59,770 nt of DNA from Thermoplasmata archaeon (GTDB lineage Archaea; Thermoplasmatota; Thermoplasmata; Thermoplasmatales; GCA-001856825), in NCBI GenBank assembly GCA_021797915.1, contig JAJZYT010000009.1, forward strand, positions 1 through 59,770, read 5' to 3'. Under the pieces are notes generated by a model. That model did no database searches and was not told where the DNA came from. It saw nothing but the letters and a program-made list of their open reading frames with translations. The position numbers were made by a program, and so were the translations under genes. How positions within the stretch are numbered: the stretch's first letter is position 1; each line of letters starts with the position of its first letter. This document shows positions 1-59,770 of the stretch, piece by piece.

Positions 1-1
1 A

Positions 2-202
2 AATTTTACGCTTACTTATTTCTCTATATTTGGATATCAATTTTATAACTCAATCCTAGAAAAGTTGTCGACGATTAAAGGCATAAGTGTGAAACAGATT
101 AGTGAAGGGAATGGGTACGAGCAGATTGAATTTACATCAGTGGCATACCCGATTGTCCTAAGCATCCATGAGCTCAATGTGATCGTAAGTGTGAACAGTT
201 AG
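2..202 (+). CDS. C-terminal end of a cut-off gene, unknown function
   Basis: An open frame runs from the first bases of the window to a TAG at 200-202 and gives the last 66 residues of a protein whose start lies outside the window. The tail is mixed alpha/beta in character, with alternating hydrophobic residues (for example EFTSVAYPIVLSIH) and no recognisable motif. It faces the gene at 276-860 tail to tail across a 73-nt gap. I do not recognise the family. The frame is short enough to be open by chance, but its amino-acid make-up is protein-like. Confidence 0.45.
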   Translation, partial: NFTLTYFSIFGYQFYNSILEKLSTIKGISVKQISEGNGYEQIEFTSVAYPIVLSIHELNVIVSVNS

Positions 203-275
203 TGCTCTTACGGTGAATTTCCGCACGAAGTTGAATAGCATGTTTTAGACTTATAAAGATGTTGGAGGAGAAAAG

Positions 276-860
276 TCACATGATATAGGAAACGGTATCC
301 GAGTCAAAGTTTCCGATGATCTTAAAATTCTCCCCTTTCCCATTCGGGATTTGCATCAGGAATGGATAGACTTGCCAGGGGTCCCTCGTAGCTAGCACAT
401 ATGCGGGATGTCCTTCTTCAAATATTGTGGCACAGATCCGAGCAGTCATCGCTCTAGCTTTGTATTCGTCAAGGATGCCTAGCGAATGTAGATATTCGTG
501 CATCAGGATTACGAAGATATATGAATTTATTTCATCTCTTGGGCGATTTGCATACTTCAAAGCGTCCAAAAGATTCTTGTTCATTACGATGTAGTTTCCG
601 CTAACTTCCCAGAATGCACCGAGTTGTGAAGGTAAGTCTGCAAGTGCGAGCCCCAATCCAACTCTCTCTTTTCTCAATGTATTTTTGACTGCCTTTCTAA
701 CCAAGGAGAATATTGAATTGTAATCAGGGTTCGAACTGCTTCCACCTGAAAGTTTGGACAGGCCCGATGGAATATCTATCGACGAGCGTGCTGATAGACC
801 CAGGGGAGCGCTTCCTTCTTTGAGATCTCCGAAACTGCCAGTCTGTGAAAGAAAGGTCAT
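276..860 (-). CDS. Putative HExxH zinc metallopeptidase-like protein
   Basis: This 194-residue protein has no clear signal peptide. Its first 45 residues are rich in Ser, Gly and Pro and probably disordered. The one telling motif is HEYLHSLG at residues 121-128, the HExxHxxG form used by zinc metalloproteases, inside a hydrophobic helix (VILMHEYLH); acidic residues at 131-132 and 148-149 could provide a third ligand or not. On the minus strand a TATA-like box (positions 880-888) lies about 25 nt before the ATG, which supports leaderless expression from this start. The family is not one I can name. A catalytic role is inferred from the motif only, and the protein stands alone with no operon partner. 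Confidence 0.7.
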   Translation of the reverse strand: MTFLSQTGSFGDLKEGSAPLGLSARSSIDIPSGLSKLSGGSSSNPDYNSIFSLVRKAVKNTLRKERVGLGLALADLPSQLGAFWEVSGNYIVMNKNLLDALKYANRPRDEINSYIFVILMHEYLHSLGILDEYKARAMTARICATIFEEGHPAYVLATRDPWQVYPFLMQIPNGKGENFKIIGNFDSDTVSYIM

Positions 861-950
861 GAAATACGAGTTATCCCTTCTATATAAATGATTTGTAGTT
901 ACTTAAAGTAACCACGCATCAAAAATGATTTCCCTCGAAGGAAAAAAGTT

Positions 951-2606
951 TCAAGGAAAGTACGGTGTCTTGAATTTCGCACCCTTCTTTATCACGTCTA
1001 TTGAACTCTGATAACCAGCATCCGCGTGCCTAATCACACCCATTCCAGGGTCGGCGTTGAGTACTCTCTTAATTCTATCTTCTGCACTCTTGGTTCCGTC
1101 CGCGACAATCACCAATCCGGAGTGTATGCTGTTTCCTATTCCAGTTCCTCCACCGTGATGGACGCTTACCCAGGAAGCTCCAGAGATCGCATTCAGAAGT
1201 GCATCCAGGATTGGCCAGTCTGCAATGGCATCGCTGCCGTCCTTCATGTTTTCTGTTTCTCTAAAAGGAGATGCGACAGACCCGGTATCGTGATGATCCC
1301 TACCTATTGCAATGGGTGCTGTCAATTCTCCTTCTCTGACCATATCATTCATCATCAGTCCCAGCTGCTCTCTCTGTCCATATTTTGCATAGCAGATCCT
1401 GGCCGGCAATCCCTGGAAATGAACCATCTCCTTAGCCAGTTTAATCCATTTAACAAGGTGTTCATCGTCCTTGAAATTCTCAATTATTTTGTCATCTATT
1501 GCGAAAATATCATTAGGATCTCCCGAAAGTGCGAGCCATCTAAATGGTCCGGATCCAATCGTAAAGAGATCTCTCAAATAACCTGGAACATAGCCAGGAA
1601 TTTCGAATGCTCTGGCATAGCCTCCCTCCTTTGCTCTCGTTCTCAGATTGTTTCCATAATCGAATACCTTGGAACCCTTCTCTTTGAACCAGACTATTGA
1701 CTTTACTTCCTTGATAATGGATTCATAAACTCTCTTCTTGTATTCACCCGGATTTTTGTCCCTGAAAGCGTATGCTTCTCCCACAGCAAAACCTTCGGGT
1801 ATGTACCCTAGATTGATGTCGTGGGCAGCAGTCTGGTCTGTGACCACATCAGGCACAATTTTCCTTCTTGCCAATTCTTCATAAACAGTTGCAGCGTTCC
1901 CCAGGAGTCCAATTGAAGTCGTTTTTCCATTCTTTAGGGCGTCATCCTTTAGAGCAAGCGCTTTGTCGAGAGAATCAGTCCAAACATCCAGATACTTGTC
2001 CCTAAGTCTTCTATTTATTTTTTCAATGTCTACTTCAACGACCAGTGCCACTCCTTCGTTCATTTTGATGGCAAGTGGTTGTGCACCTCCCATCTCGCCC
2101 AATCCTGAAGATAGTACCCACTTACCCTTAAGAGAATCCGTGTCGTATTCCTTCTTAGCCAGTGCAGCAAGCGTCTCATAAGTTCCCTGAAGAATACCCT
2201 GGGTTCCAATATATACCCACGAACCCGCTGTCATTTGACCGTACATTGTTAGACCTCTTGCTTCCAGATCCCAAAAGACATCGTCCGTTGCCCATCTAGG
2301 GACTATCTGAGAATTAACAATGAGCACCCTTGGAGAATTCTCCGTCGTCTTGAAAATTCCTACTGGTTTTCCAGACTGTATTAGGAGTGTCTCATCATTT
2401 TCCAGAGATTTCAGTGAATTTACGATCTTGTCAAAAGCATCCCAGTTTCTTGCGGCCTTTCCCTTGCCACCGTATACAATTAAATTCTGCGGATCTTTTG
2501 CGACCATTGGATCTAAATTGTTAAGTAGTAACCTCAACGCGGCCTCTTGACTCCAGCCTTTTGTATTCAATTTGGTGCCCCGTGGCGCGTGTAACTCCTT
2601 CATCAT
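951..2606 (-). CDS. hutU: Urocanate hydratase
   Basis: Urocanase converts urocanate to 4-imidazolone-5-propionate, the second step of histidine degradation, using tightly bound NAD+ as an electrophile. The 551-residue length is normal for the family. The NAD-binding motif [13 protein letters not shown] is at about 167-179, and the active-site cysteine is C405 in [10 protein letters not shown], matching the family position Cys410 of the Pseudomonas enzyme. The C-terminal block with [12 protein letters not shown] is also typical. No hutH, hutI or hutG is visible nearby, so the rest of the pathway must lie elsewhere. The start ATGATG is about 25 nt downstream of an AT-rich box (near 2630), consistent with a leaderless transcript. 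Confidence 0.97.
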
Positions 2607-2814
2607 AGCTCAGAAATACCCGTGAGATAGTTAAGTGTATTGATGTCATATTTTTAGAGCGCTTTTGCTATCTGTTTGTGCTCCAATTTATCAATTCTTG
2701 TCTTCGGTCAAGCGAGGTAAAGATTATATTTCAAGACGATTAATGAAATTAGGATAACCTAATTAATGTATGGATTTTCTGTTCAAAGCAAAGAAATTTT
2801 AGAAGGTAGACGAC

Positions 2815-3579
2815 GTGGTTAGCGGTTCGTTATATGAAATGCTGGGGCTTGCACTGGTAATGGGATTTTCTATCTATCTATCTTTCCCAATCATTCTGAG
2901 GAAGAACATGAGTGCCAAGACGTTGATCGTCTTGGTTTCTTTCGCTGTGGGAATTTTACTATTTCTTTCAGGCGACATATTTTCTGACGTCGCATCTCAG
3001 ATTTATTCTTCAGGGTCTTATGTCGCCGACCCAATCCTCTCACTTATATTCCTACTGTCTGTATCTGGTCTCTTTGGGATTCTTTACTTGGTTGAGAACC
3101 TAAAAGGTGGGACGGCTTCTCAAGAAACTCACGTCCCTGCAAGGGTCGCTTCGATAGTCGCGATAGGGATGGGTCTACAGAATCTTACAGAAGGTCTGGT
3201 TTTTGGTGCAGCATACGCAGTCGGTTTAACCGGACTCTTCTTGTTGATCCTTATGGGCTTCATCTTGCAGAATTTCACCGAGGGTTTCCCTATAGTCTCT
3301 CCATTCATTGGTCGAGAGAGACCGAAGATCGGATATCTTGCAGGACTTTATTTCATTGGTGGATTCCCAACGATAGCAGGAAGCCTGATAGGTTACAACT
3401 ATGTCAGTCCATATCTTAATGTCCTCTTTGACGGACTTGCTGTGGGTGCGATCCTCTACGTGATTATACCCATGTTTAGAAATCTGTTTAGACAAGCTGA
3501 TCAGGCAAAGGCACAGTCATTTGTGTATATCGGTATAATCTTGGGCTTCATTGCCGGATTCGCTGTAAACGCTATATGA
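2815..3579 (+). CDS. ZIP-family metal transporter
   Basis: An integral membrane protein of 254 residues with about eight hydrophobic segments, the usual size and topology of prokaryotic ZIP (ZupT/GufA) importers of zinc and other divalent metals. The two metal-site motifs are visible as QNLTEG (122-127, helix 4) and QNFTEG (152-157, helix 5). In ZupT the first residue of each is His; here both are Gln, which is closer to the GufA branch, so metal preference and direction cannot be assigned. A histidine-poor loop (ETH at about 104-106) separates helices 3 and 4. GTG start. Divergent from hutU with a shared promoter region of about 208 nt. Confidence 0.85.
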   Translation: MVSGSLYEMLGLALVMGFSIYLSFPIILRKNMSAKTLIVLVSFAVGILLFLSGDIFSDVASQIYSSGSYVADPILSLIFLLSVSGLFGILYLVENLKGGTASQETHVPARVASIVAIGMGLQNLTEGLVFGAAYAVGLTGLFLLILMGFILQNFTEGFPIVSPFIGRERPKIGYLAGLYFIGGFPTIAGSLIGYNYVSPYLNVLFDGLAVGAILYVIIPMFRNLFRQADQAKAQSFVYIGIILGFIAGFAVNAI

Positions 3580-3698
3580 TTTCAATAGATGCGTCTCTTA
3601 AAGGGGGATTAAAGATACTTGACTATTTTTACGATATTTCTTAAATTTCAACCTTTAATTTCCGATTGATTAATATAGAGAATTTGTGCTAGTGAAAA

Positions 3699-4037
3699 GT
3701 GGGCAAGAAGCTCCAGATTGGTATTGTGTTGGCAATTGTAGTAGCCATAACGATATACGCTCTGATTCCTTCTGTACTAGCAGCTAATCCAAACCACCTT
3801 AAGAACGATCAGAACTACTATGTCTATGGGAAGGTGGACGGCGAATTTGGCATAAACGGCCATTCAGTGTTTCTTTTGAATGACAGCGGAACTATGTTAT
3901 TGGTCAACTATAATGGAACTCTGCCTCCAATGAACTCTACCGTCCTTGTGAGTGGTGAATATATTAACACAACTTTCTTTGGTTTTACTTACGGTGGGGT
4001 CCTAATGGCAAAAGCAGTTTACAACTGGTACTTCTAG
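3699..4037 (+). CDS. Small exported OB-fold-like protein (CcmE-like appearance)
   Basis: The 112-residue product starts with a Lys pair and a single hydrophobic segment (residues 5-28), a signal anchor or signal peptide. The outer part has short beta-strand patterns: YYVYGKVDG, HSVFLLND, MLLVNYNGTLPP, STVLVSGEY. The order resembles the OB fold of the haem chaperone CcmE, including the T-Y-x-G-x-L-P-like turn, but no haem-binding His is placed as in CcmE, so I claim only the fold. The start is GTG at 3699. It stands between the ZIP transporter and the molybdenum hydroxylase operon without overlap to either. Confidence 0.65.
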   Translation: MGKKLQIGIVLAIVVAITIYALIPSVLAANPNHLKNDQNYYVYGKVDGEFGINGHSVFLLNDSGTMLLVNYNGTLPPMNSTVLVSGEYINTTFFGFTYGGVLMAKAVYNWYF

Positions 4038-4191
4038 ATCTAATGAAACGACGTGTCGAGGTTTACTTACGACCATCACGTGTCACGGAATAAAATAGCT
4101 TTTGAAAGGAGATTCACAATTTTATTTCGAATGATTATGCCCTAGGTATCCGAACTCTCAATTCTTAAATATGAATTAATCTTGGACATCG

Positions 4192-5064
4192 ATGCACCCA
4201 TCTTCATTTGAATATTTTGCTCCAACCAAAATGAAAGAGGCGCTGGAACTCCTTTCAAAATACGGCGAGGAAGCAAAGATAATGGCAGGAGGGCAGAGCC
4301 TCATCCCACTCTTGAAATTGAGGATCGCAGCATACTCTTACATCATAGATATCTCAAGGGTGGAGGGACTGAACAAGATCAGGGAAACAGGAGATTTTCT
4401 GGAAATAGGGGCTCTAACTACAGTAAATGAACTGGAAGAAAATGAACTTGTAAAGGAAAAGTACAGGATACTACACGAGGCTGCAGTTCAGATCGCAGAT
4501 CCACTTGTAAGGAACAGAGGAACTGTTGGAGGAAACATTTCACACGGTGATCCTTCAAACGACTTGCCTGCTGTCGCAATAGCTACGAAGGCCAAGTTGG
4601 AAATAGTTGGAAAGAAGGGGAAACGTCTCGTTGATGCTGACTCTTTCATAACAGATTCCTTCACAACATCCTTGGAAGAAGGCGAGATTCTTGGCAAAAT
4701 ACTCTTACCAATACCTAAAGTCAGCTCCGGGGGGTGCTACATCAAGCAGAAGAAGAGTGCAGGAGATTTTTCAGTTGCAGCAGTCGCCGTTAATCTCGTA
4801 CTTGCAGAAGACGAGACGATCAAGAGCGCAGGTATAGGTCTTACGTCCGTGGCACCAAAACCAACCAGAGCAAATAAGGCAGAAAGGTACATTGAGGGGA
4901 AAAAGATATACGACTCAGTTGCGAGGGAGGCAGCTAGAATAATAGTTTCGGAAGCAGAACCCTCTACTGATTTTTACGGTTCGGCGGATTACAAGAGGAA
5001 AGTTCTCGGTCGGATAGCCGAGGAGGCTATAAACTTAGCATTTGAGAGGGGGTTGGTGAGATAG
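4192..5064 (+). CDS. coxM: Molybdenum hydroxylase (CO dehydrogenase-type) FAD subunit
   Basis: Medium subunit of an xanthine oxidase-family enzyme; it carries FAD and passes electrons from the iron-sulfur subunit to the external acceptor. The 290-residue length is standard. Both FAD signatures are present: AGGQSL at 32-37 and TVGGNISHGDP at 111-121. The C-terminal CO_deh_flav_C domain follows from about residue 180. It is the first gene of the tight unit coxM-coxS-coxL: its TAG is followed directly by the ATG of coxS. An AT-rich box about 25 nt upstream (near 4165) fits a leaderless start at this ATG. Confidence 0.95.
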   Translation: MHPSSFEYFAPTKMKEALELLSKYGEEAKIMAGGQSLIPLLKLRIAAYSYIIDISRVEGLNKIRETGDFLEIGALTTVNELEENELVKEKYRILHEAAVQIADPLVRNRGTVGGNISHGDPSNDLPAVAIATKAKLEIVGKKGKRLVDADSFITDSFTTSLEEGEILGKILLPIPKVSSGGCYIKQKKSAGDFSVAAVAVNLVLAEDETIKSAGIGLTSVAPKPTRANKAERYIEGKKIYDSVAREAARIIVSEAEPSTDFYGSADYKRKVLGRIAEEAINLAFERGLVR

Positions 5065-5574
5065 ATGAGAATAGTCAAGATTAGAACAAGGGTAAATGGA
5101 AAGGACATACAGTCCGAGGTTGAACCCAGAGAGTTATTGGTACATTTTTTAAGAGAGAATCTGGGTCTAACCGGAGTGCACATTGGCTGTGACACGTCAA
5201 ATTGCGGTGCATGCACCGTTCTGGTAGACGGAAAGGCTGTTAAGTCTTGCACGATGCTTGCCGTTCAGGTGGATGGAAGGGAGGTTACTACGATAGAAGG
5301 TATTTCAAAAAACGACGAACTTCATCCGTTGCAAAAGGCATTTCTGGAAAAGCATGGCTTGCAATGCGGATATTGCACTTCGGGGATGATTCTTACTTCG
5401 TACTGGCTTCTAAAGAATAACAAGAATCCAACTGAAGAGGAAATACGAAAAAATCTTTCGGGGAACTTGTGCAGATGTACAGGCTACCAGAGCATAATTG
5501 AATCCGTCAAGTATGGCGCTCAACTTATGATGAAAGAGAAGGAAAAGGAAGAACAGCAAATTGAGGTGAGATAA
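5065..5574 (+). CDS. coxS: Molybdenum hydroxylase 2x[2Fe-2S] subunit
   Basis: Small electron-transfer subunit of 169 residues. The plant-type [2Fe-2S] cluster is bound by C42, C47, C50 and C62 (GCDTSNCGAC and the later SC); the second, all-helical cluster uses C101, C104, C136 and C138 (CGYC and CRCTG). All eight ligands are present, so the protein looks functional. A charged tail of about 20 residues extends beyond the usual end. It sits directly between the FAD and molybdenum subunit genes, with no gap before it and two nucleotides after it, and is surely co-translated with them. Confidence 0.97.
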   Translation: MRIVKIRTRVNGKDIQSEVEPRELLVHFLRENLGLTGVHIGCDTSNCGACTVLVDGKAVKSCTMLAVQVDGREVTTIEGISKNDELHPLQKAFLEKHGLQCGYCTSGMILTSYWLLKNNKNPTEEEIRKNLSGNLCRCTGYQSIIESVKYGAQLMMKEKEKEEQQIEVR

Positions 5575-5576
5575 GT

Positions 5577-7625
5577 ATGCCCACCATCAACTGGAATGAT
5601 AGAGAGTTGGAGTACGATTCTTCCAGATTTGTGAAAGGTACTGGACACTTTGTGGACGACATAAAAATTCAAGGTATGCTGTTTATGACTGTTTTGAGGA
5701 GTCCCTATGCTAGGGCAAGAATAATCAGCCTAAAGGGGGGAATCAGCAGCAAGGATCTAGGTGCAAAGATCGCTTCAGTAGGGGAAGGAGCTAGTGAGGG
5801 GGAAGCTTCCTCAGTTGAACCCATATTTGCCAGTGGTTTTGTGAACTACGTAGGACAGCCTGTCGCGGCTGTTTTTGCAGAGGATAGATATAAGTCTGAA
5901 GATCTTCTAGATTCAGTAGAAGTAGATTACGAACCTCTTAAACCCGTAGTCACTATAGACGAAGCACTTTCCTCGCCCCCTATACACAAAGGAATGAAGA
6001 GTAACATTCTTTCAGAGGCAGTCAAAGGACAGGATTTTTCGGATCCCTCTTCTCCTATAGTGCTCGAAGACACACTAGAAAATAATAGAATATCTACAAA
6101 TCCAATAGAACCAAGGGGATTGGTTGCAAGCTTTGAAGGAGGAGTACTAAATGTATGGGCTTCAACTCAGGCTGTACACAGTGTCAAGAACGGACTTGCA
6201 GAGACGCTCGGTTTGAGCAAAGACAAAGTGAGGGTAATGCAGGCAGACACGGGAGGAGCATTCGGCTCGAAAGGAGGTATTTACCCTGAATACGCAATTG
6301 CATCATTTGCATCAATGAAGTATGGAAAGCCGGTGAAGTGGATCGAGACAAGACGGGAGCATCTGACTTCAACAAATCCGGGGAGAGGAGTCAGAGGAAA
6401 AATGAAAATATTTTCGGAGAAGAACGGGAAGATTACGGGGATGAAGGGGGAAATAATGGTGGATGCAGGCGCCTATGGATCAGGGTCAGGAGGCTTCTCT
6501 GTACCTTTTATCGAATCAATGATGACGGGCGCATACGCCATCGAAAAGGCATTTGTCACTGGAAAGGCACTTTTAACAAACAAAGTTCCTCAGGGACCAT
6601 ACAGGGGTGCTGGTAGGCCTGAAGCATCATTCTTCATCGAAAGGATGCTCGACCTTCTTGCAGACGAAATGAAAATGGATCCAGCCGATGTGCGACTCCT
6701 GAATATGAGCGATAAACCATTCAATTCTCCACTCGGAATGAAAATAGATGCAGCAAGACCATTCTTTGAAACGGCAGTAAGGGAACTAGAATACAGGAGG
6801 GAGGCGAAGCTTGCAAAAGGGGTCGGGCTGTCATTTTTTGTGCTCGTTCCAGGGACCTACACCGGTGAGAGTGCGAGGATGATAGTCAAGGATGGAAAGA
6901 TTGGTGTCTGGTTGGGAGGAAATAGCCACGGGCAGGGGCATGAAACGTTCATAAGGAAACTCATAAACGAGGAGCTGGATGTCTCGAAAGAACTTGTCAC
7001 TGTGTACAGAGGAGATACCAGCGTGACAAAAGATGGAGAAGGTGCATGGGGTAGCAGATCCGCAATACTGATTGGGGCTGCAATAGTCGCAATTTGCAAA
7101 AAGTTGAGAACAGAGGTAGAGAAGGAATTTGGAAGCTACTCTTCCGAATCCCTGTTATCTAGGGACCACGATGAATATGTCTTTGACGAGAAACCTTTCT
7201 CACTAACCTCTTTTGGAGCAAACTTAGCAACCGTGGAAATAGGCCGATTTGGTAATGTAAGAGTCAAGAAATGTAACGCCTACTATGATGTTGGTCGCGC
7301 TCTTAACAGGGAGATGGTCCTAGGGCAGATCCACGGCGGAATGGCGCAGGGTATCGGTCAGACTCTCCACGAGGGTCTGTTCTATAGCGAAGACGGACAA
7401 CTCATCACTTCAAGTATCTCAGACGCAGGAGTTCCTCTTGCCGAAGATCTTCCGAATTTCGGGGTCAAGATAGCAGAAAATAGGTCTTCGCTTCCACACG
7501 GTGCAAAAGGTCTCGGAGAAGCCCCAACAATCGGTGTTCCCACCGCACTGATAAGAGCTGTAGAGAAAGCGAGCGGCAAGAGGTTGAGAAAAACTCCAGT
7601 AATGCCTGAAGACCTGATAGCGTAG
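5577..7625 (+). CDS. coxL: Molybdenum hydroxylase large (Moco) subunit, form II type
   Basis: Catalytic subunit that binds the molybdopterin cytosine dinucleotide cofactor. Moco contacts are visible at GGAFG (226-230), YRGAGR (342-347) and the final catalytic glutamate of GAKGLGE (about 648). The active-site loop is YRGAGR, not the CSFR loop that carries the Cu-binding cysteine of true aerobic CO dehydrogenase (form I). So the substrate is probably an aldehyde, N-heterocycle or other hydroxylase substrate, not certainly CO. At 682 residues it is shorter than the usual 760-800, mostly between residues 390 and 550, yet key motifs are kept. The gene ends the coxMSL operon and faces mocA tail to tail. 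Confidence 0.93.
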   Translation: MPTINWNDRELEYDSSRFVKGTGHFVDDIKIQGMLFMTVLRSPYARARIISLKGGISSKDLGAKIASVGEGASEGEASSVEPIFASGFVNYVGQPVAAVFAEDRYKSEDLLDSVEVDYEPLKPVVTIDEALSSPPIHKGMKSNILSEAVKGQDFSDPSSPIVLEDTLENNRISTNPIEPRGLVASFEGGVLNVWASTQAVHSVKNGLAETLGLSKDKVRVMQADTGGAFGSKGGIYPEYAIASFASMKYGKPVKWIETRREHLTSTNPGRGVRGKMKIFSEKNGKITGMKGEIMVDAGAYGSGSGGFSVPFIESMMTGAYAIEKAFVTGKALLTNKVPQGPYRGAGRPEASFFIERMLDLLADEMKMDPADVRLLNMSDKPFNSPLGMKIDAARPFFETAVRELEYRREAKLAKGVGLSFFVLVPGTYTGESARMIVKDGKIGVWLGGNSHGQGHETFIRKLINEELDVSKELVTVYRGDTSVTKDGEGAWGSRSAILIGAAIVAICKKLRTEVEKEFGSYSSESLLSRDHDEYVFDEKPFSLTSFGANLATVEIGRFGNVRVKKCNAYYDVGRALNREMVLGQIHGGMAQGIGQTLHEGLFYSEDGQLITSSISDAGVPLAEDLPNFGVKIAENRSSLPHGAKGLGEAPTIGVPTALIRAVEKASGKRLRKTPVMPEDLIA

Positions 7626-7634
7626 TTGATTTAT

Positions 7635-8240
7635 TCATCCTCTTTCAATTTCTTTTATAATAATTGGTACGTCTTGGATAGAATCAATGTCGAGGAGGTG
7701 ACTGGAGTCTACCTCGACTCTCACGATGTTATCAATATGTGAATTTGCCAAACCTCTGGCTCCTCTGTCTCCACTAAGTTTAATCAATTCATCAAAGTAG
7801 CCAGTAGGGAAAATAATAGGATTTCTAATCTCTCCATCTACCGAACAAGCAACAATTTTGGTGGGATCTCCTAAAAATACATCGGTCATCTTTTTTATAT
7901 CATCTAAGGTTAAAAGGGGTTGATCAGCCAACAGTATTAATATTCCCGACACTTCTTTGCGGAGATAAATTGTTCCAAGTGCAATCGATTTCCCTATTCC
8001 TAGCGAAATCTGCTTGTTCAGTATTTTTTCAACATGGTTTCCTAAAATGTCGTCAAAGTCAGTATTGGAAACGACGACCGCAGTTTTCCAAAATTTAAAA
8101 CCTGAAAGTGCCAGAAGGGTTCTCTCCAGAACACTTTTTCCATCGATTTTGAAAAGCAATTTGTTGCTACCGAATCTTGAAGAGTTACCTGCAGCGAGAA
8201 CGAGGGCTCCGATTTTGGTACTGTTCTTCCTTTCTCTCAT
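7635..8240 (-). CDS. mocA: MobA/MocA-like molybdenum cofactor cytidylyltransferase
   Basis: A 201-residue nucleotidyltransferase with the signature LAAGNSSRFGSNKLL at 14-28 and the metal-binding LLADQPLL at about 103-110. MocA proteins join CMP to molybdopterin to form the MCD cofactor used by xanthine oxidase-family enzymes; the location beside coxMSL favours MocA over MobA (GMP) or other GT-A family members. The start codon overlaps the stop of coxG by four bases (ATGA), so coxG and mocA form one transcript on the minus strand, convergent with coxL at a gap of 9 nt. Confidence 0.9.
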   Translation of the reverse strand: MRERKNSTKIGALVLAAGNSSRFGSNKLLFKIDGKSVLERTLLALSGFKFWKTAVVVSNTDFDDILGNHVEKILNKQISLGIGKSIALGTIYLRKEVSGILILLADQPLLTLDDIKKMTDVFLGDPTKIVACSVDGEIRNPIIFPTGYFDELIKLSGDRGARGLANSHIDNIVRVEVDSSHLLDIDSIQDVPIIIKEIERG

Positions 8241-8674
8241 TTTTCGAACGCCTTTCTGAAAGAGTCAGTCAGTACCGAGATGTAATTTTCTGCAGTACTG
8301 TTAATCACTCTTGCACCCATAGTGGCTATCATCCCTCCAATGTTCAAATTTACAGTCCACTTTACAAGGGTACTGTTCCCTAAATCCACAAGCTTGTAGT
8401 TTGCCTTTAAATCAAGAGAGCCTGTCGTGCCAGATCCCCTAGCATTGATATCTATATCCTCACCCTCTGTAATTTGCTTTAACTCTAAGAGCAAATTGAA
8501 TTTTCCCTTAATGGCCGACTTTCCTGCTTTTACAACCAACTTTGAAGATGTTTCATTCAACTTCTCGGCTGACTGAACTTCAGGAATGATAGAAGTAACT
8601 TGGTCGATGTTGGATATGAAAGAAGAAACAGTCTGCCTATCCGATTTAACTTCAAATTCCCCTTTGAGTTCCAT
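8237..8674 (-). CDS. coxG: CoxG-like SRPBCC protein
   Basis: Carbon monoxide dehydrogenase subunit G-like protein (SRPBCC fold), known in Oligotropha as a membrane-associated factor needed to recruit CO dehydrogenase to the membrane. The sequence begins MELKGEFEV, has the IIPEV...LNE pattern, and ends with a C-terminal helix ENYISVLTDSFRKAFEK. The frame is open 42 nt further upstream, but a TATA-like box near 8689-8697 lies about 25 nt before the ATG at 8674, so I take that start; it gives 145 residues, the family length. It is the first gene of a two-gene operon with mocA. Confidence 0.9.
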   Translation of the reverse strand: MELKGEFEVKSDRQTVSSFISNIDQVTSIIPEVQSAEKLNETSSKLVVKAGKSAIKGKFNLLLELKQITEGEDIDINARGSGTTGSLDLKANYKLVDLGNSTLVKWTVNLNIGGMIATMGARVINSTAENYISVLTDSFRKAFEK

Positions 8675-8751
8675 ATATTTCCGAGTAAGATAAACAAATC
8701 CTTTAATTTTACTCACTGAGATCTTGTGATGCGTCTAACGAGAAAAGTGAT

Positions 8752-8762
8752 TTATATAAAAT
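8752..8762 (+). promoter_or_regulatory. TATA box of xdhC
   Basis: The sequence TTATATAAAAT is centred about 24 nt upstream of the TTG start at 8779. The spacing is that of an archaeal TATA box to the transcription start, which supports a leaderless mRNA beginning at or next to the TTG codon. Confidence 0.7.
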
Positions 8763-8778
8763 TAGATTCCAAATACCA

Positions 8779-9618
8779 TTGAACAATTGGGAATTTCCTC
8801 AGGTTGCTTCTGATCTTGTGAAGAAGGGAGAAGCATTTGTAGTGGCGACTGTAGTCAAAGTTTCAGGCTCTTCGATTGGCAAGCCGGGTTTCAAAGAAGT
8901 GATCTCGAGTAAGGGTGAAGTCCTTTACGGCACTCTTGGGGGGGCCTGTCCCGACTCTGCAATAGTAGAGAAGGCGAAAGAGGTTCTTAGCACCGGTAAT
9001 GCGAGAACGATAAAGGTATTTCTGGAGGATCCAAAAGAGACTATAGTGGGAATGAGAGAGAACAAGGAAGACGAAATACACGTTGAAACAAACTGTGGAG
9101 GTATAATGGACATTTACCTGGAACCTTATAGGAGAAATGAGAGACTGGTGATAGTTGGTCAAGGAGGAAGAGATGAAATAGAAGACGGCCTCATAACACT
9201 TGGAAAATCTATTGGAATGAACGTTACGCTCATCGACCCAAATCCAATGGTCACTTCTCAGCCAGATGTGACCATCGATCCCGTCAATTCGCCACTGAGT
9301 GACTTTGATTTTAATGAAGATGACTTTGTTGTTGTTCTTACAAAAGGAGCTAGAGATCTCCAGGTGCTGGAGGAAATCTCAAAACACAAGGTGCGTTATG
9401 TCGGTCTTCTGGCAAGCAAGAAGAGGATAAAGTCTGATTTCGATTCACTCGAGGTGAAAGGAGTCTCGAAAGAATTTTTGACTTCCATTCACGCACCTAT
9501 CGGCATTGATTTAGGTGCAATCACACCGGCAGAAATCTCACTCAGTATAATTTCAGAAATAGTCTCTATCAGGAGAAAACAGCAAGATCAAAAATCAATG
9601 AGTCCGAACGTTACTTGA
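8779..9618 (+). CDS. xdhC: XdhC/CoxF-family Moco maturation protein
   Basis: Proteins of this family bind the molybdenum cofactor and help its sulfuration and insertion into xanthine dehydrogenase-type enzymes. The 279-residue protein has the N-terminal XdhC/CoxI domain (GTLGGACPDSAIVEKA, then NCGGIMDIYLEP at about 105-116) and a C-terminal Rossmann-like domain (LVIVGQGGR; later YVGLLASKKR and IHAPIGIDLGAITPAEIS, a hallmark block). TTG start chosen from the promoter spacing. Its last 24 nt overlap the 3' end of the convergent MoeA-like gene. Context with coxMSL, coxG and mocA is diagnostic. Confidence 0.93.
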   Translation: MNNWEFPQVASDLVKKGEAFVVATVVKVSGSSIGKPGFKEVISSKGEVLYGTLGGACPDSAIVEKAKEVLSTGNARTIKVFLEDPKETIVGMRENKEDEIHVETNCGGIMDIYLEPYRRNERLVIVGQGGRDEIEDGLITLGKSIGMNVTLIDPNPMVTSQPDVTIDPVNSPLSDFDFNEDDFVVVLTKGARDLQVLEEISKHKVRYVGLLASKKRIKSDFDSLEVKGVSKEFLTSIHAPIGIDLGAITPAEISLSIISEIVSIRRKQQDQKSMSPNVT

Positions 9619-10626
9619 ATTTTTCAAGTTTGTTCCTCTGTTAGAGATATTGTAATTCCAAAATATTCCACCATATCCGAGGCCCGCTATTTCTCTCTTT
9701 GTCGGAATTTCACCAGCCATCATTCTGGTGAACATGACATCTATCGAGTTGAACTCTCTATACCTGATTCCCCCAGCGGAAATCCCGAATAAGGGGAGAC
9801 CTTTCCAGATTGACAGAATTGTCATCGTAGTTGGCTTCATAGGAATCCCGTATGACAAGACTCTTGCTCCAAGTTTTCTAATTGTTCCAGGAGTTTGATC
9901 AGTTGGATCTACAGACATACCTCCGGTGACAATTATCGCCTCAGCACCGGATTCCCTAGCTTTCATTATTGCCTGTATCTCCTTTTCACTATCATCGGGA
10001 ACTATTTCTCTGTAAACAATTTTCCATCCGTATTTGTCACATTTTCTTTTTACAATTCTGAAGTATTCGTCCTTCTTTCTCTTCTCATATATTTCAGTTC
10101 CAGTTATAACCAGTCCCACCTTCGAAAGTTTGAATGGCTTAACACTCACCATCCCTTTTGATGCGATTTTCATCACTTTTTTCATCTCTCCTTTGCTGAT
10201 GGCAAGGGGGATAACATCTATGGCTCCAACTATTTCACCCATACCCACTGCCAAGTTTTCACTCTTTGAAATGAATAAGACGCTTTGGTTTGTGTTAAAA
10301 TCAGTCAACTTTTTACGGTCAATCTTGAGGATACCAGGAACCTTCGAAGTTAAGAAAACAATTCCGTGTTTTCCTTGAACCAGTTCAGTGGTTCCATCAG
10401 ATAGTGCTACACCTATCTCTGAAGAAATCTCCCACTCATAAACCAGATTGTCTTTTTTACTCTCAATCCAAACTCTATAAACTCCAGAATCTTTCAATTT
10501 GACAACATCTGCCTCAGTAATCACGTGACCTCGTTCTAGAAGTGTGCTTGACTCCTTGAGAGTTACTAGAGTAGTGTCGTAAGCCAAGACTTTGCCCACC
10601 CCATCTTCTGTCGGAATTTTCTTCAC
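9595..10626 (-). CDS. Molybdopterin-binding (MoaB/Mog domain) protein
   Basis: A 343-residue protein with a MoaB/Mog-type molybdopterin-binding core at about 170-310: LVITGTEIYE, IVPDD, AIIVTGGMSVDPTDQTPGTIR and GIPMKPTTM, the last two being the molybdopterin and Mg contacts. Residues 1-150 resemble the N-terminal region found in MoeA-like stand-alone proteins of molybdenum hydroxylase loci. It probably acts in molybdate insertion or cofactor delivery for CoxL. GTG start; an AT-rich box about 30 nt upstream serves as promoter. Named by domain only; it is not a full MoeA because the four-domain layout is not complete. Confidence 0.85.
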   Translation of the reverse strand: MKKIPTEDGVGKVLAYDTTLVTLKESSTLLERGHVITEADVVKLKDSGVYRVWIESKKDNLVYEWEISSEIGVALSDGTTELVQGKHGIVFLTSKVPGILKIDRKKLTDFNTNQSVLFISKSENLAVGMGEIVGAIDVIPLAISKGEMKKVMKIASKGMVSVKPFKLSKVGLVITGTEIYEKRKKDEYFRIVKRKCDKYGWKIVYREIVPDDSEKEIQAIMKARESGAEAIIVTGGMSVDPTDQTPGTIRKLGARVLSYGIPMKPTTMTILSIWKGLPLFGISAGGIRYREFNSIDVMFTRMMAGEIPTKREIAGLGYGGIFWNYNISNRGTNLKNSSNVRTH

Positions 10627-10675
10627 TATTCTTCATCTACGTTCATAGGCAAATAGTTACCTGATTCAGGTAAGC

Positions 10676-10688
10676 TAATATTTATTAA
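10676..10688 (+). promoter_or_regulatory. TATA box deciding the start of the BNR-repeat gene
   Basis: AATATTTATTAAT lies only a few bases before the first in-frame GTG (10690) but about 30 nt before the ATG at 10714. With leaderless transcription the ATG is the better start. Confidence 0.6.
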
Positions 10689-10713
10689 TGTGCCTTTAAT
10701 TGATTTCCTTGAT

Positions 10714-11814
10714 ATGAAGGATGATACGGTAATTGTTTCTGTTTCCACTGTGAATGGAGCATATTTTTTCAAATCCGACGAGAACAGAAAAAAGTGGAGT
10801 AAGAGTAAACATTTCCTCACTGGAGAGAGTGTCAACAACGTTGCGATGGATAGAAAAGGTCACTTCTATGCATCCACTCTTACTGAAGGAGTATTCTCAT
10901 CAAAGGATAAAGGAAAAACCTGGAAATTATCTAACAAGGGTCTTCACGTGAGGAAAGTGTGGACGGTAGAGGTAGATAATCACGAGGACAATGTTCTGTA
11001 CGCGGGAACCCAGTATGGTCATCTCTTCAAGTCCAACAACTCTGGAAGTACGTGGGAGGATGTAACGGGGCTCTACACGGCACCCAACAGAGATAACTGG
11101 GGTATTGACTGGGGTTTCGGTACGACGGGGCTAACAATCCACACTATCAAATCCGATCCACGCAAGAAGGGAAGGCTGTATATTGTCGCATCCGGAAATG
11201 GAACGTACAGGAGCGATGATAGTGGAGAGACCTGGAAATCGTTGAAAAATGGAATCACAGGTTCTTGTCCGACGCAAAAAGGGGAGTCCCGACCTTCTAT
11301 TCCAAATGATGTCGAACACCTAAATCAGGTTCATTCGTGTACACATAAACTTGCGTTATCTCGATCTAAACCAGGGACGATTTATCAGCAAAATCATTGT
11401 GGAGTATATGCTTCGACTGACTCGGGAGATAAGTGGACGGACATCAGTCATTCCAATGAAGTCAGACACGGATTCCCCATAGTGACAGTCGAAGGAAAAA
11501 GAGATTCGTTGTTTGTGGTTCCAGCTTACCAGGGTAGCTGCAAGAAGCACAACTCGTGTATTCAGGGTCAGATAACGGTGGAAAGGACTGAAGATGGAGG
11601 CAAGACATGGGAAACATTCAGCGAAGGGTTGCCAAAAGGCAATCACGCTGTGGTTCTACGTGACGGCATGGCTCAAGACTCAATGAAAGAGCCTGGTATC
11701 TATTTGGGGACAACCCACGGGGACTTGTTTGGCTCAACCGATAGCGGTGAGACTTGGGCTAAAGTAGCAGGTGGGCTCGGAAGAATACAGGGAGTTTCTG
11801 CATTCCTAATGTAG
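10714..11814 (+). CDS. BNR/Asp-box beta-propeller protein (sortilin/sialidase-like fold)
   Basis: The protein carries at least six Asp-box repeats of the form S/TxDxGxxW: SKDKGKTW, SNNSGSTW, SDDSGETW, STDSGDKW, TEDGGKTW and STDSGETW, spread along about 366 residues. This predicts a six- or seven-bladed beta-propeller like that of sialidases and VPS10/sortilin-type exo-glycosidases. There is no signal peptide, so it is probably cytosolic. Catalytic residues of true sialidases are not evident and the substrate is unknown. An earlier GTG at 10690 is in frame but lies too close to the TATA box. It diverges from the MoeA-like gene. Confidence 0.85.
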   Translation: MKDDTVIVSVSTVNGAYFFKSDENRKKWSKSKHFLTGESVNNVAMDRKGHFYASTLTEGVFSSKDKGKTWKLSNKGLHVRKVWTVEVDNHEDNVLYAGTQYGHLFKSNNSGSTWEDVTGLYTAPNRDNWGIDWGFGTTGLTIHTIKSDPRKKGRLYIVASGNGTYRSDDSGETWKSLKNGITGSCPTQKGESRPSIPNDVEHLNQVHSCTHKLALSRSKPGTIYQQNHCGVYASTDSGDKWTDISHSNEVRHGFPIVTVEGKRDSLFVVPAYQGSCKKHNSCIQGQITVERTEDGGKTWETFSEGLPKGNHAVVLRDGMAQDSMKEPGIYLGTTHGDLFGSTDSGETWAKVAGGLGRIQGVSAFLM

Positions 11815-11918
11815 TAGAGTGCCAATATCTGCGAATTAGAATCTCTTGAGATTTGGCAATTTGAGTGTAGAAGACATGAAAGAAAATAGTTATTTACAGA
11901 TCACATTCTAAAAACTAG

Positions 11919-12881
11919 ATGACGACACTTGAAAGGCCAGAACTGCGTGATGTTTTAAAGGCGGAGAAAGTATTAAGATGTCATTTCCCCCCAAGTCCAG
12001 TAGTAAGAGTGAACCCGGATGTTGTGCCCTCAGTGACGACTTTCTTAAAACTGGATAACCTTCTTCCAACTTCCTCATTCAAAGTTCGTGGAGCGACATA
12101 TCTGATTTCTCAGCTTAACAGAGATGAAAAAAATGCAGGTGTCATTGCGGCTTCGACAGGTAATTTCTCGCAGGGTGTAGCCTATGCGTCAAGACTATAC
12201 GGAGTTAAGTCCAGAATAGTCATGCCTGAAAATTCGAATCAAAAGAAGGTGAAGTTCACACAGGATTTGGGAGCCGAAGTAATATTCCATGGGACAAAAT
12301 TTGACGACGCCAGGAGAAAAGCAGAGGAACTAGCTTTGGAAAACGGGTACAGGTATATTCATTCTGCAAATGAACCAATGTTAATCGCCGGAGTGGGCAC
12401 TCACACTCTGGAACTGCTTCGCGAGAATCCCGACATTGAGGTGATAATAGTACCAGTAGGTGGGGGAAGTGGAGCTTGTGGTGCAGCGGTTGTGGCGAAG
12501 GCCATAAGCAAAGGGATAGAGGTGATAGGAGTTCAATCAGAAGAATCTCCAGCTGCATTCAGATCTTGGAAAAGCGGAAGGCATGAATCCGCTGAAAACA
12601 ATACTTATGCAGAAGGCGTGGCGACAGGTGAGAGTTTTGAATACACTCAGTCCATAATGAGAGAGTTACTCGACGATTTCGTCCTTGTCAGAGATGACGA
12701 TATTAGAAACGCATGGAGACTGCTAGCTGAACGGGCCAAGATGATTCCGGAGTCAGCATCTGCTTCCACTCTTGCTGCTGAACTCAAACTTGCTGACCGA
12801 CTAAAAGGCAAACAAGTCGCTCTTATCATCACCGGAGGTAACTCTCCACAAGGCGAAATCGAGGCACTCCTTGAAAATTGA
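11919..12881 (+). CDS. Threonine/serine dehydratase (PLP fold type II)
   Basis: A 320-residue PLP enzyme of the threonine dehydratase/serine racemase group that deaminates Thr (and Ser) to 2-oxobutanoate (pyruvate). The Schiff-base lysine is K55 in SSFKVRGA; the substrate loop STGNFSQG is at about 80-87 and the phosphate-binding PVGGGSGACG at about 175-184. The regulatory ACT domain of biosynthetic IlvA is absent, so this is the short catabolic-type or generic enzyme, and I give no gene symbol. A TATA-like stretch (AGTTATTTAC) about 25 nt before the ATG supports this start. It is a single-gene unit. Confidence 0.92.
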   Translation: MTTLERPELRDVLKAEKVLRCHFPPSPVVRVNPDVVPSVTTFLKLDNLLPTSSFKVRGATYLISQLNRDEKNAGVIAASTGNFSQGVAYASRLYGVKSRIVMPENSNQKKVKFTQDLGAEVIFHGTKFDDARRKAEELALENGYRYIHSANEPMLIAGVGTHTLELLRENPDIEVIIVPVGGGSGACGAAVVAKAISKGIEVIGVQSEESPAAFRSWKSGRHESAENNTYAEGVATGESFEYTQSIMRELLDDFVLVRDDDIRNAWRLLAERAKMIPESASASTLAAELKLADRLKGKQVALIITGGNSPQGEIEALLEN

Positions 12882-13514
12882 TGATGACTCTACCGGTCCT
12901 CTCAGGATTACACTGTGTCTCTCGAGAATCGTTCTATAGAAAGCTCACAACTTTCACTCTAAAAAAGTTCTATTTCGAAACTGTGATAATGTAATCTACC
13001 TCGTTTCTCGGAGTTGCATTAGGAAACTAGGTCCCCGAAGGATAAGTTAATAATTTTCCTTCGAAGATATAGTCTTTAGAGGATTTCCAATAACCAACTT
13101 TCAAAGCAAAATTAAACTTCGCTATTGCCGATGAACCTCTAGCTTAGCAACACCTGACATTTATTTTCATTTCGTGGACAATTCTCAAAGATTGGGCCTC
13201 CTTTATACGGAGGGGCTACTAAAGGTTCTTTACGAACTTTGAAATAAAATAGTTATGAAGAGAACTTTCCGTGGAGGGCACACTTTCGTCACAACTGTTC
13301 CGAGGGTGAGGGTCAAGGCGATGTTCATGTGCCTTGGACACAACCTTTTCAACTTATTGTCCCTGACAAGGAGGGGCAAGATAGCTGCAGCTATCGCAAT
13401 CAGCTGAAAATTAGAGGGAAATACGCAAGAGATAATGGGCAAATAGTGCCGTAACGGTATTTTCTAATACCTCACACAGACAAAGATGCAATTCGTAGAA
13501 AATTTATAGGGTTA
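12882..13514 (+). other. Gene-poor stretch with a transposase relic and two hairpins
   Basis: No intact gene is visible in these 630 bases apart from the transposase fragment at 13255-13407. Two stem-loops can be drawn: CGAAGGA/TCCTTCG (13036-13042 with 13057-13063), and CCTCC/GGAGG around the TTTATAC loop near 13200-13215. They may be remnants of insertion-element ends or transcription stops; I cannot decide. Confidence 0.5.
13255..13407 (+). pseudogene. C-terminal fragment of a DDE-type transposase
   Basis: A 50-codon open stretch encodes a sequence with the look of the end of an IS transposase: Arg/Lys-rich RTFRGG, then VPRVRVKAMFMCLGHNLFNLLSL, the helix with an HN-L pattern that closes many DDE transposases. 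It has stop codons just upstream in frame and no start region or catalytic core, so it is a decayed remnant. The exact IS family cannot be told from so short a piece. Confidence 0.5.
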
Positions 13515-13655
13515 TTGGTAACCTCTTTAATCTTTTTCTCTCTCTCGATATCATTCCTAGCCTCGTATGCCACTGCTTCTAGCTCTTTAGCAAGTTTACC
13601 CTTATTCATATCTTCAAGTGATAAGGATTATAACAGACCGCGATATGCGAATGCA

Positions 13656-14894
13656 TTGATCACTACCAATGAGCTGCTGTTACTCCTAGCAGGGATAATG
13701 CTATTAGGGTTCGTAGGAGAAATTGCATTTAGGAAGAAGAAAATTCCCGACATGCTCCTTCTCTTGCTCATTGGAATAGCTCTGCATTATGCGGGCATTA
13801 TTCCAGGGGTTTATCTTTCAATTATGAGGGACCTTCTGGGATTTGTAGGTACGGTAGCCTTAATTCTTATAGTGTTCGGCGGATTGCTGAAGCTCGATCT
13901 CCAAAAATTTGGGGCTAGTGTTTCCAGAGGAGTTGTAATAGCTGCATTAGATCTCGTTTTCGTTATTGGTATTACGACCCCCATACTCTATTTCTTTCTA
14001 AAGATACCATTTCTTGATTCCTTGCTACTTGCTGCGGTTCTTAGTGAGAATTCTGTTACTTTCATTGTTCCACTGATGTCTAGGGTAAATCTGGACGAGC
14101 GTGTGAAGCACACTATTGAAGTGGAAACGATAATGAACTCCGTCATGAACATAATAGTGGTTCTCTTGATTCTAAGTATTATGAATCAACAGTCCAGTTT
14201 GGTTGGACTGGCAGGCTATCTTTTCGGAAGCATTTCTGAAGCGTTAATACTGGGAGGGGTCGCTGGAATAGTCTGGCTATTAGTTCTGCGTCAAGCGCTG
14301 ACACCACACTACTATATTGCCACAGTGGCCGTGCTGTTTGCTCTGTGGGGCGTATCCGATATAATCGGAGCATCTGCAATTCTCACTATTTTCGTATTTT
14401 CGGTAATCATAGCGAATTCACTTTCAGTGTCAAAGGTAGTTAAAATTTCTGGAATCATCGATAATGAATCGCTTAGTTATTTCAATTCAGAAATCATTTT
14501 TTTTGTGATGACCCTCTTCTACGTATACATAGGAATATTGGTGAACATTTTTGATTTCTATGGCTTATTAGTAGCGCTGCTATTGGTTGCGATTCTGGTC
14601 GCAATCAGATTCATTGAGGTATTCTCCGTACAGGGAGCCACCAAGTGGTTCGGAAAGGACTCCCTTTTGGTTTCTTCTTTCGTCCAGAGAGGTTCTACCG
14701 TGATAGTTCTCGCAGGAATACTGCTTTCAACTGATCCATCGGTTTTCGGACTGTTTGGTAACATCTTATTCTATGTGGTAATATTTACGATATTGACTGG
14801 ATCCCTGTTATTTTCTGCTATTTCACGAAAGTACATTTCTCCAACCACTGTCATTGGAACGAATACATCTGAAGCGACAAAGACCCAAAAATAA
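13656..14894 (+). CDS. Cation/proton antiporter (CPA2, KefB/NapA-like)
   Basis: A polytopic membrane protein with about 11-13 hydrophobic segments. Motifs fit the Na+/H+ exchanger fold: LLLLLIGIALHY, a middle segment LAAVLSENSVTFIVPLM where acidic residues would bind the ion (SENS in place of the usual ND or DD), and VETIMNSVMNIIVVLLIL. C-terminal regulatory TrkA domains are absent. The frame is open from TTG 13515, but a TATA-like GGATTATAAC (13625-13634) lies about 25 nt before TTG 13656, right before the first transmembrane helix, so I prefer that start; the longer form would add a Ser-rich hydrophobic N-terminus of 47 residues. Confidence 0.85.
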   Translation: MITTNELLLLLAGIMLLGFVGEIAFRKKKIPDMLLLLLIGIALHYAGIIPGVYLSIMRDLLGFVGTVALILIVFGGLLKLDLQKFGASVSRGVVIAALDLVFVIGITTPILYFFLKIPFLDSLLLAAVLSENSVTFIVPLMSRVNLDERVKHTIEVETIMNSVMNIIVVLLILSIMNQQSSLVGLAGYLFGSISEALILGGVAGIVWLLVLRQALTPHYYIATVAVLFALWGVSDIIGASAILTIFVFSVIIANSLSVSKVVKISGIIDNESLSYFNSEIIFFVMTLFYVYIGILVNIFDFYGLLVALLLVAILVAIRFIEVFSVQGATKWFGKDSLLVSSFVQRGSTVIVLAGILLSTDPSVFGLFGNILFYVVIFTILTGSLLFSAISRKYISPTTVIGTNTSEATKTQK

Positions 14895-15047
14895 GAGGTT
14901 CATAGTTGTCGAAGTCGCATTTTCTCCGAAGATGTGCCAGTCGCATTACTACTGCACCTTCCATCGTCTTCTTTGGTAATTGTCTTCTCCGTCCCCAGAT
15001 TTTCAATCTCATTCACTAATCTCTTAGACTGATTCCGTAAATATCAT

Positions 15048-15323
15048 TCAACGGTTGCTCTCCGTAAATCTAAGTATTGTCATAACAGAGCATGCAAGAG
15101 CCAATATGATTCCTATACCCATTACGAAATTGTCTACTGGAATCACGAAGATAGAGAGTACCTGGATTACCACTTGGGTTGGGGAACCGCCCATGGATGG
15201 TATTGTCATATATTCGTCAAGTAGAATGATTGCTGAGATAGAGATCAAAGGGATATAAGCGACGATGGACCTAAATGTAGAATGTTTATGGGTAACGACC
15301 GAAGAGGTGCTCATAAGCATCAT
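15048..15323 (-). CDS. Small membrane protein, unknown
   Basis: A 91-residue frame with two hydrophobic segments (about 20-38 and 48-83) and a charged C-terminal tail. Its ATG overlaps the stop (TGATG) of a 66-codon frame just upstream on the same strand (15323-15523, beginning with GTG and a hydrophobic stretch). The two could form a coupled pair, or one gene broken by a frameshift. An AT-rich box TTAAATATATTC lies upstream of the longer arrangement near 15560. The family is not recognised and the call rests on membrane-protein character only. Confidence 0.4.
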   Translation of the reverse strand: MMLMSTSSVVTHKHSTFRSIVAYIPLISISAIILLDEYMTIPSMGGSPTQVVIQVLSIFVIPVDNFVMGIGIILALACSVMTILRFTESNR

Positions 15324-15676
15324 CAGAACAGTCTCAACGCCAAGTAACTTCGAGGCTCGAATGAATGCGCCAGACGCGTGAGGCAGTTTCCGAGGATGAG
15401 TTCGTGAGGAGACACAATATATTTGGGAAGGGAGGAAAGATGTCTGGGATCATCTACGTCAGTCAAAACACTTTCCGCATAAATCTTTACAACGAAAAGT
15501 GACAAGACGGTCAGGATCGACACGTCAAAGGTTTCGGAGGTTATCTTGGATGAACAAGAATATATTTAACTCCGTACTTGATGATATTTAGAATACGGTC
15601 ATGTTTTTGAAGAAGAAACTTATAGATACTTGCAGTGCGAAATAGGATGCGACTCAATCATCTGGAGAGGTGGAAA

Positions 15677-16546
15677 ATGATTAAGACAGCAATAGCAATA
15701 ATCGCCGCAGTTGTAATCGTTGTTTCGGGCGTGGTCATTTCGCAGACCCACTCGGGAATGAATTCTCCAGGGATATTGGTCTATAAGATTGTCGGAAACG
15801 TTTCGAATCCGCATCCATACTACAACACGACCAATGGGTATGTGACTCCAAATTTGTGGAATTTGCAGAAGGGTGAAGGAAATGTCACAATGAATATGTA
15901 TTCTAATTCGTCAATATTAACAACATCGAATTTGTCCAACGTTTCCATTGGGTACGGAGGAGTAATTGGTTATCCTTCTGAACACTTTACAAAGATAATT
16001 GGAAGTTCCGTACAATATATGATAGGTAGCAACTTCTCATCTTTTACTTCATTCAAAATAGTATCTCACACTGCAAATATACCGATTGACATAGCGTATG
16101 ATATATTCCTAGCACAAGGAAATAGATTAGTAGACGAAATTATGATATATCTATATAAAGCGAATTACAACATAGGAATGTTCTCATTCGACACTTTTTA
16201 TAGTACTGTAATAGTGGATGGTAATTCTCGAAATATATCTTGGAACGTCTATGAAACTACATCTACTCCATGGGGAGGCCAAATGTATGCTTTCATACCA
16301 AATATTACCCTAAACAATTCGATGTCATACAGAATAAATTTCTCGCCATTATTAAAGTATCTAGTGAATAACCAGTATGTTTCAACCAACCTTTCAATTG
16401 CACGTTTCGGAATAGGCAGCGAATTTGGTTCACAAACAGTATTAATAAATAATAACGTCGAAGATTTAGCAGACTATTCTTTTTGGATGCACAGCTATTT
16501 CATTCTCAATGGGAAAGATTATCAAGTTGTCCAGCCACAAAAGTGA
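15677..16546 (+). CDS. Secreted or membrane-anchored GH12-like endoglucanase
   Basis: The protein starts MIKTAIAIIAAVVIVVSG, a signal peptide or anchor, followed by an Asn/Ser/Thr-rich outer domain with many NxS/T sites. The order of motifs matches glycoside hydrolase family 12 (beta-jelly-roll endoglucanases): a DIAYDIFL block, DEIMIYLY with the presumed nucleophile glutamate at about residue 154, WNVYE, then ARFGIGSEFGSQ with the presumed acid/base glutamate at about 249. I chose ATG 15677 because GGAGAGGT (15664-15671) is a good ribosome-binding site for it; an in-frame GTG at 15635 exists. GH12 enzymes are known from thermoacidophilic archaea, so an acid cellulase is plausible. Assignment is by eye, without alignment. 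Confidence 0.65.
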   Translation: MIKTAIAIIAAVVIVVSGVVISQTHSGMNSPGILVYKIVGNVSNPHPYYNTTNGYVTPNLWNLQKGEGNVTMNMYSNSSILTTSNLSNVSIGYGGVIGYPSEHFTKIIGSSVQYMIGSNFSSFTSFKIVSHTANIPIDIAYDIFLAQGNRLVDEIMIYLYKANYNIGMFSFDTFYSTVIVDGNSRNISWNVYETTSTPWGGQMYAFIPNITLNNSMSYRINFSPLLKYLVNNQYVSTNLSIARFGIGSEFGSQTVLINNNVEDLADYSFWMHSYFILNGKDYQVVQPQK

Positions 16547-16548
16547 AG

Positions 16549-16621
16549 TGGGCCCGACCGGATTCGAACCGGTGGTCTCCTCCGTGTCAGGGAGACGTCA
16601 TAGCCGCTAGACCACGAGCCC
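16549..16621 (-). tRNA. tRNA-Val (anticodon GAC)
   Basis: The minus strand folds into a complete cloverleaf of 73 nt: acceptor stem GGGCTCG/CGGGCCC with one T-G pair, D-arm GTC...GAC, anticodon stem TCTCC/GGAGG with loop CTGACAC, and T-arm ACCGG/CCGGT with the normal loop TTCGAAT. Discriminator base A at 16549. No intron and no encoded CCA. An AT-rich box (AAAAAATTATTATTC) lies about 25 nt upstream on the minus strand. It decodes GTC and GTT. Confidence 0.95.
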
Positions 16622-16661
16622 TTAGTCGTCAGTATTGCTTGAATAATAATTTTTTCTTTGG

Positions 16662-17432
16662 TCATTCTGCCGTTGCGAGCAACATGCCATAGTATTCTTG
16701 GAGGTAGTAGTAATGGAATTTAGGAAGGAGCCCCCCACAAGTCGCAAACCCGTGAAACATCAACAAATTCCAGTAGCTATCTGGTTTAGCCCCGTTTATG
16801 AAGACATCGTTCAAAGCTATTATTTTTTCAAATCTATTACTTTCCAGTGCTTTGACCATCATTTTATCGTATAATTTAGCTCTGGAATCGTACCCGTAAG
16901 GACCGGACTTAGAATGAGTATGCGCCTGATCCGCGCTGAACACTACTGAAATCTTCCTTTCCGAGTCAGAGACTGCTTCAAACATCTTCTTCCCGAGGCT
17001 AATCAGTTCAGAACGTCTTGAAGTCCTCCATTGACCGAGCATTGAAATCTTTTTCTTTCCAAAGAACTTAAGAGGTATCAATGTCCCAAAATCTACCGGA
17101 AAAGTGGACAACTTACCGTCTGATGCTACAAAATTAGTCCTCACAAAATGTTTTGATTTTTCCACTAACCTTGAATTTAGTTCCCTGTCTGTCTCATATT
17201 CGCCCTTTATCGTTATCTTCCCAATTTTGTACATTCCAGAAACATATTTCGTGTTAATGACTGGTAATCCGTTCGGCAGACTGAGGGAATGAGGACTTAT
17301 TATTAAGAGGGTCTCAGAGGGATCATTCTTGGTTACCTTTGAAATGGCCCTATTCATCAAGCGACTCTCTGGATTGGGAAGAGAAATTACTTCATCTCCG
17401 TGAGGTATTACGTAAGTTCTTACGAGAACCAT
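16662..17432 (-). CDS. MEMO1/LigB-family protein
   Basis: A 256-residue member of the class III extradiol dioxygenase/MEMO superfamily. Metal-ligand type motifs are IPHGDE near residue 9, ISPHS at about 45 and SADQAHTHSKSGPYGYD at about 165-181. Archaeal members are widespread but have no settled function; a ring-cleaving role is not implied, since related MEMO proteins lack it. Its ATG directly follows the stop codon of nreA, so it is the third gene of trm112-nreA-memo on the minus strand. Tail to the tRNA-Val gene. Confidence 0.8.
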   Translation of the reverse strand: MVLVRTYVIPHGDEVISLPNPESRLMNRAISKVTKNDPSETLLIISPHSLSLPNGLPVINTKYVSGMYKIGKITIKGEYETDRELNSRLVEKSKHFVRTNFVASDGKLSTFPVDFGTLIPLKFFGKKKISMLGQWRTSRRSELISLGKKMFEAVSDSERKISVVFSADQAHTHSKSGPYGYDSRAKLYDKMMVKALESNRFEKIIALNDVFINGAKPDSYWNLLMFHGFATCGGLLPKFHYYYLQEYYGMLLATAE

Positions 17433-18662
17433 CTAATTCACGTAATCTGTAATCTTTCTTTGGAGTTTAACTATTTCGAAGGTTTTGCTTTTCGCCCTCA
17501 GATCAACCCTTCTGCGCATTCTTATTATTTCAAAAAACTGGTCAATGCTGTCAAGATAAGTCTCTTCCTGCATCGCCATCTTGACGTTTTCCCTTACCTG
17601 CCATACTCCCAAAGGCATCGTGTAGTCTACATCTATCAGTCTTATTACCAGTATATTTCCCTTGTTTTCCTTCTTTCTTAGGAACTCAAGAATTGGCAAT
17701 TTCCCTGCAAAAAATGCACCTCCTATTTTTGGATTTATTACCATCCTCTCAGGTTTCTCAAAATCCCCTTCCCCATCTGATTCCCTTGGTCCAGTCCAGA
17801 TTGAACCGTTGTTCCATAGCTCAATCATCTCGAAGGAATAGTCCCCAGGCATTATCAGGATGTAGTACTCGTTTCCGATTCTCTTGTAATGGAAGTATAA
17901 GTTCCCTTCCACCTCTGGAAAACTTCTAATCATCTGAATAAGTTGGTCTGAAAGCGTCTTGTCTACTGCAGTAATAGACCACCTCGTTGGAACTATTTTC
18001 CTGTTTCTTGACTTACCGAGCATTCCGGCAGAGAAGACCTTCTCTATCGTGTAGATTGAAGTCTCTGGATATAGTAATTCCAGGGCATCGACTGCCTTGA
18101 GGTCAGTATCATAGTAGATCTTTTCAACCCTGGGATTGGATGCAGAACTCTCGTGGTAAAAATTCTTCGCATAACCACCAGGCCCAAAGGGTTGAGACTC
18201 GGCAGATACATCTATCTTCCTGTCAGTCGAAGAATACTCTATCTCGCTGAAGACCGGATTTGAAGAAAGGATGAGGTCGTGCAGTTCCAGCAAGTAGTTG
18301 TTGGGGTCAGAAGGCGCTGAAATGGGCAGGACTTTGTAGCCTCTGTATAAGGAAAATCTGAGCTTTGCAATATCATCGACTGACATCTTCCCCCACTGGT
18401 CAGGGCGCTCGTATATAGCTGTGTCCCCTCTCTGGGTTGGAAGGGCCGGTCCAATCCTCACTTTTGGGTAACCCCACTGGCCTACAAACACGGAAGGAGG
18501 ACTATCGCCAATAACGTCATTTATTTCCACTGGGATGCCCTTTGTTAGATAGACCTTTGACACAATAGGACACGCGGACTTACCGCAGAGAAGTTTGGCT
18601 CCCTTGCACCTGATACAGAGGCTTACTGGTATGTTCTTTAACTCGTCGTCTAAACTTGTCAT
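17433..18662 (-). CDS. nreA: DNA repair protein NreA
   Basis: NreA is an archaeal PCNA-binding protein needed for resistance to DNA damage. The 409-residue protein opens with the zinc motif CIRCKGAKLLCGKSACP (C-x2-C-x6-C-x4-C), contains the family blocks GQWGYPKVRIGP and PQSFGPGG-like QPFGPGGYAKNFYHES, and ends with a Gln-Phe-Phe element (SIDQFFEIIR) that could serve as a PCNA-interacting segment, although it is not at the extreme C-terminus. The frame is open upstream, but the ATG at 18662 overlaps the stop of trm112 (ATGA), which fixes the start. Confidence 0.88.
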   Translation of the reverse strand: MTSLDDELKNIPVSLCIRCKGAKLLCGKSACPIVSKVYLTKGIPVEINDVIGDSPPSVFVGQWGYPKVRIGPALPTQRGDTAIYERPDQWGKMSVDDIAKLRFSLYRGYKVLPISAPSDPNNYLLELHDLILSSNPVFSEIEYSSTDRKIDVSAESQPFGPGGYAKNFYHESSASNPRVEKIYYDTDLKAVDALELLYPETSIYTIEKVFSAGMLGKSRNRKIVPTRWSITAVDKTLSDQLIQMIRSFPEVEGNLYFHYKRIGNEYYILIMPGDYSFEMIELWNNGSIWTGPRESDGEGDFEKPERMVINPKIGGAFFAGKLPILEFLRKKENKGNILVIRLIDVDYTMPLGVWQVRENVKMAMQEETYLDSIDQFFEIIRMRRRVDLRAKSKTFEIVKLQRKITDYVN

Positions 18663-18832
18663 TCCGGCGGTAGCAGATTGGGTATCCCTTCCTCGATCGG
18701 ATACTCGTTGTGGCACTTCTTGCACTCCAGTTTCCCATCCAAAATCTCGTCACCATCTGCCTTGTTGATCGTCAGGGTTAGATCCTCTTTGCAAATTGGG
18801 CAACATATGATATCAAGAAGATCTTTTTTCAT
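18659..18832 (-). CDS. trm112: Trm112-family zinc protein (activator of methyltransferases)
   Basis: A 57-residue protein. It begins MKKDLLDIICCPICKEDL and has CKKCHNEYPIEEGIPNLLP near its end, the standard Trm112/YcaR layout with two Cys pairs (C11/C14 and C37/C40) holding zinc and the closing YPI..GIP.LLP element. In archaea Trm112 partners several SAM methyltransferases acting on tRNA, rRNA or release factor. Its stop overlaps the ATG of nreA by four bases, so it is the first gene of the operon. Confidence 0.9.
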   Translation of the reverse strand: MKKDLLDIICCPICKEDLTLTINKADGDEILDGKLECKKCHNEYPIEEGIPNLLPPE

Positions 18833-19216
18833 AACTGTTTAACAGTTCTTTTGATTAATAGGTTGTGTCTTTCATGGCATTGTCGTTTTATTCAGATTTT
18901 TGTCGTTTAAGTCATGAAGGTGTCTATTGGATAAAATAAGTAAACCGAATGCTAATCTAAAATTTGTAATCTAGGCGACGACAAATTTCAGGTTTCAGTT
19001 GTTATGCAAGTTTGCCATTTCAAGATTAATAAACTTGCTATGGAGGGGTGCAAGCCTCGACCCATTCAAGACACCACGTTAAAAATATGATAGTCAGTCT
19101 CGTGGGACCATCTCCTTCTTTTCCAACAGGAACTGAGGATTAATACACGGTTTCTACTCACGGCTCATCTTAAATGTCATTCACAACCCTTCAACTGTTA
19201 TCCTCACTGTGCTACT
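18833..19216 (-). other. Intergenic stretch holding one copy of a dispersed repeat
   Basis: About 380 bases between trm112 and the zinc-ribbon cassette. Apart from the repeat at 18881-18910 and the promoter of trm112, no gene, RNA or clear hairpin is visible. Confidence 0.5.
18881..18910 (+). repeat. Dispersed repeat copy 1
   Basis: A stretch of about 29 bases (TGTCGTTTTATTC-A-GATTT then T-TGTCGTTTA) that recurs at 24653-24681 with two base changes. Each copy contains the word TGTCGTTT twice, about 20 nt apart. Confidence 0.75.
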
Positions 19217-20209
19217 TTACATGTTAGGCCTTTGACTAGAGTCGTGTCGTTCTGCTAGTCGGACGGATATATTTTCGCCTTTCGATAAACTATCCAGCTC
19301 AACCTGAAATAACATGTAATTCTCCTTATAAAAGTAGTGTCTTGGAAAAGATATAACTGTCTCCTTGGCTCCGTTTATTAGCGTTTTCAATATTCTAACA
19401 TCATACCCTTTTTCTGCTATGACGGTAATCCGTAAGGCATTAACAGGAGCCTGTGCCAAGAAGTTTATCTGAGAGTCTGGTTTAGGTATGGTGTACTTTA
19501 CAAAAACGAGATCCTTCTCACCACTTGACAAATTTTTGTTTAGAGTAATCGAAATCCCCGTCTCTAAAGTAGTTGAAAACGGGATTGATATCATAAATGG
19601 CATTATCTCATCGGTCTCGTCGTGTATTTTTAGCTTCAAAAAATCCACAGAATCCAATGGACCATATGGAATGAAAAACGGGATCTTTTTAATTGGAATT
19701 TGGCCAATATTCGTTGGTTCCAAGAAGGCGGAAACTACCAATTGCTTTTTCGAGAAGTCATAGTTCAGTGTAACTTGCTCGAATTTCAATCTCTCCTTTA
19801 AATCAACTTCTGGAGTCTTCGAGTAGAAAGGTTTGTCGTTCCATATTGTCTTTTCAATCAGGCCAGCGGAAACTGCTTTCTTGAGGGACCTGTTAAATTC
19901 TTCATTATAGACAGCTCCATCGAAAGACATTTCCATTTCCTTCTTCAATGATGTGTACGTCACTCTTTCTGTCCTCATCCTTCTTGTCACATATTCCGTT
20001 AAAGCCAAGTACAAGTTCCTAGTCCTTTTGTCAGGTTTTTGAAAATTCGAGAATGAAGAATCTGTTTTAAGAAAGTGGATACTCTTTGGTCCGTGATAGA
20101 ATCTACCGTAATGGTAAATTTTGCCACTCTTGGCTTTAACATATTTCCTCGACTTATTAGCTTTCTTGCCACATACAGGACATGTGGAAACTTGTCTATG
20201 TTTTTTCAT
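19217..20209 (-). CDS. Zinc-ribbon/winged-helix protein, cassette copy 1, gene B
   Basis: Unknown family. The 330-residue protein has an N-terminal metal site C10-x2-C13-x25-H39-x5-H45 within a basic hairpin (SGKIYHYGRFYHG), then a helical region at about 60-125 that looks like a winged helix, and a beta-rich C-terminal domain of about 190 residues. It is the downstream partner of gene A: its ATG lies 14 nt before the stop of A, so both are made from one mRNA. A paralogue in the same order lies at 46578-47543. The N-terminus suggests nucleic acid binding; the beta-rich part has no obvious enzyme motif. Could be a regulator or a surface-structure factor; nothing decides this. Confidence 0.8.
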   Translation of the reverse strand: MKKHRQVSTCPVCGKKANKSRKYVKAKSGKIYHYGRFYHGPKSIHFLKTDSSFSNFQKPDKRTRNLYLALTEYVTRRMRTERVTYTSLKKEMEMSFDGAVYNEEFNRSLKKAVSAGLIEKTIWNDKPFYSKTPEVDLKERLKFEQVTLNYDFSKKQLVVSAFLEPTNIGQIPIKKIPFFIPYGPLDSVDFLKLKIHDETDEIMPFMISIPFSTTLETGISITLNKNLSSGEKDLVFVKYTIPKPDSQINFLAQAPVNALRITVIAEKGYDVRILKTLINGAKETVISFPRHYFYKENYMLFQVELDSLSKGENISVRLAERHDSSQRPNM

Positions 20210-21155
20210 GTCGCTTCCACTTGAATTTTAGCACGGCGAATGCAGGGAGATTCACCATCTCGAACGTCTCGACATTTAGATTGTCTTTCTTAGTAGTCGA
20301 GATTACTCGCGAAGATAAATCTTCTACTACGGTTCTGCCTGAGTTAGTTCTAGTTACTGTCATTTCGAAATCACCTCTAGACACAAGAGAGAATCGGAAG
20401 AAGTCCGTAGGAGTGGGGGAAGTAAACATATAGGATGGTCCTATTTCTGGCCAGAAATATTCAATGGACATAGTTCTTTCCACATTAGGTAGTATTGGCT
20501 CTCTCAGTTCGATTAAAATTCTCTTCAACTGAGGGTTGTCTTCAAGAAAGTAGATAACGGCTTTTTCCTTTCTTGATAAATCGTAGGAATTGAACGATAG
20601 TTTGCCTCTGTCTCTCACGTTATCCCCAGTAGCTCTGAACTGGATGTAATGCAGAGGAAACTCACTGTCGTTTAGTATCGATGTCCTGAAGTAATGACGC
20701 TCGAAAGTTCCTTCATCAGCACTGTCTTCGAGAGTGATGTCTACCCTCTTCATGATGTACTCCAACCTCTCGCGAATTGTACTATTTATGAAGTAAACCT
20801 TTCTGTTCCTCCTTATGATCAAAAGCAATCCGGATTCAACAAGCTTTGACAGACTTCTCCTGAGGCGTTCATCGTCCGTGGTGAGCCCTCCTTTCTCGAA
20901 TTCAGCTGCAATATCTTTTATGGTAAAAATCGCCCTTCTAAACCCAGTCGTATTTAGAAGTCCGATTAGTTTTTTTCTGGTATCATCTTTTTCAACTCTC
21001 CCTGGAGAATTAGCACCTATCCTAACCCAGTGCACTGTGCTTTCGTGGTGAAACACTTCATAGTCGTACCTTTTACCAGATTTCTTCCTTGTCCATTTCC
21101 TTTCTTTGCTACCGGGCTTATTGCAAATTGGACAAATCCTAGCAGAAGAGCCCAT
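20196..21155 (-). CDS. Zinc-ribbon/winged-helix protein, cassette copy 1, gene A
   Basis: Unknown family, paralogous to the protein at 45568-46581. The metal site is C8-x2-C11-x25-H37-x4-H42 with KKSGKRYDY between; residues 55-115 (KKLIGLL, FTIKDIAAEF, LRRSLSKLVESGLL) form a likely winged helix; a beta-rich domain of about 190 residues follows, containing IEYFWP and FTSPTPTDFFRFSL. I chose ATG 21155 rather than 21164 because the TATA box at 21179-21187 is then 25 nt away. The IS630 copy at 21195 begins just upstream of this promoter. Its last codons overlap gene B. Confidence 0.8.
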   Translation of the reverse strand: MGSSARICPICNKPGSKERKWTRKKSGKRYDYEVFHHESTVHWVRIGANSPGRVEKDDTRKKLIGLLNTTGFRRAIFTIKDIAAEFEKGGLTTDDERLRRSLSKLVESGLLLIIRRNRKVYFINSTIRERLEYIMKRVDITLEDSADEGTFERHYFRTSILNDSEFPLHYIQFRATGDNVRDRGKLSFNSYDLSRKEKAVIYFLEDNPQLKRILIELREPILPNVERTMSIEYFWPEIGPSYMFTSPTPTDFFRFSLVSRGDFEMTVTRTNSGRTVVEDLSSRVISTTKKDNLNVETFEMVNLPAFAVLKFKWKRHEKT

Positions 21156-21178
21156 TACGGTCATTGATAAATTTCCGA

Positions 21179-21187
21179 TATATAAGC
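21179..21187 (-). promoter_or_regulatory. TATA box of cassette copy 1
   Basis: On the minus strand the sequence CTTATATAT lies about 25 nt before the ATG at 21155. The inverted repeat of an IS630 element starts at 21195, only 8 bases further upstream, where a BRE and any operator would be. Confidence 0.65.
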
Positions 21188-21200
21188 TTCTGAATTATAG

Positions 21201-21752
21201 TTAAACACCTAACTTATTACACTTTATGAATTCTTCACTTAAGAATTCTTCAATCCATGATTTTGCGAATGAAAGTAACGACGAAAATCTGTAGAACAGG
21301 GCTTGGACGATGTGTTTTAGATGCATTTCTGAAGCGATGAATGTATTTGATATCTGTCTCTTCAATGACTTCCATATGAACTCGATAGGATTTAGGTCTG
21401 GTGAATAGGATGGCAGATATACGAGGTATATTTTCAACTTCGCTGCCCTTATCAGAGTTTCTGGAGAATGGTGGGGCTTGAAGTTGTCTATTATTGCCAC
21501 AATCCTCCCATCCGGATTCCTCTTCCTGATTAGAGAGAGGAAATCCATTATGTCCTCCTTCCTTGAATTCTCATGGAAATCAACTGCACTCCTTCCATTC
21601 AGGGAATAGAGGCCGAAGGTGTTCGCTCTGAACTTTGTGGTATTCTTGACTATCTCAGGCTTGCGGAAGGACCACAGTCTCTGTGTGTTTGCAGTTGTTT
21701 GCGGTGAAGCCTCGTCTATGAACCCTACTATGTCCCCCTCATCCAGAGTCAT
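21201..21752 (-). CDS. IS630 transposase, DDE catalytic part
   Basis: Catalytic half (about 183 codons) of the transposase. The triad can be placed: D in GFIDEASPQ, D in VAIIDNFKPHHS, and E in SPDLNPIEFIWKSLKR, the last being the most typical IS630 block. It has an ATG at its head, but this ATG lies within the A9 run, and fusion to the upstream HTH part is needed for a full enzyme. Joining requires a +1 shift, or loss of one A in the run. The stop codon lies within the left inverted repeat. Confidence 0.88.
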   Translation of the reverse strand: MTLDEGDIVGFIDEASPQTTANTQRLWSFRKPEIVKNTTKFRANTFGLYSLNGRSAVDFHENSRKEDIMDFLSLIRKRNPDGRIVAIIDNFKPHHSPETLIRAAKLKIYLVYLPSYSPDLNPIEFIWKSLKRQISNTFIASEMHLKHIVQALFYRFSSLLSFAKSWIEEFLSEEFIKCNKLGV

Positions 21753-22230
21753 TTTTTTTTAGATCATCATCAGCATTCTTCGATCCCCTGTAGTCATGGG
21801 GATATGGTTTGCCGAACCTCATTCCGAACCGCCTCAACAGCTCTCTCACGTGCTTCATTGAGTATTCAATACCATACTTCTCCTTTATCAGCACCCTTAC
21901 CTCCCTAGTGGACCAGTCATCCCTCCTCTCCAGGACGGAGACGAGCGACCTCTTCTCATCGTCGTCCAGCAGCGGAGGCCTGCCGCCGGCGAACCTCGGA
22001 ATGAGACCATTGAAACTCTCCGTGTTCCACCTATCCTGCCATATGTATCCCAGTTTCTTAGTGATACCGACAATCTTGGCAGCCTCCTCCACTCCCTTTC
22101 CCTGATACCGGAGCTTTACGAAGTACAGCCTCTTCAGTACTCTGCCGTTCTTCTCGAGATCCCTTATTCTCTTCTCTATTTCAGTTAATGGTACAACCCT
22201 GTTGATTGGATTTATCTCTCCTCTTGCCAC
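21739..22230 (-). CDS. IS630 transposase, DNA-binding part
   Basis: N-terminal half (163 codons) with two helix-turn-helix units: one in KGVEEAAKIVGITKKLGYIWQDRWN, and a winged helix in STREVRVLIKEKYGIEYSMKHVRELLRR, as in IS630/Tc1 transposases that bind the inverted repeats. The frame runs through CTA-AAA-AAA-AAT and stops ten codons later. It overlaps the DDE frame by 14 nt at this slippery run (T run 21752-21760 on the plus strand). Confidence 0.88.
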   Translation of the reverse strand: MARGEINPINRVVPLTEIEKRIRDLEKNGRVLKRLYFVKLRYQGKGVEEAAKIVGITKKLGYIWQDRWNTESFNGLIPRFAGGRPPLLDDDEKRSLVSVLERRDDWSTREVRVLIKEKYGIEYSMKHVRELLRRFGMRFGKPYPHDYRGSKNADDDLKKNDSG

Positions 22231-22348
22231 GAATGATTATAACATTACAGTGTAAATAGTTATGTGTCATACTATAGTTGAGGAAGACTTAACCATTTCC
22301 AAAGGAACCGCTGCCATCTAGCAAGCCGTTGAAGTTAATCATGCTCCA

Positions 22349-22558
22349 TATGATTGTGAATGCTGTGGCAAGTAAGAATACAAAAGACATTGGATCACCT
22401 CCAAAGGAACAATATTCTTAGACCATTTTCAAACAATCATCAAGTTTGAGCCCCTTAACGCTAAAGATTTAAGGGAGTTAAGTGTGGCCGTAGAAGGCGG
22501 AAAACTCAATGTGACCAGTCCAAGGCTGGTGTCATTTAACCTTATTATAATCAGTTAA
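22349..22558 (+). pseudogene. Decayed gene remnant with a Cys-rich start
   Basis: A frame with an early in-frame stop reads YDCECCGK, stop, EYKRHWITSKGTIFLDHF and continues to a TAA at 22556-22558. The Cys cluster followed by a basic, aromatic hairpin has the general look of a zinc ribbon. Another in-frame stop lies at the upstream side near 22320. No start and no intact family member is recognisable. The remaining bases 22278-22861 are AT-rich and hold nothing else I can name. Confidence 0.3.
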
Positions 22559-22861
22559 CGCCTCTTTCACTTGGATAATCCTCAATGCAAATCAAACCTT
22601 CAACAAATTAGAAACATTTTTCAACAAATGAAAATTTATGTGGAAAAAATGTCATTTGCAGTTGTGACATCCTAATGCTATCAGCTATCAGAATATTTAT
22701 CTACCCCTTCGACAGTTGATTCCTTTCTTCTTACGCTGAACTGGCTTATATTATGTATTTTTCTAACTCTTCGTCACAAGTTCCCATTTTCTCTTGATTG
22801 ATTCTCTAACTAAGAAATTACCCTAAAATAATCATTTGAGCTACATCTTTGGCGATAAAGA

Positions 22862-24136
22862 ATGCACTTACGAAGAACGACTCTTTTAGTTGCTGCCTCT
22901 TTTGCCGTTGTAATTTTGATGGTACTTGGGAGCAGCTCTGCTACGATTAACGTATACGTGCCAAATGGTAACACTACCAAAAATTGGGCAGGAAGTGAAG
23001 GAGACACCAGTTTACCGGCCTTTCAACCTCTTAGCGGGAGTCCCTGGACTAATCTCGGAGCACTGACCACCGATGCCAACGTCACTTCCTATACCACCGA
23101 CCAATACGTGGGAAGTGGATATTACGACGTATTCGATGTAAATGTGGCAGGCCTTGTTGCGGTAAATGAATCAAACGGATATCAACCTTCAATGATAAAA
23201 CTTGGAGCCTATATGAATCAAAGCATTAATCCGTACAATGTGAGCAATCTAGAGGTAAGTGCACAGCTAGTTGGCGGATACAGCGGAACTGGTGTAAATA
23301 TTACAAATCCTGCAACTATTTCAATTCCACCTTTATATGAGGCAATTGGAGAAGGAGCCGCAGCTGCGCTTGACTTGTATGTTGGTAACATTTTACCAGG
23401 TCTTGCAGTCACCGCAGCTTTCTATTACTATAATCAATACGCAGAATCCTATGACAGCCAATTCTCGTCAGCCCAATCAGTCTATGGGACGAAAGAATTC
23501 TTTGACACGTATGATGTAAAAACCCAGCCCTATCTCGCTTATCAGTATGCTGCTCTAGCCCAGCTGGCCCTTCAGTGGTCAATACCATATGGAGAGATCG
23601 ATGCCGGTCAAAGCTATTCGTTGACTCTATTTTCTGCCGCGTACTATCCACATTCAGGGTCGTGGAATTATACATACACTTATCTAACTGTAGCTAATCA
23701 AAACAGTGGGGGAGGAGGTTGCGTTGCAAAAGGTAGCCCAATTCTAACTCCAGACGGATATGTTCCAGTGCAAGATATCAAGACAGGGGATTCTGTAGAA
23801 GGGTTCAACTTTTTAAGTGGGTCACTTGTAAAGGAGAGAGTGCTCTTTAACAACAAGACTGAAGTTTCGAACGTTATAAACGTAAATAATGGAACTCTGT
23901 TGTTAACTCCAACTGATCAGCCATTATACATTATGAATTCGACGTTTATAGGATGGCTAAAGAACCCTGAAAACTTAACTGCAGGGGATAGTATTTTTAA
24001 TCCTTTGAACAATTCTTGGACTCAGGTTTGGAGTGTCGCATTGGAGACTGACCATACGATTGTGTATGACCTAGTACTGACGAGCCCAAATAACTTCATA
24101 GATAACGGTTTCTTGCTTGACACAAAGACAGGTTAA
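22862..24136 (+). CDS. Secreted protein with C-terminal Hint (intein-like) domain
   Basis: The 424-residue product has a signal peptide (residues 1-27, ending GSSSA), an Asn/Thr/Tyr-rich beta-type outer region (28-280), then a GGGG linker and a domain of 138 residues that matches the Hint fold: C287 in GGGGCVAKGSPILTPDG, VPVQDIKTGDSV, a block B-like LLLTPTDQPLYI, LTAGDSIF, and near the end VYDLVLTSPNNFIDNGFLL. Hint domains self-process (splicing, N-terminal cleavage or ester formation). The block-B His is Gln here, and the usual terminal His-Asn is missing (ends DTKTG), so splicing is unlikely and N-terminal cleavage uncertain. An early ATG with no clear SD; single transcript, followed by a small membrane protein. 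Confidence 0.82.
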   Translation: MHLRRTTLLVAASFAVVILMVLGSSSATINVYVPNGNTTKNWAGSEGDTSLPAFQPLSGSPWTNLGALTTDANVTSYTTDQYVGSGYYDVFDVNVAGLVAVNESNGYQPSMIKLGAYMNQSINPYNVSNLEVSAQLVGGYSGTGVNITNPATISIPPLYEAIGEGAAAALDLYVGNILPGLAVTAAFYYYNQYAESYDSQFSSAQSVYGTKEFFDTYDVKTQPYLAYQYAALAQLALQWSIPYGEIDAGQSYSLTLFSAAYYPHSGSWNYTYTYLTVANQNSGGGGCVAKGSPILTPDGYVPVQDIKTGDSVEGFNFLSGSLVKERVLFNNKTEVSNVINVNNGTLLLTPTDQPLYIMNSTFIGWLKNPENLTAGDSIFNPLNNSWTQVWSVALETDHTIVYDLVLTSPNNFIDNGFLLDTKTG

Positions 24137-24162
24137 TTTTATATCGTTCATTTTTCTTTTTT

Positions 24163-24429
24163 ATGGATGAAATCATGTTGAATTCGGTTCAGTTTGGTGA
24201 GGGGATTGCGGTAACTATAATATATATTATCGTACTGATATATTTACAGACCATTGACGATGGATTTAGCGACAAACAATATGGATTGATTTTAGCCTCC
24301 ATTGTAATTTCCTTCTCTGTTCTTATGGGGGTAATAGCCTGGAGTGTATCAACATTTATTTATTTTCTAGGCTTAATTTCTCTTGGTGCATTCATTGTCG
24401 CGATAGGAAGAAGGAGAAGGTACAAATGA
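24163..24429 (+). CDS. Small membrane protein next to the Hint protein
   Basis: An 88-residue protein with about three hydrophobic helices (residues 14-32, 43-62, 64-83) and a basic tail RRRRYK. The TATA-like TTTTATATC at 24135-24143 is about 25 nt before the ATG, so it has its own leaderless promoter. The family is unknown. Its stop TGA overlaps an ATG (ATGA) that opens a tiny 24-codon frame, which I do not regard as a gene. Being directly downstream of the Hint-domain gene, it may be a partner, but this is a guess. Confidence 0.6.
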   Translation: MDEIMLNSVQFGEGIAVTIIYIIVLIYLQTIDDGFSDKQYGLILASIVISFSVLMGVIAWSVSTFIYFLGLISLGAFIVAIGRRRRYK

Positions 24430-24652
24430 AAATATCGCCGTTATCAACACAGTGGGAAACTGGCGTCTTGACTTTGCTATTGCAAGATTCTTCAAAATAG
24501 GCCTTTGGAAAAATTTAGTAGTAAAGTCAATCCCGGCTAAGCTTACTGAAACTAAGGGTCAAAGGGGGGGAGCACTTATTAGTTTTTGGTCCTCAAAAAA
24601 GTAACTTTGGAAATAATCAAAAAGACGACTCGATCCATCGGGGAAAATTTTT

Positions 24653-24681
24653 TGTCGTTTTATTCCGATTTCTGTCGTTTA
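24653..24681 (+). repeat. Dispersed repeat copy 2, abutting IS630 copy 2
   Basis: Same element as 18881-18910 with two base changes. The last TTA coincides with the outer end of the inverted repeat of the second IS630, suggesting that the IS inserted at the TA closing this repeat. Confidence 0.7.
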
Positions 24682-24706
24682 TACTTAAACGCCCAACCTT
24701 CTATAC

Positions 24707-25252
24707 TTATTGTAGTCTATTAGGGATGAACATTCTTATCCATCCTGCTGCATAGGAATTGAATGATAATATACCCAGGAATGCGCTTTCTATCACTCTC
24801 TTCAAGTGCCATTCAGACATGACGAAAGTTCTTGACACGATTCTCTTTATGCTCTTCCACAGAAACTCAATGGGATTCAGATCCGGAGAATATGGTGGAA
24901 GGAATACAAGCCTTATGCTGAGTTCCTCTGCTTTCCTTCTCACTGCTAGAGACCTGTGGGATGCGAAGTTGTCCAGTATCACGGTTATTCTTCTGTTTGG
25001 ATTAGCCATTCTTATCTTGTCGAGGAAGATACAGACATTTCCCTGCTTTGATTGATCCATGAAGTCGACCGTGCTGTTGCCGTTTATTGAATAGAATCCA
25101 AAGCAGTTCGCTTTGTAGTTATCGGTCTTCTTGTACTTGGTAGGCTTGAAGAATGACCACATTCTCACCATATTGGATGTGGTTCGAGGAGAAGACTCAT
25201 CTAGAAAGCCTATGGTCTCCTGATCGACGTCAGGATGCCCTAAGTTTTTTTT
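24707..25252 (-). CDS. IS630 transposase copy 2, DDE catalytic part
   Basis: Catalytic half read in the frame that continues after the A8 run. Triad residues are D in GFLDESSPRTTSN, D in VILDNFASHRS, and E in SPDLNPIEFLWKSIKR. No start codon lies at its head; the frame is open further upstream (to 25408) only as overlap with the HTH part. A -1 shift, or gain of one A in the run, joins it to the first part. Confidence 0.85.
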   Translation of the reverse strand, partial: KKNLGHPDVDQETIGFLDESSPRTTSNMVRMWSFFKPTKYKKTDNYKANCFGFYSINGNSTVDFMDQSKQGNVCIFLDKIRMANPNRRITVILDNFASHRSLAVRRKAEELSIRLVFLPPYSPDLNPIEFLWKSIKRIVSRTFVMSEWHLKRVIESAFLGILSFNSYAAGWIRMFIPNRLQ

Positions 25253-25722
25253 AGAATTTCCTCTGCATTTCTTGGTCTGCGATAGTCGTGTTGATACGGC
25301 TTTGAGTAGTGCATTTTCAACTTCTTCAGTAACTTCCTCACGTGCTTTATGCCGTATTCCACACCGAATCTGCCCTTGATCATCTTCCTCACTTCTTCGG
25401 TTGTCCAATCGTCCCTCTTCTCCAGGATCGATCTGAGTTCTGTCTTCTGTTCATCCGACATCCTGGACGGCTTACCTCCAGCAAATCTTGGTGTGAGACC
25501 GTTAAACCCTTGCTTGTTCCATGATTGTTGCCAGTAGTACCCGACCATCTTTGTGACTCCAACGTTTTTTGAGGCTTCGGCAACTGAAGATCCCTGATAC
25601 CTGTATTTTATGAAATACAGTCTCTTCAGAATCCTCACATCCTTTTCCATTGACCTTATCCTGATCTGTATTTCCTCAAGAGGGACTGACCTGTTTATCT
25701 TAATCTCCTCCTTTCTGGCCAT
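25240..25722 (-). CDS. IS630 transposase copy 2, DNA-binding part
   Basis: The 160-codon N-terminal half with the same two helix-turn-helix units as copy 1 (SSVAEASKNVGVTKMVGYYW and TTEEVRKMIKGRFGVEYGIKHVRKLLKK). It ends just after CTA-AAA-AAA-ACT-TAG. The A8 run (T run 25245-25252 on the plus strand) is at exactly the same place as the A9 run of copy 1. Confidence 0.85.
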   Translation of the reverse strand: MARKEEIKINRSVPLEEIQIRIRSMEKDVRILKRLYFIKYRYQGSSVAEASKNVGVTKMVGYYWQQSWNKQGFNGLTPRFAGGKPSRMSDEQKTELRSILEKRDDWTTEEVRKMIKGRFGVEYGIKHVRKLLKKLKMHYSKPYQHDYRRPRNAEEILKKT

Positions 25723-25815
25723 ATTGAAATAAATGAGTAATAGTATAAAATGTTATGCGTCTAACTATAATTGGTAATCTAACAACGAAGCCGTCTTTCA
25801 TCTCTCACCCTGAGT

Positions 25816-26466
25816 TCACTTTCTGCCATAAACTATTGCGGCAGACGGCGATACAAATCTCTTAATTGCGACCTCGCTGAAACCTGCTTCTTCCATCTCT
25901 TGTACTATCTTCTCAGGTGTTTTGAAGTTCTTCACTGTCGATGCAAGGTAGGTGTAGGAATCAGATGAAGATGCCACCTTTGCAATCCGTGGTAACAACT
26001 TGTAGAAATATAGTGAAAAGAACTGTGCCAGAACTCTTCTCTTCTCAGGAAAGGCATCCAAGTTGGCCATTATTCCTCCCTTTTTAAGCACTCTTATTCC
26101 TTCATCAAAATACTCTGTAGTGGATGGAAGATTCCTAAGCACGAATGAAGACACAATCGCATCAAACGATTCGTTCTTGATGGGCATAGCTGTTGCAGAA
26201 GCGAGGAGCAGCTTCCCCTTGTTCTTGTTCAGTGCAATCATCTCTTTGGTCACGTCCAGGCCGATGAAATTTCCCTTAAAACCATCAAGACTTTCCAATT
26301 TCCCGGTTCCAGTTCCAACGTCAAGGATCTTTCCATCGTGCGGAACTAACCTCAACAGATTCAGTCGCCAGAATATGTCCATACCTAGTGACATATAGGT
26401 ATTCATCCTATCATAGATGGAAGGAATTTCCTTGAATACTGCCTTCACTTTTTCTACTTCTGGCAT
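25816..26466 (-). CDS. ubiE: UbiE/MenG-type quinone methyltransferase
   Basis: SAM-dependent methyltransferase of 216 residues that methylates the naphthoquinone ring in the last step of (thermoplasma)menaquinone synthesis. Motif I is ILDVGTGTGK (about 47-56), followed by FIGLDVTKEMI and SFDAIVSSFVLRNLP; the N-terminal FKEIPSIYDRMNTYMSLGMDIFWR is the UbiE family hallmark. menA is about 0.7 kb away, supporting a role in quinones. Divergent from the UMP kinase gene over a 41-nt promoter region. Confidence 0.9.
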   Translation of the reverse strand: MPEVEKVKAVFKEIPSIYDRMNTYMSLGMDIFWRLNLLRLVPHDGKILDVGTGTGKLESLDGFKGNFIGLDVTKEMIALNKNKGKLLLASATAMPIKNESFDAIVSSFVLRNLPSTTEYFDEGIRVLKKGGIMANLDAFPEKRRVLAQFFSLYFYKLLPRIAKVASSSDSYTYLASTVKNFKTPEKIVQEMEEAGFSEVAIKRFVSPSAAIVYGRK

Positions 26467-26507
26467 CCACCCATGAAAGTATTTATTCTATTATACCTTG
26501 TTGAGTC

Positions 26508-27164
26508 GTGAGCGGGCCGGTTATCAGTTTAGGGGGTTCCATTTTTTCCAAGACTGATGAAAAATATCTTTCAGAGTTCATCGAGAGAATAAAGGATGAA
26601 GATGGGTACGCTCTGGTAGTAGGGGGAGGGCCTATTGCTCGCGAACAGATATCAAAACTGAGAATGATGGGTGCCAAGGAATATTATCTCGATATGATGG
26701 GAATCCAGGCAACTCGGCTCAATGCGACCATGGTCTCACTTGCGCTTGGAAATCTGATGGACGTTCCGAAGTCAATTGATGAAGCGGTTCGCATGATGAA
26801 GGTGTATAAAAGAGTGATAATGGGAGGAACGGAACCCGGTCACACTACCGATGCTGTGTCTCTTCTGCTTGCAGAAGCTCTTAGTAGAGATACGGTGGTA
26901 AATGTGACAAATGTTGATTATCTTTATGATAAGGACCCTACAGTGAAGGGTGCAAAGAAAATAAAGAATATTACCTATTCAGATGCAACCAAAATGATAA
27001 CGTCAGAAAAGAGAGGCGCAGGTGCCAATTTCCCGCTTGACATTCTTTCGCTAAACATCGCGAGAAGAAGCGGAATAAAGATCAAGATCGTCTCCTTCCG
27101 GGACCCCTCCAATGCATTCAAAGCGATAAATGGAAAGAAGTTCGAAGGAACCACTGTATCGTGA
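26508..27164 (+). CDS. pyrH: Archaeal UMP kinase
   Basis: Phosphorylates UMP to UDP (amino acid kinase fold). The 218-residue protein has the phosphate loops ISLGGSIFSK (6-15) and ALVVGGGPIARE (36-47), the MMGIQATRLNA block, and VNVTNVDYLYDKDP, as in the archaeal PyrH branch. GTG start, preceded at about 25 nt by the TATA-like TTATTCTATTATA (26478-26491), consistent with leaderless expression. Single gene, divergent from ubiE and convergent with menA. Confidence 0.93.
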   Translation: MSGPVISLGGSIFSKTDEKYLSEFIERIKDEDGYALVVGGGPIAREQISKLRMMGAKEYYLDMMGIQATRLNATMVSLALGNLMDVPKSIDEAVRMMKVYKRVIMGGTEPGHTTDAVSLLLAEALSRDTVVNVTNVDYLYDKDPTVKGAKKIKNITYSDATKMITSEKRGAGANFPLDILSLNIARRSGIKIKIVSFRDPSNAFKAINGKKFEGTTVS

Positions 27165-27200
27165 TTCCATGAATCTGAACATTCCGTATATTCGAACGAC

Positions 27201-28034
27201 TTAAAGCAGCAATAAAATAGACAGGATTACAAGAACGGTGAACAGGAAATGGATCGCTACCGAATAATTTGTCTGCCTAGAGATTTTCAACGGCGACCTA
27301 GGAAGGAAAACTACGTGGATTAGCGAAGCTATAAACACCAATATAGCAGCAACCAAGTTGTCCCTCAAGACTGAAATCATCAAAGAGGGCGTCAAGAGCA
27401 TGATTGGATAGACTATCCTGAAATTTCTCTGCCTCCGTCCACCATCTCTGTCTTCAGGAAGGTGATGAAGATAACGTATCGATGATGCAAGCAGACCCAA
27501 GCTAAGTGAAACCAGAATCTCCTCCAGGGTTATTGGTTGGTTAAGTGCAATTATTGTTCCTAGGACAGGGAACGGACCGAACGAAAAAAAAGTGGCAATT
27601 TCTCCTATACCTCGGGCTCCCAGTTTTATCGGTGGAACCACATACAGCAATGAGAGGAAGACCGCAGTCAGTCCGAGTGAGAGTAGTGCAACGCTATGGG
27701 TTAGATACACAACGGCCAATCCGACTACAACAGCCAAAGAGATCATTGAAAGGAAAGAAAATTTCAGTGTCTCAGGTCTCACACCTAGTTTTTCAATAAA
27801 GTAGGAACCGAGAGGAAATAATGTATCCTCATTTCGCAGAGGCCTGGAATTGGCGTGGTCAAAAAAATCCATTGCGAGGTTCATGCCTGCCTGCATCGAA
27901 ACAGTCACAACCAGAAGGAGGGGAACTAGGTAAGATAACCTGAAATGCGCGAAAGCCCACCCTATTAGTACCGGGCTGATGCTGGTAAAATAAATCGGTG
28001 CCTTCAATCCCTTGATGAAGTCCCAAACCTTCAT
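27201..28034 (-). CDS. menA: MenA-like prenyltransferase (UbiA family)
   Basis: Membrane prenyltransferase that attaches a polyprenyl chain to 1,4-dihydroxy-2-naphthoate. The 277-residue protein has about eight helices. The first Asp-rich motif NLAMDFFDHAN is at about 52-62 and the second, EDRDGG, at about 196-201, as in MenA; the acidic pairs bind Mg-diphosphate. With ubiE nearby it points to menaquinone-type quinones. The related archaeal lipid enzyme DGGGP synthase belongs to the same family, and this alternative is not excluded. Downstream of the radical SAM gene by 68 nt. Confidence 0.83.
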   Translation of the reverse strand: MKVWDFIKGLKAPIYFTSISPVLIGWAFAHFRLSYLVPLLLVVTVSMQAGMNLAMDFFDHANSRPLRNEDTLFPLGSYFIEKLGVRPETLKFSFLSMISLAVVVGLAVVYLTHSVALLSLGLTAVFLSLLYVVPPIKLGARGIGEIATFFSFGPFPVLGTIIALNQPITLEEILVSLSLGLLASSIRYLHHLPEDRDGGRRQRNFRIVYPIMLLTPSLMISVLRDNLVAAILVFIASLIHVVFLPRSPLKISRQTNYSVAIHFLFTVLVILSILLLL

Positions 28035-28102
28035 GTATGAAGGTGATTCTCAGGCAGGATAATTACATTTTCCGGAAGACGTGTATAATTGCAACCTCAA
28101 AA

Positions 28103-29785
28103 CTACTTTCTCGAAGAATGCAGGTATCTATATATCATGAAAATAAGCTTCTTCTCACTCATCGTAGGGGACCCCCACATTATCTGTTTCTTGAGGATGG
28201 TATACTTATCACCACACGTCCTGATGAGCGCTTCACCCTTTGACATCATTCCATAGTCTCCTCCTCTTGAGAGTCTTACTGCGAGCCTGCTGGTCTCAAG
28301 GACGTGGTGGGACTTGGCATATTCCTCCTCGTTGATGTATCCCAATTCCTCTTTTTCCTTGAGAAGCGAGTCAATTGCATCGTATGTGGTCTCAACTAGT
28401 GTCCGTCTATCCATCCAGTTGGTTTCATAGTTGAGATAATCCTCCCACGTCCTCCCTTGGTCCAGCGCATTATAATGCTCCATCAGGGTCCTGAACCTAA
28501 GTTTGTACCCCATTGACGGGGTTTCAAATGACATAGAACCGGGATCAAGGAAAGGAGAAAGCGGGGATGTGAAAACGAACAATCTCTTATCGTTTCCGTT
28601 GGATTCCATGAGGTGCTTTGCATACTTTACGTCGTCAAGCACGTCTTCCCTTGTCTGCCCGCTCAGTCCCACTATAAAGTAAACATCGATCTTCTTGCCA
28701 CCAAGCCCCATGAAGTCAGAGACAAACTTTTCCAGCCCGCTGTTCCCATACGGTCTTCCATTCTTGAGTCTGATTGCATCATTAGACGAATCCGGTGAAA
28801 TCTCCATAGAGATATCCGAACTTGCTCTGAACAGATTCTGAAGCCTTTCCTTGGAGTGTGGCACGAAAACTTCCATCAGTAAAGGAATGTCCAGTCCCTC
28901 TTTTTTCAAGTTTCCGAAGATGTAATCGACTTCCTTGTCAGGTCTCATCAGAAGATCGCCTGCGATGAAGACTGGAATCTTCAGGTCATCATTTACCCTA
29001 AGAATATCATCTACAATCCTTTTCGGAGACCTGTAGATGGGTCCCGATCTGCTGTAAAATTTCTTGAACGTAAAATAGGATCCACCGCAAATACCGCAGC
29101 TGTAAGCGCATCCGTGCGTAGAAAGAACCATTGCAACAGGTTCTTTCATCCAGTCACAGTAGGGCAAGTGTCCGGAGATATCCATTGTTTTGATCGAACT
29201 GCGAATTATCTGCGAGTAATCGAATTCCTGGTAGTCTATGTCAGGTGTAAAGGTGAATCCGTTGTCCTTTATCTTCCCGTCTTCCCTATATATTGCATTC
29301 TGGACGGTCTCCATCTTCTTTCCAGCTAGTACCTTCTCCATCGGTTGCTCTGTCGTATCCCCCCTTATAACTAGGTCAACGTCCTTCACTTTGGTCATGA
29401 TTTCTTTTGCGTAATAGGTGGCAGAGAATCCCCCCAACATAACCTTTATGTCTGGTCTTTCCACCTTTATAATTCTCGCAAGATTTAGGGCACCATGTAC
29501 GTGGGGAAGCCAGTGAAGGTCTATACCGATGTATTCCGTGTCGATTTTGAGTAATTCCTCGTTGAAGTCGTATCTCTTGGAACTGAGCATTTTAAGGGCG
29601 ACGTTGTCTATCCTTGCCTTGTATCCCCTCGACGTCAGATATGACAAAATTGCAAGAAAACCGATTGGATACATTTCGAAGACTCCAGTACTGGGTACGA
29701 GTTCCGAGATGGGTCCAGCAACTATGTCTCTCTTCCTGAAGTCATATATAGAAGGTGGGTGCATCAGGACGAGGTCATATCTCAT
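28103..29785 (-). CDS. B12-binding domain/radical SAM protein (Ta0216-like)
   Basis: A 560-residue radical SAM protein. Residues 1-150 form a cobalamin-binding-like Rossmann domain (YPIGFLAILSYLTSRGYKARI, VMLGGFSATYYAKEI); the Fe-S motif CAYSCGICGG (C-x3-C-x2-C) is at about 226-235; a HemN-like barrel follows (VYFIVGLSGQTREDV). The layout fits the uncharacterised B12/SAM family named after Ta0216 of Thermoplasma acidophilum. The substrate is unknown. It is divergent from the saccharopine dehydrogenase-like gene and may be co-transcribed with menA. Confidence 0.88.
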   Translation of the reverse strand: MRYDLVLMHPPSIYDFRKRDIVAGPISELVPSTGVFEMYPIGFLAILSYLTSRGYKARIDNVALKMLSSKRYDFNEELLKIDTEYIGIDLHWLPHVHGALNLARIIKVERPDIKVMLGGFSATYYAKEIMTKVKDVDLVIRGDTTEQPMEKVLAGKKMETVQNAIYREDGKIKDNGFTFTPDIDYQEFDYSQIIRSSIKTMDISGHLPYCDWMKEPVAMVLSTHGCAYSCGICGGSYFTFKKFYSRSGPIYRSPKRIVDDILRVNDDLKIPVFIAGDLLMRPDKEVDYIFGNLKKEGLDIPLLMEVFVPHSKERLQNLFRASSDISMEISPDSSNDAIRLKNGRPYGNSGLEKFVSDFMGLGGKKIDVYFIVGLSGQTREDVLDDVKYAKHLMESNGNDKRLFVFTSPLSPFLDPGSMSFETPSMGYKLRFRTLMEHYNALDQGRTWEDYLNYETNWMDRRTLVETTYDAIDSLLKEKEELGYINEEEYAKSHHVLETSRLAVRLSRGGDYGMMSKGEALIRTCGDKYTILKKQIMWGSPTMSEKKLIFMIYRYLHSSRK

Positions 29786-29849
29786 TCTTGGAGTTATTGC
29801 ATCATTGGATTTAACTAATTTGAAAACCGAAAAGAAATTAATCTCTTCG

Positions 29850-29856
29850 TTATATT
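29850..29856 (+). promoter_or_regulatory. TATA box deciding the start at 29873
   Basis: TTATATT is centred about 20-23 nt before the ATG at 29873. The in-frame TTG at 29855 lies inside this box, so it is unlikely to be the start. Confidence 0.6.
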
Positions 29857-29872
29857 GACCATTGGTGATCTA

Positions 29873-30988
29873 ATGAGAGTTCTTGTACTGGGAGGGGGAA
29901 TGGTTGGCGCAGGAATTGCTTACGCACTTAAGAATGAAATGGAAGTAACAATTGCTGACTACAGCTCTGATACGCTCCAGCGACTAAAGAAAGATCTTGG
30001 AGTCAATACAGTAAAGGTCGACGCGTACAGGGATGCATTGGCACCTGTGATGAAAGATTTCGATGTAATTTCAGGTGCACTGCCGGGAAGGCTCGGCATG
30101 AAGGTAGTAAGGGAAGCGTGCAAGGCGGGAGTTAACCTTGTTGATAACAGCTTCATGGAAGAGGACTTCTACAAATTGGAAAAGGAGGCTCTGGATGCAG
30201 GAATTACTGTTGTTCCTGATGCCGGTGTTGCGCCAGGGCTATCCAATGCTATAGTTGGACGAATAGCCGCGGTCCATGGCAGCCTTGAGAGCGTTGATAT
30301 AAAGGTCGGAGGTCTCCCAGAGAGGAACATTCCTCCAATCGGCTACAAAGTCGTTTTCTCGCCAATGGATACACTAGACGAATTTACCAGAAAGGTCGAG
30401 ATAGTTAGAGACGGCGAGCTGATAAAGACGGAACCGGGGGACGGACTTGAATATTTCTTCGTGAATGGGTTGGGATCACTCGAGGCATTCTACACGAATG
30501 GACTGAGGAGTCTTCTCAGAAATGTCAAGGCAAAGAACATGGTTGAAAAAACGGTCCGATACAGAGGACATCTTGAAAAGATGAAATTCCTGAAAGACCT
30601 TGGTCTACTTGAAGAAGAAAAAATTGAACTGAACGGTAACCCAGTAGTGCCCAAGGAATTACTTGCATCACTGTTCCTGAAGAATCTCAGCTTCCCAGAC
30701 GTCAAGGACGTCCTTTACATGGAAATAAGGGTCGTTCCCGCAAAAGGAAAGGAAGAGATCCTTTTCACTATATTTGACAAGGAAGACACCAAAACTGGAT
30801 ACACTGCCATGACGAGGACGACAGGTTTCACAAATGCCGCCTTCACTAGGCTTCTGGCCAAGGGTATGATAAGGCAGAAGGGAATAATCCCACCAGAAAT
30901 TGTTGCCCGTGATGGAAATTCCTTTACAGAGATCATAGGATTTCTCGAGAGAATGGGAATCGTAGTATCGGGCCCCAAGAACATTTGA
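29873..30988 (+). CDS. Saccharopine dehydrogenase-like NAD(P) oxidoreductase
   Basis: A 371-residue protein. It opens MRVLVLGGGMVGAGIA, the Rossmann nucleotide loop GGGMVG, followed by ADYSSDTLQ and the family block VPDAGVAPGLSN (about 116-127). Members of this group (lysine-pathway enzymes and carboxyspermidine-type relatives) reduce imines formed between amino acids and oxoacids; the actual substrate cannot be told. The ATG at 29873 is preferred from the TATA position. Its stop overlaps the ATG of the diphthamide ligase gene (TGATG), so they share an mRNA. Confidence 0.85.
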   Translation: MRVLVLGGGMVGAGIAYALKNEMEVTIADYSSDTLQRLKKDLGVNTVKVDAYRDALAPVMKDFDVISGALPGRLGMKVVREACKAGVNLVDNSFMEEDFYKLEKEALDAGITVVPDAGVAPGLSNAIVGRIAAVHGSLESVDIKVGGLPERNIPPIGYKVVFSPMDTLDEFTRKVEIVRDGELIKTEPGDGLEYFFVNGLGSLEAFYTNGLRSLLRNVKAKNMVEKTVRYRGHLEKMKFLKDLGLLEEEKIELNGNPVVPKELLASLFLKNLSFPDVKDVLYMEIRVVPAKGKEEILFTIFDKEDTKTGYTAMTRTTGFTNAAFTRLLAKGMIRQKGIIPPEIVARDGNSFTEIIGFLERMGIVVSGPKNI

Positions 30989-31632
30989 TGAAAGCAATCT
31001 CGCTGCTTTCTGGAGGAAAGGATTCATTCCTTAGTCTTCTGATAGCACTTTCCATAGGAATGGATGTAGAGAGGACTATTACTGTGAAGGCAGAGCAGGA
31101 TTCTTACATGTTCCACTTCCCGAACACCGAATTGGGTGGCGAGCTGTCTGATATTATGGGAATTAGTAACTCTTCGATACTCGAATCAGAGTTCAAAGAG
31201 ACAATCTCTCTCTACCCGGGTTACTTCCTTATTGCCGGTGCAGTGGAGTCGGAATTTCAGAAGACCAAGCTAGAAGAAATATGCACAGAACTGGGCCTAA
31301 AAACATTCTTTCCACTCTGGAGGAAGAACCAGGAACAGATTGTCAGGGACTTTATTTCAACTGGTTCAAGGGGAATCATTGTTACGGTTGCTGCCGAGGG
31401 ACTCGACGAGAAGTTTCTTGGAAGACCGATTGATGAAGAGTCGCTGCGCATCCTAAATAAAGCCAAGCTAAAGCACGGAATCTCAATTATCGGTGAGGGA
31501 GGAGAGTACGAAACTTTGGTCACCTGTTCGCCTTTCTTAACTGGATGCATTGAGATCGAAGATACAGAGGTTATCGATAGAGGGATTCAGAAAATACTAA
31601 AAATCAAGAAATATCGGGTTGAGGGTTCCTGA
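30988..31632 (+). CDS. dph6: Diphthine-ammonia ligase (Dph6-like ATPase)
   Basis: ATP-dependent amidotransferase for the last step of diphthamide synthesis on elongation factor 2. The PP-loop SGGKDS is at residues 8-13. The C-terminal half carries GEGGEYETLV (about 170-179), the hallmark of the Dph6/MJ0570 group, after LGRPID. Length 214 residues is typical for archaea. ATG 30988 overlaps the previous stop. Its last 29 nt overlap the convergent ZPR1-type gene. Confidence 0.9.
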   Translation: MKAISLLSGGKDSFLSLLIALSIGMDVERTITVKAEQDSYMFHFPNTELGGELSDIMGISNSSILESEFKETISLYPGYFLIAGAVESEFQKTKLEEICTELGLKTFFPLWRKNQEQIVRDFISTGSRGIIVTVAAEGLDEKFLGRPIDEESLRILNKAKLKHGISIIGEGGEYETLVTCSPFLTGCIEIEDTEVIDRGIQKILKIKKYRVEGS

Positions 31633-32089
31633 TGAAGTGAGAGACTCCAGATGGATCGCTAATTGATATAGTGATTTTCAGGCTTCCTTCTATAGCTTTC
31701 CTGACATTCTCTTGGACTTCCTCTATCTTCTTCTGGTCATCAAACAGAGGCATGAGATTGAGAAATCGGTTCAAGAGCCCTTCCACGTTAGTTATGAAAG
31801 TTTCTGCAAGAGGGCCCGGATAAAGTTCCAATCCCAACTCCGGGACTACTATCGTGCCATTGCTTCCTCTTACGATTTTTATTTGCAAGTCTGCCTTGTC
31901 ATCGATCTCTACTTTGTCTTCTTTCGGGAAGTCACCTTGGAAAGCAAAATCATTGATCCTGTACCCACAGCTATTACATCGCATGTAGTAGTGAACGACT
32001 CTTCCGAAATGTGGGACGTCCAACTCGTCTGATCCGCTTTCAAGATTGCCAGCCGAACATGCTGGGCACTTCAGATCTGGTTCAACCAT
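31604..32089 (-). CDS. ZPR1-type zinc finger protein
   Basis: A 161-residue archaeal ZPR1-domain protein. The zinc finger CPAC...CNSCGYR (C8, C11, C38, C41 approximately) is followed by the beta domain with KVEIDD and ELGLELYPGPL and a helical hairpin ending in ISDPSGVSHFI, a pattern seen across ZPR1. Eukaryotic ZPR1 binds translation factor eEF1A; whether the archaeal form does so is unproven. The start overlaps the end of idi by 19 nt, making it the third gene of ipk-idi-zpr1 on the minus strand. Confidence 0.85.
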   Translation of the reverse strand: MVEPDLKCPACSAGNLESGSDELDVPHFGRVVHYYMRCNSCGYRINDFAFQGDFPKEDKVEIDDKADLQIKIVRGSNGTIVVPELGLELYPGPLAETFITNVEGLLNRFLNLMPLFDDQKKIEEVQENVRKAIEGSLKITISISDPSGVSHFIRNPQPDIS

Positions 32090-33120
32090 TCCAACAATCT
32101 ACCTCTATAAATCTTTCGTACCTTCCTTATGTCATCGAGATTCGTACACCCTGTCAGGAACATGGCCGTCTTGAGCTCAGTCTCGAGGTGCGAAATTAGA
32201 TTTGACACTTCCTTATCAGACTGGAGAGCCGCTTTTAGAAATGTCGAGGCAAGACCTCCGAGTGATGCTCCCATCGCCAGACCTCTGAAAACATCCAGAC
32301 CCGTTCTGACTCCGCCAGATGCTATGAGCGGAAGCTCAACATTGGCATATATTAGGCAAATAGGCGATGGTATTCCCCAGTTCCAGAATGTTTTACCTAT
32401 CCTCTCTTTCCTCTCGTCCGATCTGTTCTTGCTTCGGAGAGATTCAACAGCGGCAAAGGAAGTTCCTGATCTTCCACCGGTGTCTATGGCAGAAACTCCC
32501 AGTTGCTTGAAATCGAGAGCGTCTTGCAAGGAGAAGCCAGCCCCTGTTTCCTTGGCAATCACCTTGTATCTCTTCGAAAGTTCACCCAGTCTCTTCTTTA
32601 TTCCTTTGGAATTCCTGTCTCCTTCTGGTTGTGACATTTCTTGTACGAAATTGAAGTGGACTGCTAGTGCATCAGCTTTCACCAACCCAACGGCGTAATC
32701 TATCTCCTCGTCGCTCAGAGCGTTCTTGGACTGTTTGATGAGCTGAGGTGCGCCAACATTAGCTATTCTGAATGGGACATCGTAATCGGTGACCACAGAG
32801 TAGGTTCTTCCCATTTCTCTGTTCTGAATCGCAGCCCTTTCTGATCCCACTCCCATCGCAATTCCGGCCTCAGCCGCTCCTCGTGCAAGGTTCTCATTTA
32901 TCCGCTTCGTCTCAGGATGGCCACCAGTCATCGAAGATATAAGGAACGGCAGTTTGAGTCTCTTCCCTAGAAATGTTGTCGAGGTGTCAATCTCGTCAAA
33001 ATCCACTTCCGGCATCGATCTTTGAACTATATCAATGTCGTCCCAGAAATTGTAATCGTGAGAAACATCTTTAGTTGAAATAATGTCAATGTGTTCCAGT
33101 TTTCTCCTCTCCACTGTCAT
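32071..33120 (-). CDS. fni: Isopentenyl-diphosphate isomerase type 2
   Basis: FMN- and NADPH-dependent enzyme that interconverts IPP and DMAPP. 349 residues. Recognisable blocks: RRKLEHIDI at the start, FLISSMTGGHPETKRINENLARGA (about 60-83), GVGSERAA, and LIASGGVRTGLDVFRGLAMGA near the end for the FMN phosphate site. The start overlaps the stop of ipk by four bases (ATGA). With ipk it forms the last two steps of the archaeal mevalonate route. Confidence 0.95.
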   Translation of the reverse strand: MTVERRKLEHIDIISTKDVSHDYNFWDDIDIVQRSMPEVDFDEIDTSTTFLGKRLKLPFLISSMTGGHPETKRINENLARGAAEAGIAMGVGSERAAIQNREMGRTYSVVTDYDVPFRIANVGAPQLIKQSKNALSDEEIDYAVGLVKADALAVHFNFVQEMSQPEGDRNSKGIKKRLGELSKRYKVIAKETGAGFSLQDALDFKQLGVSAIDTGGRSGTSFAAVESLRSKNRSDERKERIGKTFWNWGIPSPICLIYANVELPLIASGGVRTGLDVFRGLAMGASLGGLASTFLKAALQSDKEVSNLISHLETELKTAMFLTGCTNLDDIRKVRKIYRGRLLEWLNQI

Positions 33121-33866
33121 TTGATCACCGTCGATATGCTCTCCTTTCCCCGCAAGTAATTTCTCAACCGTTCCGGTCTGTTCCCATTAAGCACTACCAC
33201 TCTGCCAGTATAAGACATCATTTTCTTAATCCTTTTCATTTTACCAGCCATTGAGCCTGTAGCATCCCTCCCAGTATCAACCACCGAAATCTCTCCTGCC
33301 TTTATGAGTGGGATGAATCTTGCGTTCTTATTGGTCTTTGGATCGCTGTCAAACAGACCATCAACATCAGTTATGAAAGCAACAGATTCCGGTCTGAAGA
33401 CTCGCGAAAGGTCTAATGCAATTTCGTCGCCAGATATTATTCTGTACCTACCCTTGTTCATAATTATGTCACCAAAGAGAACAGGAACGAACCCTTTGTC
33501 AGTAAGTGACTTGACCACCGTGAAGTCAGGTTTTCCAAAATTGTAGATGACGTGAGGTGGTACAGAAATGGCATTTATCCCACTCTCATTCAGATATTCA
33601 ATGATAACAGAGTTTAGAGTAAGCACGTCTGAAACGACTTTGGAAATGGCTTCCTCTTTTCCCTTGATTGAGCCCGGCTTTTCCAGTCCATACTTCAGGG
33701 CCATTATGTGTCCAAAAGATCCAGCACCGTGTATCAAAATCCTCTCCTCTTTACTTTCAGAGAGTACGTCGCACAGCACCCCTAGCGAATTCTTGTTGAT
33801 TTTCTTGTAGCTCTCCTTGTATGTGATGATACTTCCTCCGAGCTTGATTACTTTCACGATTTGCAA
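33117..33866 (-). CDS. ipk: Isopentenyl phosphate kinase
   Basis: Makes IPP from isopentenyl phosphate in the modified mevalonate pathway of archaea (the Thermoplasma variant goes through mevalonate 3-phosphate). The 249-residue amino acid kinase has VIKLGGSIITYK (6-17) and HGAGSFGH (about 60-67), whose second His is the substrate-determining residue, plus ISGDEIA and FITDVDGLFDSDP. First gene of the operon with fni and the ZPR1 gene. Divergent from the aminotransferase gene across 59 nt. Confidence 0.94.
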   Translation of the reverse strand: MQIVKVIKLGGSIITYKESYKKINKNSLGVLCDVLSESKEERILIHGAGSFGHIMALKYGLEKPGSIKGKEEAISKVVSDVLTLNSVIIEYLNESGINAISVPPHVIYNFGKPDFTVVKSLTDKGFVPVLFGDIIMNKGRYRIISGDEIALDLSRVFRPESVAFITDVDGLFDSDPKTNKNARFIPLIKAGEISVVDTGRDATGSMAGKMKRIKKMMSYTGRVVVLNGNRPERLRNYLRGKESISTVIK

Positions 33867-33925
33867 TTAGCTCTGAATAAATAAAATCATCGAAGATTGT
33901 TTATTTTGGAAGTTATTGTACCGTC

Positions 33926-34918
33926 ATGTCTTTGGACGTTTCAATGTTCAGATTCGTCGAATCCATTCCAGACGAGAACATCAATCTTGCCTCGAGCGCG
34001 ATGAGGGGCATGAACCCAGAAGGATTGGGTGGAGTCGAGGTCGAGGAACAGATTGCGAAGTTATATGGAGTTGAGAAAGAACAGGTTATTGTTACTCCAT
34101 CTGGAACCTTTGCATCATACTTCACCCTTTATCACCTCAGAAAGAAGGTCGCTTCTATGGTAACTATAACACCAGAGTACCCAGCATATTATTACCAAGC
34201 AAGGGAAATAGGAATAGGAACGACTCTTGAAAACAGGGCATCCTCTGAAGGTGTCGATTTATCTCCTTGGGATGTAGACGAGAAGACTGCATATTTCATA
34301 AGCAACCCAAACAATCCTACTGGGTTGTCTTGGAGTGATGAGAGCATAAGATCGATAGCGAGGGAGACCGAAGGGAATGAATCTTATCTTGTTATAGACG
34401 ACACCTTTTCATTCTTCAACGGTAATTTTCCAAAGAAACTTGAAACTGGAAACACGATAATGCTGGGTTCGGCCTCCAAATTCTTCGGCGAATCCGGGAT
34501 CAAGATGGGCTGGATAATTGCCGGCAAACAGATGATACAGGAAATGAAAGAGAGGATGGGGATTATCGTGCCCGTAATTTCTTCGAGCGTGAAACGCAGA
34601 GGAAGCTATCTCCTCAGCAACATCAATGTCTATAAGGATTACAACAGGAAGAAAATTGACGAAAACTCTAAGATACTTTTTGAGAATCTGGACGAATTTC
34701 TGGTTGGATACAAGGGAACAATCGTCAATGCTCTCTCAGTGGGCGAAGATTCGGTAAAATTCTCACTTTCTCTCATGACAGAGGGCGTCTCAACAGTGCC
34801 AGGTTACTATTTTGGGTCAGATTCGATGATTAGGATTGGGTTGGGCACTGAAGATGCAGAGAGAACAGAAAAGGGAATCAAGATAATAACTAATAGAATG
34901 TCGAGCTGGAAGAGGTAA
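33926..34918 (+). CDS. Class I/II PLP aminotransferase
   Basis: A 330-residue fold-type I aminotransferase. The PLP lysine is in GSASKFFGESGIKMGW (about 190-205); NPNNPTG (about 131-137) and the ending RIGLG are also typical. The N-terminal LASSAMRGMNPEGLGG resembles short archaeal members similar to HisC and aspartate transaminases, but the substrate is not clear. A TATA-like GTTTATTTT about 22 nt upstream fits a leaderless ATG. One nucleotide separates it from herA, so it heads that operon. Confidence 0.85.
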   Translation: MSLDVSMFRFVESIPDENINLASSAMRGMNPEGLGGVEVEEQIAKLYGVEKEQVIVTPSGTFASYFTLYHLRKKVASMVTITPEYPAYYYQAREIGIGTTLENRASSEGVDLSPWDVDEKTAYFISNPNNPTGLSWSDESIRSIARETEGNESYLVIDDTFSFFNGNFPKKLETGNTIMLGSASKFFGESGIKMGWIIAGKQMIQEMKERMGIIVPVISSSVKRRGSYLLSNINVYKDYNRKKIDENSKILFENLDEFLVGYKGTIVNALSVGEDSVKFSLSLMTEGVSTVPGYYFGSDSMIRIGLGTEDAERTEKGIKIITNRMSSWKR

Positions 34919-34919
34919 G

Positions 34920-36356
34920 ATGGATCCGGTAGGAATCCTGTATGGAGACATCCATCCAACTGTTGTCAACTGCTCTGTCTCAGGAAAGTTGAGACAGGGG
35001 GATTACGTCAGGCTGAAACATCACGAAGACGGCTGGGTTTTGGGAAAAGTTGACGCGATAGGCGCTAAGACCAATCTTTCAATCGAAAAGTCATACCAAA
35101 TAATGGAAGGAAATAATGTAGAGATACAGCAGACAGTATCAGCTCAAATAGTCATAATCGGTTACTTGGATCAGAAGCACATCCTGCAATATCCGAGAAC
35201 CCCCTTTCTCGCTGGAACCCCGGTATACCTTGCTGATGACGAATTCATTTCTGCCACCCTCAACATAAACAGCAGCAAGAAAGGCAGAGCTTATATCGGC
35301 CTGATATACGGCCACAATATTCCATTCTCGATCGATATCAATTCAATGGTGCAGAAGCACATATCCGTCATGGCAAAGACCGGAGGTGGAAAGAGTTACC
35401 TCACGGGAGTGATCATCGAAGAGCTCATCAAGAATGATGTCACCTGTGTTGTGATAGATCCTCACGGCGAATACGGATCCATGAAGAGCAAGGCTTCGGA
35501 ATCTGAGGAAATGAAGAGATTCTCTATACATCCGAGGTCGTACGGTGACAAGATTATCATATTTTCCCCCGAACGAGGGGACGAAAAGCTCACCTTCACA
35601 CTTTCACAGATTAATGTAAAGGAACTGGTGAGCATCATGAATCTTTCTGACGCCAAGTCGTACGTTCTTCCGTTGAGAAAGGCGATAGACGCAATCAGAC
35701 TTTCAAGCAAGGATTATGACTTCGATGACATCATCAAGGAACTACGGAGGCAGGATGATTCTTCCCTTTCACAGACCCTTGAAAAGGAACTGCTTTATCT
35801 CAAGTCTCTGAATGTTCTTGGTAAGAGGGGCCTCCGCGTAGATGAGCTGGTCGTCAAAGGTAAAGTATCTATAATTGAGATGAAGGGATTGCCCCCAGAT
35901 GTGCAGGAACTCATCGTACAGAGGTTGCTGTATGCTCTCTTCGAATCAAGGAAGAAGGACCGCATCCCTCCCCTCCTTACAGCAGTAGAAGAGGCACACA
36001 ATTTTGCTCCACAGCAGGGGAAGGCTTTCTCCTCCAAGATAATGAGGACCGTAGCTTCTGAGGGAAGGAAATTCGGTTTCGGTTTGCTGGTCGTCTCACA
36101 GAGACCTGCAAAGGTTGACAAGAACGTCCTTTCTCAATGCGGCACTCAGCTAATTCTGAAGGTGACAAATCCAAATGATCTCAAGGCAATTGGCAACTCT
36201 GTCGAAGGCCTTACGAACTCGTCGCTGGACGAGATCCAGAGACTTCCAGTGGGAACTTCTCTCGTCGCATCTCCAGAACTCCCTATTCCCCTTTTCATAG
36301 AAGTTCGACCCAGGGAAACAGACGACGGTGGAAAGAATGTGAGGGTCGTCAGATGA
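34920..36356 (+). CDS. herA: HerA bipolar DNA translocase
   Basis: Hexameric FtsK-like ATPase that works with the NurA nuclease and Mre11-Rad50 in end resection. The 478-residue protein has the N-terminal HAS barrel (about 1-110), Walker A KTGGGKS at 153-159, VIDPHGEYGS just after, Walker B-region TAVEEAHNFAP (about 350), and the arginine-rich SEGRKFGFGLLVVSQRPAKV. No nurA, mre11 or rad50 lies beside it here, unlike in many archaea. It overlaps the next gene by four bases (ATGA). Confidence 0.94.
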   Translation: MDPVGILYGDIHPTVVNCSVSGKLRQGDYVRLKHHEDGWVLGKVDAIGAKTNLSIEKSYQIMEGNNVEIQQTVSAQIVIIGYLDQKHILQYPRTPFLAGTPVYLADDEFISATLNINSSKKGRAYIGLIYGHNIPFSIDINSMVQKHISVMAKTGGGKSYLTGVIIEELIKNDVTCVVIDPHGEYGSMKSKASESEEMKRFSIHPRSYGDKIIIFSPERGDEKLTFTLSQINVKELVSIMNLSDAKSYVLPLRKAIDAIRLSSKDYDFDDIIKELRRQDDSSLSQTLEKELLYLKSLNVLGKRGLRVDELVVKGKVSIIEMKGLPPDVQELIVQRLLYALFESRKKDRIPPLLTAVEEAHNFAPQQGKAFSSKIMRTVASEGRKFGFGLLVVSQRPAKVDKNVLSQCGTQLILKVTNPNDLKAIGNSVEGLTNSSLDEIQRLPVGTSLVASPELPIPLFIEVRPRETDDGGKNVRVVR

Positions 36357-36637
36357 CCCTAGAAAAGAGATGCAAGAAGTATCTAGATATTACACAAGAA
36401 GCACTGACTCTTGTAAAAGTATCTCCCCCCAAAGAGAGCTTTTTGACCGGGGCTGCAAATGACTTCATCGATATGTGCAAGAACTACCTCAAGGACGCCA
36501 CCTACTTCTACGACAAGGGCGATTTTGAAAATTCCCTAGCGGCTAGCTCCTATGCCTATGCTTGGCTGGATGCCGGTGTACGTCTCGGGATTCTGAGCGC
36601 ATCTGGTGATTATAAGAGGTTCACTCAATATTCCTAG
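36353..36637 (+). CDS. DUF357 helical protein
   Basis: A 94-residue all-helical protein matching the archaeal DUF357 family: CKKYLDITQEAL, then DMCKNYLKDATYFYDKGDFENSLAASSYAYAWLDAGVRLGIL, a HEPN/TPR-like helix pair. Function unknown in the family. It is translationally coupled to herA (ATGA overlap) and last in the three-gene operon; its end meets the tail of the next minus-strand gene with a 4-nt overlap. Confidence 0.85.
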   Translation: MTLEKRCKKYLDITQEALTLVKVSPPKESFLTGAANDFIDMCKNYLKDATYFYDKGDFENSLAASSYAYAWLDAGVRLGILSASGDYKRFTQYS

Positions 36638-36927
36638 CGGAATGTGCTGTAATCGTAAATCAGATCTATTAGTCGCTTGCTCGTCGTGTCGTCAATGATG
36701 CCCTCATTCTTCTTAACTAACACATAGTCCCTGGCTTCAAGAACTCCGTTCTTCGCAGCCTTTGCGTAGACAGAACCAATAACGCCTCCTCGTACGCTTT
36801 CTGGAAGATCGTGAAGCAACTTTCCTAAAAGAAATCTGAACTCCTCATTTTTTCTCATATTGAGTTTCCTTAACTTCTTCTTGGTCTCAATACCATTTGC
36901 GTTGGTAGGGGTTCGATTTACCTCCAT
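36634..36927 (-). CDS. Hypothetical helical protein
   Basis: About 97 residues when begun at the ATG at 36927 (MEVNRTPTNANG), which lies about 30 nt from the TATA-like AATATTTAAA (36953-36962); an ATG at 36954 is in frame but lies inside this box. The sequence is basic at first (KKKLRKLNMRKNEEF) and then helical (DLPESVRGGVIGSVYAKAAKNG). The second half recalls the short PCP-type helix hairpin of unknown redox proteins, but I do not assign it. Likely a real, lineage-specific gene. Confidence 0.65.
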   Translation of the reverse strand: MEVNRTPTNANGIETKKKLRKLNMRKNEEFRFLLGKLLHDLPESVRGGVIGSVYAKAAKNGVLEARDYVLVKKNEGIIDDTTSKRLIDLIYDYSTFR

Positions 36928-37090
36928 CTGTAGGCAAGAATCATTCCATAACATTTAAATATTTCCTTTTAGCCGCCCCGAAAAATTCTGCTCCCAGCAA
37001 TCTCACAACCGTTGAACGAATCTTGCAGACTAAATAAACTCAAAATAGATTCAAGACCGGCAAATGATTTATTGTACTTTAACTTAGGAA

Positions 37091-39469
37091 TTGGTGGCTG
37101 ATGGAAAGAACAAGAGACACGTTTTCTACTCAAGTGGAGCCGCACGTGCTTTTTCCGTTATCAATGGAGTAGAAGCACAGGGAATATTAGATCTAATTAA
37201 AGAAATGTCTTTGAGTGTTAGTGTAAATATTTTGACCGAGGAGGAGAGTCTTATTTCTCTTTTGAAAGCCGGTGCCTCAATAGATGACCTAGTCCAGATG
37301 AAGATACTTCAGACCTTCCTTAAGATAACAGGGGAAACATCTAAAGTGCACAAGCTCGTCGCTGAAGACATTTCGGAAAAGAAGATAGAGAAGTTCAGTG
37401 AGATAACTCTCCGCTATTACAAACTCATTTCAGAAATTGGCAAAAGTGAGGCCGAAGACTTCAGCGAGTTTATGAACTTATTCCCTCTCAAATACGACCT
37501 CTCTTCCGACTACGTGTCTCACCTACCAGATTATCTGAAACCGTATGATAAGTTGTTCAGGAGTCACGATATGGGCTCGAAAAGAGAGGCAAGAGTCGTG
37601 AAGAAAAGATTCCCAGACTATTTTGCAGAACTTAGGTGGATCGTCAGGGACTCAGCGTCAAAGAAAGGCCTACATGCAATATCGTTTCCTGACGATTATC
37701 TCATCGCAAATGCAGTGAGGGAGATGGAGTTGTATGGTATGAAACCGACTGTCACTTCTCCCATCTCTGAAGTTCTGATAAACGATGTACCTTACAATTT
37801 TGTTATTGCGGCCTTGAAGTGTATTGAGGAGAATTTCAGCTATGAATCGGTCATTCCCCTTATTGAGAATCCCTTTTCAGGTATAGAGGTCTCAAAGATC
37901 TATGATATCAAGGAAGAGTGCTATGACAAGAATATCACCAAGGGAATAAATGACTGGAAGACTCTTTTCCACGAATTGAAAATCAAAGGGGATATACTAG
38001 ACGACCTTGAGTTCCTTTCAAATGAAGCCTATAACAATCAAGATGTATCGAAGTGGATGAATTTCTGTAACAAGTACCTTGGAGAACGAAACTACCCAAA
38101 CAAGATTCTGAGGATCCTTCTGTCTGCGTTTGAAGATTATTCCAACGATCCTACTGGGTTGATCAACGATATGGAATCGATGAAATTCATACCAAAGATA
38201 ACCATTGTTGGTGAACCCAACGTCTTGATTGGTAAACCTTTGGACCTTATAGGTCTGGAGACGGAAAACATCTATTTAGGTGGGATGGACGCATCATCCT
38301 CATTGAGGGCCCTCCCAGAAGAAACCAGAGATTTCCTGAGTAAGACTGGACTGGAATACGCATTTGAGGACCTGATGGAAAACGCATATTCGTCACTCAT
38401 CAAACTATCGGATAACGTCACTCTGAGTTACTCAGCGATGGATGAAAAATTGTCCTATACCGAGTCAATTGCGTTCTACGATGGTGTGAAGGCAGAGGAG
38501 GAGTACATTCCAAGGGACGTTGTCTTTGTTCCCCAAACACCGATCGCACCGTGGGAATTAGCAAATGAGCAGAAGAAGGTTAATCCTTATCAACTGGAGG
38601 AAGGAGCAATAAAAGTGAGGATGGAGAAACCAATATATCCGACGTTCATCGAGAATTACGCAGGATGCCATTTCAAGGGATTTGTTAATGGAATGTTGGG
38701 GATAAATGAGGTTGATCCCCCCAGGGAATTCTTGGACCCAAGGACAACCGGATCTATGACTCACAAAATTCTAGAAAAATACTATTCTACTAACTTGTCC
38801 CCCGCAGAATTTGGTAAGTTGGCGGATTCATTTGTAAAGTCAGAGATAAGCAAGGAATTGTTTGACTCGAGAACGGAAGCACTGAAGTTCTACAGGGACA
38901 AGTACATATCTAACGGTAAACTGGTAAGATTCTTCATGATGGACGTGAAACACGCGCTAGAGCTAGGTAGAAAAACAATACAGAAGGAATTTCATTTTCC
39001 TACTTCAGATCAACAAGTCTTTTATGAGTTTGGAGACAAGAAGATAAGTATCGGAGGGTACGTGGATAGGGTAGATGAGGAAAATGGAGGGCTATGTATA
39101 ATTGATTACAAGAGTTCGCTGTATGGATATCCCAAAAACGACCTCTGTGATGATAGACACGGGAAGATTCAACTTTTTTTCTACAAACTCGGAGTGGAGT
39201 CAATCTTGAAGAAAAAGGTAAGAGCCGCAGCCTATCTGTCTTTTAGGGACATAAGTGAGGGATTCAACACTGCAGGTTTCTTCAACGCTATACCAAACGA
39301 AGAAGCTCAGGTAAGAAAGTGCAGGGAGATAGTTGACCCCATCCTTGAAGATTTCGTTGCCGGTGATTTCGACCCAGTTGTGAAAGAAGGCGGAAGTCTC
39401 TGGAAATGTGAAAACGAACTATTCTGTCCTCTGCTCAGCGTATGCAGGGTCCAGGAAAGGAGATGGTAA
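37091..39469 (+). CDS. AddB-like nuclease with C-terminal PD-(D/E)XK and Fe-S cluster
   Basis: A 792-residue protein whose C-terminal 260 residues are a RecB-family nuclease: GSMTHKILEKYY (about 557), GGYVDRVDEENGGLCIIDYKSS with the D...D-x-K core (about 656-677), and cysteines at YAGC (about 523) and CENELFCPLLSVC (776-788) that match the iron-staple Fe-S cluster of AddB/Dna2. The N-terminal 500 residues resemble the inactive helicase-like part of AddB without Walker motifs. It forms a unit with the downstream UvrD-type helicase (1-nt gap). A TATA-like GATTTATTG (about 25 nt upstream) supports the start at TTG 37091 or GTG 37094. Confidence 0.85.
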   Translation: MVADGKNKRHVFYSSGAARAFSVINGVEAQGILDLIKEMSLSVSVNILTEEESLISLLKAGASIDDLVQMKILQTFLKITGETSKVHKLVAEDISEKKIEKFSEITLRYYKLISEIGKSEAEDFSEFMNLFPLKYDLSSDYVSHLPDYLKPYDKLFRSHDMGSKREARVVKKRFPDYFAELRWIVRDSASKKGLHAISFPDDYLIANAVREMELYGMKPTVTSPISEVLINDVPYNFVIAALKCIEENFSYESVIPLIENPFSGIEVSKIYDIKEECYDKNITKGINDWKTLFHELKIKGDILDDLEFLSNEAYNNQDVSKWMNFCNKYLGERNYPNKILRILLSAFEDYSNDPTGLINDMESMKFIPKITIVGEPNVLIGKPLDLIGLETENIYLGGMDASSSLRALPEETRDFLSKTGLEYAFEDLMENAYSSLIKLSDNVTLSYSAMDEKLSYTESIAFYDGVKAEEEYIPRDVVFVPQTPIAPWELANEQKKVNPYQLEEGAIKVRMEKPIYPTFIENYAGCHFKGFVNGMLGINEVDPPREFLDPRTTGSMTHKILEKYYSTNLSPAEFGKLADSFVKSEISKELFDSRTEALKFYRDKYISNGKLVRFFMMDVKHALELGRKTIQKEFHFPTSDQQVFYEFGDKKISIGGYVDRVDEENGGLCIIDYKSSLYGYPKNDLCDDRHGKIQLFFYKLGVESILKKKVRAAAYLSFRDISEGFNTAGFFNAIPNEEAQVRKCREIVDPILEDFVAGDFDPVVKEGGSLWKCENELFCPLLSVCRVQERRW

Positions 39470-39470
39470 A

Positions 39471-41810
39471 TTGACAGGCGATTTTGTGTCTGCAGTTCCC
39501 GGATCGGGTAAAACGGAGACTTTAATAAACAAGTGCTATAAGTTGATGGAAGATGAGGGAACCGATAATGTAGTTGCCATCACTTTCACAGACAGGGCAT
39601 CTGAAGAACTTATTGACAGGCTGAAGAAGAGGGCACTGAAGGAGGGGAAATTAGATCTCATAAGAAAACTCCCGACTTCCAACGTGGGAACGATACACAA
39701 CTTTTGTTCTAAAATTGTGAGAAAGTATGGAGCAGAAATTGGAATACCTTGGTATTTCAGAGTGATGGACGAACTAGAATCTTTCAACCTCCTGGAGAAG
39801 AGTGTAAGAAACTTCATAATTAGGATTAGAAACGAGAAAGGAGTGACCGAGGACGGTTTCATACTCAACGGAATATTAGACAAATTCGAAACAGACGTTG
39901 AGCAGATCATTAGGGATTGCACCGACATTATGGAATCTCAGAAAGGATACCTTGATTTCATGGTGTTCACTAACGGGGCATTCTTTACCGAATATTCGAA
40001 GGATGTTTTCGACGAAAGCATAAGAAAAGAGATCTCATCCAAATTGAGAATATCTCTCATACCTGAGTTGTTGTCCCTCCTCTCTTCATTTGTTATGAGT
40101 TACCAGGATGCCAAGCAGAAGGGGCGAGTAATGGACTTCGACGATCTGTTACTTTACACTCTTAAGATAATGGAGACAAAGGGGGAAGAGATTGCAAAGA
40201 AGTACAGCTACATTCTCGTGGATGAATTTCAAGATACCGATGTACTGCAGATTGCGATTTTTGAAAAATTCTGGGAATTTGGGTCTTCCTTCTTCGTGGT
40301 TGGCGATCTAAACCAGAGTATCTATTCATTTCGTGGTGCGCATCCCGGAGCTCAGAGAAGGTTCTCGGACCGCATCTCAAACCAGGTCAGCTTGAAGACA
40401 AACAGGAGAAGCGGCAAAAATCTCATTTCTTTTTTCAATAAGTTCTTTCCTTCCTTGATGGAATACGAACAGATGGAGGGCCTCTCAGAGAACGAAGGGG
40501 GTGCTTATCTATACATCGTTGAGGATAAACTCTCAGCTGTTGCCGAAGTCATTAAGGCGCGAATAAGAGAAGGGGAACTTCCTGGAAACATAGCAGTACT
40601 CAGCAGAATTTCTTCAGACTTCTTCAATCTGAAAAGATACTTGAAACAGGAAGGCATCAATTGCGTCCTTATTTCAGGGGAGTCGATACTGAAGTCGCAA
40701 GAGGGTAAGGACGTGCTTTCGCTCGTCCGCTACCTCTCAGATCCTGGAGATCGGGTTGCTCAAGCGTCACTGTTATTTTCGCCCCTGTTTCACATGAACG
40801 TTACAGAACTTATGAGGTCCAAAGACAAGTTCTACGAGATTATAGAGAGTAGACTCGGCCGATATCGGGAGGATTTGAAAATCGAGCGAATTGATTTCTT
40901 GCTCAGCAAGATTCTTTCTGAAGAAGGCTACATCTCCAACCTGCTTGGTACTAACGGCGGAAGTGAAAGAGTCAGCCGACTCTATAGAATTATCGAGCTC
41001 ATCTCCTCCCACGTGGCTGCTTATGGTGGTTCTCCATACTCGCTTGCGGAGTGGCTGTTGAACGCCAGTGAAAGTAAGGAGAGTGGACCCATCGAGGATC
41101 TTCTTCAAGACCAAACGAGAGTAAAGGTAATGACAATTCACCAAGCCAAAGGACTAGAATTTTCTACGGTAATAGTTTATGATTTCCGTCCGGGAATTGA
41201 CAGGGATAAGTATTACTCAGATGAATATTCGGGAATCGTTCCGAAGAGAGACAAGGATTTCATCAGCTCTCCAAGCAAGAAGATAATTGGCAGGACTGAA
41301 AGACACAGCTTCTCCATGAACGAAGAATCAAGAATAATGTATGTAGCATTTACTCGGGCCAAAAACGACTTGCACGTCATAGTATCTGAAAAAGACCTGA
41401 AGGATGAAAGGTCCGCCAAAAAGAGAGATGACCCTCTCTCTGTATTGCAGACAACCATATCACTGTGGAAGGAGAGCGGGACAAAAGAGAGGGCTGAGGC
41501 TATAGATAGAGTTTCAATGATGACAGGCAGGATTTCAAAGACAAATCCTTTGGAGATTAATGAAACTAAATCTCCTCCAACATCAGTTCCTCCTATTGAA
41601 ATTATCAAGCTCAGTACGCAGAGCGATGATGATAACGAATCTGCGATAGTACAATTCCTAAGAGAGAAGGGTGACAGGATTAAGGAATTCAGGGTTCTCT
41701 CCAAAGGTTCGAGAATGACAGTTTCTGAGAAGGGACTCAAGATCTATGAAGACGCTGCAGTCTCCAACAATTACTTCGTGAAAGACGGCAAGATTGAATT
41801 CACACTCTAG
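39471..41810 (+). CDS. UvrD/AddA-like SF1 helicase
   Basis: Superfamily 1A helicase of about 779 residues, partner of the AddB-like nuclease. Motifs: Walker A AVPGSGKTET, FTDRASEEL (Ia), LVDEFQDTD (II), GDLNQSIYSFRGA (III), NRRSGKNL (IV), MTIHQAKGLEFSTV (V) and IMYVAFTRAKNDLHV (VI). Unlike bacterial AddA it has no C-terminal nuclease domain; the last 150 residues are low in motif content. The frame opens at 39408, inside the upstream gene, but TTG 39471 follows the AddB stop by one base and has GGAAAGGAG upstream, so I take it; the protein then starts LTGDFVSAVPGSGKTE with Met replacing Leu. Confidence 0.88.
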   Translation: MTGDFVSAVPGSGKTETLINKCYKLMEDEGTDNVVAITFTDRASEELIDRLKKRALKEGKLDLIRKLPTSNVGTIHNFCSKIVRKYGAEIGIPWYFRVMDELESFNLLEKSVRNFIIRIRNEKGVTEDGFILNGILDKFETDVEQIIRDCTDIMESQKGYLDFMVFTNGAFFTEYSKDVFDESIRKEISSKLRISLIPELLSLLSSFVMSYQDAKQKGRVMDFDDLLLYTLKIMETKGEEIAKKYSYILVDEFQDTDVLQIAIFEKFWEFGSSFFVVGDLNQSIYSFRGAHPGAQRRFSDRISNQVSLKTNRRSGKNLISFFNKFFPSLMEYEQMEGLSENEGGAYLYIVEDKLSAVAEVIKARIREGELPGNIAVLSRISSDFFNLKRYLKQEGINCVLISGESILKSQEGKDVLSLVRYLSDPGDRVAQASLLFSPLFHMNVTELMRSKDKFYEIIESRLGRYREDLKIERIDFLLSKILSEEGYISNLLGTNGGSERVSRLYRIIELISSHVAAYGGSPYSLAEWLLNASESKESGPIEDLLQDQTRVKVMTIHQAKGLEFSTVIVYDFRPGIDRDKYYSDEYSGIVPKRDKDFISSPSKKIIGRTERHSFSMNEESRIMYVAFTRAKNDLHVIVSEKDLKDERSAKKRDDPLSVLQTTISLWKESGTKERAEAIDRVSMMTGRISKTNPLEINETKSPPTSVPPIEIIKLSTQSDDDNESAIVQFLREKGDRIKEFRVLSKGSRMTVSEKGLKIYEDAAVSNNYFVKDGKIEFTL

Positions 41811-41911
41811 TCACTTCAATAGGTCAACGCAGATCTTATGGTAAGCTGTTCTCGAAGGAACTCAACTTACTTAATACTGCGCTATACCCGAGTTCTGTTC
41901 ATTGAGAGATG

Positions 41912-41919
41912 TTTTATAT
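41912..41919 (+). promoter_or_regulatory. TATA box of tRNA-Glu
   Basis: TTTATATT lies about 24 nt upstream of the first base of the tRNA, the expected archaeal spacing. Confidence 0.7.
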
Positions 41920-41938
41920 TTTCATTGGATTAAGCTTA

Positions 41939-42013
41939 GCTCCGGTAGTGTAGACCGGCCAAGCATATGGGGCTCTCAATCCCACGACCCGGGTCCAAAT
42001 CCCGGCCGGAGCA
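41939..42013 (+). tRNA. tRNA-Glu (anticodon CTC) with an unusual T-loop
   Basis: A 75-nt cloverleaf: acceptor GCTCCGG/CCGGAGC, D-arm with GG at positions 18-19 (ACCGGCC), anticodon stem TGGGG/TCCCA with loop CTCTCAA (CTC reads GAG), and T-stem CCGGG/CCCGG. The T-loop reads TCCAAAT rather than TTCAAAT, so base 55, almost always U (pseudouridine), is C. Discriminator A; no intron, no encoded CCA. Confidence 0.92.
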
Positions 42014-42167
42014 TTATCCGAACTTTATTTGAATTTCATCAGCTTGCTTGGTACTTTTCTAACTCGCATCATAAATTCTTATCTTGGTCTTTTTTTCTGG
42101 AATCCTAGAGGTGGACTTGAAACGAAGACTCCAGCAATCCTGCATTTCATCTGAGGCGAACTTTTTG

Positions 42168-42497
42168 TTATTTACCCTTCATTGTGTGATCGGGGTGCCT
42201 GGGTATGAGGCCGAGCTGGTTAAGTCTTCTGGATATGCCTTCCAGTCCCCTGTAGTCAACCAGTTGCTTCCAGACAGTCAACCACTTCACGAACGATTCC
42301 GGGAACAGGAACTGCCCTCCCCTCTTTGAATCGTTCATCTTACCAAGTTCACTGAACCATTCATCCCTGAAACTGAGATCAAGATAGAACTCCCCCCTTA
42401 TCACCAGCTCTTCGTTGTATTTACTCCAGTCCCTATCGTCCTTGAACTTCTTCCCCCATCTTTTACCATTTTTCTTGAAGGTACTCTGCATATACAT
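42168..42497 (-). pseudogene. N-terminal remnant of an IS transposase (IS5/ISA1214-like look)
   Basis: The 109-codon frame looks like the N-terminal third of an archaeal DDE transposase: DWSKYNEELVIRGEF, KMNDSKRGGQFLFPESFVKWL, DYRGLEGISRRLNQLGLIP. Where the family continues with a D-Y-T-T block and the catalytic domain, this frame ends HPDHTMKGK and stops. The remaining catalytic part is absent on the left side, so the element is truncated. The adjacent divergent gene (42530) may be its companion ORF. Confidence 0.65.
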
Positions 42498-42529
42498 AGT
42501 ACTTATACCAAAAGACTATTTATGCGTTT

Positions 42530-42847
42530 GTGCATAGTACCGCCATAGAAACGGCCACACTCATCCACGTTTGGATACCCTTCAAGAAGAAGGGCATGGA
42601 GAGAAAGGAACAGTCCAGGATATACAGGATGCTCTACGGATACAATTCATCCAGTAAGTTCGGCAAGTACCACTACAGGGAGAAGGGTCTCCTGGATACA
42701 ATACCGTCGATAAGGTATGAGGACGGGAACTTCATGATACCCGAGGGGAAGAAGAACAAGGTGATAAACTTTCTAAAGAAGAACAACGCATCCTACAGAA
42801 TATGGAAGGTCATTCCAGGACAGGACGAGCTGGAGAAGCTAAGATGA
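42530..42847 (+). CDS. Small basic protein beside the transposase remnant
   Basis: A 105-residue basic protein with TLIHVWIPFKKKGMERKEQSRIYRMLYGY and IPEGKKNKVINFLKKNNASYRIWKVIP. It diverges from the transposase remnant over a 32-nt gap and has similar, G+C-richer base composition. Two-ORF insertion elements in archaea often carry such a small accessory protein, so this may be the companion ORF of the same element; I have no function for it. GTG at 42530 is the first in-frame start; TTTATG just before could hold a TATA-like box, so the true start might be further in (ATG at about 42596). Confidence 0.6.
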   Translation: MHSTAIETATLIHVWIPFKKKGMERKEQSRIYRMLYGYNSSSKFGKYHYREKGLLDTIPSIRYEDGNFMIPEGKKNKVINFLKKNNASYRIWKVIPGQDELEKLR

Positions 42848-42915
42848 CCTGAGGATTCATTCAACAAAGCAGCGTTTACGGAAAATATTAATAAATCCGG
42901 TTTAATACACTACTG

Positions 42916-43554
42916 ATGGATAACAAGAAGCGGAGATTGCAAAAGATAACAGGAATATTCGTTGTTCTGGAAGCCGTCTTCTTGTACTATTTGGTAGGAC
43001 TGTTGCTGGCCGGATACCGTCCAGGGCACCTCCTATTAGGCTGGAAGGACTTAAATGTCGGCCTTGATGTCGCCAATCCACTCAAATACTTCCCAGGTCT
43101 GATCTATGTTCTGAAGACTTTCTTTCCTCTCTATTTTGATTATGTTTACCGTGTTCCCCCAAGCATCCCTCTATCTCTTAACGCAATCAATCAAGGATAT
43201 GCGACACTAAATTTCTTTTCTCTGTTTTGGATTGGGTTGATAATTGCGATCGTTCTAACCGCGATACTTTACGCTGTAAGAATTAGATCGAAAATATTCT
43301 TGGGAGGGACCCTTGTTCTAATGAGTATCTTGCCCATAATATTCAGCATTTATCCAGTCATGGGAAATGGTTTGTACTTCAGATGGAGTTTTCTCTATGC
43401 AACTGTCAATTTTAGAGGCATTCCATTTGTCAGTACGTATGAAGTGCTGTTGCCTTATCTCTTGATTGGACTCGCCCTCTGTTCAGCAGGCATCTACATG
43501 CTGGTCCCTTCGGTAAGAAAGAGAAAGCCCATCGACAGTGAACATATTTCGTAA
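42916..43554 (+). CDS. Membrane protein, paralogue of 53995-54375
   Basis: A 212-residue protein with about five hydrophobic helices. The N-terminal KKRRLQKITGIFVVLEAVFLYYLVG is clearly shared with the 126-residue protein at 53995 (KKRIVRMTSIFVALETVFVYYASG), and the helix LFWIGLIIAIVLTAILYAVRI also matches. The family is unknown. A TATA-like TTTAATAC upstream supports the start. Single gene. Confidence 0.7.
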   Translation: MDNKKRRLQKITGIFVVLEAVFLYYLVGLLLAGYRPGHLLLGWKDLNVGLDVANPLKYFPGLIYVLKTFFPLYFDYVYRVPPSIPLSLNAINQGYATLNFFSLFWIGLIIAIVLTAILYAVRIRSKIFLGGTLVLMSILPIIFSIYPVMGNGLYFRWSFLYATVNFRGIPFVSTYEVLLPYLLIGLALCSAGIYMLVPSVRKRKPIDSEHIS

Positions 43555-43705
43555 TTGTTTTCATAGAGCACAAGAATGCTAACAAGCAGGAAGCAATTGT
43601 ATCAGGTTAGTTGTGCAGAATTTTCTCCGAGTCAATTAATTATCAGGACTTTTGCAATTAGTAGTGTAAAAATTGATAATTTAAAAAGGAGAGAGAGAAA
43701 AATGA

Positions 43706-44977
43706 TTAAACATAAGAGTTATTCCAAGTCAGAGTTGGATAACCGTATTCTTGTACATCCCCGAAGCCGTTCCACTGCATCGTATACTTGGTGTAAATAT
43801 TTGGCCACCAACCCGAATCCCACATCATTGTAAAGTTGGTATATACCGAGTCATTGAAAAGAGTCGTGATTTGGTAACTAGCGTCGTTGAGACCTAGTTC
43901 TACATCTCCCCCCTCAAATTTAGCAGGTGGCGAGAACTCCGGAAGCTTTGCTATCTGTGAGAGTTCGAACACATCGTTGGATTCTACGATGAACTGTGCA
44001 TAGTAAGTGTATTCCTTGACATCGTAGTTGATTCCATACTCGATAGTTGTGTTCCTATCGTAAATGGTGAAGTTAACGTAAAATGGGACTTCAGTGCTTG
44101 GGTCGTAGCCATCGAATGCAGATGCCCATATAATATTGCCGGGATAAGCATATGAGGAACTACTGTAAGGCTGTGGTAAGTTAGTAGGGTAATCTTCCCA
44201 CCATAATGGATACTTGCTGGGAATCAAGTCAGTAGAGCCATTGTATATACCCACTCCTGTTTGCAAAAGCCCACCATTGCCGTAGTATCCCTTAGATATG
44301 CCCACCCACTCGCCATATTGAAAAGGAACGTTAGTCGTGTTCTGGAGAGGAGGAGGATATGAGAGTGTAGGTACATTCATCCAAGCGGAAGCAGAATTTA
44401 CCGTCTTGTTGCCAGTTAACGGACTATTGAATTCGTATCCCGCCCAGGGTTGAGAGGTATTGGTCACATTAGAATACGCTCCTGTTGGCATTGAAAAATT
44501 TGTATAGGTATAGTCCGAAACTGTATCGTGATTTCCAGTTTCAACATACAGTGGAAATGATATCTGCAAGAAATCTTCTACTGGTTGAGGCCCTGTAGAT
44601 GCAGAACCTGGGAACAGGAAATAAATGGTACTTCCGTTTTGGTTCGAAGTATTGAAAGCAATGGTCCAATAGAAACTGTCTCCCTTAGAGAACAGACCTG
44701 AAAAGAGACCGCTACCGGTAATATAACCTCCATCAAGGACAATTTCTTTACTTAAAGCTGAAGAGTTCATTGATTTGCCTAGTTTCTCCATAAGGTTGTT
44801 GGTTGAGTTCGCGAATGCATTTGCGTCTACAACTGATATAACACTTGGACTTAGCACCTCAGAAGGAGTTGCTGTATTGAAAGATGAAGTTGACGAAACA
44901 GAGGAATAAAATCCGCTCGTTGACATCAGGATTACGACTATTGTTGCCAAAACGACCTTCATGTTGATTCCATTCAT
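43706..44977 (-). CDS. Peptidase G1 (eqolisin)-like secreted acid protease
   Basis: A 423-residue secreted protein: signal peptide at about 6-28 (MKVVLATIVVILMST), a propeptide-like region, then the eqolisin fold from about 175. Matching landmarks are PWAGYEF (178-184), GEWVGISKG, GLLQTGV with Q239 in the place of the catalytic Gln, WWEDYP (259-263), and YYAQFIVES around E332, the position expected for the catalytic Glu. Eqolisins work at very low pH, which suits an acidophile. About 160 residues before the core would be unusually long as a propeptide. Match made by eye to the known dyad pattern. Confidence 0.7.
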   Translation of the reverse strand: MNGINMKVVLATIVVILMSTSGFYSSVSSTSSFNTATPSEVLSPSVISVVDANAFANSTNNLMEKLGKSMNSSALSKEIVLDGGYITGSGLFSGLFSKGDSFYWTIAFNTSNQNGSTIYFLFPGSASTGPQPVEDFLQISFPLYVETGNHDTVSDYTYTNFSMPTGAYSNVTNTSQPWAGYEFNSPLTGNKTVNSASAWMNVPTLSYPPPLQNTTNVPFQYGEWVGISKGYYGNGGLLQTGVGIYNGSTDLIPSKYPLWWEDYPTNLPQPYSSSSYAYPGNIIWASAFDGYDPSTEVPFYVNFTIYDRNTTIEYGINYDVKEYTYYAQFIVESNDVFELSQIAKLPEFSPPAKFEGGDVELGLNDASYQITTLFNDSVYTNFTMMWDSGWWPNIYTKYTMQWNGFGDVQEYGYPTLTWNNSYV

Positions 44978-45422
44978 TTTTTCATCTCAAATGAAAATTA
45001 CGCAGACTTACTATATTAGAGCAATGTCCTTGTTAGAAAATTCGACCAAGCAGACTTTTCGTATTACACAAGAAACACCGAAAAATCTAGTGTCTCTTGC
45101 TAAACGGCGAAATCGCTCAAAAAGAAAGTGATAGTATTCCACTCTTCAAAAAATATGAGGTAGGAGGCTGTGTAGTACTTATTAGGAAAAACTTTTCTAA
45201 AATTGAGAACACGATTTTTCTAAAAGTGTTACTAGATAGAAAATCTTTCTCCTAATTACAAGTGAGACGAACAGTTATCGCTCCAGTTTTTCTAGGATTC
45301 TTTGATGGAACAGATTCAGACAAGTGAATCATCTGAGAAATGGAAAAGGCTCTATTTTAAATTTCTAACTCGGTGTTTGTTCTAAAATAATACAAGATTT
45401 ATTGATTTTGAGAGGTGATTTA
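44978..45422 (+). other. AT-rich stretch without genes
   Basis: About 445 bases between the eqolisin gene and the 30-codon gene. It is AT-rich with many short repeats of A and T. The promoter of the eqolisin gene must lie at its left end (minus strand), and a TATA-like CAAGATTTATTG at about 45391-45402 precedes the small gene. Nothing else is seen. Confidence 0.5.
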
Positions 45423-45515
45423 ATGATATACTCCATTCTACTGTTCTCGGGGGCCCTCATCTGGACCCTTGTACAGGTCATAAAGCCTTTCGAGGATAAT
45501 TCTCTTGGGAACTAA
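45423..45515 (+). CDS. 30-residue membrane microprotein
   Basis: ATG 45423 to TAA 45513-45515 encodes 30 residues, mostly one hydrophobic helix (IYSILLFSGALIWTLVQVI) and a polar tail KPFEDNSLGN. A strong Shine-Dalgarno (AGAGGTGA) lies 5-6 nt upstream, and a TATA-like box precedes it by about 25 nt plus leader. This mix argues for a real gene. Function unknown; it lies 53 nt before the zinc-ribbon cassette copy 2, on the same strand. Confidence 0.55.
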   Translation: MIYSILLFSGALIWTLVQVIKPFEDNSLGN

Positions 45516-45567
45516 AGTTTCATCGAATGAATTATCAAATTTTAATAGCTAAAGTAACTGATTAGCT

Positions 45568-46581
45568 ATGGGAAAGAAACCATTTCAGCAAACCTGCCCG
45601 ATATGCGGCGACACCGCTACGATTACTAGAAAATGGGTAAGGAATAGATCCGGCAAGCGGTACGACTATGTGCTGTATCATCACGAAGGGATCACACACT
45701 GGTTGAATCAGAATCTCAGAACCACTCATAGATTACGCAAGAAGGAAGCGCAGGATAAGTTGGTTTTTCTGCTAAATTCACGAAGATTCAAGCAGGCAAT
45801 ATTTACTTTGGATGAGTTAATGGCAACTCTGAGGCAAGGAGAGAATGGTCTGCAACATAGACAGATTAGAGAATCGCTTAGCAGACTGGTAAGTCAGAAT
45901 CTTGTGGAATCAATAAGAAATGGCAGAAAGGTTCTTTACATTAACAATTTTAACCCAAATAGGCTTTATTATGTTATAAAACAAGCTGATATTTCTCTAG
46001 AAGATACCAAGAGAAATCACACCTTCGAGAAGCATATATTCAGGTTCGAAATTCTAAATGACAATGCTTTCCCACTCCAATATATACAATACAACACCGT
46101 AGGTGACGACCCTCGTGAAAATGACGAAGTATCGTTCCTTGCATATGACCTCAAAAAGAAAGAAAATGCAAGGATTCATTTCATTGAAGATAGTCCTCGA
46201 AGGAAGAGGATAATAATCGAATTCGCTACCCCCATTCTTCCGAGAGAAAGCAGAAAGTTATGCTTAGAGTATTTCTGGCCTGTTACTTCCTATCTCTCTT
46301 CATTCACTGCCCCTACCCCTATAAAATCACTTAGGTTTTCGTTAATCTCTAAGAGTAGAGAACCAATGGAAGTGTTGAGAACAAGTGCACAACGAACCGA
46401 GATAGAGGATGAGTCGGAGAAGGTTATAACTACTGACTTTAGGAATGGAGTTTTCATCGAGAGCTTCGTGGCTGAAGATTTACCTGAATTCACTGTCTTG
46501 CAATTCAAGTGGGCAAAATCAGTGGAACAGGAACAAGAAGAAAACAGGAAAGATGCACTCAAACGATTGGAGAAGCAATGA
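45568..46581 (+). CDS. Zinc-ribbon/winged-helix protein, cassette copy 2, gene A
   Basis: Paralogue of the protein at 20196-21155, 337 residues. Metal site C10-x2-C13-x25-H39-x4-H44 with RSGKRYDY between; a winged-helix-like part (KLVFLLNSRRFKQAIFTLDEL, IRESLSRLVSQNLVE); then the beta-rich domain with LEYFWP and FTAPTPIKSLRFSLIS, matching copy 1 closely. A charged tail EQEQEENRKDALKRLEK is extra. TATA-like ATTTTAATAG about 25 nt upstream supports leaderless start. The stop overlaps the ATG of gene B (ATGA). Function unknown. Confidence 0.82.
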   Translation: MGKKPFQQTCPICGDTATITRKWVRNRSGKRYDYVLYHHEGITHWLNQNLRTTHRLRKKEAQDKLVFLLNSRRFKQAIFTLDELMATLRQGENGLQHRQIRESLSRLVSQNLVESIRNGRKVLYINNFNPNRLYYVIKQADISLEDTKRNHTFEKHIFRFEILNDNAFPLQYIQYNTVGDDPRENDEVSFLAYDLKKKENARIHFIEDSPRRKRIIIEFATPILPRESRKLCLEYFWPVTSYLSSFTAPTPIKSLRFSLISKSREPMEVLRTSAQRTEIEDESEKVITTDFRNGVFIESFVAEDLPEFTVLQFKWAKSVEQEQEENRKDALKRLEKQ

Positions 46582-47543
46582 AAAGTAATAGACTCGCTTC
46601 AAGATGCAAAATCTGCGGGAAGGAGGCATCAGTATCCAAATGGTGGACTAAGGCAAAAAGTGGGAAGGTGTATTATTACTTAAAATACCAACACTCGCCT
46701 CACACTTTCCACCTTGTACCGACCGATTCCACTTACTCCCACTTCATCGAGCGTACCGATAAGGCGAAAAACTTGTATTCACTAGTCGAAGATTTTATTA
46801 CAAGGAAAATGAGACAGAGGAGATTCAGATACACTGCATTGATTAGGGAAATGGAAAGGATTTATAAAATTAAATTCTCTAACGAGGAGTTCAACCGGGC
46901 GTTGAAGAAGGCAACCATCGGTGGGTTAATCGAGAAGGTTGCTTATGGAAGACGTGCATTGTACACAAAGGCGTCCCCTATAAGTTCAGTAAAAGAAATA
47001 ATTTTCGACAGAGTAGCCATTAATTATAATTTAGGTGTGACCGAGGTAATCGTTACTGTTTTCTTAGAAGTGACCAATAACGCGAGTACACCTCTGGAAA
47101 ATGTCCCATTTTATGTGCCAAAGGGAATGGTGAGCTCATTAAATGATCTCCGTCTGAGTGGCCATGATGAACTCGGGATACTATCTAAAGCCAGTATGAA
47201 AATAGTCCTTCCAATGAGTATGCAGACTCTAATTTCAATATCACTCAATAGGACTTTAAGTAAAAGTGAACAAGAATACCTAACACTCTCCTACGAAATT
47301 CCTAGGAGTGATGAAGATATCAGATTTATTGCTCCTGCGCGCATAAATTCAATGAGAATAACAACAGTCTCTGTTCAGAAATTCAGCCTGACTATTGGTA
47401 GAATTTTGGTAGACGGAGCTAGAGAGACAATATTGCCATTTAGAAGGAAGTGTTTTTCGAAATTTGGAATTAATTGCCTGGAAATAGAACTGGATAGAAT
47501 AAGCAAAGGGGAGAGTATCTCCATCAAGGTAGGCGCAACTTAG
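46578..47543 (+). CDS. Zinc-ribbon/winged-helix protein, cassette copy 2, gene B
   Basis: Paralogue of 19217-20209. It begins MKSNRLASRCKICGK; the site is C10-x2-C13-x25-H39-x5-H45. Residues 60-130 contain ITRKMRQRRFRYTALIREMER and EEFNRALKKATIGGLIEK, shared in pattern with copy 1 (VTRRMRTERVTYTSLKKEME, EEFNRSLKKAVSAGLIEK). The C-terminal beta domain ends ELDRISKGESISIKV versus ELDSLSKGENISVRL in copy 1. An upstream in-frame start at 46509 exists inside gene A, but the ATGA overlap and the position of the zinc site favour 46578. Confidence 0.82.
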   Translation: MKSNRLASRCKICGKEASVSKWWTKAKSGKVYYYLKYQHSPHTFHLVPTDSTYSHFIERTDKAKNLYSLVEDFITRKMRQRRFRYTALIREMERIYKIKFSNEEFNRALKKATIGGLIEKVAYGRRALYTKASPISSVKEIIFDRVAINYNLGVTEVIVTVFLEVTNNASTPLENVPFYVPKGMVSSLNDLRLSGHDELGILSKASMKIVLPMSMQTLISISLNRTLSKSEQEYLTLSYEIPRSDEDIRFIAPARINSMRITTVSVQKFSLTIGRILVDGARETILPFRRKCFSKFGINCLEIELDRISKGESISIKVGAT

Positions 47544-47910
47544 ATTAACCAGCATTGCACTTTAGACCTCAGAGTATTTCCAATAACCTATCAGTTTTAG
47601 AGAGTCAGTTGATGTTAGGGTAGAGAGACCAATATTCCCGTTATAGTGTCCCTAGAACGACCTCTTTTTGCCATATTTTCACCCTATTTTCTCGATATTT
47701 TGGATAGCCATAGCTATCCCTTTATGATGTTTGAGATGCTATCAGGTGTTGAGCAAGAGGATAGCTAGAAACTGAGGTTTTAAAGATCCGGTATCGAAGA
47801 GTTTCAATAGATGTGAGATCCATGGATGCAACAGGAATCACTCAACGATCTGACAGTTCGGATTAACCTTTAATATCATACAAAGGATACATATTAGGAG
47901 GATGCAAGAC
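47544..47910 (+). other. Intergenic stretch before ftsZ with a palindrome
   Basis: About 365 bases. It holds the perfect inverted repeat GGATAGC-CATA-GCTATCC at 47702-47719, an AT-rich part near 47870 that may be the ftsZ promoter, and the ftsZ Shine-Dalgarno at 47896-47901. No gene is visible. Confidence 0.55.
47702..47719. promoter_or_regulatory. Perfect palindrome upstream of ftsZ
   Basis: Seven-base arms GGATAGC/GCTATCC around CATA. It could be an operator for a dimeric regulator or a hairpin at the end of the upstream transcript. It lies about 190 nt before ftsZ, too far for a promoter-proximal operator, so its link to ftsZ is uncertain. Confidence 0.4.
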
Positions 47911-49053
47911 ATGCCGATCAAATCGATTGTCAGGAACGCGATCGGAGAGCAGAATGAATCGGAAGGGGAGTCTCTTACACCAACGCATCCAATATCATCG
48001 AGGGACGACGAAGAACTCGCGAGGATCGTCGAACAGCTGAAGGTTTCAATAAAGATAATAGGCTGCGGGGGCGGTGGCTGCAATACGGTAAACAGGTGCA
48101 TGAGGGAAGGCATATTCGGGGCGGAACTTATAGCGGCCAACACGGATGCGAAACACCTGCTGAGCGTAGCGGCCAACAGGAAGGTACTTCTGGGAAAGAG
48201 AGCTACTAGAGGATTAGGGGCGGGAGCAATTCCACAGGTGGGGGAAGAGTCGACTAGGGAGGCAGAAGAAGACATTGTGAACGCGATGGGCAGAACCGAC
48301 ATAGCCTTCGTTACCGCTGGAATGGGAGGGGGGACAGGAACTGGGGGAGCTCACATTATTGCAGGAATAGCCAAGAGGGGAAAGTCGCTCGTAATAAGCA
48401 TAGTCACGCTACCCTTCACCTCCGAGGGGAGAGTGAGGATGGAAAATGCTCTGTACGGTCTGGAAAAACTGAGGATGAATTCTGACACTACCATAGTGAT
48501 ACCAAACGACAAGCTCTTACGGCTCGTCCCACGGCTCCCTCTGGACGAAGCTTTCAAGGTGGCGGACCAGATTTTGATGGAGGGACTTAAGGGACTGACA
48601 GAAATAATAACGAAGCCTGGATTGGTGAACATAGACTATTCGGACGTCAAAACCATAATGACAGGAGGAGGGGTGGCCATGATAGGAATAGGCGAATCCG
48701 AAGCGAGCGGTGCTAACAAGGTTGAACAGGCAGTTCACGCAGCGATATCATCGCCTCTCATAGAGGCGGACATATCGGATGCGAAGGGAGCGCTGATACG
48801 GGTAGTCGGGGACGAGGAGATGACCGTTTCTGAGGCTGAAGCTGCGGTGAGGCTTGTGCAGGAAAAGGTGAACGCCAACGCCAGGATCATCTGGGGTGCT
48901 TCTATCGACTCTTCTATGAGGGGTGCAATCAAGGTGCTTGTAGTTCTAACGGGAGTAAAGTCGCCCTATATGCTAGATACTGCTGGCCGAATATCTGAGA
49001 TGTCAGAAGCGTCAGGACTTAAAGGCCTCGGCTGGGGACTGGACGAAGTTTAG
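47911..49053 (+). CDS. ftsZ: Cell division GTPase FtsZ
   Basis: Tubulin-like GTPase that forms the division ring. About 380 residues. The T1 loop IIGCGGGGCNTVNR is near residue 50, the tubulin signature GGGTGTGG near 145, the T5-T6 strand ISIVTLPFTSEGRVR, and the catalytic T7 region KPGLVNIDYSDVKTIM. The G+C-rich codons suggest strong expression or different origin. AGGAGG at 47896-47901 is 9 nt before ATG 47911 and only touches ATG 47902, so the inner ATG is the start; this is one of the few genes here with a strong Shine-Dalgarno. Confidence 0.97.
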   Translation: MPIKSIVRNAIGEQNESEGESLTPTHPISSRDDEELARIVEQLKVSIKIIGCGGGGCNTVNRCMREGIFGAELIAANTDAKHLLSVAANRKVLLGKRATRGLGAGAIPQVGEESTREAEEDIVNAMGRTDIAFVTAGMGGGTGTGGAHIIAGIAKRGKSLVISIVTLPFTSEGRVRMENALYGLEKLRMNSDTTIVIPNDKLLRLVPRLPLDEAFKVADQILMEGLKGLTEIITKPGLVNIDYSDVKTIMTGGGVAMIGIGESEASGANKVEQAVHAAISSPLIEADISDAKGALIRVVGDEEMTVSEAEAAVRLVQEKVNANARIIWGASIDSSMRGAIKVLVVLTGVKSPYMLDTAGRISEMSEASGLKGLGWGLDEV

Positions 49054-49061
49054 AATACGTT

Positions 49062-49087
49062 TTGATTTTTTCTTTTCTCTCTTTTTG
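49062..49087 (+). terminator. T-rich terminator after ftsZ
   Basis: A run of T-rich words (TTTTGATTTTTTCTTTTC, then TCTCTTTTTG) begins 8 nt after the ftsZ stop. Archaeal RNA polymerase stops at such oligo-T tracts without a hairpin. Confidence 0.6.
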
Positions 49088-49208
49088 TCACTGCTAAACT
49101 TGGAAGATTCGAATTTTGGTCTGAGGGCATATAGGACAGTAAGTGAGAAAAGTGAAGAATCTCAAAACATGATATGCAAAACAACCTGAGTTAGAGATTA
49201 AACCGATA

Positions 49209-49442
49209 TTGAAATTTTCTCGATCGATTAGGGCAAGGAGTGGATTGAGAAGTTCCACTTTCCTCTATTATTTTGTAGCTTCAATTGTGATGGCCTTTAT
49301 TGGATTCTATTATGTTCTCCTGCATTATTTCTCTTTTCCGCTAAATCTAGCTTACATTGTCTGTCCTGCGTTTTATGGAATATTTGCGTCTTTCACAATA
49401 TCTTATTTGAGAAAAGCCCTCGAACATAATTTAGGGTTGTAA
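49209..49442 (+). CDS. Small two-helix membrane protein
   Basis: A 77-residue basic, hydrophobic protein with two membrane segments (about 19-41 and 44-68) and N-terminal basic residues (KFSRSIRARSGLR), which would keep the N-terminus inside. TTG start; only a weak AT-rich box is upstream. No family is recognised. It stands alone between ftsZ and xpb. Confidence 0.5.
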   Translation: MKFSRSIRARSGLRSSTFLYYFVASIVMAFIGFYYVLLHYFSFPLNLAYIVCPAFYGIFASFTISYLRKALEHNLGL

Positions 49443-49575
49443 CGTATTCATTCCTAAGTCAAAACACAGAATACAATAGAATTTCCAGCGGGCTGGTTGT
49501 TCTCTCCGTACAACTTTCAATGATGTGTGAACGGTAAATAACCCTTAAATATCCCTCATTTGATATTTGAAAAGA

Positions 49576-50913
49576 ATGCGTCTAAGTTATGAGGCAGGAA
49601 CTATAATTGTCAGTGATCCCTCTTCGACCCGGGATTACATCGCCTTCGATAATAGGACACGGACTTACAGGACGGAAGGATACCTGTATTCCCGGCTCAA
49701 GGCGGATTTCCCGGATGCCGAGGACAGAGTTTTCAAGGAAATGAAAATAGACCTGAAGCACAACGAGAACCTGAGGTCGTACCAGAAGAGGGCGGTGGAA
49801 CTGTGGTCGTCAAATTCCTTTTCAGGTACAGTTGTTCTTCCCACCGCAGCCGGGAAGACACACATAGGGATGGAAGCCATGTCCCGTCTATCCACTTCCA
49901 CCCTGGTTGTGGCACCCACCATAGAACTGGTGCAGCAGTGGAGGGATAGGCTGCAGAAAGTTTTCGGGATGGAGATAGGGCAGATAGGGGGAGGGGAGAA
50001 GGATATAAGGGATGTTTCCGTCAGCACATACGATTCTGCTTATCTGATGGCGGAGAAGCTTGGAAACAGGTTCAGGTTCCTCCTCGTGGATGAGGTGCAC
50101 CATCTTGCGGCAGAGCGCTACGTAGAGATTGCAAGGATGTTTGCTTCCCCCTACAGGATGGGTCTGACTGCCACTTATGAACGGACGGACATGCTTCATG
50201 AGAGGCTGCAGCAGTTCATGGGAGGGAAGGTGTTCGAACTTGGTTATGAGGAACTGACGGAATACCTTGCCGATTACCAGATCATAAGAATTCCCGTGGA
50301 ACTGGAGCAGGAGGAAGAAGAGGAATACGACAAAAACAGGAAGATATTCCTTACGTACCTCAGGAAGCACCGCATGAGGATGAGGGGACCTTGGGATTTC
50401 GAGAAATTCATCCTTTCGTCCTGGAACCCGGAGGGGAGGGAAGCACTCATCGCCTGGAGGAAGGCAAGGTCGATAGCCTTTAATTCCAGGGTGAAAGTGG
50501 ATACAGTGAGATACGTCCTGTCGAAGCACAGGGGCGAGAAGACGATAATATTCTCCGAAGACACCAATACCAGTTATCTCATATCTAAGGAATTCCTCAT
50601 GCCATGCATCACCTATCTCACCCCCGGACCGGAGAGGAAGAAGTACCTGGACATGTTCAGGAGGGGTGCCGTGACGGCGATAGCCACTTCAAGAGTCCTG
50701 GACGAAGGAGTGGACGTCCCGGATGCATCCATAGGCATAATACTCAGCGGATCCGGTTCAACGAGACAGTTCCGCCAGAGGCTGGGAAGGATTCTTCGAC
50801 CATCTTCAGGCAAGAAAGCAACGCTATACGAGATAGTGGCAAGGGGTACAAGCGAATTCGCGACTTCCAGAAGGAGGAGGAAGGGTGTTCCCGATTCAGC
50901 TGATGGCAGTTAG
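49576..50913 (+). CDS. xpb: XPB/Rad25-type SF2 DNA helicase
   Basis: Archaeal XPB, a 3'-5' helicase homologous to the TFIIH subunit. 445 residues. Motifs: LRSYQKRAVELW (Q-motif region), VVLPTAAGKTH (I), VVAPTIELVQQW (Ia), LLVDEVHHLAA (II), GLTATYER (III), the thumb region with WDFEKFIL, then IIFSEDTNT, ATSRVLDEGVDVPDAS (V) and RQFRQRLGRILRP (VI). ATG 49576 is about 25 nt from TTAAATATCC, so leaderless. It overlaps bax1. The gene is richer in G+C than most of the window. Confidence 0.94.
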   Translation: MRLSYEAGTIIVSDPSSTRDYIAFDNRTRTYRTEGYLYSRLKADFPDAEDRVFKEMKIDLKHNENLRSYQKRAVELWSSNSFSGTVVLPTAAGKTHIGMEAMSRLSTSTLVVAPTIELVQQWRDRLQKVFGMEIGQIGGGEKDIRDVSVSTYDSAYLMAEKLGNRFRFLLVDEVHHLAAERYVEIARMFASPYRMGLTATYERTDMLHERLQQFMGGKVFELGYEELTEYLADYQIIRIPVELEQEEEEEYDKNRKIFLTYLRKHRMRMRGPWDFEKFILSSWNPEGREALIAWRKARSIAFNSRVKVDTVRYVLSKHRGEKTIIFSEDTNTSYLISKEFLMPCITYLTPGPERKKYLDMFRRGAVTAIATSRVLDEGVDVPDASIGIILSGSGSTRQFRQRLGRILRPSSGKKATLYEIVARGTSEFATSRRRRKGVPDSADGS

Positions 50914-52240
50914 GAGGAGCAAGAAGGGGATACTCAGATCGGTATTCCTCACGGAGGAGAACAGCGACTACTGCTCCTCGATCACGGACGTCTTCTCCAA
51001 GAGCACGGGAAAGAGCAGGGGGGAGATTGAAGAAGAACTGAAGACGATGGAACTGAAGGTCCAGAACCCGAAGATAATGAGGGGTCTTGCACTGATAATG
51101 TTCAGGGCTTCAGAGTTCAGGAAACCTTCCCCCCTTGATTCTGAAAAGGTGAGGAGTACCATATTCTCAATGGCAAGGAACCCGATAGTGAATCCCGGGG
51201 AAAGGAAAGCCGTGCTGGAGAAGATCGCATCCATCATGAATTCTTCCGTTCGGGAGGTGGATGATGCCATATACGGTGACAAGGAGAGCAATCTCATACT
51301 GGCATCGCCATTCAATGCATCCCCTGAAGTCCTCGCAAGAAAGTTCAACGTGGAGCAGATAGAGACAGTCATAATGAAATCCATCTGGGTCGAGGTTTCG
51401 ACCAGTACACACAGCAACGATTTCACAAGGAGCATAAGGTCCAAGGGACTCCTCTATGAGGAGAGGATGGACGGATCCAAGCACACAATAAAGGTGAACG
51501 GTCCCGTGTCCATATTCGAGAAGAGCGAGAGGTACGGAGTGAAGCTTGCCTTATTCGTCAGATACGTCCTATCCCACGACGACTGGGAACTCAACGCCTC
51601 CATCTCCCTCAAGAGCAACACTGGAAAGAAGGTGAAGGACGAATTCCTATACCACCTGGACGAATCCATTTCTGACCTCATAAGCGGGGATGAAGTCACA
51701 GCGGAAAAGCTGCCATCATTCGTGAATCGCAGTCCCAGGTCTCTTGAAGTTGATGGCAAGATCATAACACCAGACTATTCCGTAACTGCGGGAGAAGACG
51801 AAGTGCCGATATTCCTTTCGCCTCTCAGATATTACAACGATGAATTCCTCAAGGTGGGGGGTATTGCTGACTCCGGAATCAGAGCGGAGGTGTTCTGCCT
51901 GCTGGATGGGAAGGAGAGGTGTCCGAAGGGAGCCGTGTGCTTCAGGGGAGAGGTGGACTGGTGGACGATCAGGGAACACCTGGCCCGCAAATATTCAGGA
52001 GAGGAGCCCGGACAGCAATCGAAGACTGAGGAACGGGCCACCCCACATGAAAGAGAGGCATCACCTGTGAAGCTGACTGATCAGATGATCTCCCACCTCA
52101 ACTCTCTGTACCCTGATGACAGGGCAATGGTGGAGTACCTTGATTTCATCGGTATACCTCCAGAGGAAGGTCTGCGTGCTGCCGGGTTTAGGGTTGCATG
52201 GAAGGGGTTAAGGATAGTAGTAGTGGACAGGAAAACCTGA
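50903..52240 (+). CDS. bax1: Bax1 (DUF790) XPB-partner nuclease
   Basis: Bax1 binds archaeal XPB and acts as a structure-specific endonuclease in repair. The 445-residue protein shows the DUF790 layout: N-terminal SKKGILRSVFLTEEN, middle PFNASPEVLARKFNVEQIETVIMKS, and the nuclease-like ...LEVDGKIITPDYSV...FLSPLRYYNDEFLKVGG, with Asp residues that could be the metal site. The ATG at 50903 overlaps the xpb stop by 11 nt; a GTG at 50885 is also in frame. The pair is an operon. Confidence 0.9.
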   Translation: MAVRRSKKGILRSVFLTEENSDYCSSITDVFSKSTGKSRGEIEEELKTMELKVQNPKIMRGLALIMFRASEFRKPSPLDSEKVRSTIFSMARNPIVNPGERKAVLEKIASIMNSSVREVDDAIYGDKESNLILASPFNASPEVLARKFNVEQIETVIMKSIWVEVSTSTHSNDFTRSIRSKGLLYEERMDGSKHTIKVNGPVSIFEKSERYGVKLALFVRYVLSHDDWELNASISLKSNTGKKVKDEFLYHLDESISDLISGDEVTAEKLPSFVNRSPRSLEVDGKIITPDYSVTAGEDEVPIFLSPLRYYNDEFLKVGGIADSGIRAEVFCLLDGKERCPKGAVCFRGEVDWWTIREHLARKYSGEEPGQQSKTEERATPHEREASPVKLTDQMISHLNSLYPDDRAMVEYLDFIGIPPEEGLRAAGFRVAWKGLRIVVVDRKT

Positions 52241-52279
52241 AGGTGTCAGGTCTCACTCCGCAATGCTGAAGTGACTTGA

Positions 52280-52471
52280 AATCGGGAACAAAATGCTAAA
52301 TCAAGGAAGAAGATCATTATTGTGCTGGACGAATTCCAGACTGTAGCTAGCGGGATCAACGAGCTCAAGGGGACGTTCCACAGGTTGATGACGGTAGGCA
52401 AGGATCTGGTATTCATTTTTACTGGATCTGCCGGTCTTGGGAGAGATTCTTGGATACCGAGTGATAACTAA
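52280..52471 (+). pseudogene. Fragment of an archaeal ATPase (AAA)
   Basis: The frame reads SRKKIIIVLDEFQTVASGINELKG and KDLVFIFTGSAGLGRDS before a TAA. The Walker B-like IIVLDEFQ and the FIFTGSAG block are those of archaeal AAA ATPases (the PF01637-type group). No Walker A, no start and no C-terminal half remain, so it is a relic, directly after bax1. Confidence 0.6.
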
Positions 52472-52761
52472 GCAGGAACTATTTCCTTTATCCTGCTCCT
52501 CTTGAATGTTCTCATGGCATTCCTGAGATGGCAGTAGGCAGTGATGTACTTCCTCTTTCTTTCAATGACGTCGATCGTTCTTTCTGTCTTCACAGTATCG
52601 TGATCCAGATTGGTGATCCTGTAGCTCCTCCCCATATCGTTCATGGGATAGCTGCCGTTGAACCATCTCGCCGTTTCCTCTATCTTTCTGGAAGAGAGCA
52701 TGTTCTTCGTGAGCGCTCCCTCCAGCACTATGCACCTTCCCGATCTTATCAGGGTGCCCAT
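52468..52761 (-). CDS. WYL-domain-like fragment or small protein
   Basis: The 97-codon frame ends with RTIDVIERKRKYITAYCHLRNAMRTFKRSRIKEI, the AyChLR...RtF...RI pattern of WYL domains, which bind nucleotides or nucleic acid ligands in regulators of defence and repair genes. An entire WYL regulator would carry an N-terminal HTH, absent here, so this is either a trimmed gene or a stand-alone short WYL protein. It faces the ATPase fragment tail to tail with 4 nt overlap. Confidence 0.55.
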   Translation of the reverse strand: MGTLIRSGRCIVLEGALTKNMLSSRKIEETARWFNGSYPMNDMGRSYRITNLDHDTVKTERTIDVIERKRKYITAYCHLRNAMRTFKRSRIKEIVPA

Positions 52762-52853
52762 GTTTCCGAAAGTGACCTCGCAATGCGGGACTCAAGTCTG
52801 AAGCACAAACAATAAGTACTATGGTGCTTTATAGTATAATATAGTGGTAAAGA

Positions 52854-53072
52854 ATGTCTACAACAATACAGGTTAGCGAGAAGTTACAGAAAGAACTGGT
52901 CAAACGCAAGATGTATGACAAGGAGACATATGAAGATGTAATCTGGGATCTCGTGGAAGATACACTGGAACTGGATGAAGAAACTAAGAGAGAGATGGCC
53001 CAGGCTCGCCAGGAGATCAGGGAAGGCAGGTACCACACGCTGGAAGAGGTCAAAAAGGAACTGGGACTTTGA
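52854..53072 (+). CDS. RelB-like antitoxin
   Basis: A 72-residue acidic, helical protein (TIQVSEKLQKELVKRKMYDKETYEDVIWDLVEDTLELDEET). The start resembles the short ribbon-helix-helix-type start of archaeal antitoxins (STTIQVSEKLQKEL), and the tail EGRYHTLEEVKKELGL is typical of antitoxin C-termini that wrap around RelE/ParE toxins. It is immediately followed by the toxin gene (4-nt overlap). An AT-rich box (TTATAGTATAATATAG) upstream serves as promoter. Confidence 0.85.
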   Translation: MSTTIQVSEKLQKELVKRKMYDKETYEDVIWDLVEDTLELDEETKREMAQARQEIREGRYHTLEEVKKELGL

Positions 53073-53323
53073 CCTATGAAGTGCTGTTCTCGGATCTTGC
53101 CCTGAAGCAACTGAGAAAACTCGACGGGGAAATCAGACAGAGAATTATTGCAACGCTTGAACGGGTCAGGATAAGACCTGATGCTTACGTCAGGAAACTT
53201 GTTGGAGATAAGGGATACAGGCTGAGAGTAGGTGATTACAGGGCAATAGTGGACCTCGATAGGGAAAAGTTCATAATTCTGGTGCTAAGAATCGGTCACA
53301 GGAGGAATGTGTATGAACAGTAA
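53069..53323 (+). CDS. RelE/ParE-type toxin
   Basis: An 84-residue basic protein of the RelE/ParE fold: YEVLFSDLALKQLRKLD at the start, GYRLRVGDYRAIVDLD in the middle, and VLRIGHRRNVYE at the end, the standard block of mRNA-cleaving RelE-type toxins (Arg and His residues in the final strand). TTG start overlapping the antitoxin stop (TTGA). With 52854-53072 it is a complete type II toxin-antitoxin module. Confidence 0.9.
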   Translation: MTYEVLFSDLALKQLRKLDGEIRQRIIATLERVRIRPDAYVRKLVGDKGYRLRVGDYRAIVDLDREKFIILVLRIGHRRNVYEQ

Positions 53324-53389
53324 TATAGTCTGGGAGCTTCTCTCTGATGTGTGGAGCTCACAATCATAGCCTAGTGTGCTGGGAACCAC

Positions 53390-53878
53390 ATGGTACCAGA
53401 ATCATTAGTGAATACTACCGCTGATTCTTCGAAGTGCACAACATCCCTTGAAGATTCGACCGATGGCTTAAATACCACTACCAGATGGATAATAGGTCGT
53501 CGCCTGGCGGCAGGGAAAAGCATTTGGATCGTGTTAACAAACCTCAGGGCACATGTAGAGCCCGGGTTTGAGAGAACAGGGGACGGGGGGTGGCGATGGC
53601 CGGATTCCCCCGTTCCTTCATTCCATTTTCCGAACCATGATTCTGTGGGCAGTTGTGGAAATAGGGAGTACAAGAAAAAAGATAGGAGCGATCACCTTGA
53701 CGGAGACAGGCAATTCGCTCTGGAAAGGGTCAATGAAGCAGAGACGCCCTCTCTGGTGCTCGGGATAATCCAACTTATTTTCGGTGGTCTGATTCCGGGA
53801 ATACTACTCATAGTAGCCTACGTCAAGATAAAGGATTCCCTGCACAGGGGAAACGGCATTCCTCTCGGAGAGAAATAG
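53390..53878 (+). CDS. Uncertain ORF ending in a hydrophobic helix
   Basis: A frame of 162 codons; only its last 60 residues look like protein, with the hydrophobic SLVLGIIQLIFGGLIPGILLIVAYV and a polar tail. The first 100 codons are compositionally odd (GDGGWRWPDSP), overlap a 100-codon frame on the other strand, and give no motif. The true gene may begin near 53650-53720, giving a small membrane protein. Region 53324-53389 has nothing I can name. Confidence 0.3.
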   Translation: MVPESLVNTTADSSKCTTSLEDSTDGLNTTTRWIIGRRLAAGKSIWIVLTNLRAHVEPGFERTGDGGWRWPDSPVPSFHFPNHDSVGSCGNREYKKKDRSDHLDGDRQFALERVNEAETPSLVLGIIQLIFGGLIPGILLIVAYVKIKDSLHRGNGIPLGEK

Positions 53879-53994
53879 GTATTCGGGACACTGGCGTTTA
53901 TCCACTCAGTGCTTGATGGATATACTCCTTAAGGGGCAGAGAAGACAAGGCCGTCTATCTGGGAAAAACGCAAATACGTCATTCCAATGGAATA

Positions 53995-54375
53995 ATGATG
54001 GACAGCAGGAAGAAGAGGATCGTCAGGATGACCTCCATATTCGTGGCTCTTGAAACCGTCTTTGTGTACTACGCATCCGGCATATTCATCCTTTCTTCCA
54101 GCCCAAGATTGATGTTCGAGTACCTTCCCGGTTACGGTTACATCATCAGGACTTTCTTCTATTATTTCTGGTATGGTGTTTATTACCCACCAGTCCAGGG
54201 AAGAAGACCGACCATATCACCGCTATTAGCCCGGGAGTTTCTGGGTGTGGAGCATTTTACAGTTGCACTTTTCTATGGGCTCATAGTAGTGGCCATCATA
54301 GTTGCAATCATCTATGCGATCAAACTAAAGGTCACGCTTAGGGCAGTTCCAAAACTACCTTCACCAAGCCTGTAA
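53995..54375 (+). CDS. Membrane protein, shorter paralogue of 42916-43554
   Basis: A 126-residue membrane protein with three hydrophobic segments. It shares the N-terminal block KKRIVRMTSIFVALETVFVYYASG and the helix VALFYGLIVVAIIVAIIYAIKLK with the 212-residue protein at 42916, but it lacks the last two helices. Unclear whether it is naturally short or has lost its end. ATGATG start; a weak AT-rich box upstream. Confidence 0.6.
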   Translation: MMDSRKKRIVRMTSIFVALETVFVYYASGIFILSSSPRLMFEYLPGYGYIIRTFFYYFWYGVYYPPVQGRRPTISPLLAREFLGVEHFTVALFYGLIVVAIIVAIIYAIKLKVTLRAVPKLPSPSL

Positions 54376-54576
54376 GGGATGATTGGAGGAGACCTATATT
54401 CTAGGCTACACATCACCTGAGTCCACCCTGCAGTGCAGGTGCGAGTGTCCCGACTATTTTTGAAAAATGATATGTGGCAGTGCTGCTGAACGTCTCTTCA
54501 ATCTAGGACTAATGCAATGAATTCTCTCTAGAGTTCGGTCAAAACGGATAAAGCTTCAGGCAATCTAAAGAGATGA

Positions 54577-55149
54577 CTATGCAGGATTGTATGCAAGTAC
54601 TATAGGAGACGTCACGTTTACTTCTGTAGCGATGGAAGTTGCCATATTGAAGGTAAGAATGTACATATTATTGTTCATGGAATTAGAGGGAGTTGGGAGC
54701 GAGATCGATATGCTTCCTTGCTTGGCGGTGCTGCTGGTTGACACATTCCTAGTGGGAACAGGCAATTCATCCGTAGCACTCGTGTTCCACGGACCTACAA
54801 GCTGCAGCACAGTGAAAACACTCTGGTTGGAAGTAAAGCTCCCGTAGACATGAATATCAGTCATGTTGCTGAAAACGATGAAGCTTTGACCGATAAAACT
54901 GGGAGTGCGATGTGGGCCGTTAGGTCCACTTACTCCTCCCGGATAGATTAGAAAGGTACCATTGGCCATTATAACTTCAGATTCCGTCGTAGGTATTGTT
55001 GTGTTTGACGTGTCAGGATGGTAGACGACCATCACAGTAGCCACCACTACAATTATCACTACAACCATTGCAATTAAAGGGATCAGTCGATTATTGAATT
55101 CACTTTCTTCATCTTCCCCCGAAGAGTGGGGAACCTGATTCTGACTCAT
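54577..55149 (-). CDS. Single-pass surface protein, unknown
   Basis: A 190-residue protein: short acidic cytoplasmic start (SSGEDEESEFNNR), one membrane helix (LIPLIAMVVVIIVVVATVMVV, about 22-42) and an outer domain rich in Ser, Thr, Asn with NxS/T sites and beta-strand patterns (SFIVFSNMTDIHVYGSFTS). It resembles the general type of archaeal pilin-like or surface-anchored proteins, but no class III signal-peptidase site is clear. Followed on the same strand by nothing obvious; the next gene upstream is 55339-56281. Confidence 0.65.
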   Translation of the reverse strand: MSQNQVPHSSGEDEESEFNNRLIPLIAMVVVIIVVVATVMVVYHPDTSNTTIPTTESEVIMANGTFLIYPGGVSGPNGPHRTPSFIGQSFIVFSNMTDIHVYGSFTSNQSVFTVLQLVGPWNTSATDELPVPTRNVSTSSTAKQGSISISLPTPSNSMNNNMYILTFNMATSIATEVNVTSPIVLAYNPA

Positions 55150-55338
55150 TGCAGGAGATAGTAATCTTAATTTACATTTAAGACTTTAGCCGTAGGGCAC
55201 AAAGCTGAATAGAGTTTAACTTGAAACTGCCAAACCAACCTATGAAGAGTATAAGGTAGGTTGAATGATGCATAAAATAAAAAGAGAAGATGAGAGAAGT
55301 TCGATTTTTTCGTTACCGAAATGCAATCTTAGATTCTC

Positions 55339-56281
55339 TCATACCCATGACCGTGTATTCATGTACGCAAGAGATTGGGAAAACCCATAGACAACTGAAT
55401 AGTACGCCAGATTGTTCTGTTCTGCGGTACTCGAGCTTGTAGTATAAACGAAGGAAGAGGCGGGGTACATCGTTAGGTCAGTCTGCTCATATGTTGTGGA
55501 GGCAAAATTAGCAGTGCTTCCACCTCCGAGACCCAGTATTGTCCCATCGACATAATTCCAGTGATTTTGAAGGCCGTATTTGTCCGGTATCTGTTCATAA
55601 ACAGAGGTGTAAATTCCATTTGCAAGGTAGGTAAAGTATCCCTCAAGGAGACCGTTCTGTACGAGTCCAGTAACGTAATAGTTATTGCCTGCAGTTAGAC
55701 TTTGATAAGGAACGTACTTGCCATATGGTGTATAAGTAGTTCGAGTATGGGAAAAATTCGCTACCCAAATTGCGAAGTAGCTATACTGGAATGGGTAATA
55801 TCCATAGTTGTTTCCAAAAACAAACTGTATCCAGTAGGTATAACCATTACTTGCTTGAGTGGGATTGGTATTAAGTTGGATGCTCCAGGCATTAGCACCT
55901 GATTTGTTGTCTCTTTCTCCAGGAACTTGCGTAAAGTTGACTTGGGTGCCTCCTTCGGAAATGCTCGGTATTGCCGTTTGCATACCATACAGAATGTAGT
56001 TACCACCTTCCATCGGGGCATCTGTGGTGTTGTTCGCTAACCCCAGTGGATTTGAGAAGTTCGTTGGAATCCACGGACCGAAGTTGGTACTCTCGAATAT
56101 CGCAGCTCCTGTCACCGAGGGCACTGGTGGTAGTTGACTTAGTACAGGATTCCCTGACATGACAGTTAATGTGCTGTTACCCTGAGTATTCCCTTTGTCC
56201 TTCGGCTATCAACATGGTCTCACTGTACATTGAAGCTAACACGACCACCGAGACAATTAAAGCAAAAGCCATCCGTTTCAT
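55339..56281 (-). pseudogene. Secreted beta-rich protein split by a frameshift
   Basis: The long frame (273 codons, 55339-56160) is a Tyr/Asn/Ser-rich, beta-type exported protein (YWIQFVFGNNYGYYPFQYSYFAIWV) lacking a signal peptide. A signal peptide occurs just upstream in another frame: [20 protein letters not shown] at 56281, with SD GAGGT and TATA GAATATACC, and ends at a stop near 56180. A single-nucleotide slip around GAAGGACAAAGGG (about 56190) joins the two. I therefore read this as one gene with a frameshift, natural or a sequencing error. The family is not recognised. Confidence 0.65.
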
Positions 56282-56422
56282 TTTTACAACCTCACCAACA
56301 AAATGACTGAAAAGGTATATTCTCCCTTTGTCCCCTATTTAGCTGCCCCTGCCATCACCGATGGGAAGTTAAAAAGACAAAGGAGAATAAATCCTTTTTT
56401 ACAAGGTAGGGATATAACATTA

Positions 56423-56932
56423 ATGGAAAGACCTTCCTGGGACGAATATTTCATGAGAATGGCCTTTATGGCTGCCACCAGGTCAAACTGTGTTAGAAGA
56501 AAGGTGGGAGCCGTCATAGTCAAAGAGAAGAGGATAATGTCGACGGGCTACAATGGCCCACCGAGGGGAGCCCTGCACTGCGACGAAGCGGGGTGCCTTC
56601 GAGATCAGCTGAAAGTACCTGCAGGAGAGAGGAGAGAGCTGTGCAGGGGCCTTCACGCAGAACAGAATGCAATCATTCAGGCCGCCTATAACGGCACGGC
56701 AATCAAAGATAGCATAATTTACGTAACGACCCATCCGTGTTCAGATTGTTCGAAGATGATCATAAACGCTGGGATAAAGGAGATCATATTCTCAGAAGGG
56801 TATCCAGATGAACTCTCGGAATTGATGTTGATAGAGAGCGATATTGAAACCCGAAACTACGATGTTTCAAAGGAGTTCAAGGAATTGCTGTTTGGACGCA
56901 ACGTAGAACTGATTCATAAGGCAGTAGATTAG
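56423..56932 (+). CDS. dCMP deaminase-type cytidine deaminase family protein
   Basis: Zinc-dependent deaminase that makes dUMP from dCMP for dTMP synthesis. The core [28 protein letters not shown] is followed by the zinc site LHAEQN (His with catalytic Glu) and [10 protein letters not shown] (two Cys ligands), and [12 protein letters not shown] lies before. From ATG 56423 it has 169 residues, the family size; the frame is open 40 codons upstream, but that part contains the promoter of the divergent secreted-protein gene. Confidence 0.88.
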
Positions 56933-56976
56933 TCCAATCGATAGAAAATTGGTTCCGAGTAAGAGACTGAGAGATA

Positions 56977-57909
56977 TCAGAAAGTGTCCAGTTTATCTTT
57001 TATTTCCAGATACTTGTTTTCAATTCTCTTGGTCTGCTCAGGAGAGAGTCTCCATCCGTTCGATTGTAGGTTTATTGTCGCCTGATCTCTGTTCTTTGCT
57101 CCGGGTATGGGAATGACATTCCCCCTCGAGATCAGCCAGTTAAGTGCGAGTTGAACGACCGAATGTCCTGTCTCTAGCGAGATATCTCTGAGTACAGAAA
57201 GGAATGGTGCGATCAGCCTTATGTTCTGTTCCGAGAACAGCTTGTTGCTCTTTCGGACGTCACTCGGCTCAAGGTTCGAGTAATCGTACTTGAAAGTAAG
57301 CAATCCCTGGGCGAGTGGCGAATAAGCAATTACGCTTATTTTCTCCCCGTTAAGATACGGAAGCATTTCTTCTTCGATCTCCCTCTGAATGATGTTGTAC
57401 CTCACCTGATTGGAAACAATGTCCAAATTCGATAGGTAAGATCTGGCCTCTTCGATCTGGCAAATGCTAAAATTTGACAGTCCAATGTATCTAATCTTTC
57501 CATCATTAGCCATTTTCTCAAGCGTCTTCATGGTATCTTTCAGTGAAATGTATATGTCTGGCCAGTGAACCTGGTACAGGTCGATGTAATTCGTATTCAA
57601 TCTCTTTAGACTACCATCCAGTGCTCTTTCTAGGTACTCCGGCTTCAAGTGGCTTCCGGATGCTTTTGTCGCTATGATAATCTCGTCTCGAATGTCCTTT
57701 ATTACTTCACCAATAACTGATTCCGAATGGCCATCACCATAAACTTCCGCAGTGTCGATGAAATTCAATCCCATTTCAATAGAGGTCAAAATTGCATTCT
57801 TCACGTCCGAGTCAACAATTTTCCCCCAGCCTTTCGCTCCCGCTTGCCAAGCGCCAAGTCCAATGACGGAAACTTTTAGATCAGATTTTCCGAGGGTCGT
57901 ATATTCCAT
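56977..57909 (-). CDS. Aldo-keto reductase
   Basis: NADPH-dependent oxidoreductase of 310 residues with the AKR tetrad: DTAEVYG (Asp and Tyr, about 52-58), ATKAS (Lys, about 80) and VHWPD (His, about 113). GLSNFS, PLAQGLL and IPIPGAKNRDQ (cofactor site) complete the signature. The substrate cannot be given. It diverges from orc1/cdc6 over only about 50 nt. No operon partner. Confidence 0.93.
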   Translation of the reverse strand: MEYTTLGKSDLKVSVIGLGAWQAGAKGWGKIVDSDVKNAILTSIEMGLNFIDTAEVYGDGHSESVIGEVIKDIRDEIIIATKASGSHLKPEYLERALDGSLKRLNTNYIDLYQVHWPDIYISLKDTMKTLEKMANDGKIRYIGLSNFSICQIEEARSYLSNLDIVSNQVRYNIIQREIEEEMLPYLNGEKISVIAYSPLAQGLLTFKYDYSNLEPSDVRKSNKLFSEQNIRLIAPFLSVLRDISLETGHSVVQLALNWLISRGNVIPIPGAKNRDQATINLQSNGWRLSPEQTKRIENKYLEIKDKLDTF

Positions 57910-57962
57910 GTTCCGACATAATAGGTTTTATAATTAACTTTCGTTTATTGGCTAAAACCCAG

Positions 57963-59054
57963 ATGAAAATCATAAAAAATTCAGCTGTCCTTTCTCAGGA
58001 ATATATCCCTGAAAACATCATCGCACGACAAGAGTATATCGCACGCCTCAAGGAACTTATACGCGTAAGCAACGTATCCTCCTCTTTCGTGATTAGGGGA
58101 AATCCAGGTACTGGGAAAACGCTGATCGGAAAATATTTGTTGAGAGAGCTCAGGGAATTTAAGGGGGCTTATGTTAACTGCTACGTCAACCAGTCAGATA
58201 GGGCAATAATTTCCACCATTCTAGCCAATCCCAACATAAGGCTACCAGAACTGGGAAACTCTCGCTCGGAATCTCTTTCCAGTCTGCTGTTCAGAGAACT
58301 CCCAGACAGGAACAACCTGATAGTTCTAGACGAATCTCAATCACTGAAACGTACCCACAGCCAGATAGTTTACCTGCTTTCGAGGAGCAAGGAACTAGGT
58401 GGTCCTGAGGTGAAATTGGTTCTACTTTCTATGGAGGAACCAGAAATGTATCTCGACAAGAGTACGCTCTCAGGGCTTGGTAAGTACAACAGAATCCCAC
58501 TCAAGGAGTACGATTCCAATGAACTATATCTAATTCTAAAAGACAGAGCAAGCAATGGTCTTTACGAAGGTTCTTACACAGAGTCTGCCATTAACAGGAT
58601 TTCAGACCTACTGGAAGAAAATGGAAGTGCACGAGTTGCCATAGAATTGCTCAGGAATTCGGCTCTATATGCAGAATCGAGGAACGTTTTCTTGGACGAA
58701 GACGAGGTCCTTCAGGCATATAGAGACTTTTCCCCTCCACTCGAAGAAAGCTCTCTCATCAATCTTGACGACGACGAGATTGAACTACTGAAATCGTTGC
58801 TCGAGTCTATAAGCATCGAGAAGGGATTCAAGACATCGGACTTGAAAGATTTGGGTAGCGGCATGAGCGACTCGAAGATCTACAAGTTCCTCAAATCGAT
58901 AGAACTCTCAGGCTTGGTAAAAAAGAGCAGGATAGGAAAAGGATATTCGGGGGGTGTTGAGAATGAATATATTCTCAGAGTCTCACCTCAATTCCTACTT
59001 GCAAAGCTGAATATTTTGGAAAAGTCAAAGGAGACCTTCCAAAAGGAAGATTGA
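57963..59054 (+). CDS. cdc6: Orc1/Cdc6-family replication initiator ATPase
   Basis: Origin recognition/helicase-loading AAA+ protein, 363 residues. Walker A GNPGTGKT at about 46-53, Walker B NLIVLDESQSL, sensor-like LVLLSMEEPE, the IPLKEYDSNELYLILKDRA block, and a C-terminal winged helix (SDSKIYKFLKSIELSGLVKKSRIG). ATG 57963 is about 30 nt from TTTTATAATTA (57926-57936); the TTG at 57948 is less likely. No origin-recognition-box repeats are seen in the short upstream region. It is followed by the FtsZ-like minigene after 66 nt. Confidence 0.92.
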   Translation: MKIIKNSAVLSQEYIPENIIARQEYIARLKELIRVSNVSSSFVIRGNPGTGKTLIGKYLLRELREFKGAYVNCYVNQSDRAIISTILANPNIRLPELGNSRSESLSSLLFRELPDRNNLIVLDESQSLKRTHSQIVYLLSRSKELGGPEVKLVLLSMEEPEMYLDKSTLSGLGKYNRIPLKEYDSNELYLILKDRASNGLYEGSYTESAINRISDLLEENGSARVAIELLRNSALYAESRNVFLDEDEVLQAYRDFSPPLEESSLINLDDDEIELLKSLLESISIEKGFKTSDLKDLGSGMSDSKIYKFLKSIELSGLVKKSRIGKGYSGGVENEYILRVSPQFLLAKLNILEKSKETFQKED

Positions 59055-59120
59055 AACTACCGGAGAGTTATACGTTCCTAAATCAAAAAGCTTATATATT
59101 GTCATATCAATGTCATTTAT

Positions 59121-59648
59121 ATGTCAGACAATTTTAAAGTTATTGGTATAGGAGGTGCTGGAGTGAACATAGTAAAAGCTCTTGGATATAGAAATTCAGA
59201 GTACGTAGACTCATCCAACTTCGTTTCTTTTGAGGAGATTTCACAATTTGTTGGGAAACAAGAAAAGAATCAGAGGGCGGTTATCGTCTCTTCCCCCGCA
59301 GGAGAGTTCTCTTCTACCGTTCTTAAATTCGTCTGTAAAGCTCTAAACTCAAAGGGAAACAAGGTTTTTCTGGTAGGGATAATGCCATTCCACAGTGAGT
59401 CCCCGGAAAGAAAGAAAAGGGGATATGGAGTCCTAAAGGAACTTAGAAGGATAGTCGACTCTTCAGTAATAGTTGAAAACGAGAACTTTGCATCAGCAAT
59501 GAGTGAATATTCCTGGGTCCAGGCAATGTCAAGAATCAATGACTATGTTAACGAGCTTGTAAAGGGTTTCTTATCACGGGAAGAGCCATATATATCGGAT
59601 CCAGAAAGGAAGGAACTAGCACCAAACGCAAGAGCTGTTCCTAAGTGA
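59121..59648 (+). CDS. Short FtsZ/tubulin-like protein lacking the GTPase signature
   Basis: A 175-residue FtsZ relative. The T1 loop VIGIGGAGVNIVKALG (7-22) and the strand/helix LVGIMPFHSESPERKKRGYGVLKELRRIVDSSVIVENENF line up with FtsZ (LPFTSEGRVRMENALYGLEKLR...TTIVIPND). Where FtsZ has GGGTGTGG it has SSPAGEFSS, and the whole C-terminal half with the T7 catalytic loop is absent. So it might bind GTP weakly but not hydrolyse it. TATA GCTTATATATTG about 25 nt upstream supports the ATG. The frame stops exactly where an IS605-type element begins, so it may be truncated. Confidence 0.8.
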   Translation: MSDNFKVIGIGGAGVNIVKALGYRNSEYVDSSNFVSFEEISQFVGKQEKNQRAVIVSSPAGEFSSTVLKFVCKALNSKGNKVFLVGIMPFHSESPERKKRGYGVLKELRRIVDSSVIVENENFASAMSEYSWVQAMSRINDYVNELVKGFLSREEPYISDPERKELAPNARAVPK

Positions 59649-59770
59649 CATCCTCCCCCAGCTAACGCAGGGGGCTTCCCGTTTCAGCGACCGGAGTTGC
59701 CATTGCTGGCAGAGCTCCGATCTCCACGGGCGTGAATTCGGGAGTGCCCCTCCCTATCTTTGTCAGTCCC
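59649..59770 (-). ncRNA. Right end of an IS605-family element, likely omega-RNA scaffold
   Basis: The minus strand carries the tnpB 3' end and then the hairpin CCCCC-TGCGTTAGCT-GGGGG (59655-59674), followed by AGGATGTC at the element boundary. This is the usual right end of IS200/IS605 elements, where the omega RNA that guides TnpB is transcribed across the end of tnpB and out into the flank. The first bases beyond the boundary (to the left) would be the guide and come from the end of the FtsZ-like gene. Confidence 0.6.
59662..59770 (-). CDS. tnpB: C-terminal end of IS605-family TnpB (cut off by window edge)
   Basis: The frame on the minus strand gives GLTKIGRGTPEFTPVEIGAL, then PAMATPVAETGSPLR and a TAG at 59664-59662. 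The TPVEIGAL...ETGSP tail is highly typical of archaeal IS605/IS1341 TnpB proteins, RNA-guided nucleases ancestral to Cas12. The catalytic RuvC part lies outside the window, so activity cannot be judged. Confidence 0.8.
   Translation of the reverse strand, partial: GLTKIGRGTPEFTPVEIGALPAMATPVAETGSPLR

Follow-up and report, generated by a model that had tools for sequence, protein, structure and literature searches.

Two adjacent genes whose products look like DNA-binding proteins with large beta domains raise the question of what such a pair does, and on which genes it acts. They lie in the window (the whole stretch of DNA that was analyzed, 59,770 nucleotides of a Thermoplasmata archaeon contig). 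A sequence-only reading had described them, here genes A and B, as a pair of unlike proteins present in two copies.

Architecture of genes A and B

The window contains two cassettes with both genes:

20196-21164, minus strand: gene B of the first cassette, 322 amino acids
19217-20209, minus strand: gene A of the first cassette, 330 amino acids, 14-nucleotide overlap with B
45568-46581, plus strand: gene B of the second cassette
46578-47543, plus strand: gene A of the second cassette, ATG at 46578, 4-nucleotide overlap with B

The adjacency and the 14-nucleotide overlap described for the first pair hold. Position 21155, earlier given as the start of B, is an in-frame second ATG, and the full gene starts at 21164. 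By profile alignment A and B are distant paralogues, as had been suggested (hhalign 99.4%, E 5.6e-22), and the 265 aligned columns extend into the beta-rich part.

The putative zinc ligands are spaced C11-x2-C14-x25-H40-x4-H45 in B and C10-x2-C13-x25-H39-x5-H45 in A, and both proteins have an SGK-x-Y-x-Y hairpin. The four ligands (CxxC...H...H) are invariant in alignments of 16 B and 16 A proteins, which confirms the C-x2-C-x25-H-x4/5-H pattern read from a single pair. A B homologue of the sister genus G318 (L108 572-1720) has two tandem zinc hairpins, not one. AlphaFold2 models of B alone and A alone (mean pLDDT 83 and 81) both contain a beta-hairpin zinc-type domain, then a winged helix (three helices and a wing), then a long all-beta part, in agreement with the winged-helix-like and beta-rich parts recognized earlier. 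We read the all-beta part of the models as two beta-sandwiches. The proteins are soluble and basic.

No match of A or B above chance was found in Pfam, NCBIfam, PHROGs, PADLOC, or the PDB sequences; this rules out membership in a known family there and upholds the earlier statement that the pair matches no described regulator family. Recurring weak matches to Penicillinase_R, FUR, and PadR are confined to the winged-helix part. In Foldseek, the C-terminal ~220 residues of A and B resemble ribophorin I (Ost1) and the M1 aminopeptidase N-domain at E 1e-7 to 1e-5, with low TM-scores (~0.31-0.40) and a sequence identity of 7-18%, and one A protein has a weak Pfam match to Ribophorin_I (E 0.0042). 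The likeness is one of beta-domain fold. Because these matches cover the beta part only, they do not amount to a strong match to a characterized family, and no listed PDB match spans all three domains. In contrast to ribophorin I and the M1 aminopeptidases, A and B have no HExxH motif, no signal peptide, and no transmembrane segment (32 proteins were covered for the latter).

Distribution and pairing

This genome contains five B-A pairs, two in the window, one on contig C1, and two on contig C7. The second copy in the window is real, but a count of two falls short of the genome-wide number. The genus contains the I-plasma metagenome-assembled genome ATMD01000001. Among the genomes searched, which are drafts and in many cases metagenome-assembled, the pair is carried by 10 of the 11 from the genus and by one genome in each of two sister genera; the genus genome that lacks it is 52% complete. 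In other relatives sampled from the order and phylum, matches are short and weak throughout and mostly involve the winged-helix part.

Gene A lies directly downstream of B at all 27 recognizable B genes in the I-plasma relatives and the two sister genera, so that the homologues do occur in pairs, as expected from the first reading. Three A matches without a B could have been single homologues; they turned out to be truncated fragments and do not count as such. The tree of A agrees with that of B (Mantel r 0.93), and part of this congruence is expected from co-inheritance alone. The earlier proposal was a co-translated pair that forms a heterodimeric DNA- or RNA-binding complex. Constant pairing (27/27) of two winged-helix, zinc-type proteins agrees with its DNA-binding form, a heteromeric complex.

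A conserved microgene upstream of B

The unit is larger than was first seen: it includes a microgene (mu), a divergent surface gene, and a shared promoter element, and the first cassette is split by an IS630 insertion. Mu is conserved and has 30-37 codons, so that a length cut-off in an ordinary gene caller would likely exclude it. It shares the strand of B and lies ~35-65 bp upstream of that gene. The product has a hydrophobic transmembrane-type span (19-residue hydropathy 1.7-2.6) and a conserved Gly-rich tail. Shine-Dalgarno sequences are strong (GGAGGTGAT, GGGGGAT or GAGGGA). The two copies in the window are:

22289-22390, minus strand: mu of the first cassette, MSFVFLLATAFTIIWSMINFNGLLDGSGSFGNG, with a perfect Shine-Dalgarno GGAGGTGAT (HMM E 3.6e-9)
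45423-45515, plus strand: mu of the second cassette, MIYSILLFSGALIWTLVQVIKPFEDNSLGN

We found mu in 23 of 26 readable pairs, with three lacking a recognizable copy. A profile HMM has 22 matches with E < 1e-7 in the genus, and 21 of these adjoin B. At the remaining one (G288:C42), mu and the surface gene are kept and B-A is lost beyond the first codons of B. The length of mu is constant within each of five orthologue groups, and pN/pS is 0.29-0.58 (0.29 for the first-cassette mu and its G302 orthologue), the single values being rough for such short genes. By these substitution patterns mu is under purifying selection. The gene arrangement suggests that mu-B-A is encoded as a unit, in that order, transcribed away from the divergent gene.

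Genes divergent from mu

In the window, the genes opposite mu are:

22862-24136, plus strand: divergent gene of the first cassette, a 424-amino-acid secreted or surface protein with an N-terminal transmembrane segment and a C-terminal Hint domain
43706-44977, minus strand: divergent gene of the second cassette, a surface protein of 423 amino acids without a Pfam match

At six loci (both window cassettes, C1, G304, G302, and G288) the gene opposite mu encodes an N-terminally anchored surface protein rich in Asn, Ser, Thr, Tyr, and Gly. All six have an N-terminal transmembrane segment, and five of the six pass a filter that 5.9% of sampled open reading frames also pass. All-against-all blastp rules out a single surface-protein family: the proteins are mostly unrelated, with no relation among types. 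The first window cassette and G288 both have the Hint type (53% identity), and the G288 homologue is also beside a mu gene. Hint is a self-processing domain, here at the end of a secreted archaeal protein (22862-24136). A small membrane gene downstream of it (24163-24429) is conserved in G288 (L143 5422-5709).

Around the C1 cassette there is a family of short coiled-coil surface proteins, anchored in the membrane and arranged in tandem. With this family at C1 occurs a thioredoxin-like membrane protein (DUF929), which is also found beside the G302 and G300 loci. Members of the coiled-coil family are:

L034 8553-9212, 13163-13804, and 13890-14528
L131 419-1060

In pairs I and II (the contig C7 type), no surface gene stands directly at the start of the divergent transcript, which has a leader there that is apparently non-coding; in pair II this leader precedes a type IV pilin (Pilin_N). 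A candidate "gene Y" beside these pairs was rejected as likely not coding and, in pair II, likely a structured leader. Pair II leaders (L036 3330-3490, minus strand, L042 16627-16787, plus strand, and orthologues) have an invariant GGAGGGGCCA and then a hairpin of 12 bp, several pairs of which show compensatory changes; this is likely a small RNA or attenuator. Pair I leaders (L047 2737-2967 and L041 2055-2285, both minus strand, and orthologues) have an invariant ATCCCCCTC that is complementary to the Shine-Dalgarno region (GGGGGAT) of the adjacent mu-I. A conserved soluble protein of ~144 amino acids (motif LLISLHSIEFS...NLLYLLYIKKV), with no significant Pfam match, is encoded divergently from pair I and some pair II cassettes:

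L047 2097-2531, minus strand
L041 1422-1889, minus strand
L036 2676-3083, minus strand

A promoter element shared by mu and the surface genes

The promoters of mu and of the surface genes have a common element, TTCTAAY-N2-GG-N2-WTTG-N4-AAWATA, whose distance to the start codon is ~60 bp if the likely ATG is taken. The window contains four copies:

22424-22450, minus strand: mu promoter element of the first cassette, diverged form CTCAAACTTGATGATTGTTTGAAAATG, starting 60 bp from the mu ATG
22804-22830, plus strand: element of the Hint surface gene of the first cassette, CTCTAACTAAGAAATTACCCTAAAATA, 58 bp before the ATG
45363-45389, plus strand: mu promoter element of the second cassette, TTCTAACTCGGTGTTTGTTCTAAAATA
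45012-45038, minus strand: surface-gene element of the second cassette, TTCTAACAAGGACATTGCTCTAATATA (20/27, 0 of 300 shuffles)

With at most one mismatch the 11 genus genomes have 12 matches, of which 11 lie at cassettes, in both promoters, and the reversed control has none; the patterns were derived from these loci themselves and copies of different cassettes are related by descent, so the counts are not independent events, but the control and the near-absence elsewhere are still informative. An extra element near C11 (NfeD-like gene) was judged chance or unrelated.

Compared with dinucleotide shuffles, the divergent-strand match was equaled in 0/300 for the second window cassette, C1, and G225, in 1/300 for G304, and in 2/300 for G288. 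At the first window cassette and G302 it does not beat the shuffles; there the mu elements have diverged and the surface-gene elements are still recognizable. The surface-gene region of the first cassette matches the G304 mu element (20/27), and its match to its own diverged mu element is not significant. Co-divergence of the elements within a cassette is clear in C1 only.

Both cassette types have a shorter form, TTCTAAYT-N13-RAAATA, in their mu promoters. A 21-bp palindrome, AGTTAGAA-N5-TTCTAACT, joins two half-sites between two divergent promoters in pairs I and II; it has 11 sites in the 11 genomes, all at these cassettes and 71-72 bp ahead of the start codon of mu (control 0). Each half faces its own TATA-like box 13 bp away, the spacing seen in the other cassettes, and there is a further half-site at the B promoter.

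Insertion, shared blocks, and apparent exchange of surface genes

21195-22275, minus strand: IS630-family insertion between mu and B of the first cassette, transposase in two frames (21201-21752 and 21739-22230)
42864-47525: block of the second cassette shared with G225 (L037) at 82% identity, with a 212-amino-acid gene, the surface gene, mu, B, and A

The G302 orthologue is uninterrupted and aligns on both sides of the insertion. We therefore reject the idea that the cassette is an IS630 passenger. No inverted repeats of at least 14 bp were found at the ends of the insertion, whose boundaries were taken from the alignment. Despite the IS630, B of the first cassette retains a TATA-like box just upstream of its ATG. 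A second IS630-type transposase is found at 24707-25722, in two frames (24707-25408 and 25240-25722, both minus strand).

The location of the G225 block is otherwise unrelated, and its 20-kb surroundings share nothing else with the window. The first cassette and G302 share a block that extends from the promoter element of mu almost to the end of A. G288 retains the intergenic region of the second-cassette type together with a surface gene of the Hint type, and homology to the latter starts at its ATG. Judging from these comparisons, the intergenic region behaves as a unit that takes different surface genes.

Possible function

We propose that A and B, encoded in the order mu-B-A, form a local transcription regulator with two different subunits that acts on mu and on the divergent surface or appendage gene. 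That A-B regulates both the mu and the surface-gene promoters, in either sense, seems to us fairly probable. A-B would likely bind it through two winged helices. In the cassettes of the window and C1 the element is asymmetric, as would fit two subunits that differ. A heterodimer could recognize TTCTAAY and GG-N2-WTTG, the dissimilar halves of this element at a distance of roughly one helical turn, as well as the symmetric site in pairs I and II.

It is plausible that A-B then switches on mu and the surface gene together, since the conserved half-site is 13 bp upstream of a weak TATA-like box, where activators that recruit TFB act in archaea. The site of TFB-RF1 from Pyrococcus furiosus (PMC5937170), like that of EarA from Methanococcus maripaludis (PMC5512572), directly precedes a weak BRE/TATA with conserved spacing, and the cassette element is placed similarly. 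This position favors activation over repression, and by analogy A-B is probably an activator. TFB-RF1 also has a palindrome, TCTGAANTTCAGA, in the promoter of its own operon (PMC5937170), as do pairs I and II. TFB-RF1 and EarA are single proteins, whereas here there are two paralogues with a zinc hairpin and a double beta-sandwich, a membrane peptide, and a divergent surface gene. At the level of family searches, no sequence relation of A or B to them was detected: none of the regulator families in Pfam or NCBIfam matched significantly.

Another archaeal two-protein module with a zinc-type domain is ArnA-ArnB of Sulfolobus acidocaldarius, which has a zinc finger in one partner and controls surface-appendage genes (PMC6509490). 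ArnA and ArnB are not paralogues, however, and contain FHA and vWA domains, respectively; no Pfam match to either domain was found in A or B.

As a last step we guess, with some doubt, that mu acts back on A-B, perhaps by way of the beta domains that resemble ribophorin and the M1-aminopeptidase N-domain. In the Rgg-SHP/RRNPP systems of Gram-positive bacteria, a short hydrophobic peptide gene is beside a cytoplasmic DNA-binding regulator that also controls a neighboring target, and mature SHPs, such as EGIIVIVVG, end in Gly (PMC7564271, PMC12700828). Here too a short hydrophobic peptide gene adjoins regulator genes (in 23/26 readable pairs), and there are several paralogous pairs per genome. 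The differences are that RRNPP regulators have C-terminal TPR helices while the C-terminal part of A and B is all-beta in the models, that there are two regulators instead of one, in archaea instead of bacteria, and that the hydrophobic part of mu is a full membrane span. Mu as a ligand of A-B, with the beta domains as a candidate site, is only an analogy with Rgg-SHP (PMC7564271). A complete peptide-sensing switch, in which the aminopeptidase-N/ribophorin-like domains of A-B would bind mu or a fragment with its Gly-rich end and turn their own peptide gene and a swappable surface gene on or off, is unlikely in our estimate.

Another regulator could bind the element instead of A-B. If this were a resident global regulator, A-B would act on RNA or on the export or modification of surface proteins, and the genes would travel as a functional cluster. 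RNA or peptides are conceivable ligands of the zinc hairpin and the beta-sandwich domains, and the beta part comes nearest in fold to protein-handling proteins, namely ribophorin I and the N-domain of M1 aminopeptidases. We give this explanation a low probability: the element is almost only at A-B loci, which is unexpected for a global regulator, and winged helices are present in both models. It is quite improbable that the cassette is a toxin-antitoxin-like module in which mu is a membrane-damaging hydrophobic peptide, silenced by A-B or by the divergent leader RNA of pairs I and II. Mu (30-37 amino acids) resembles type I toxins in size and hydrophobicity (PMC8309996), ATCCCCCTC in the pair I leader complements the mu-I Shine-Dalgarno GGGGGAT, and the pair II leader has a covarying hairpin. 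Antisense-type complementarity to mu was seen as a short C-rich complement of the Shine-Dalgarno in pair I leaders only. Against this reading, C-rich stretches complement any Shine-Dalgarno. In the cassettes of the window and C1 a surface gene, not an RNA, is opposite mu, the G288 mu survives without B-A, and the conserved tail of mu suggests a specific partner.

The block of the second cassette is found at unrelated places in two close relatives, and an IS630 is inside the first cassette, as might be expected if the cassette were part of a virus or transposon that A-B serves. We regard that as very improbable. A scan of viral contigs with the B profile found no relative, A and B have no PHROG match and no full-length viral fold match, pairs I and II are in conserved chromosomal synteny, and the G302 orthologue does not have the IS630, which is an insertion.

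Biological significance

Peptide-controlled transcription is well described in Gram-positive bacteria. To our knowledge, little has been established on how archaea control changing surface proteins. Mu and two paralogous regulators of a new fold combination form a conserved three-gene unit, a concrete and testable system in which a fold known from secretory-pathway and peptidase proteins is joined to DNA-binding heads. The unit has its own bidirectional promoter code and occurs in several copies beside unrelated surface proteins. If the peptide-sensing switch is true, it would represent a system for peptide communication or surface variation that has no relation to the RRNPP systems of bacteria. 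As judged from their gene content and promoters, these loci look like a previously unknown switch for the cell surface in acid-loving I-plasma archaea.
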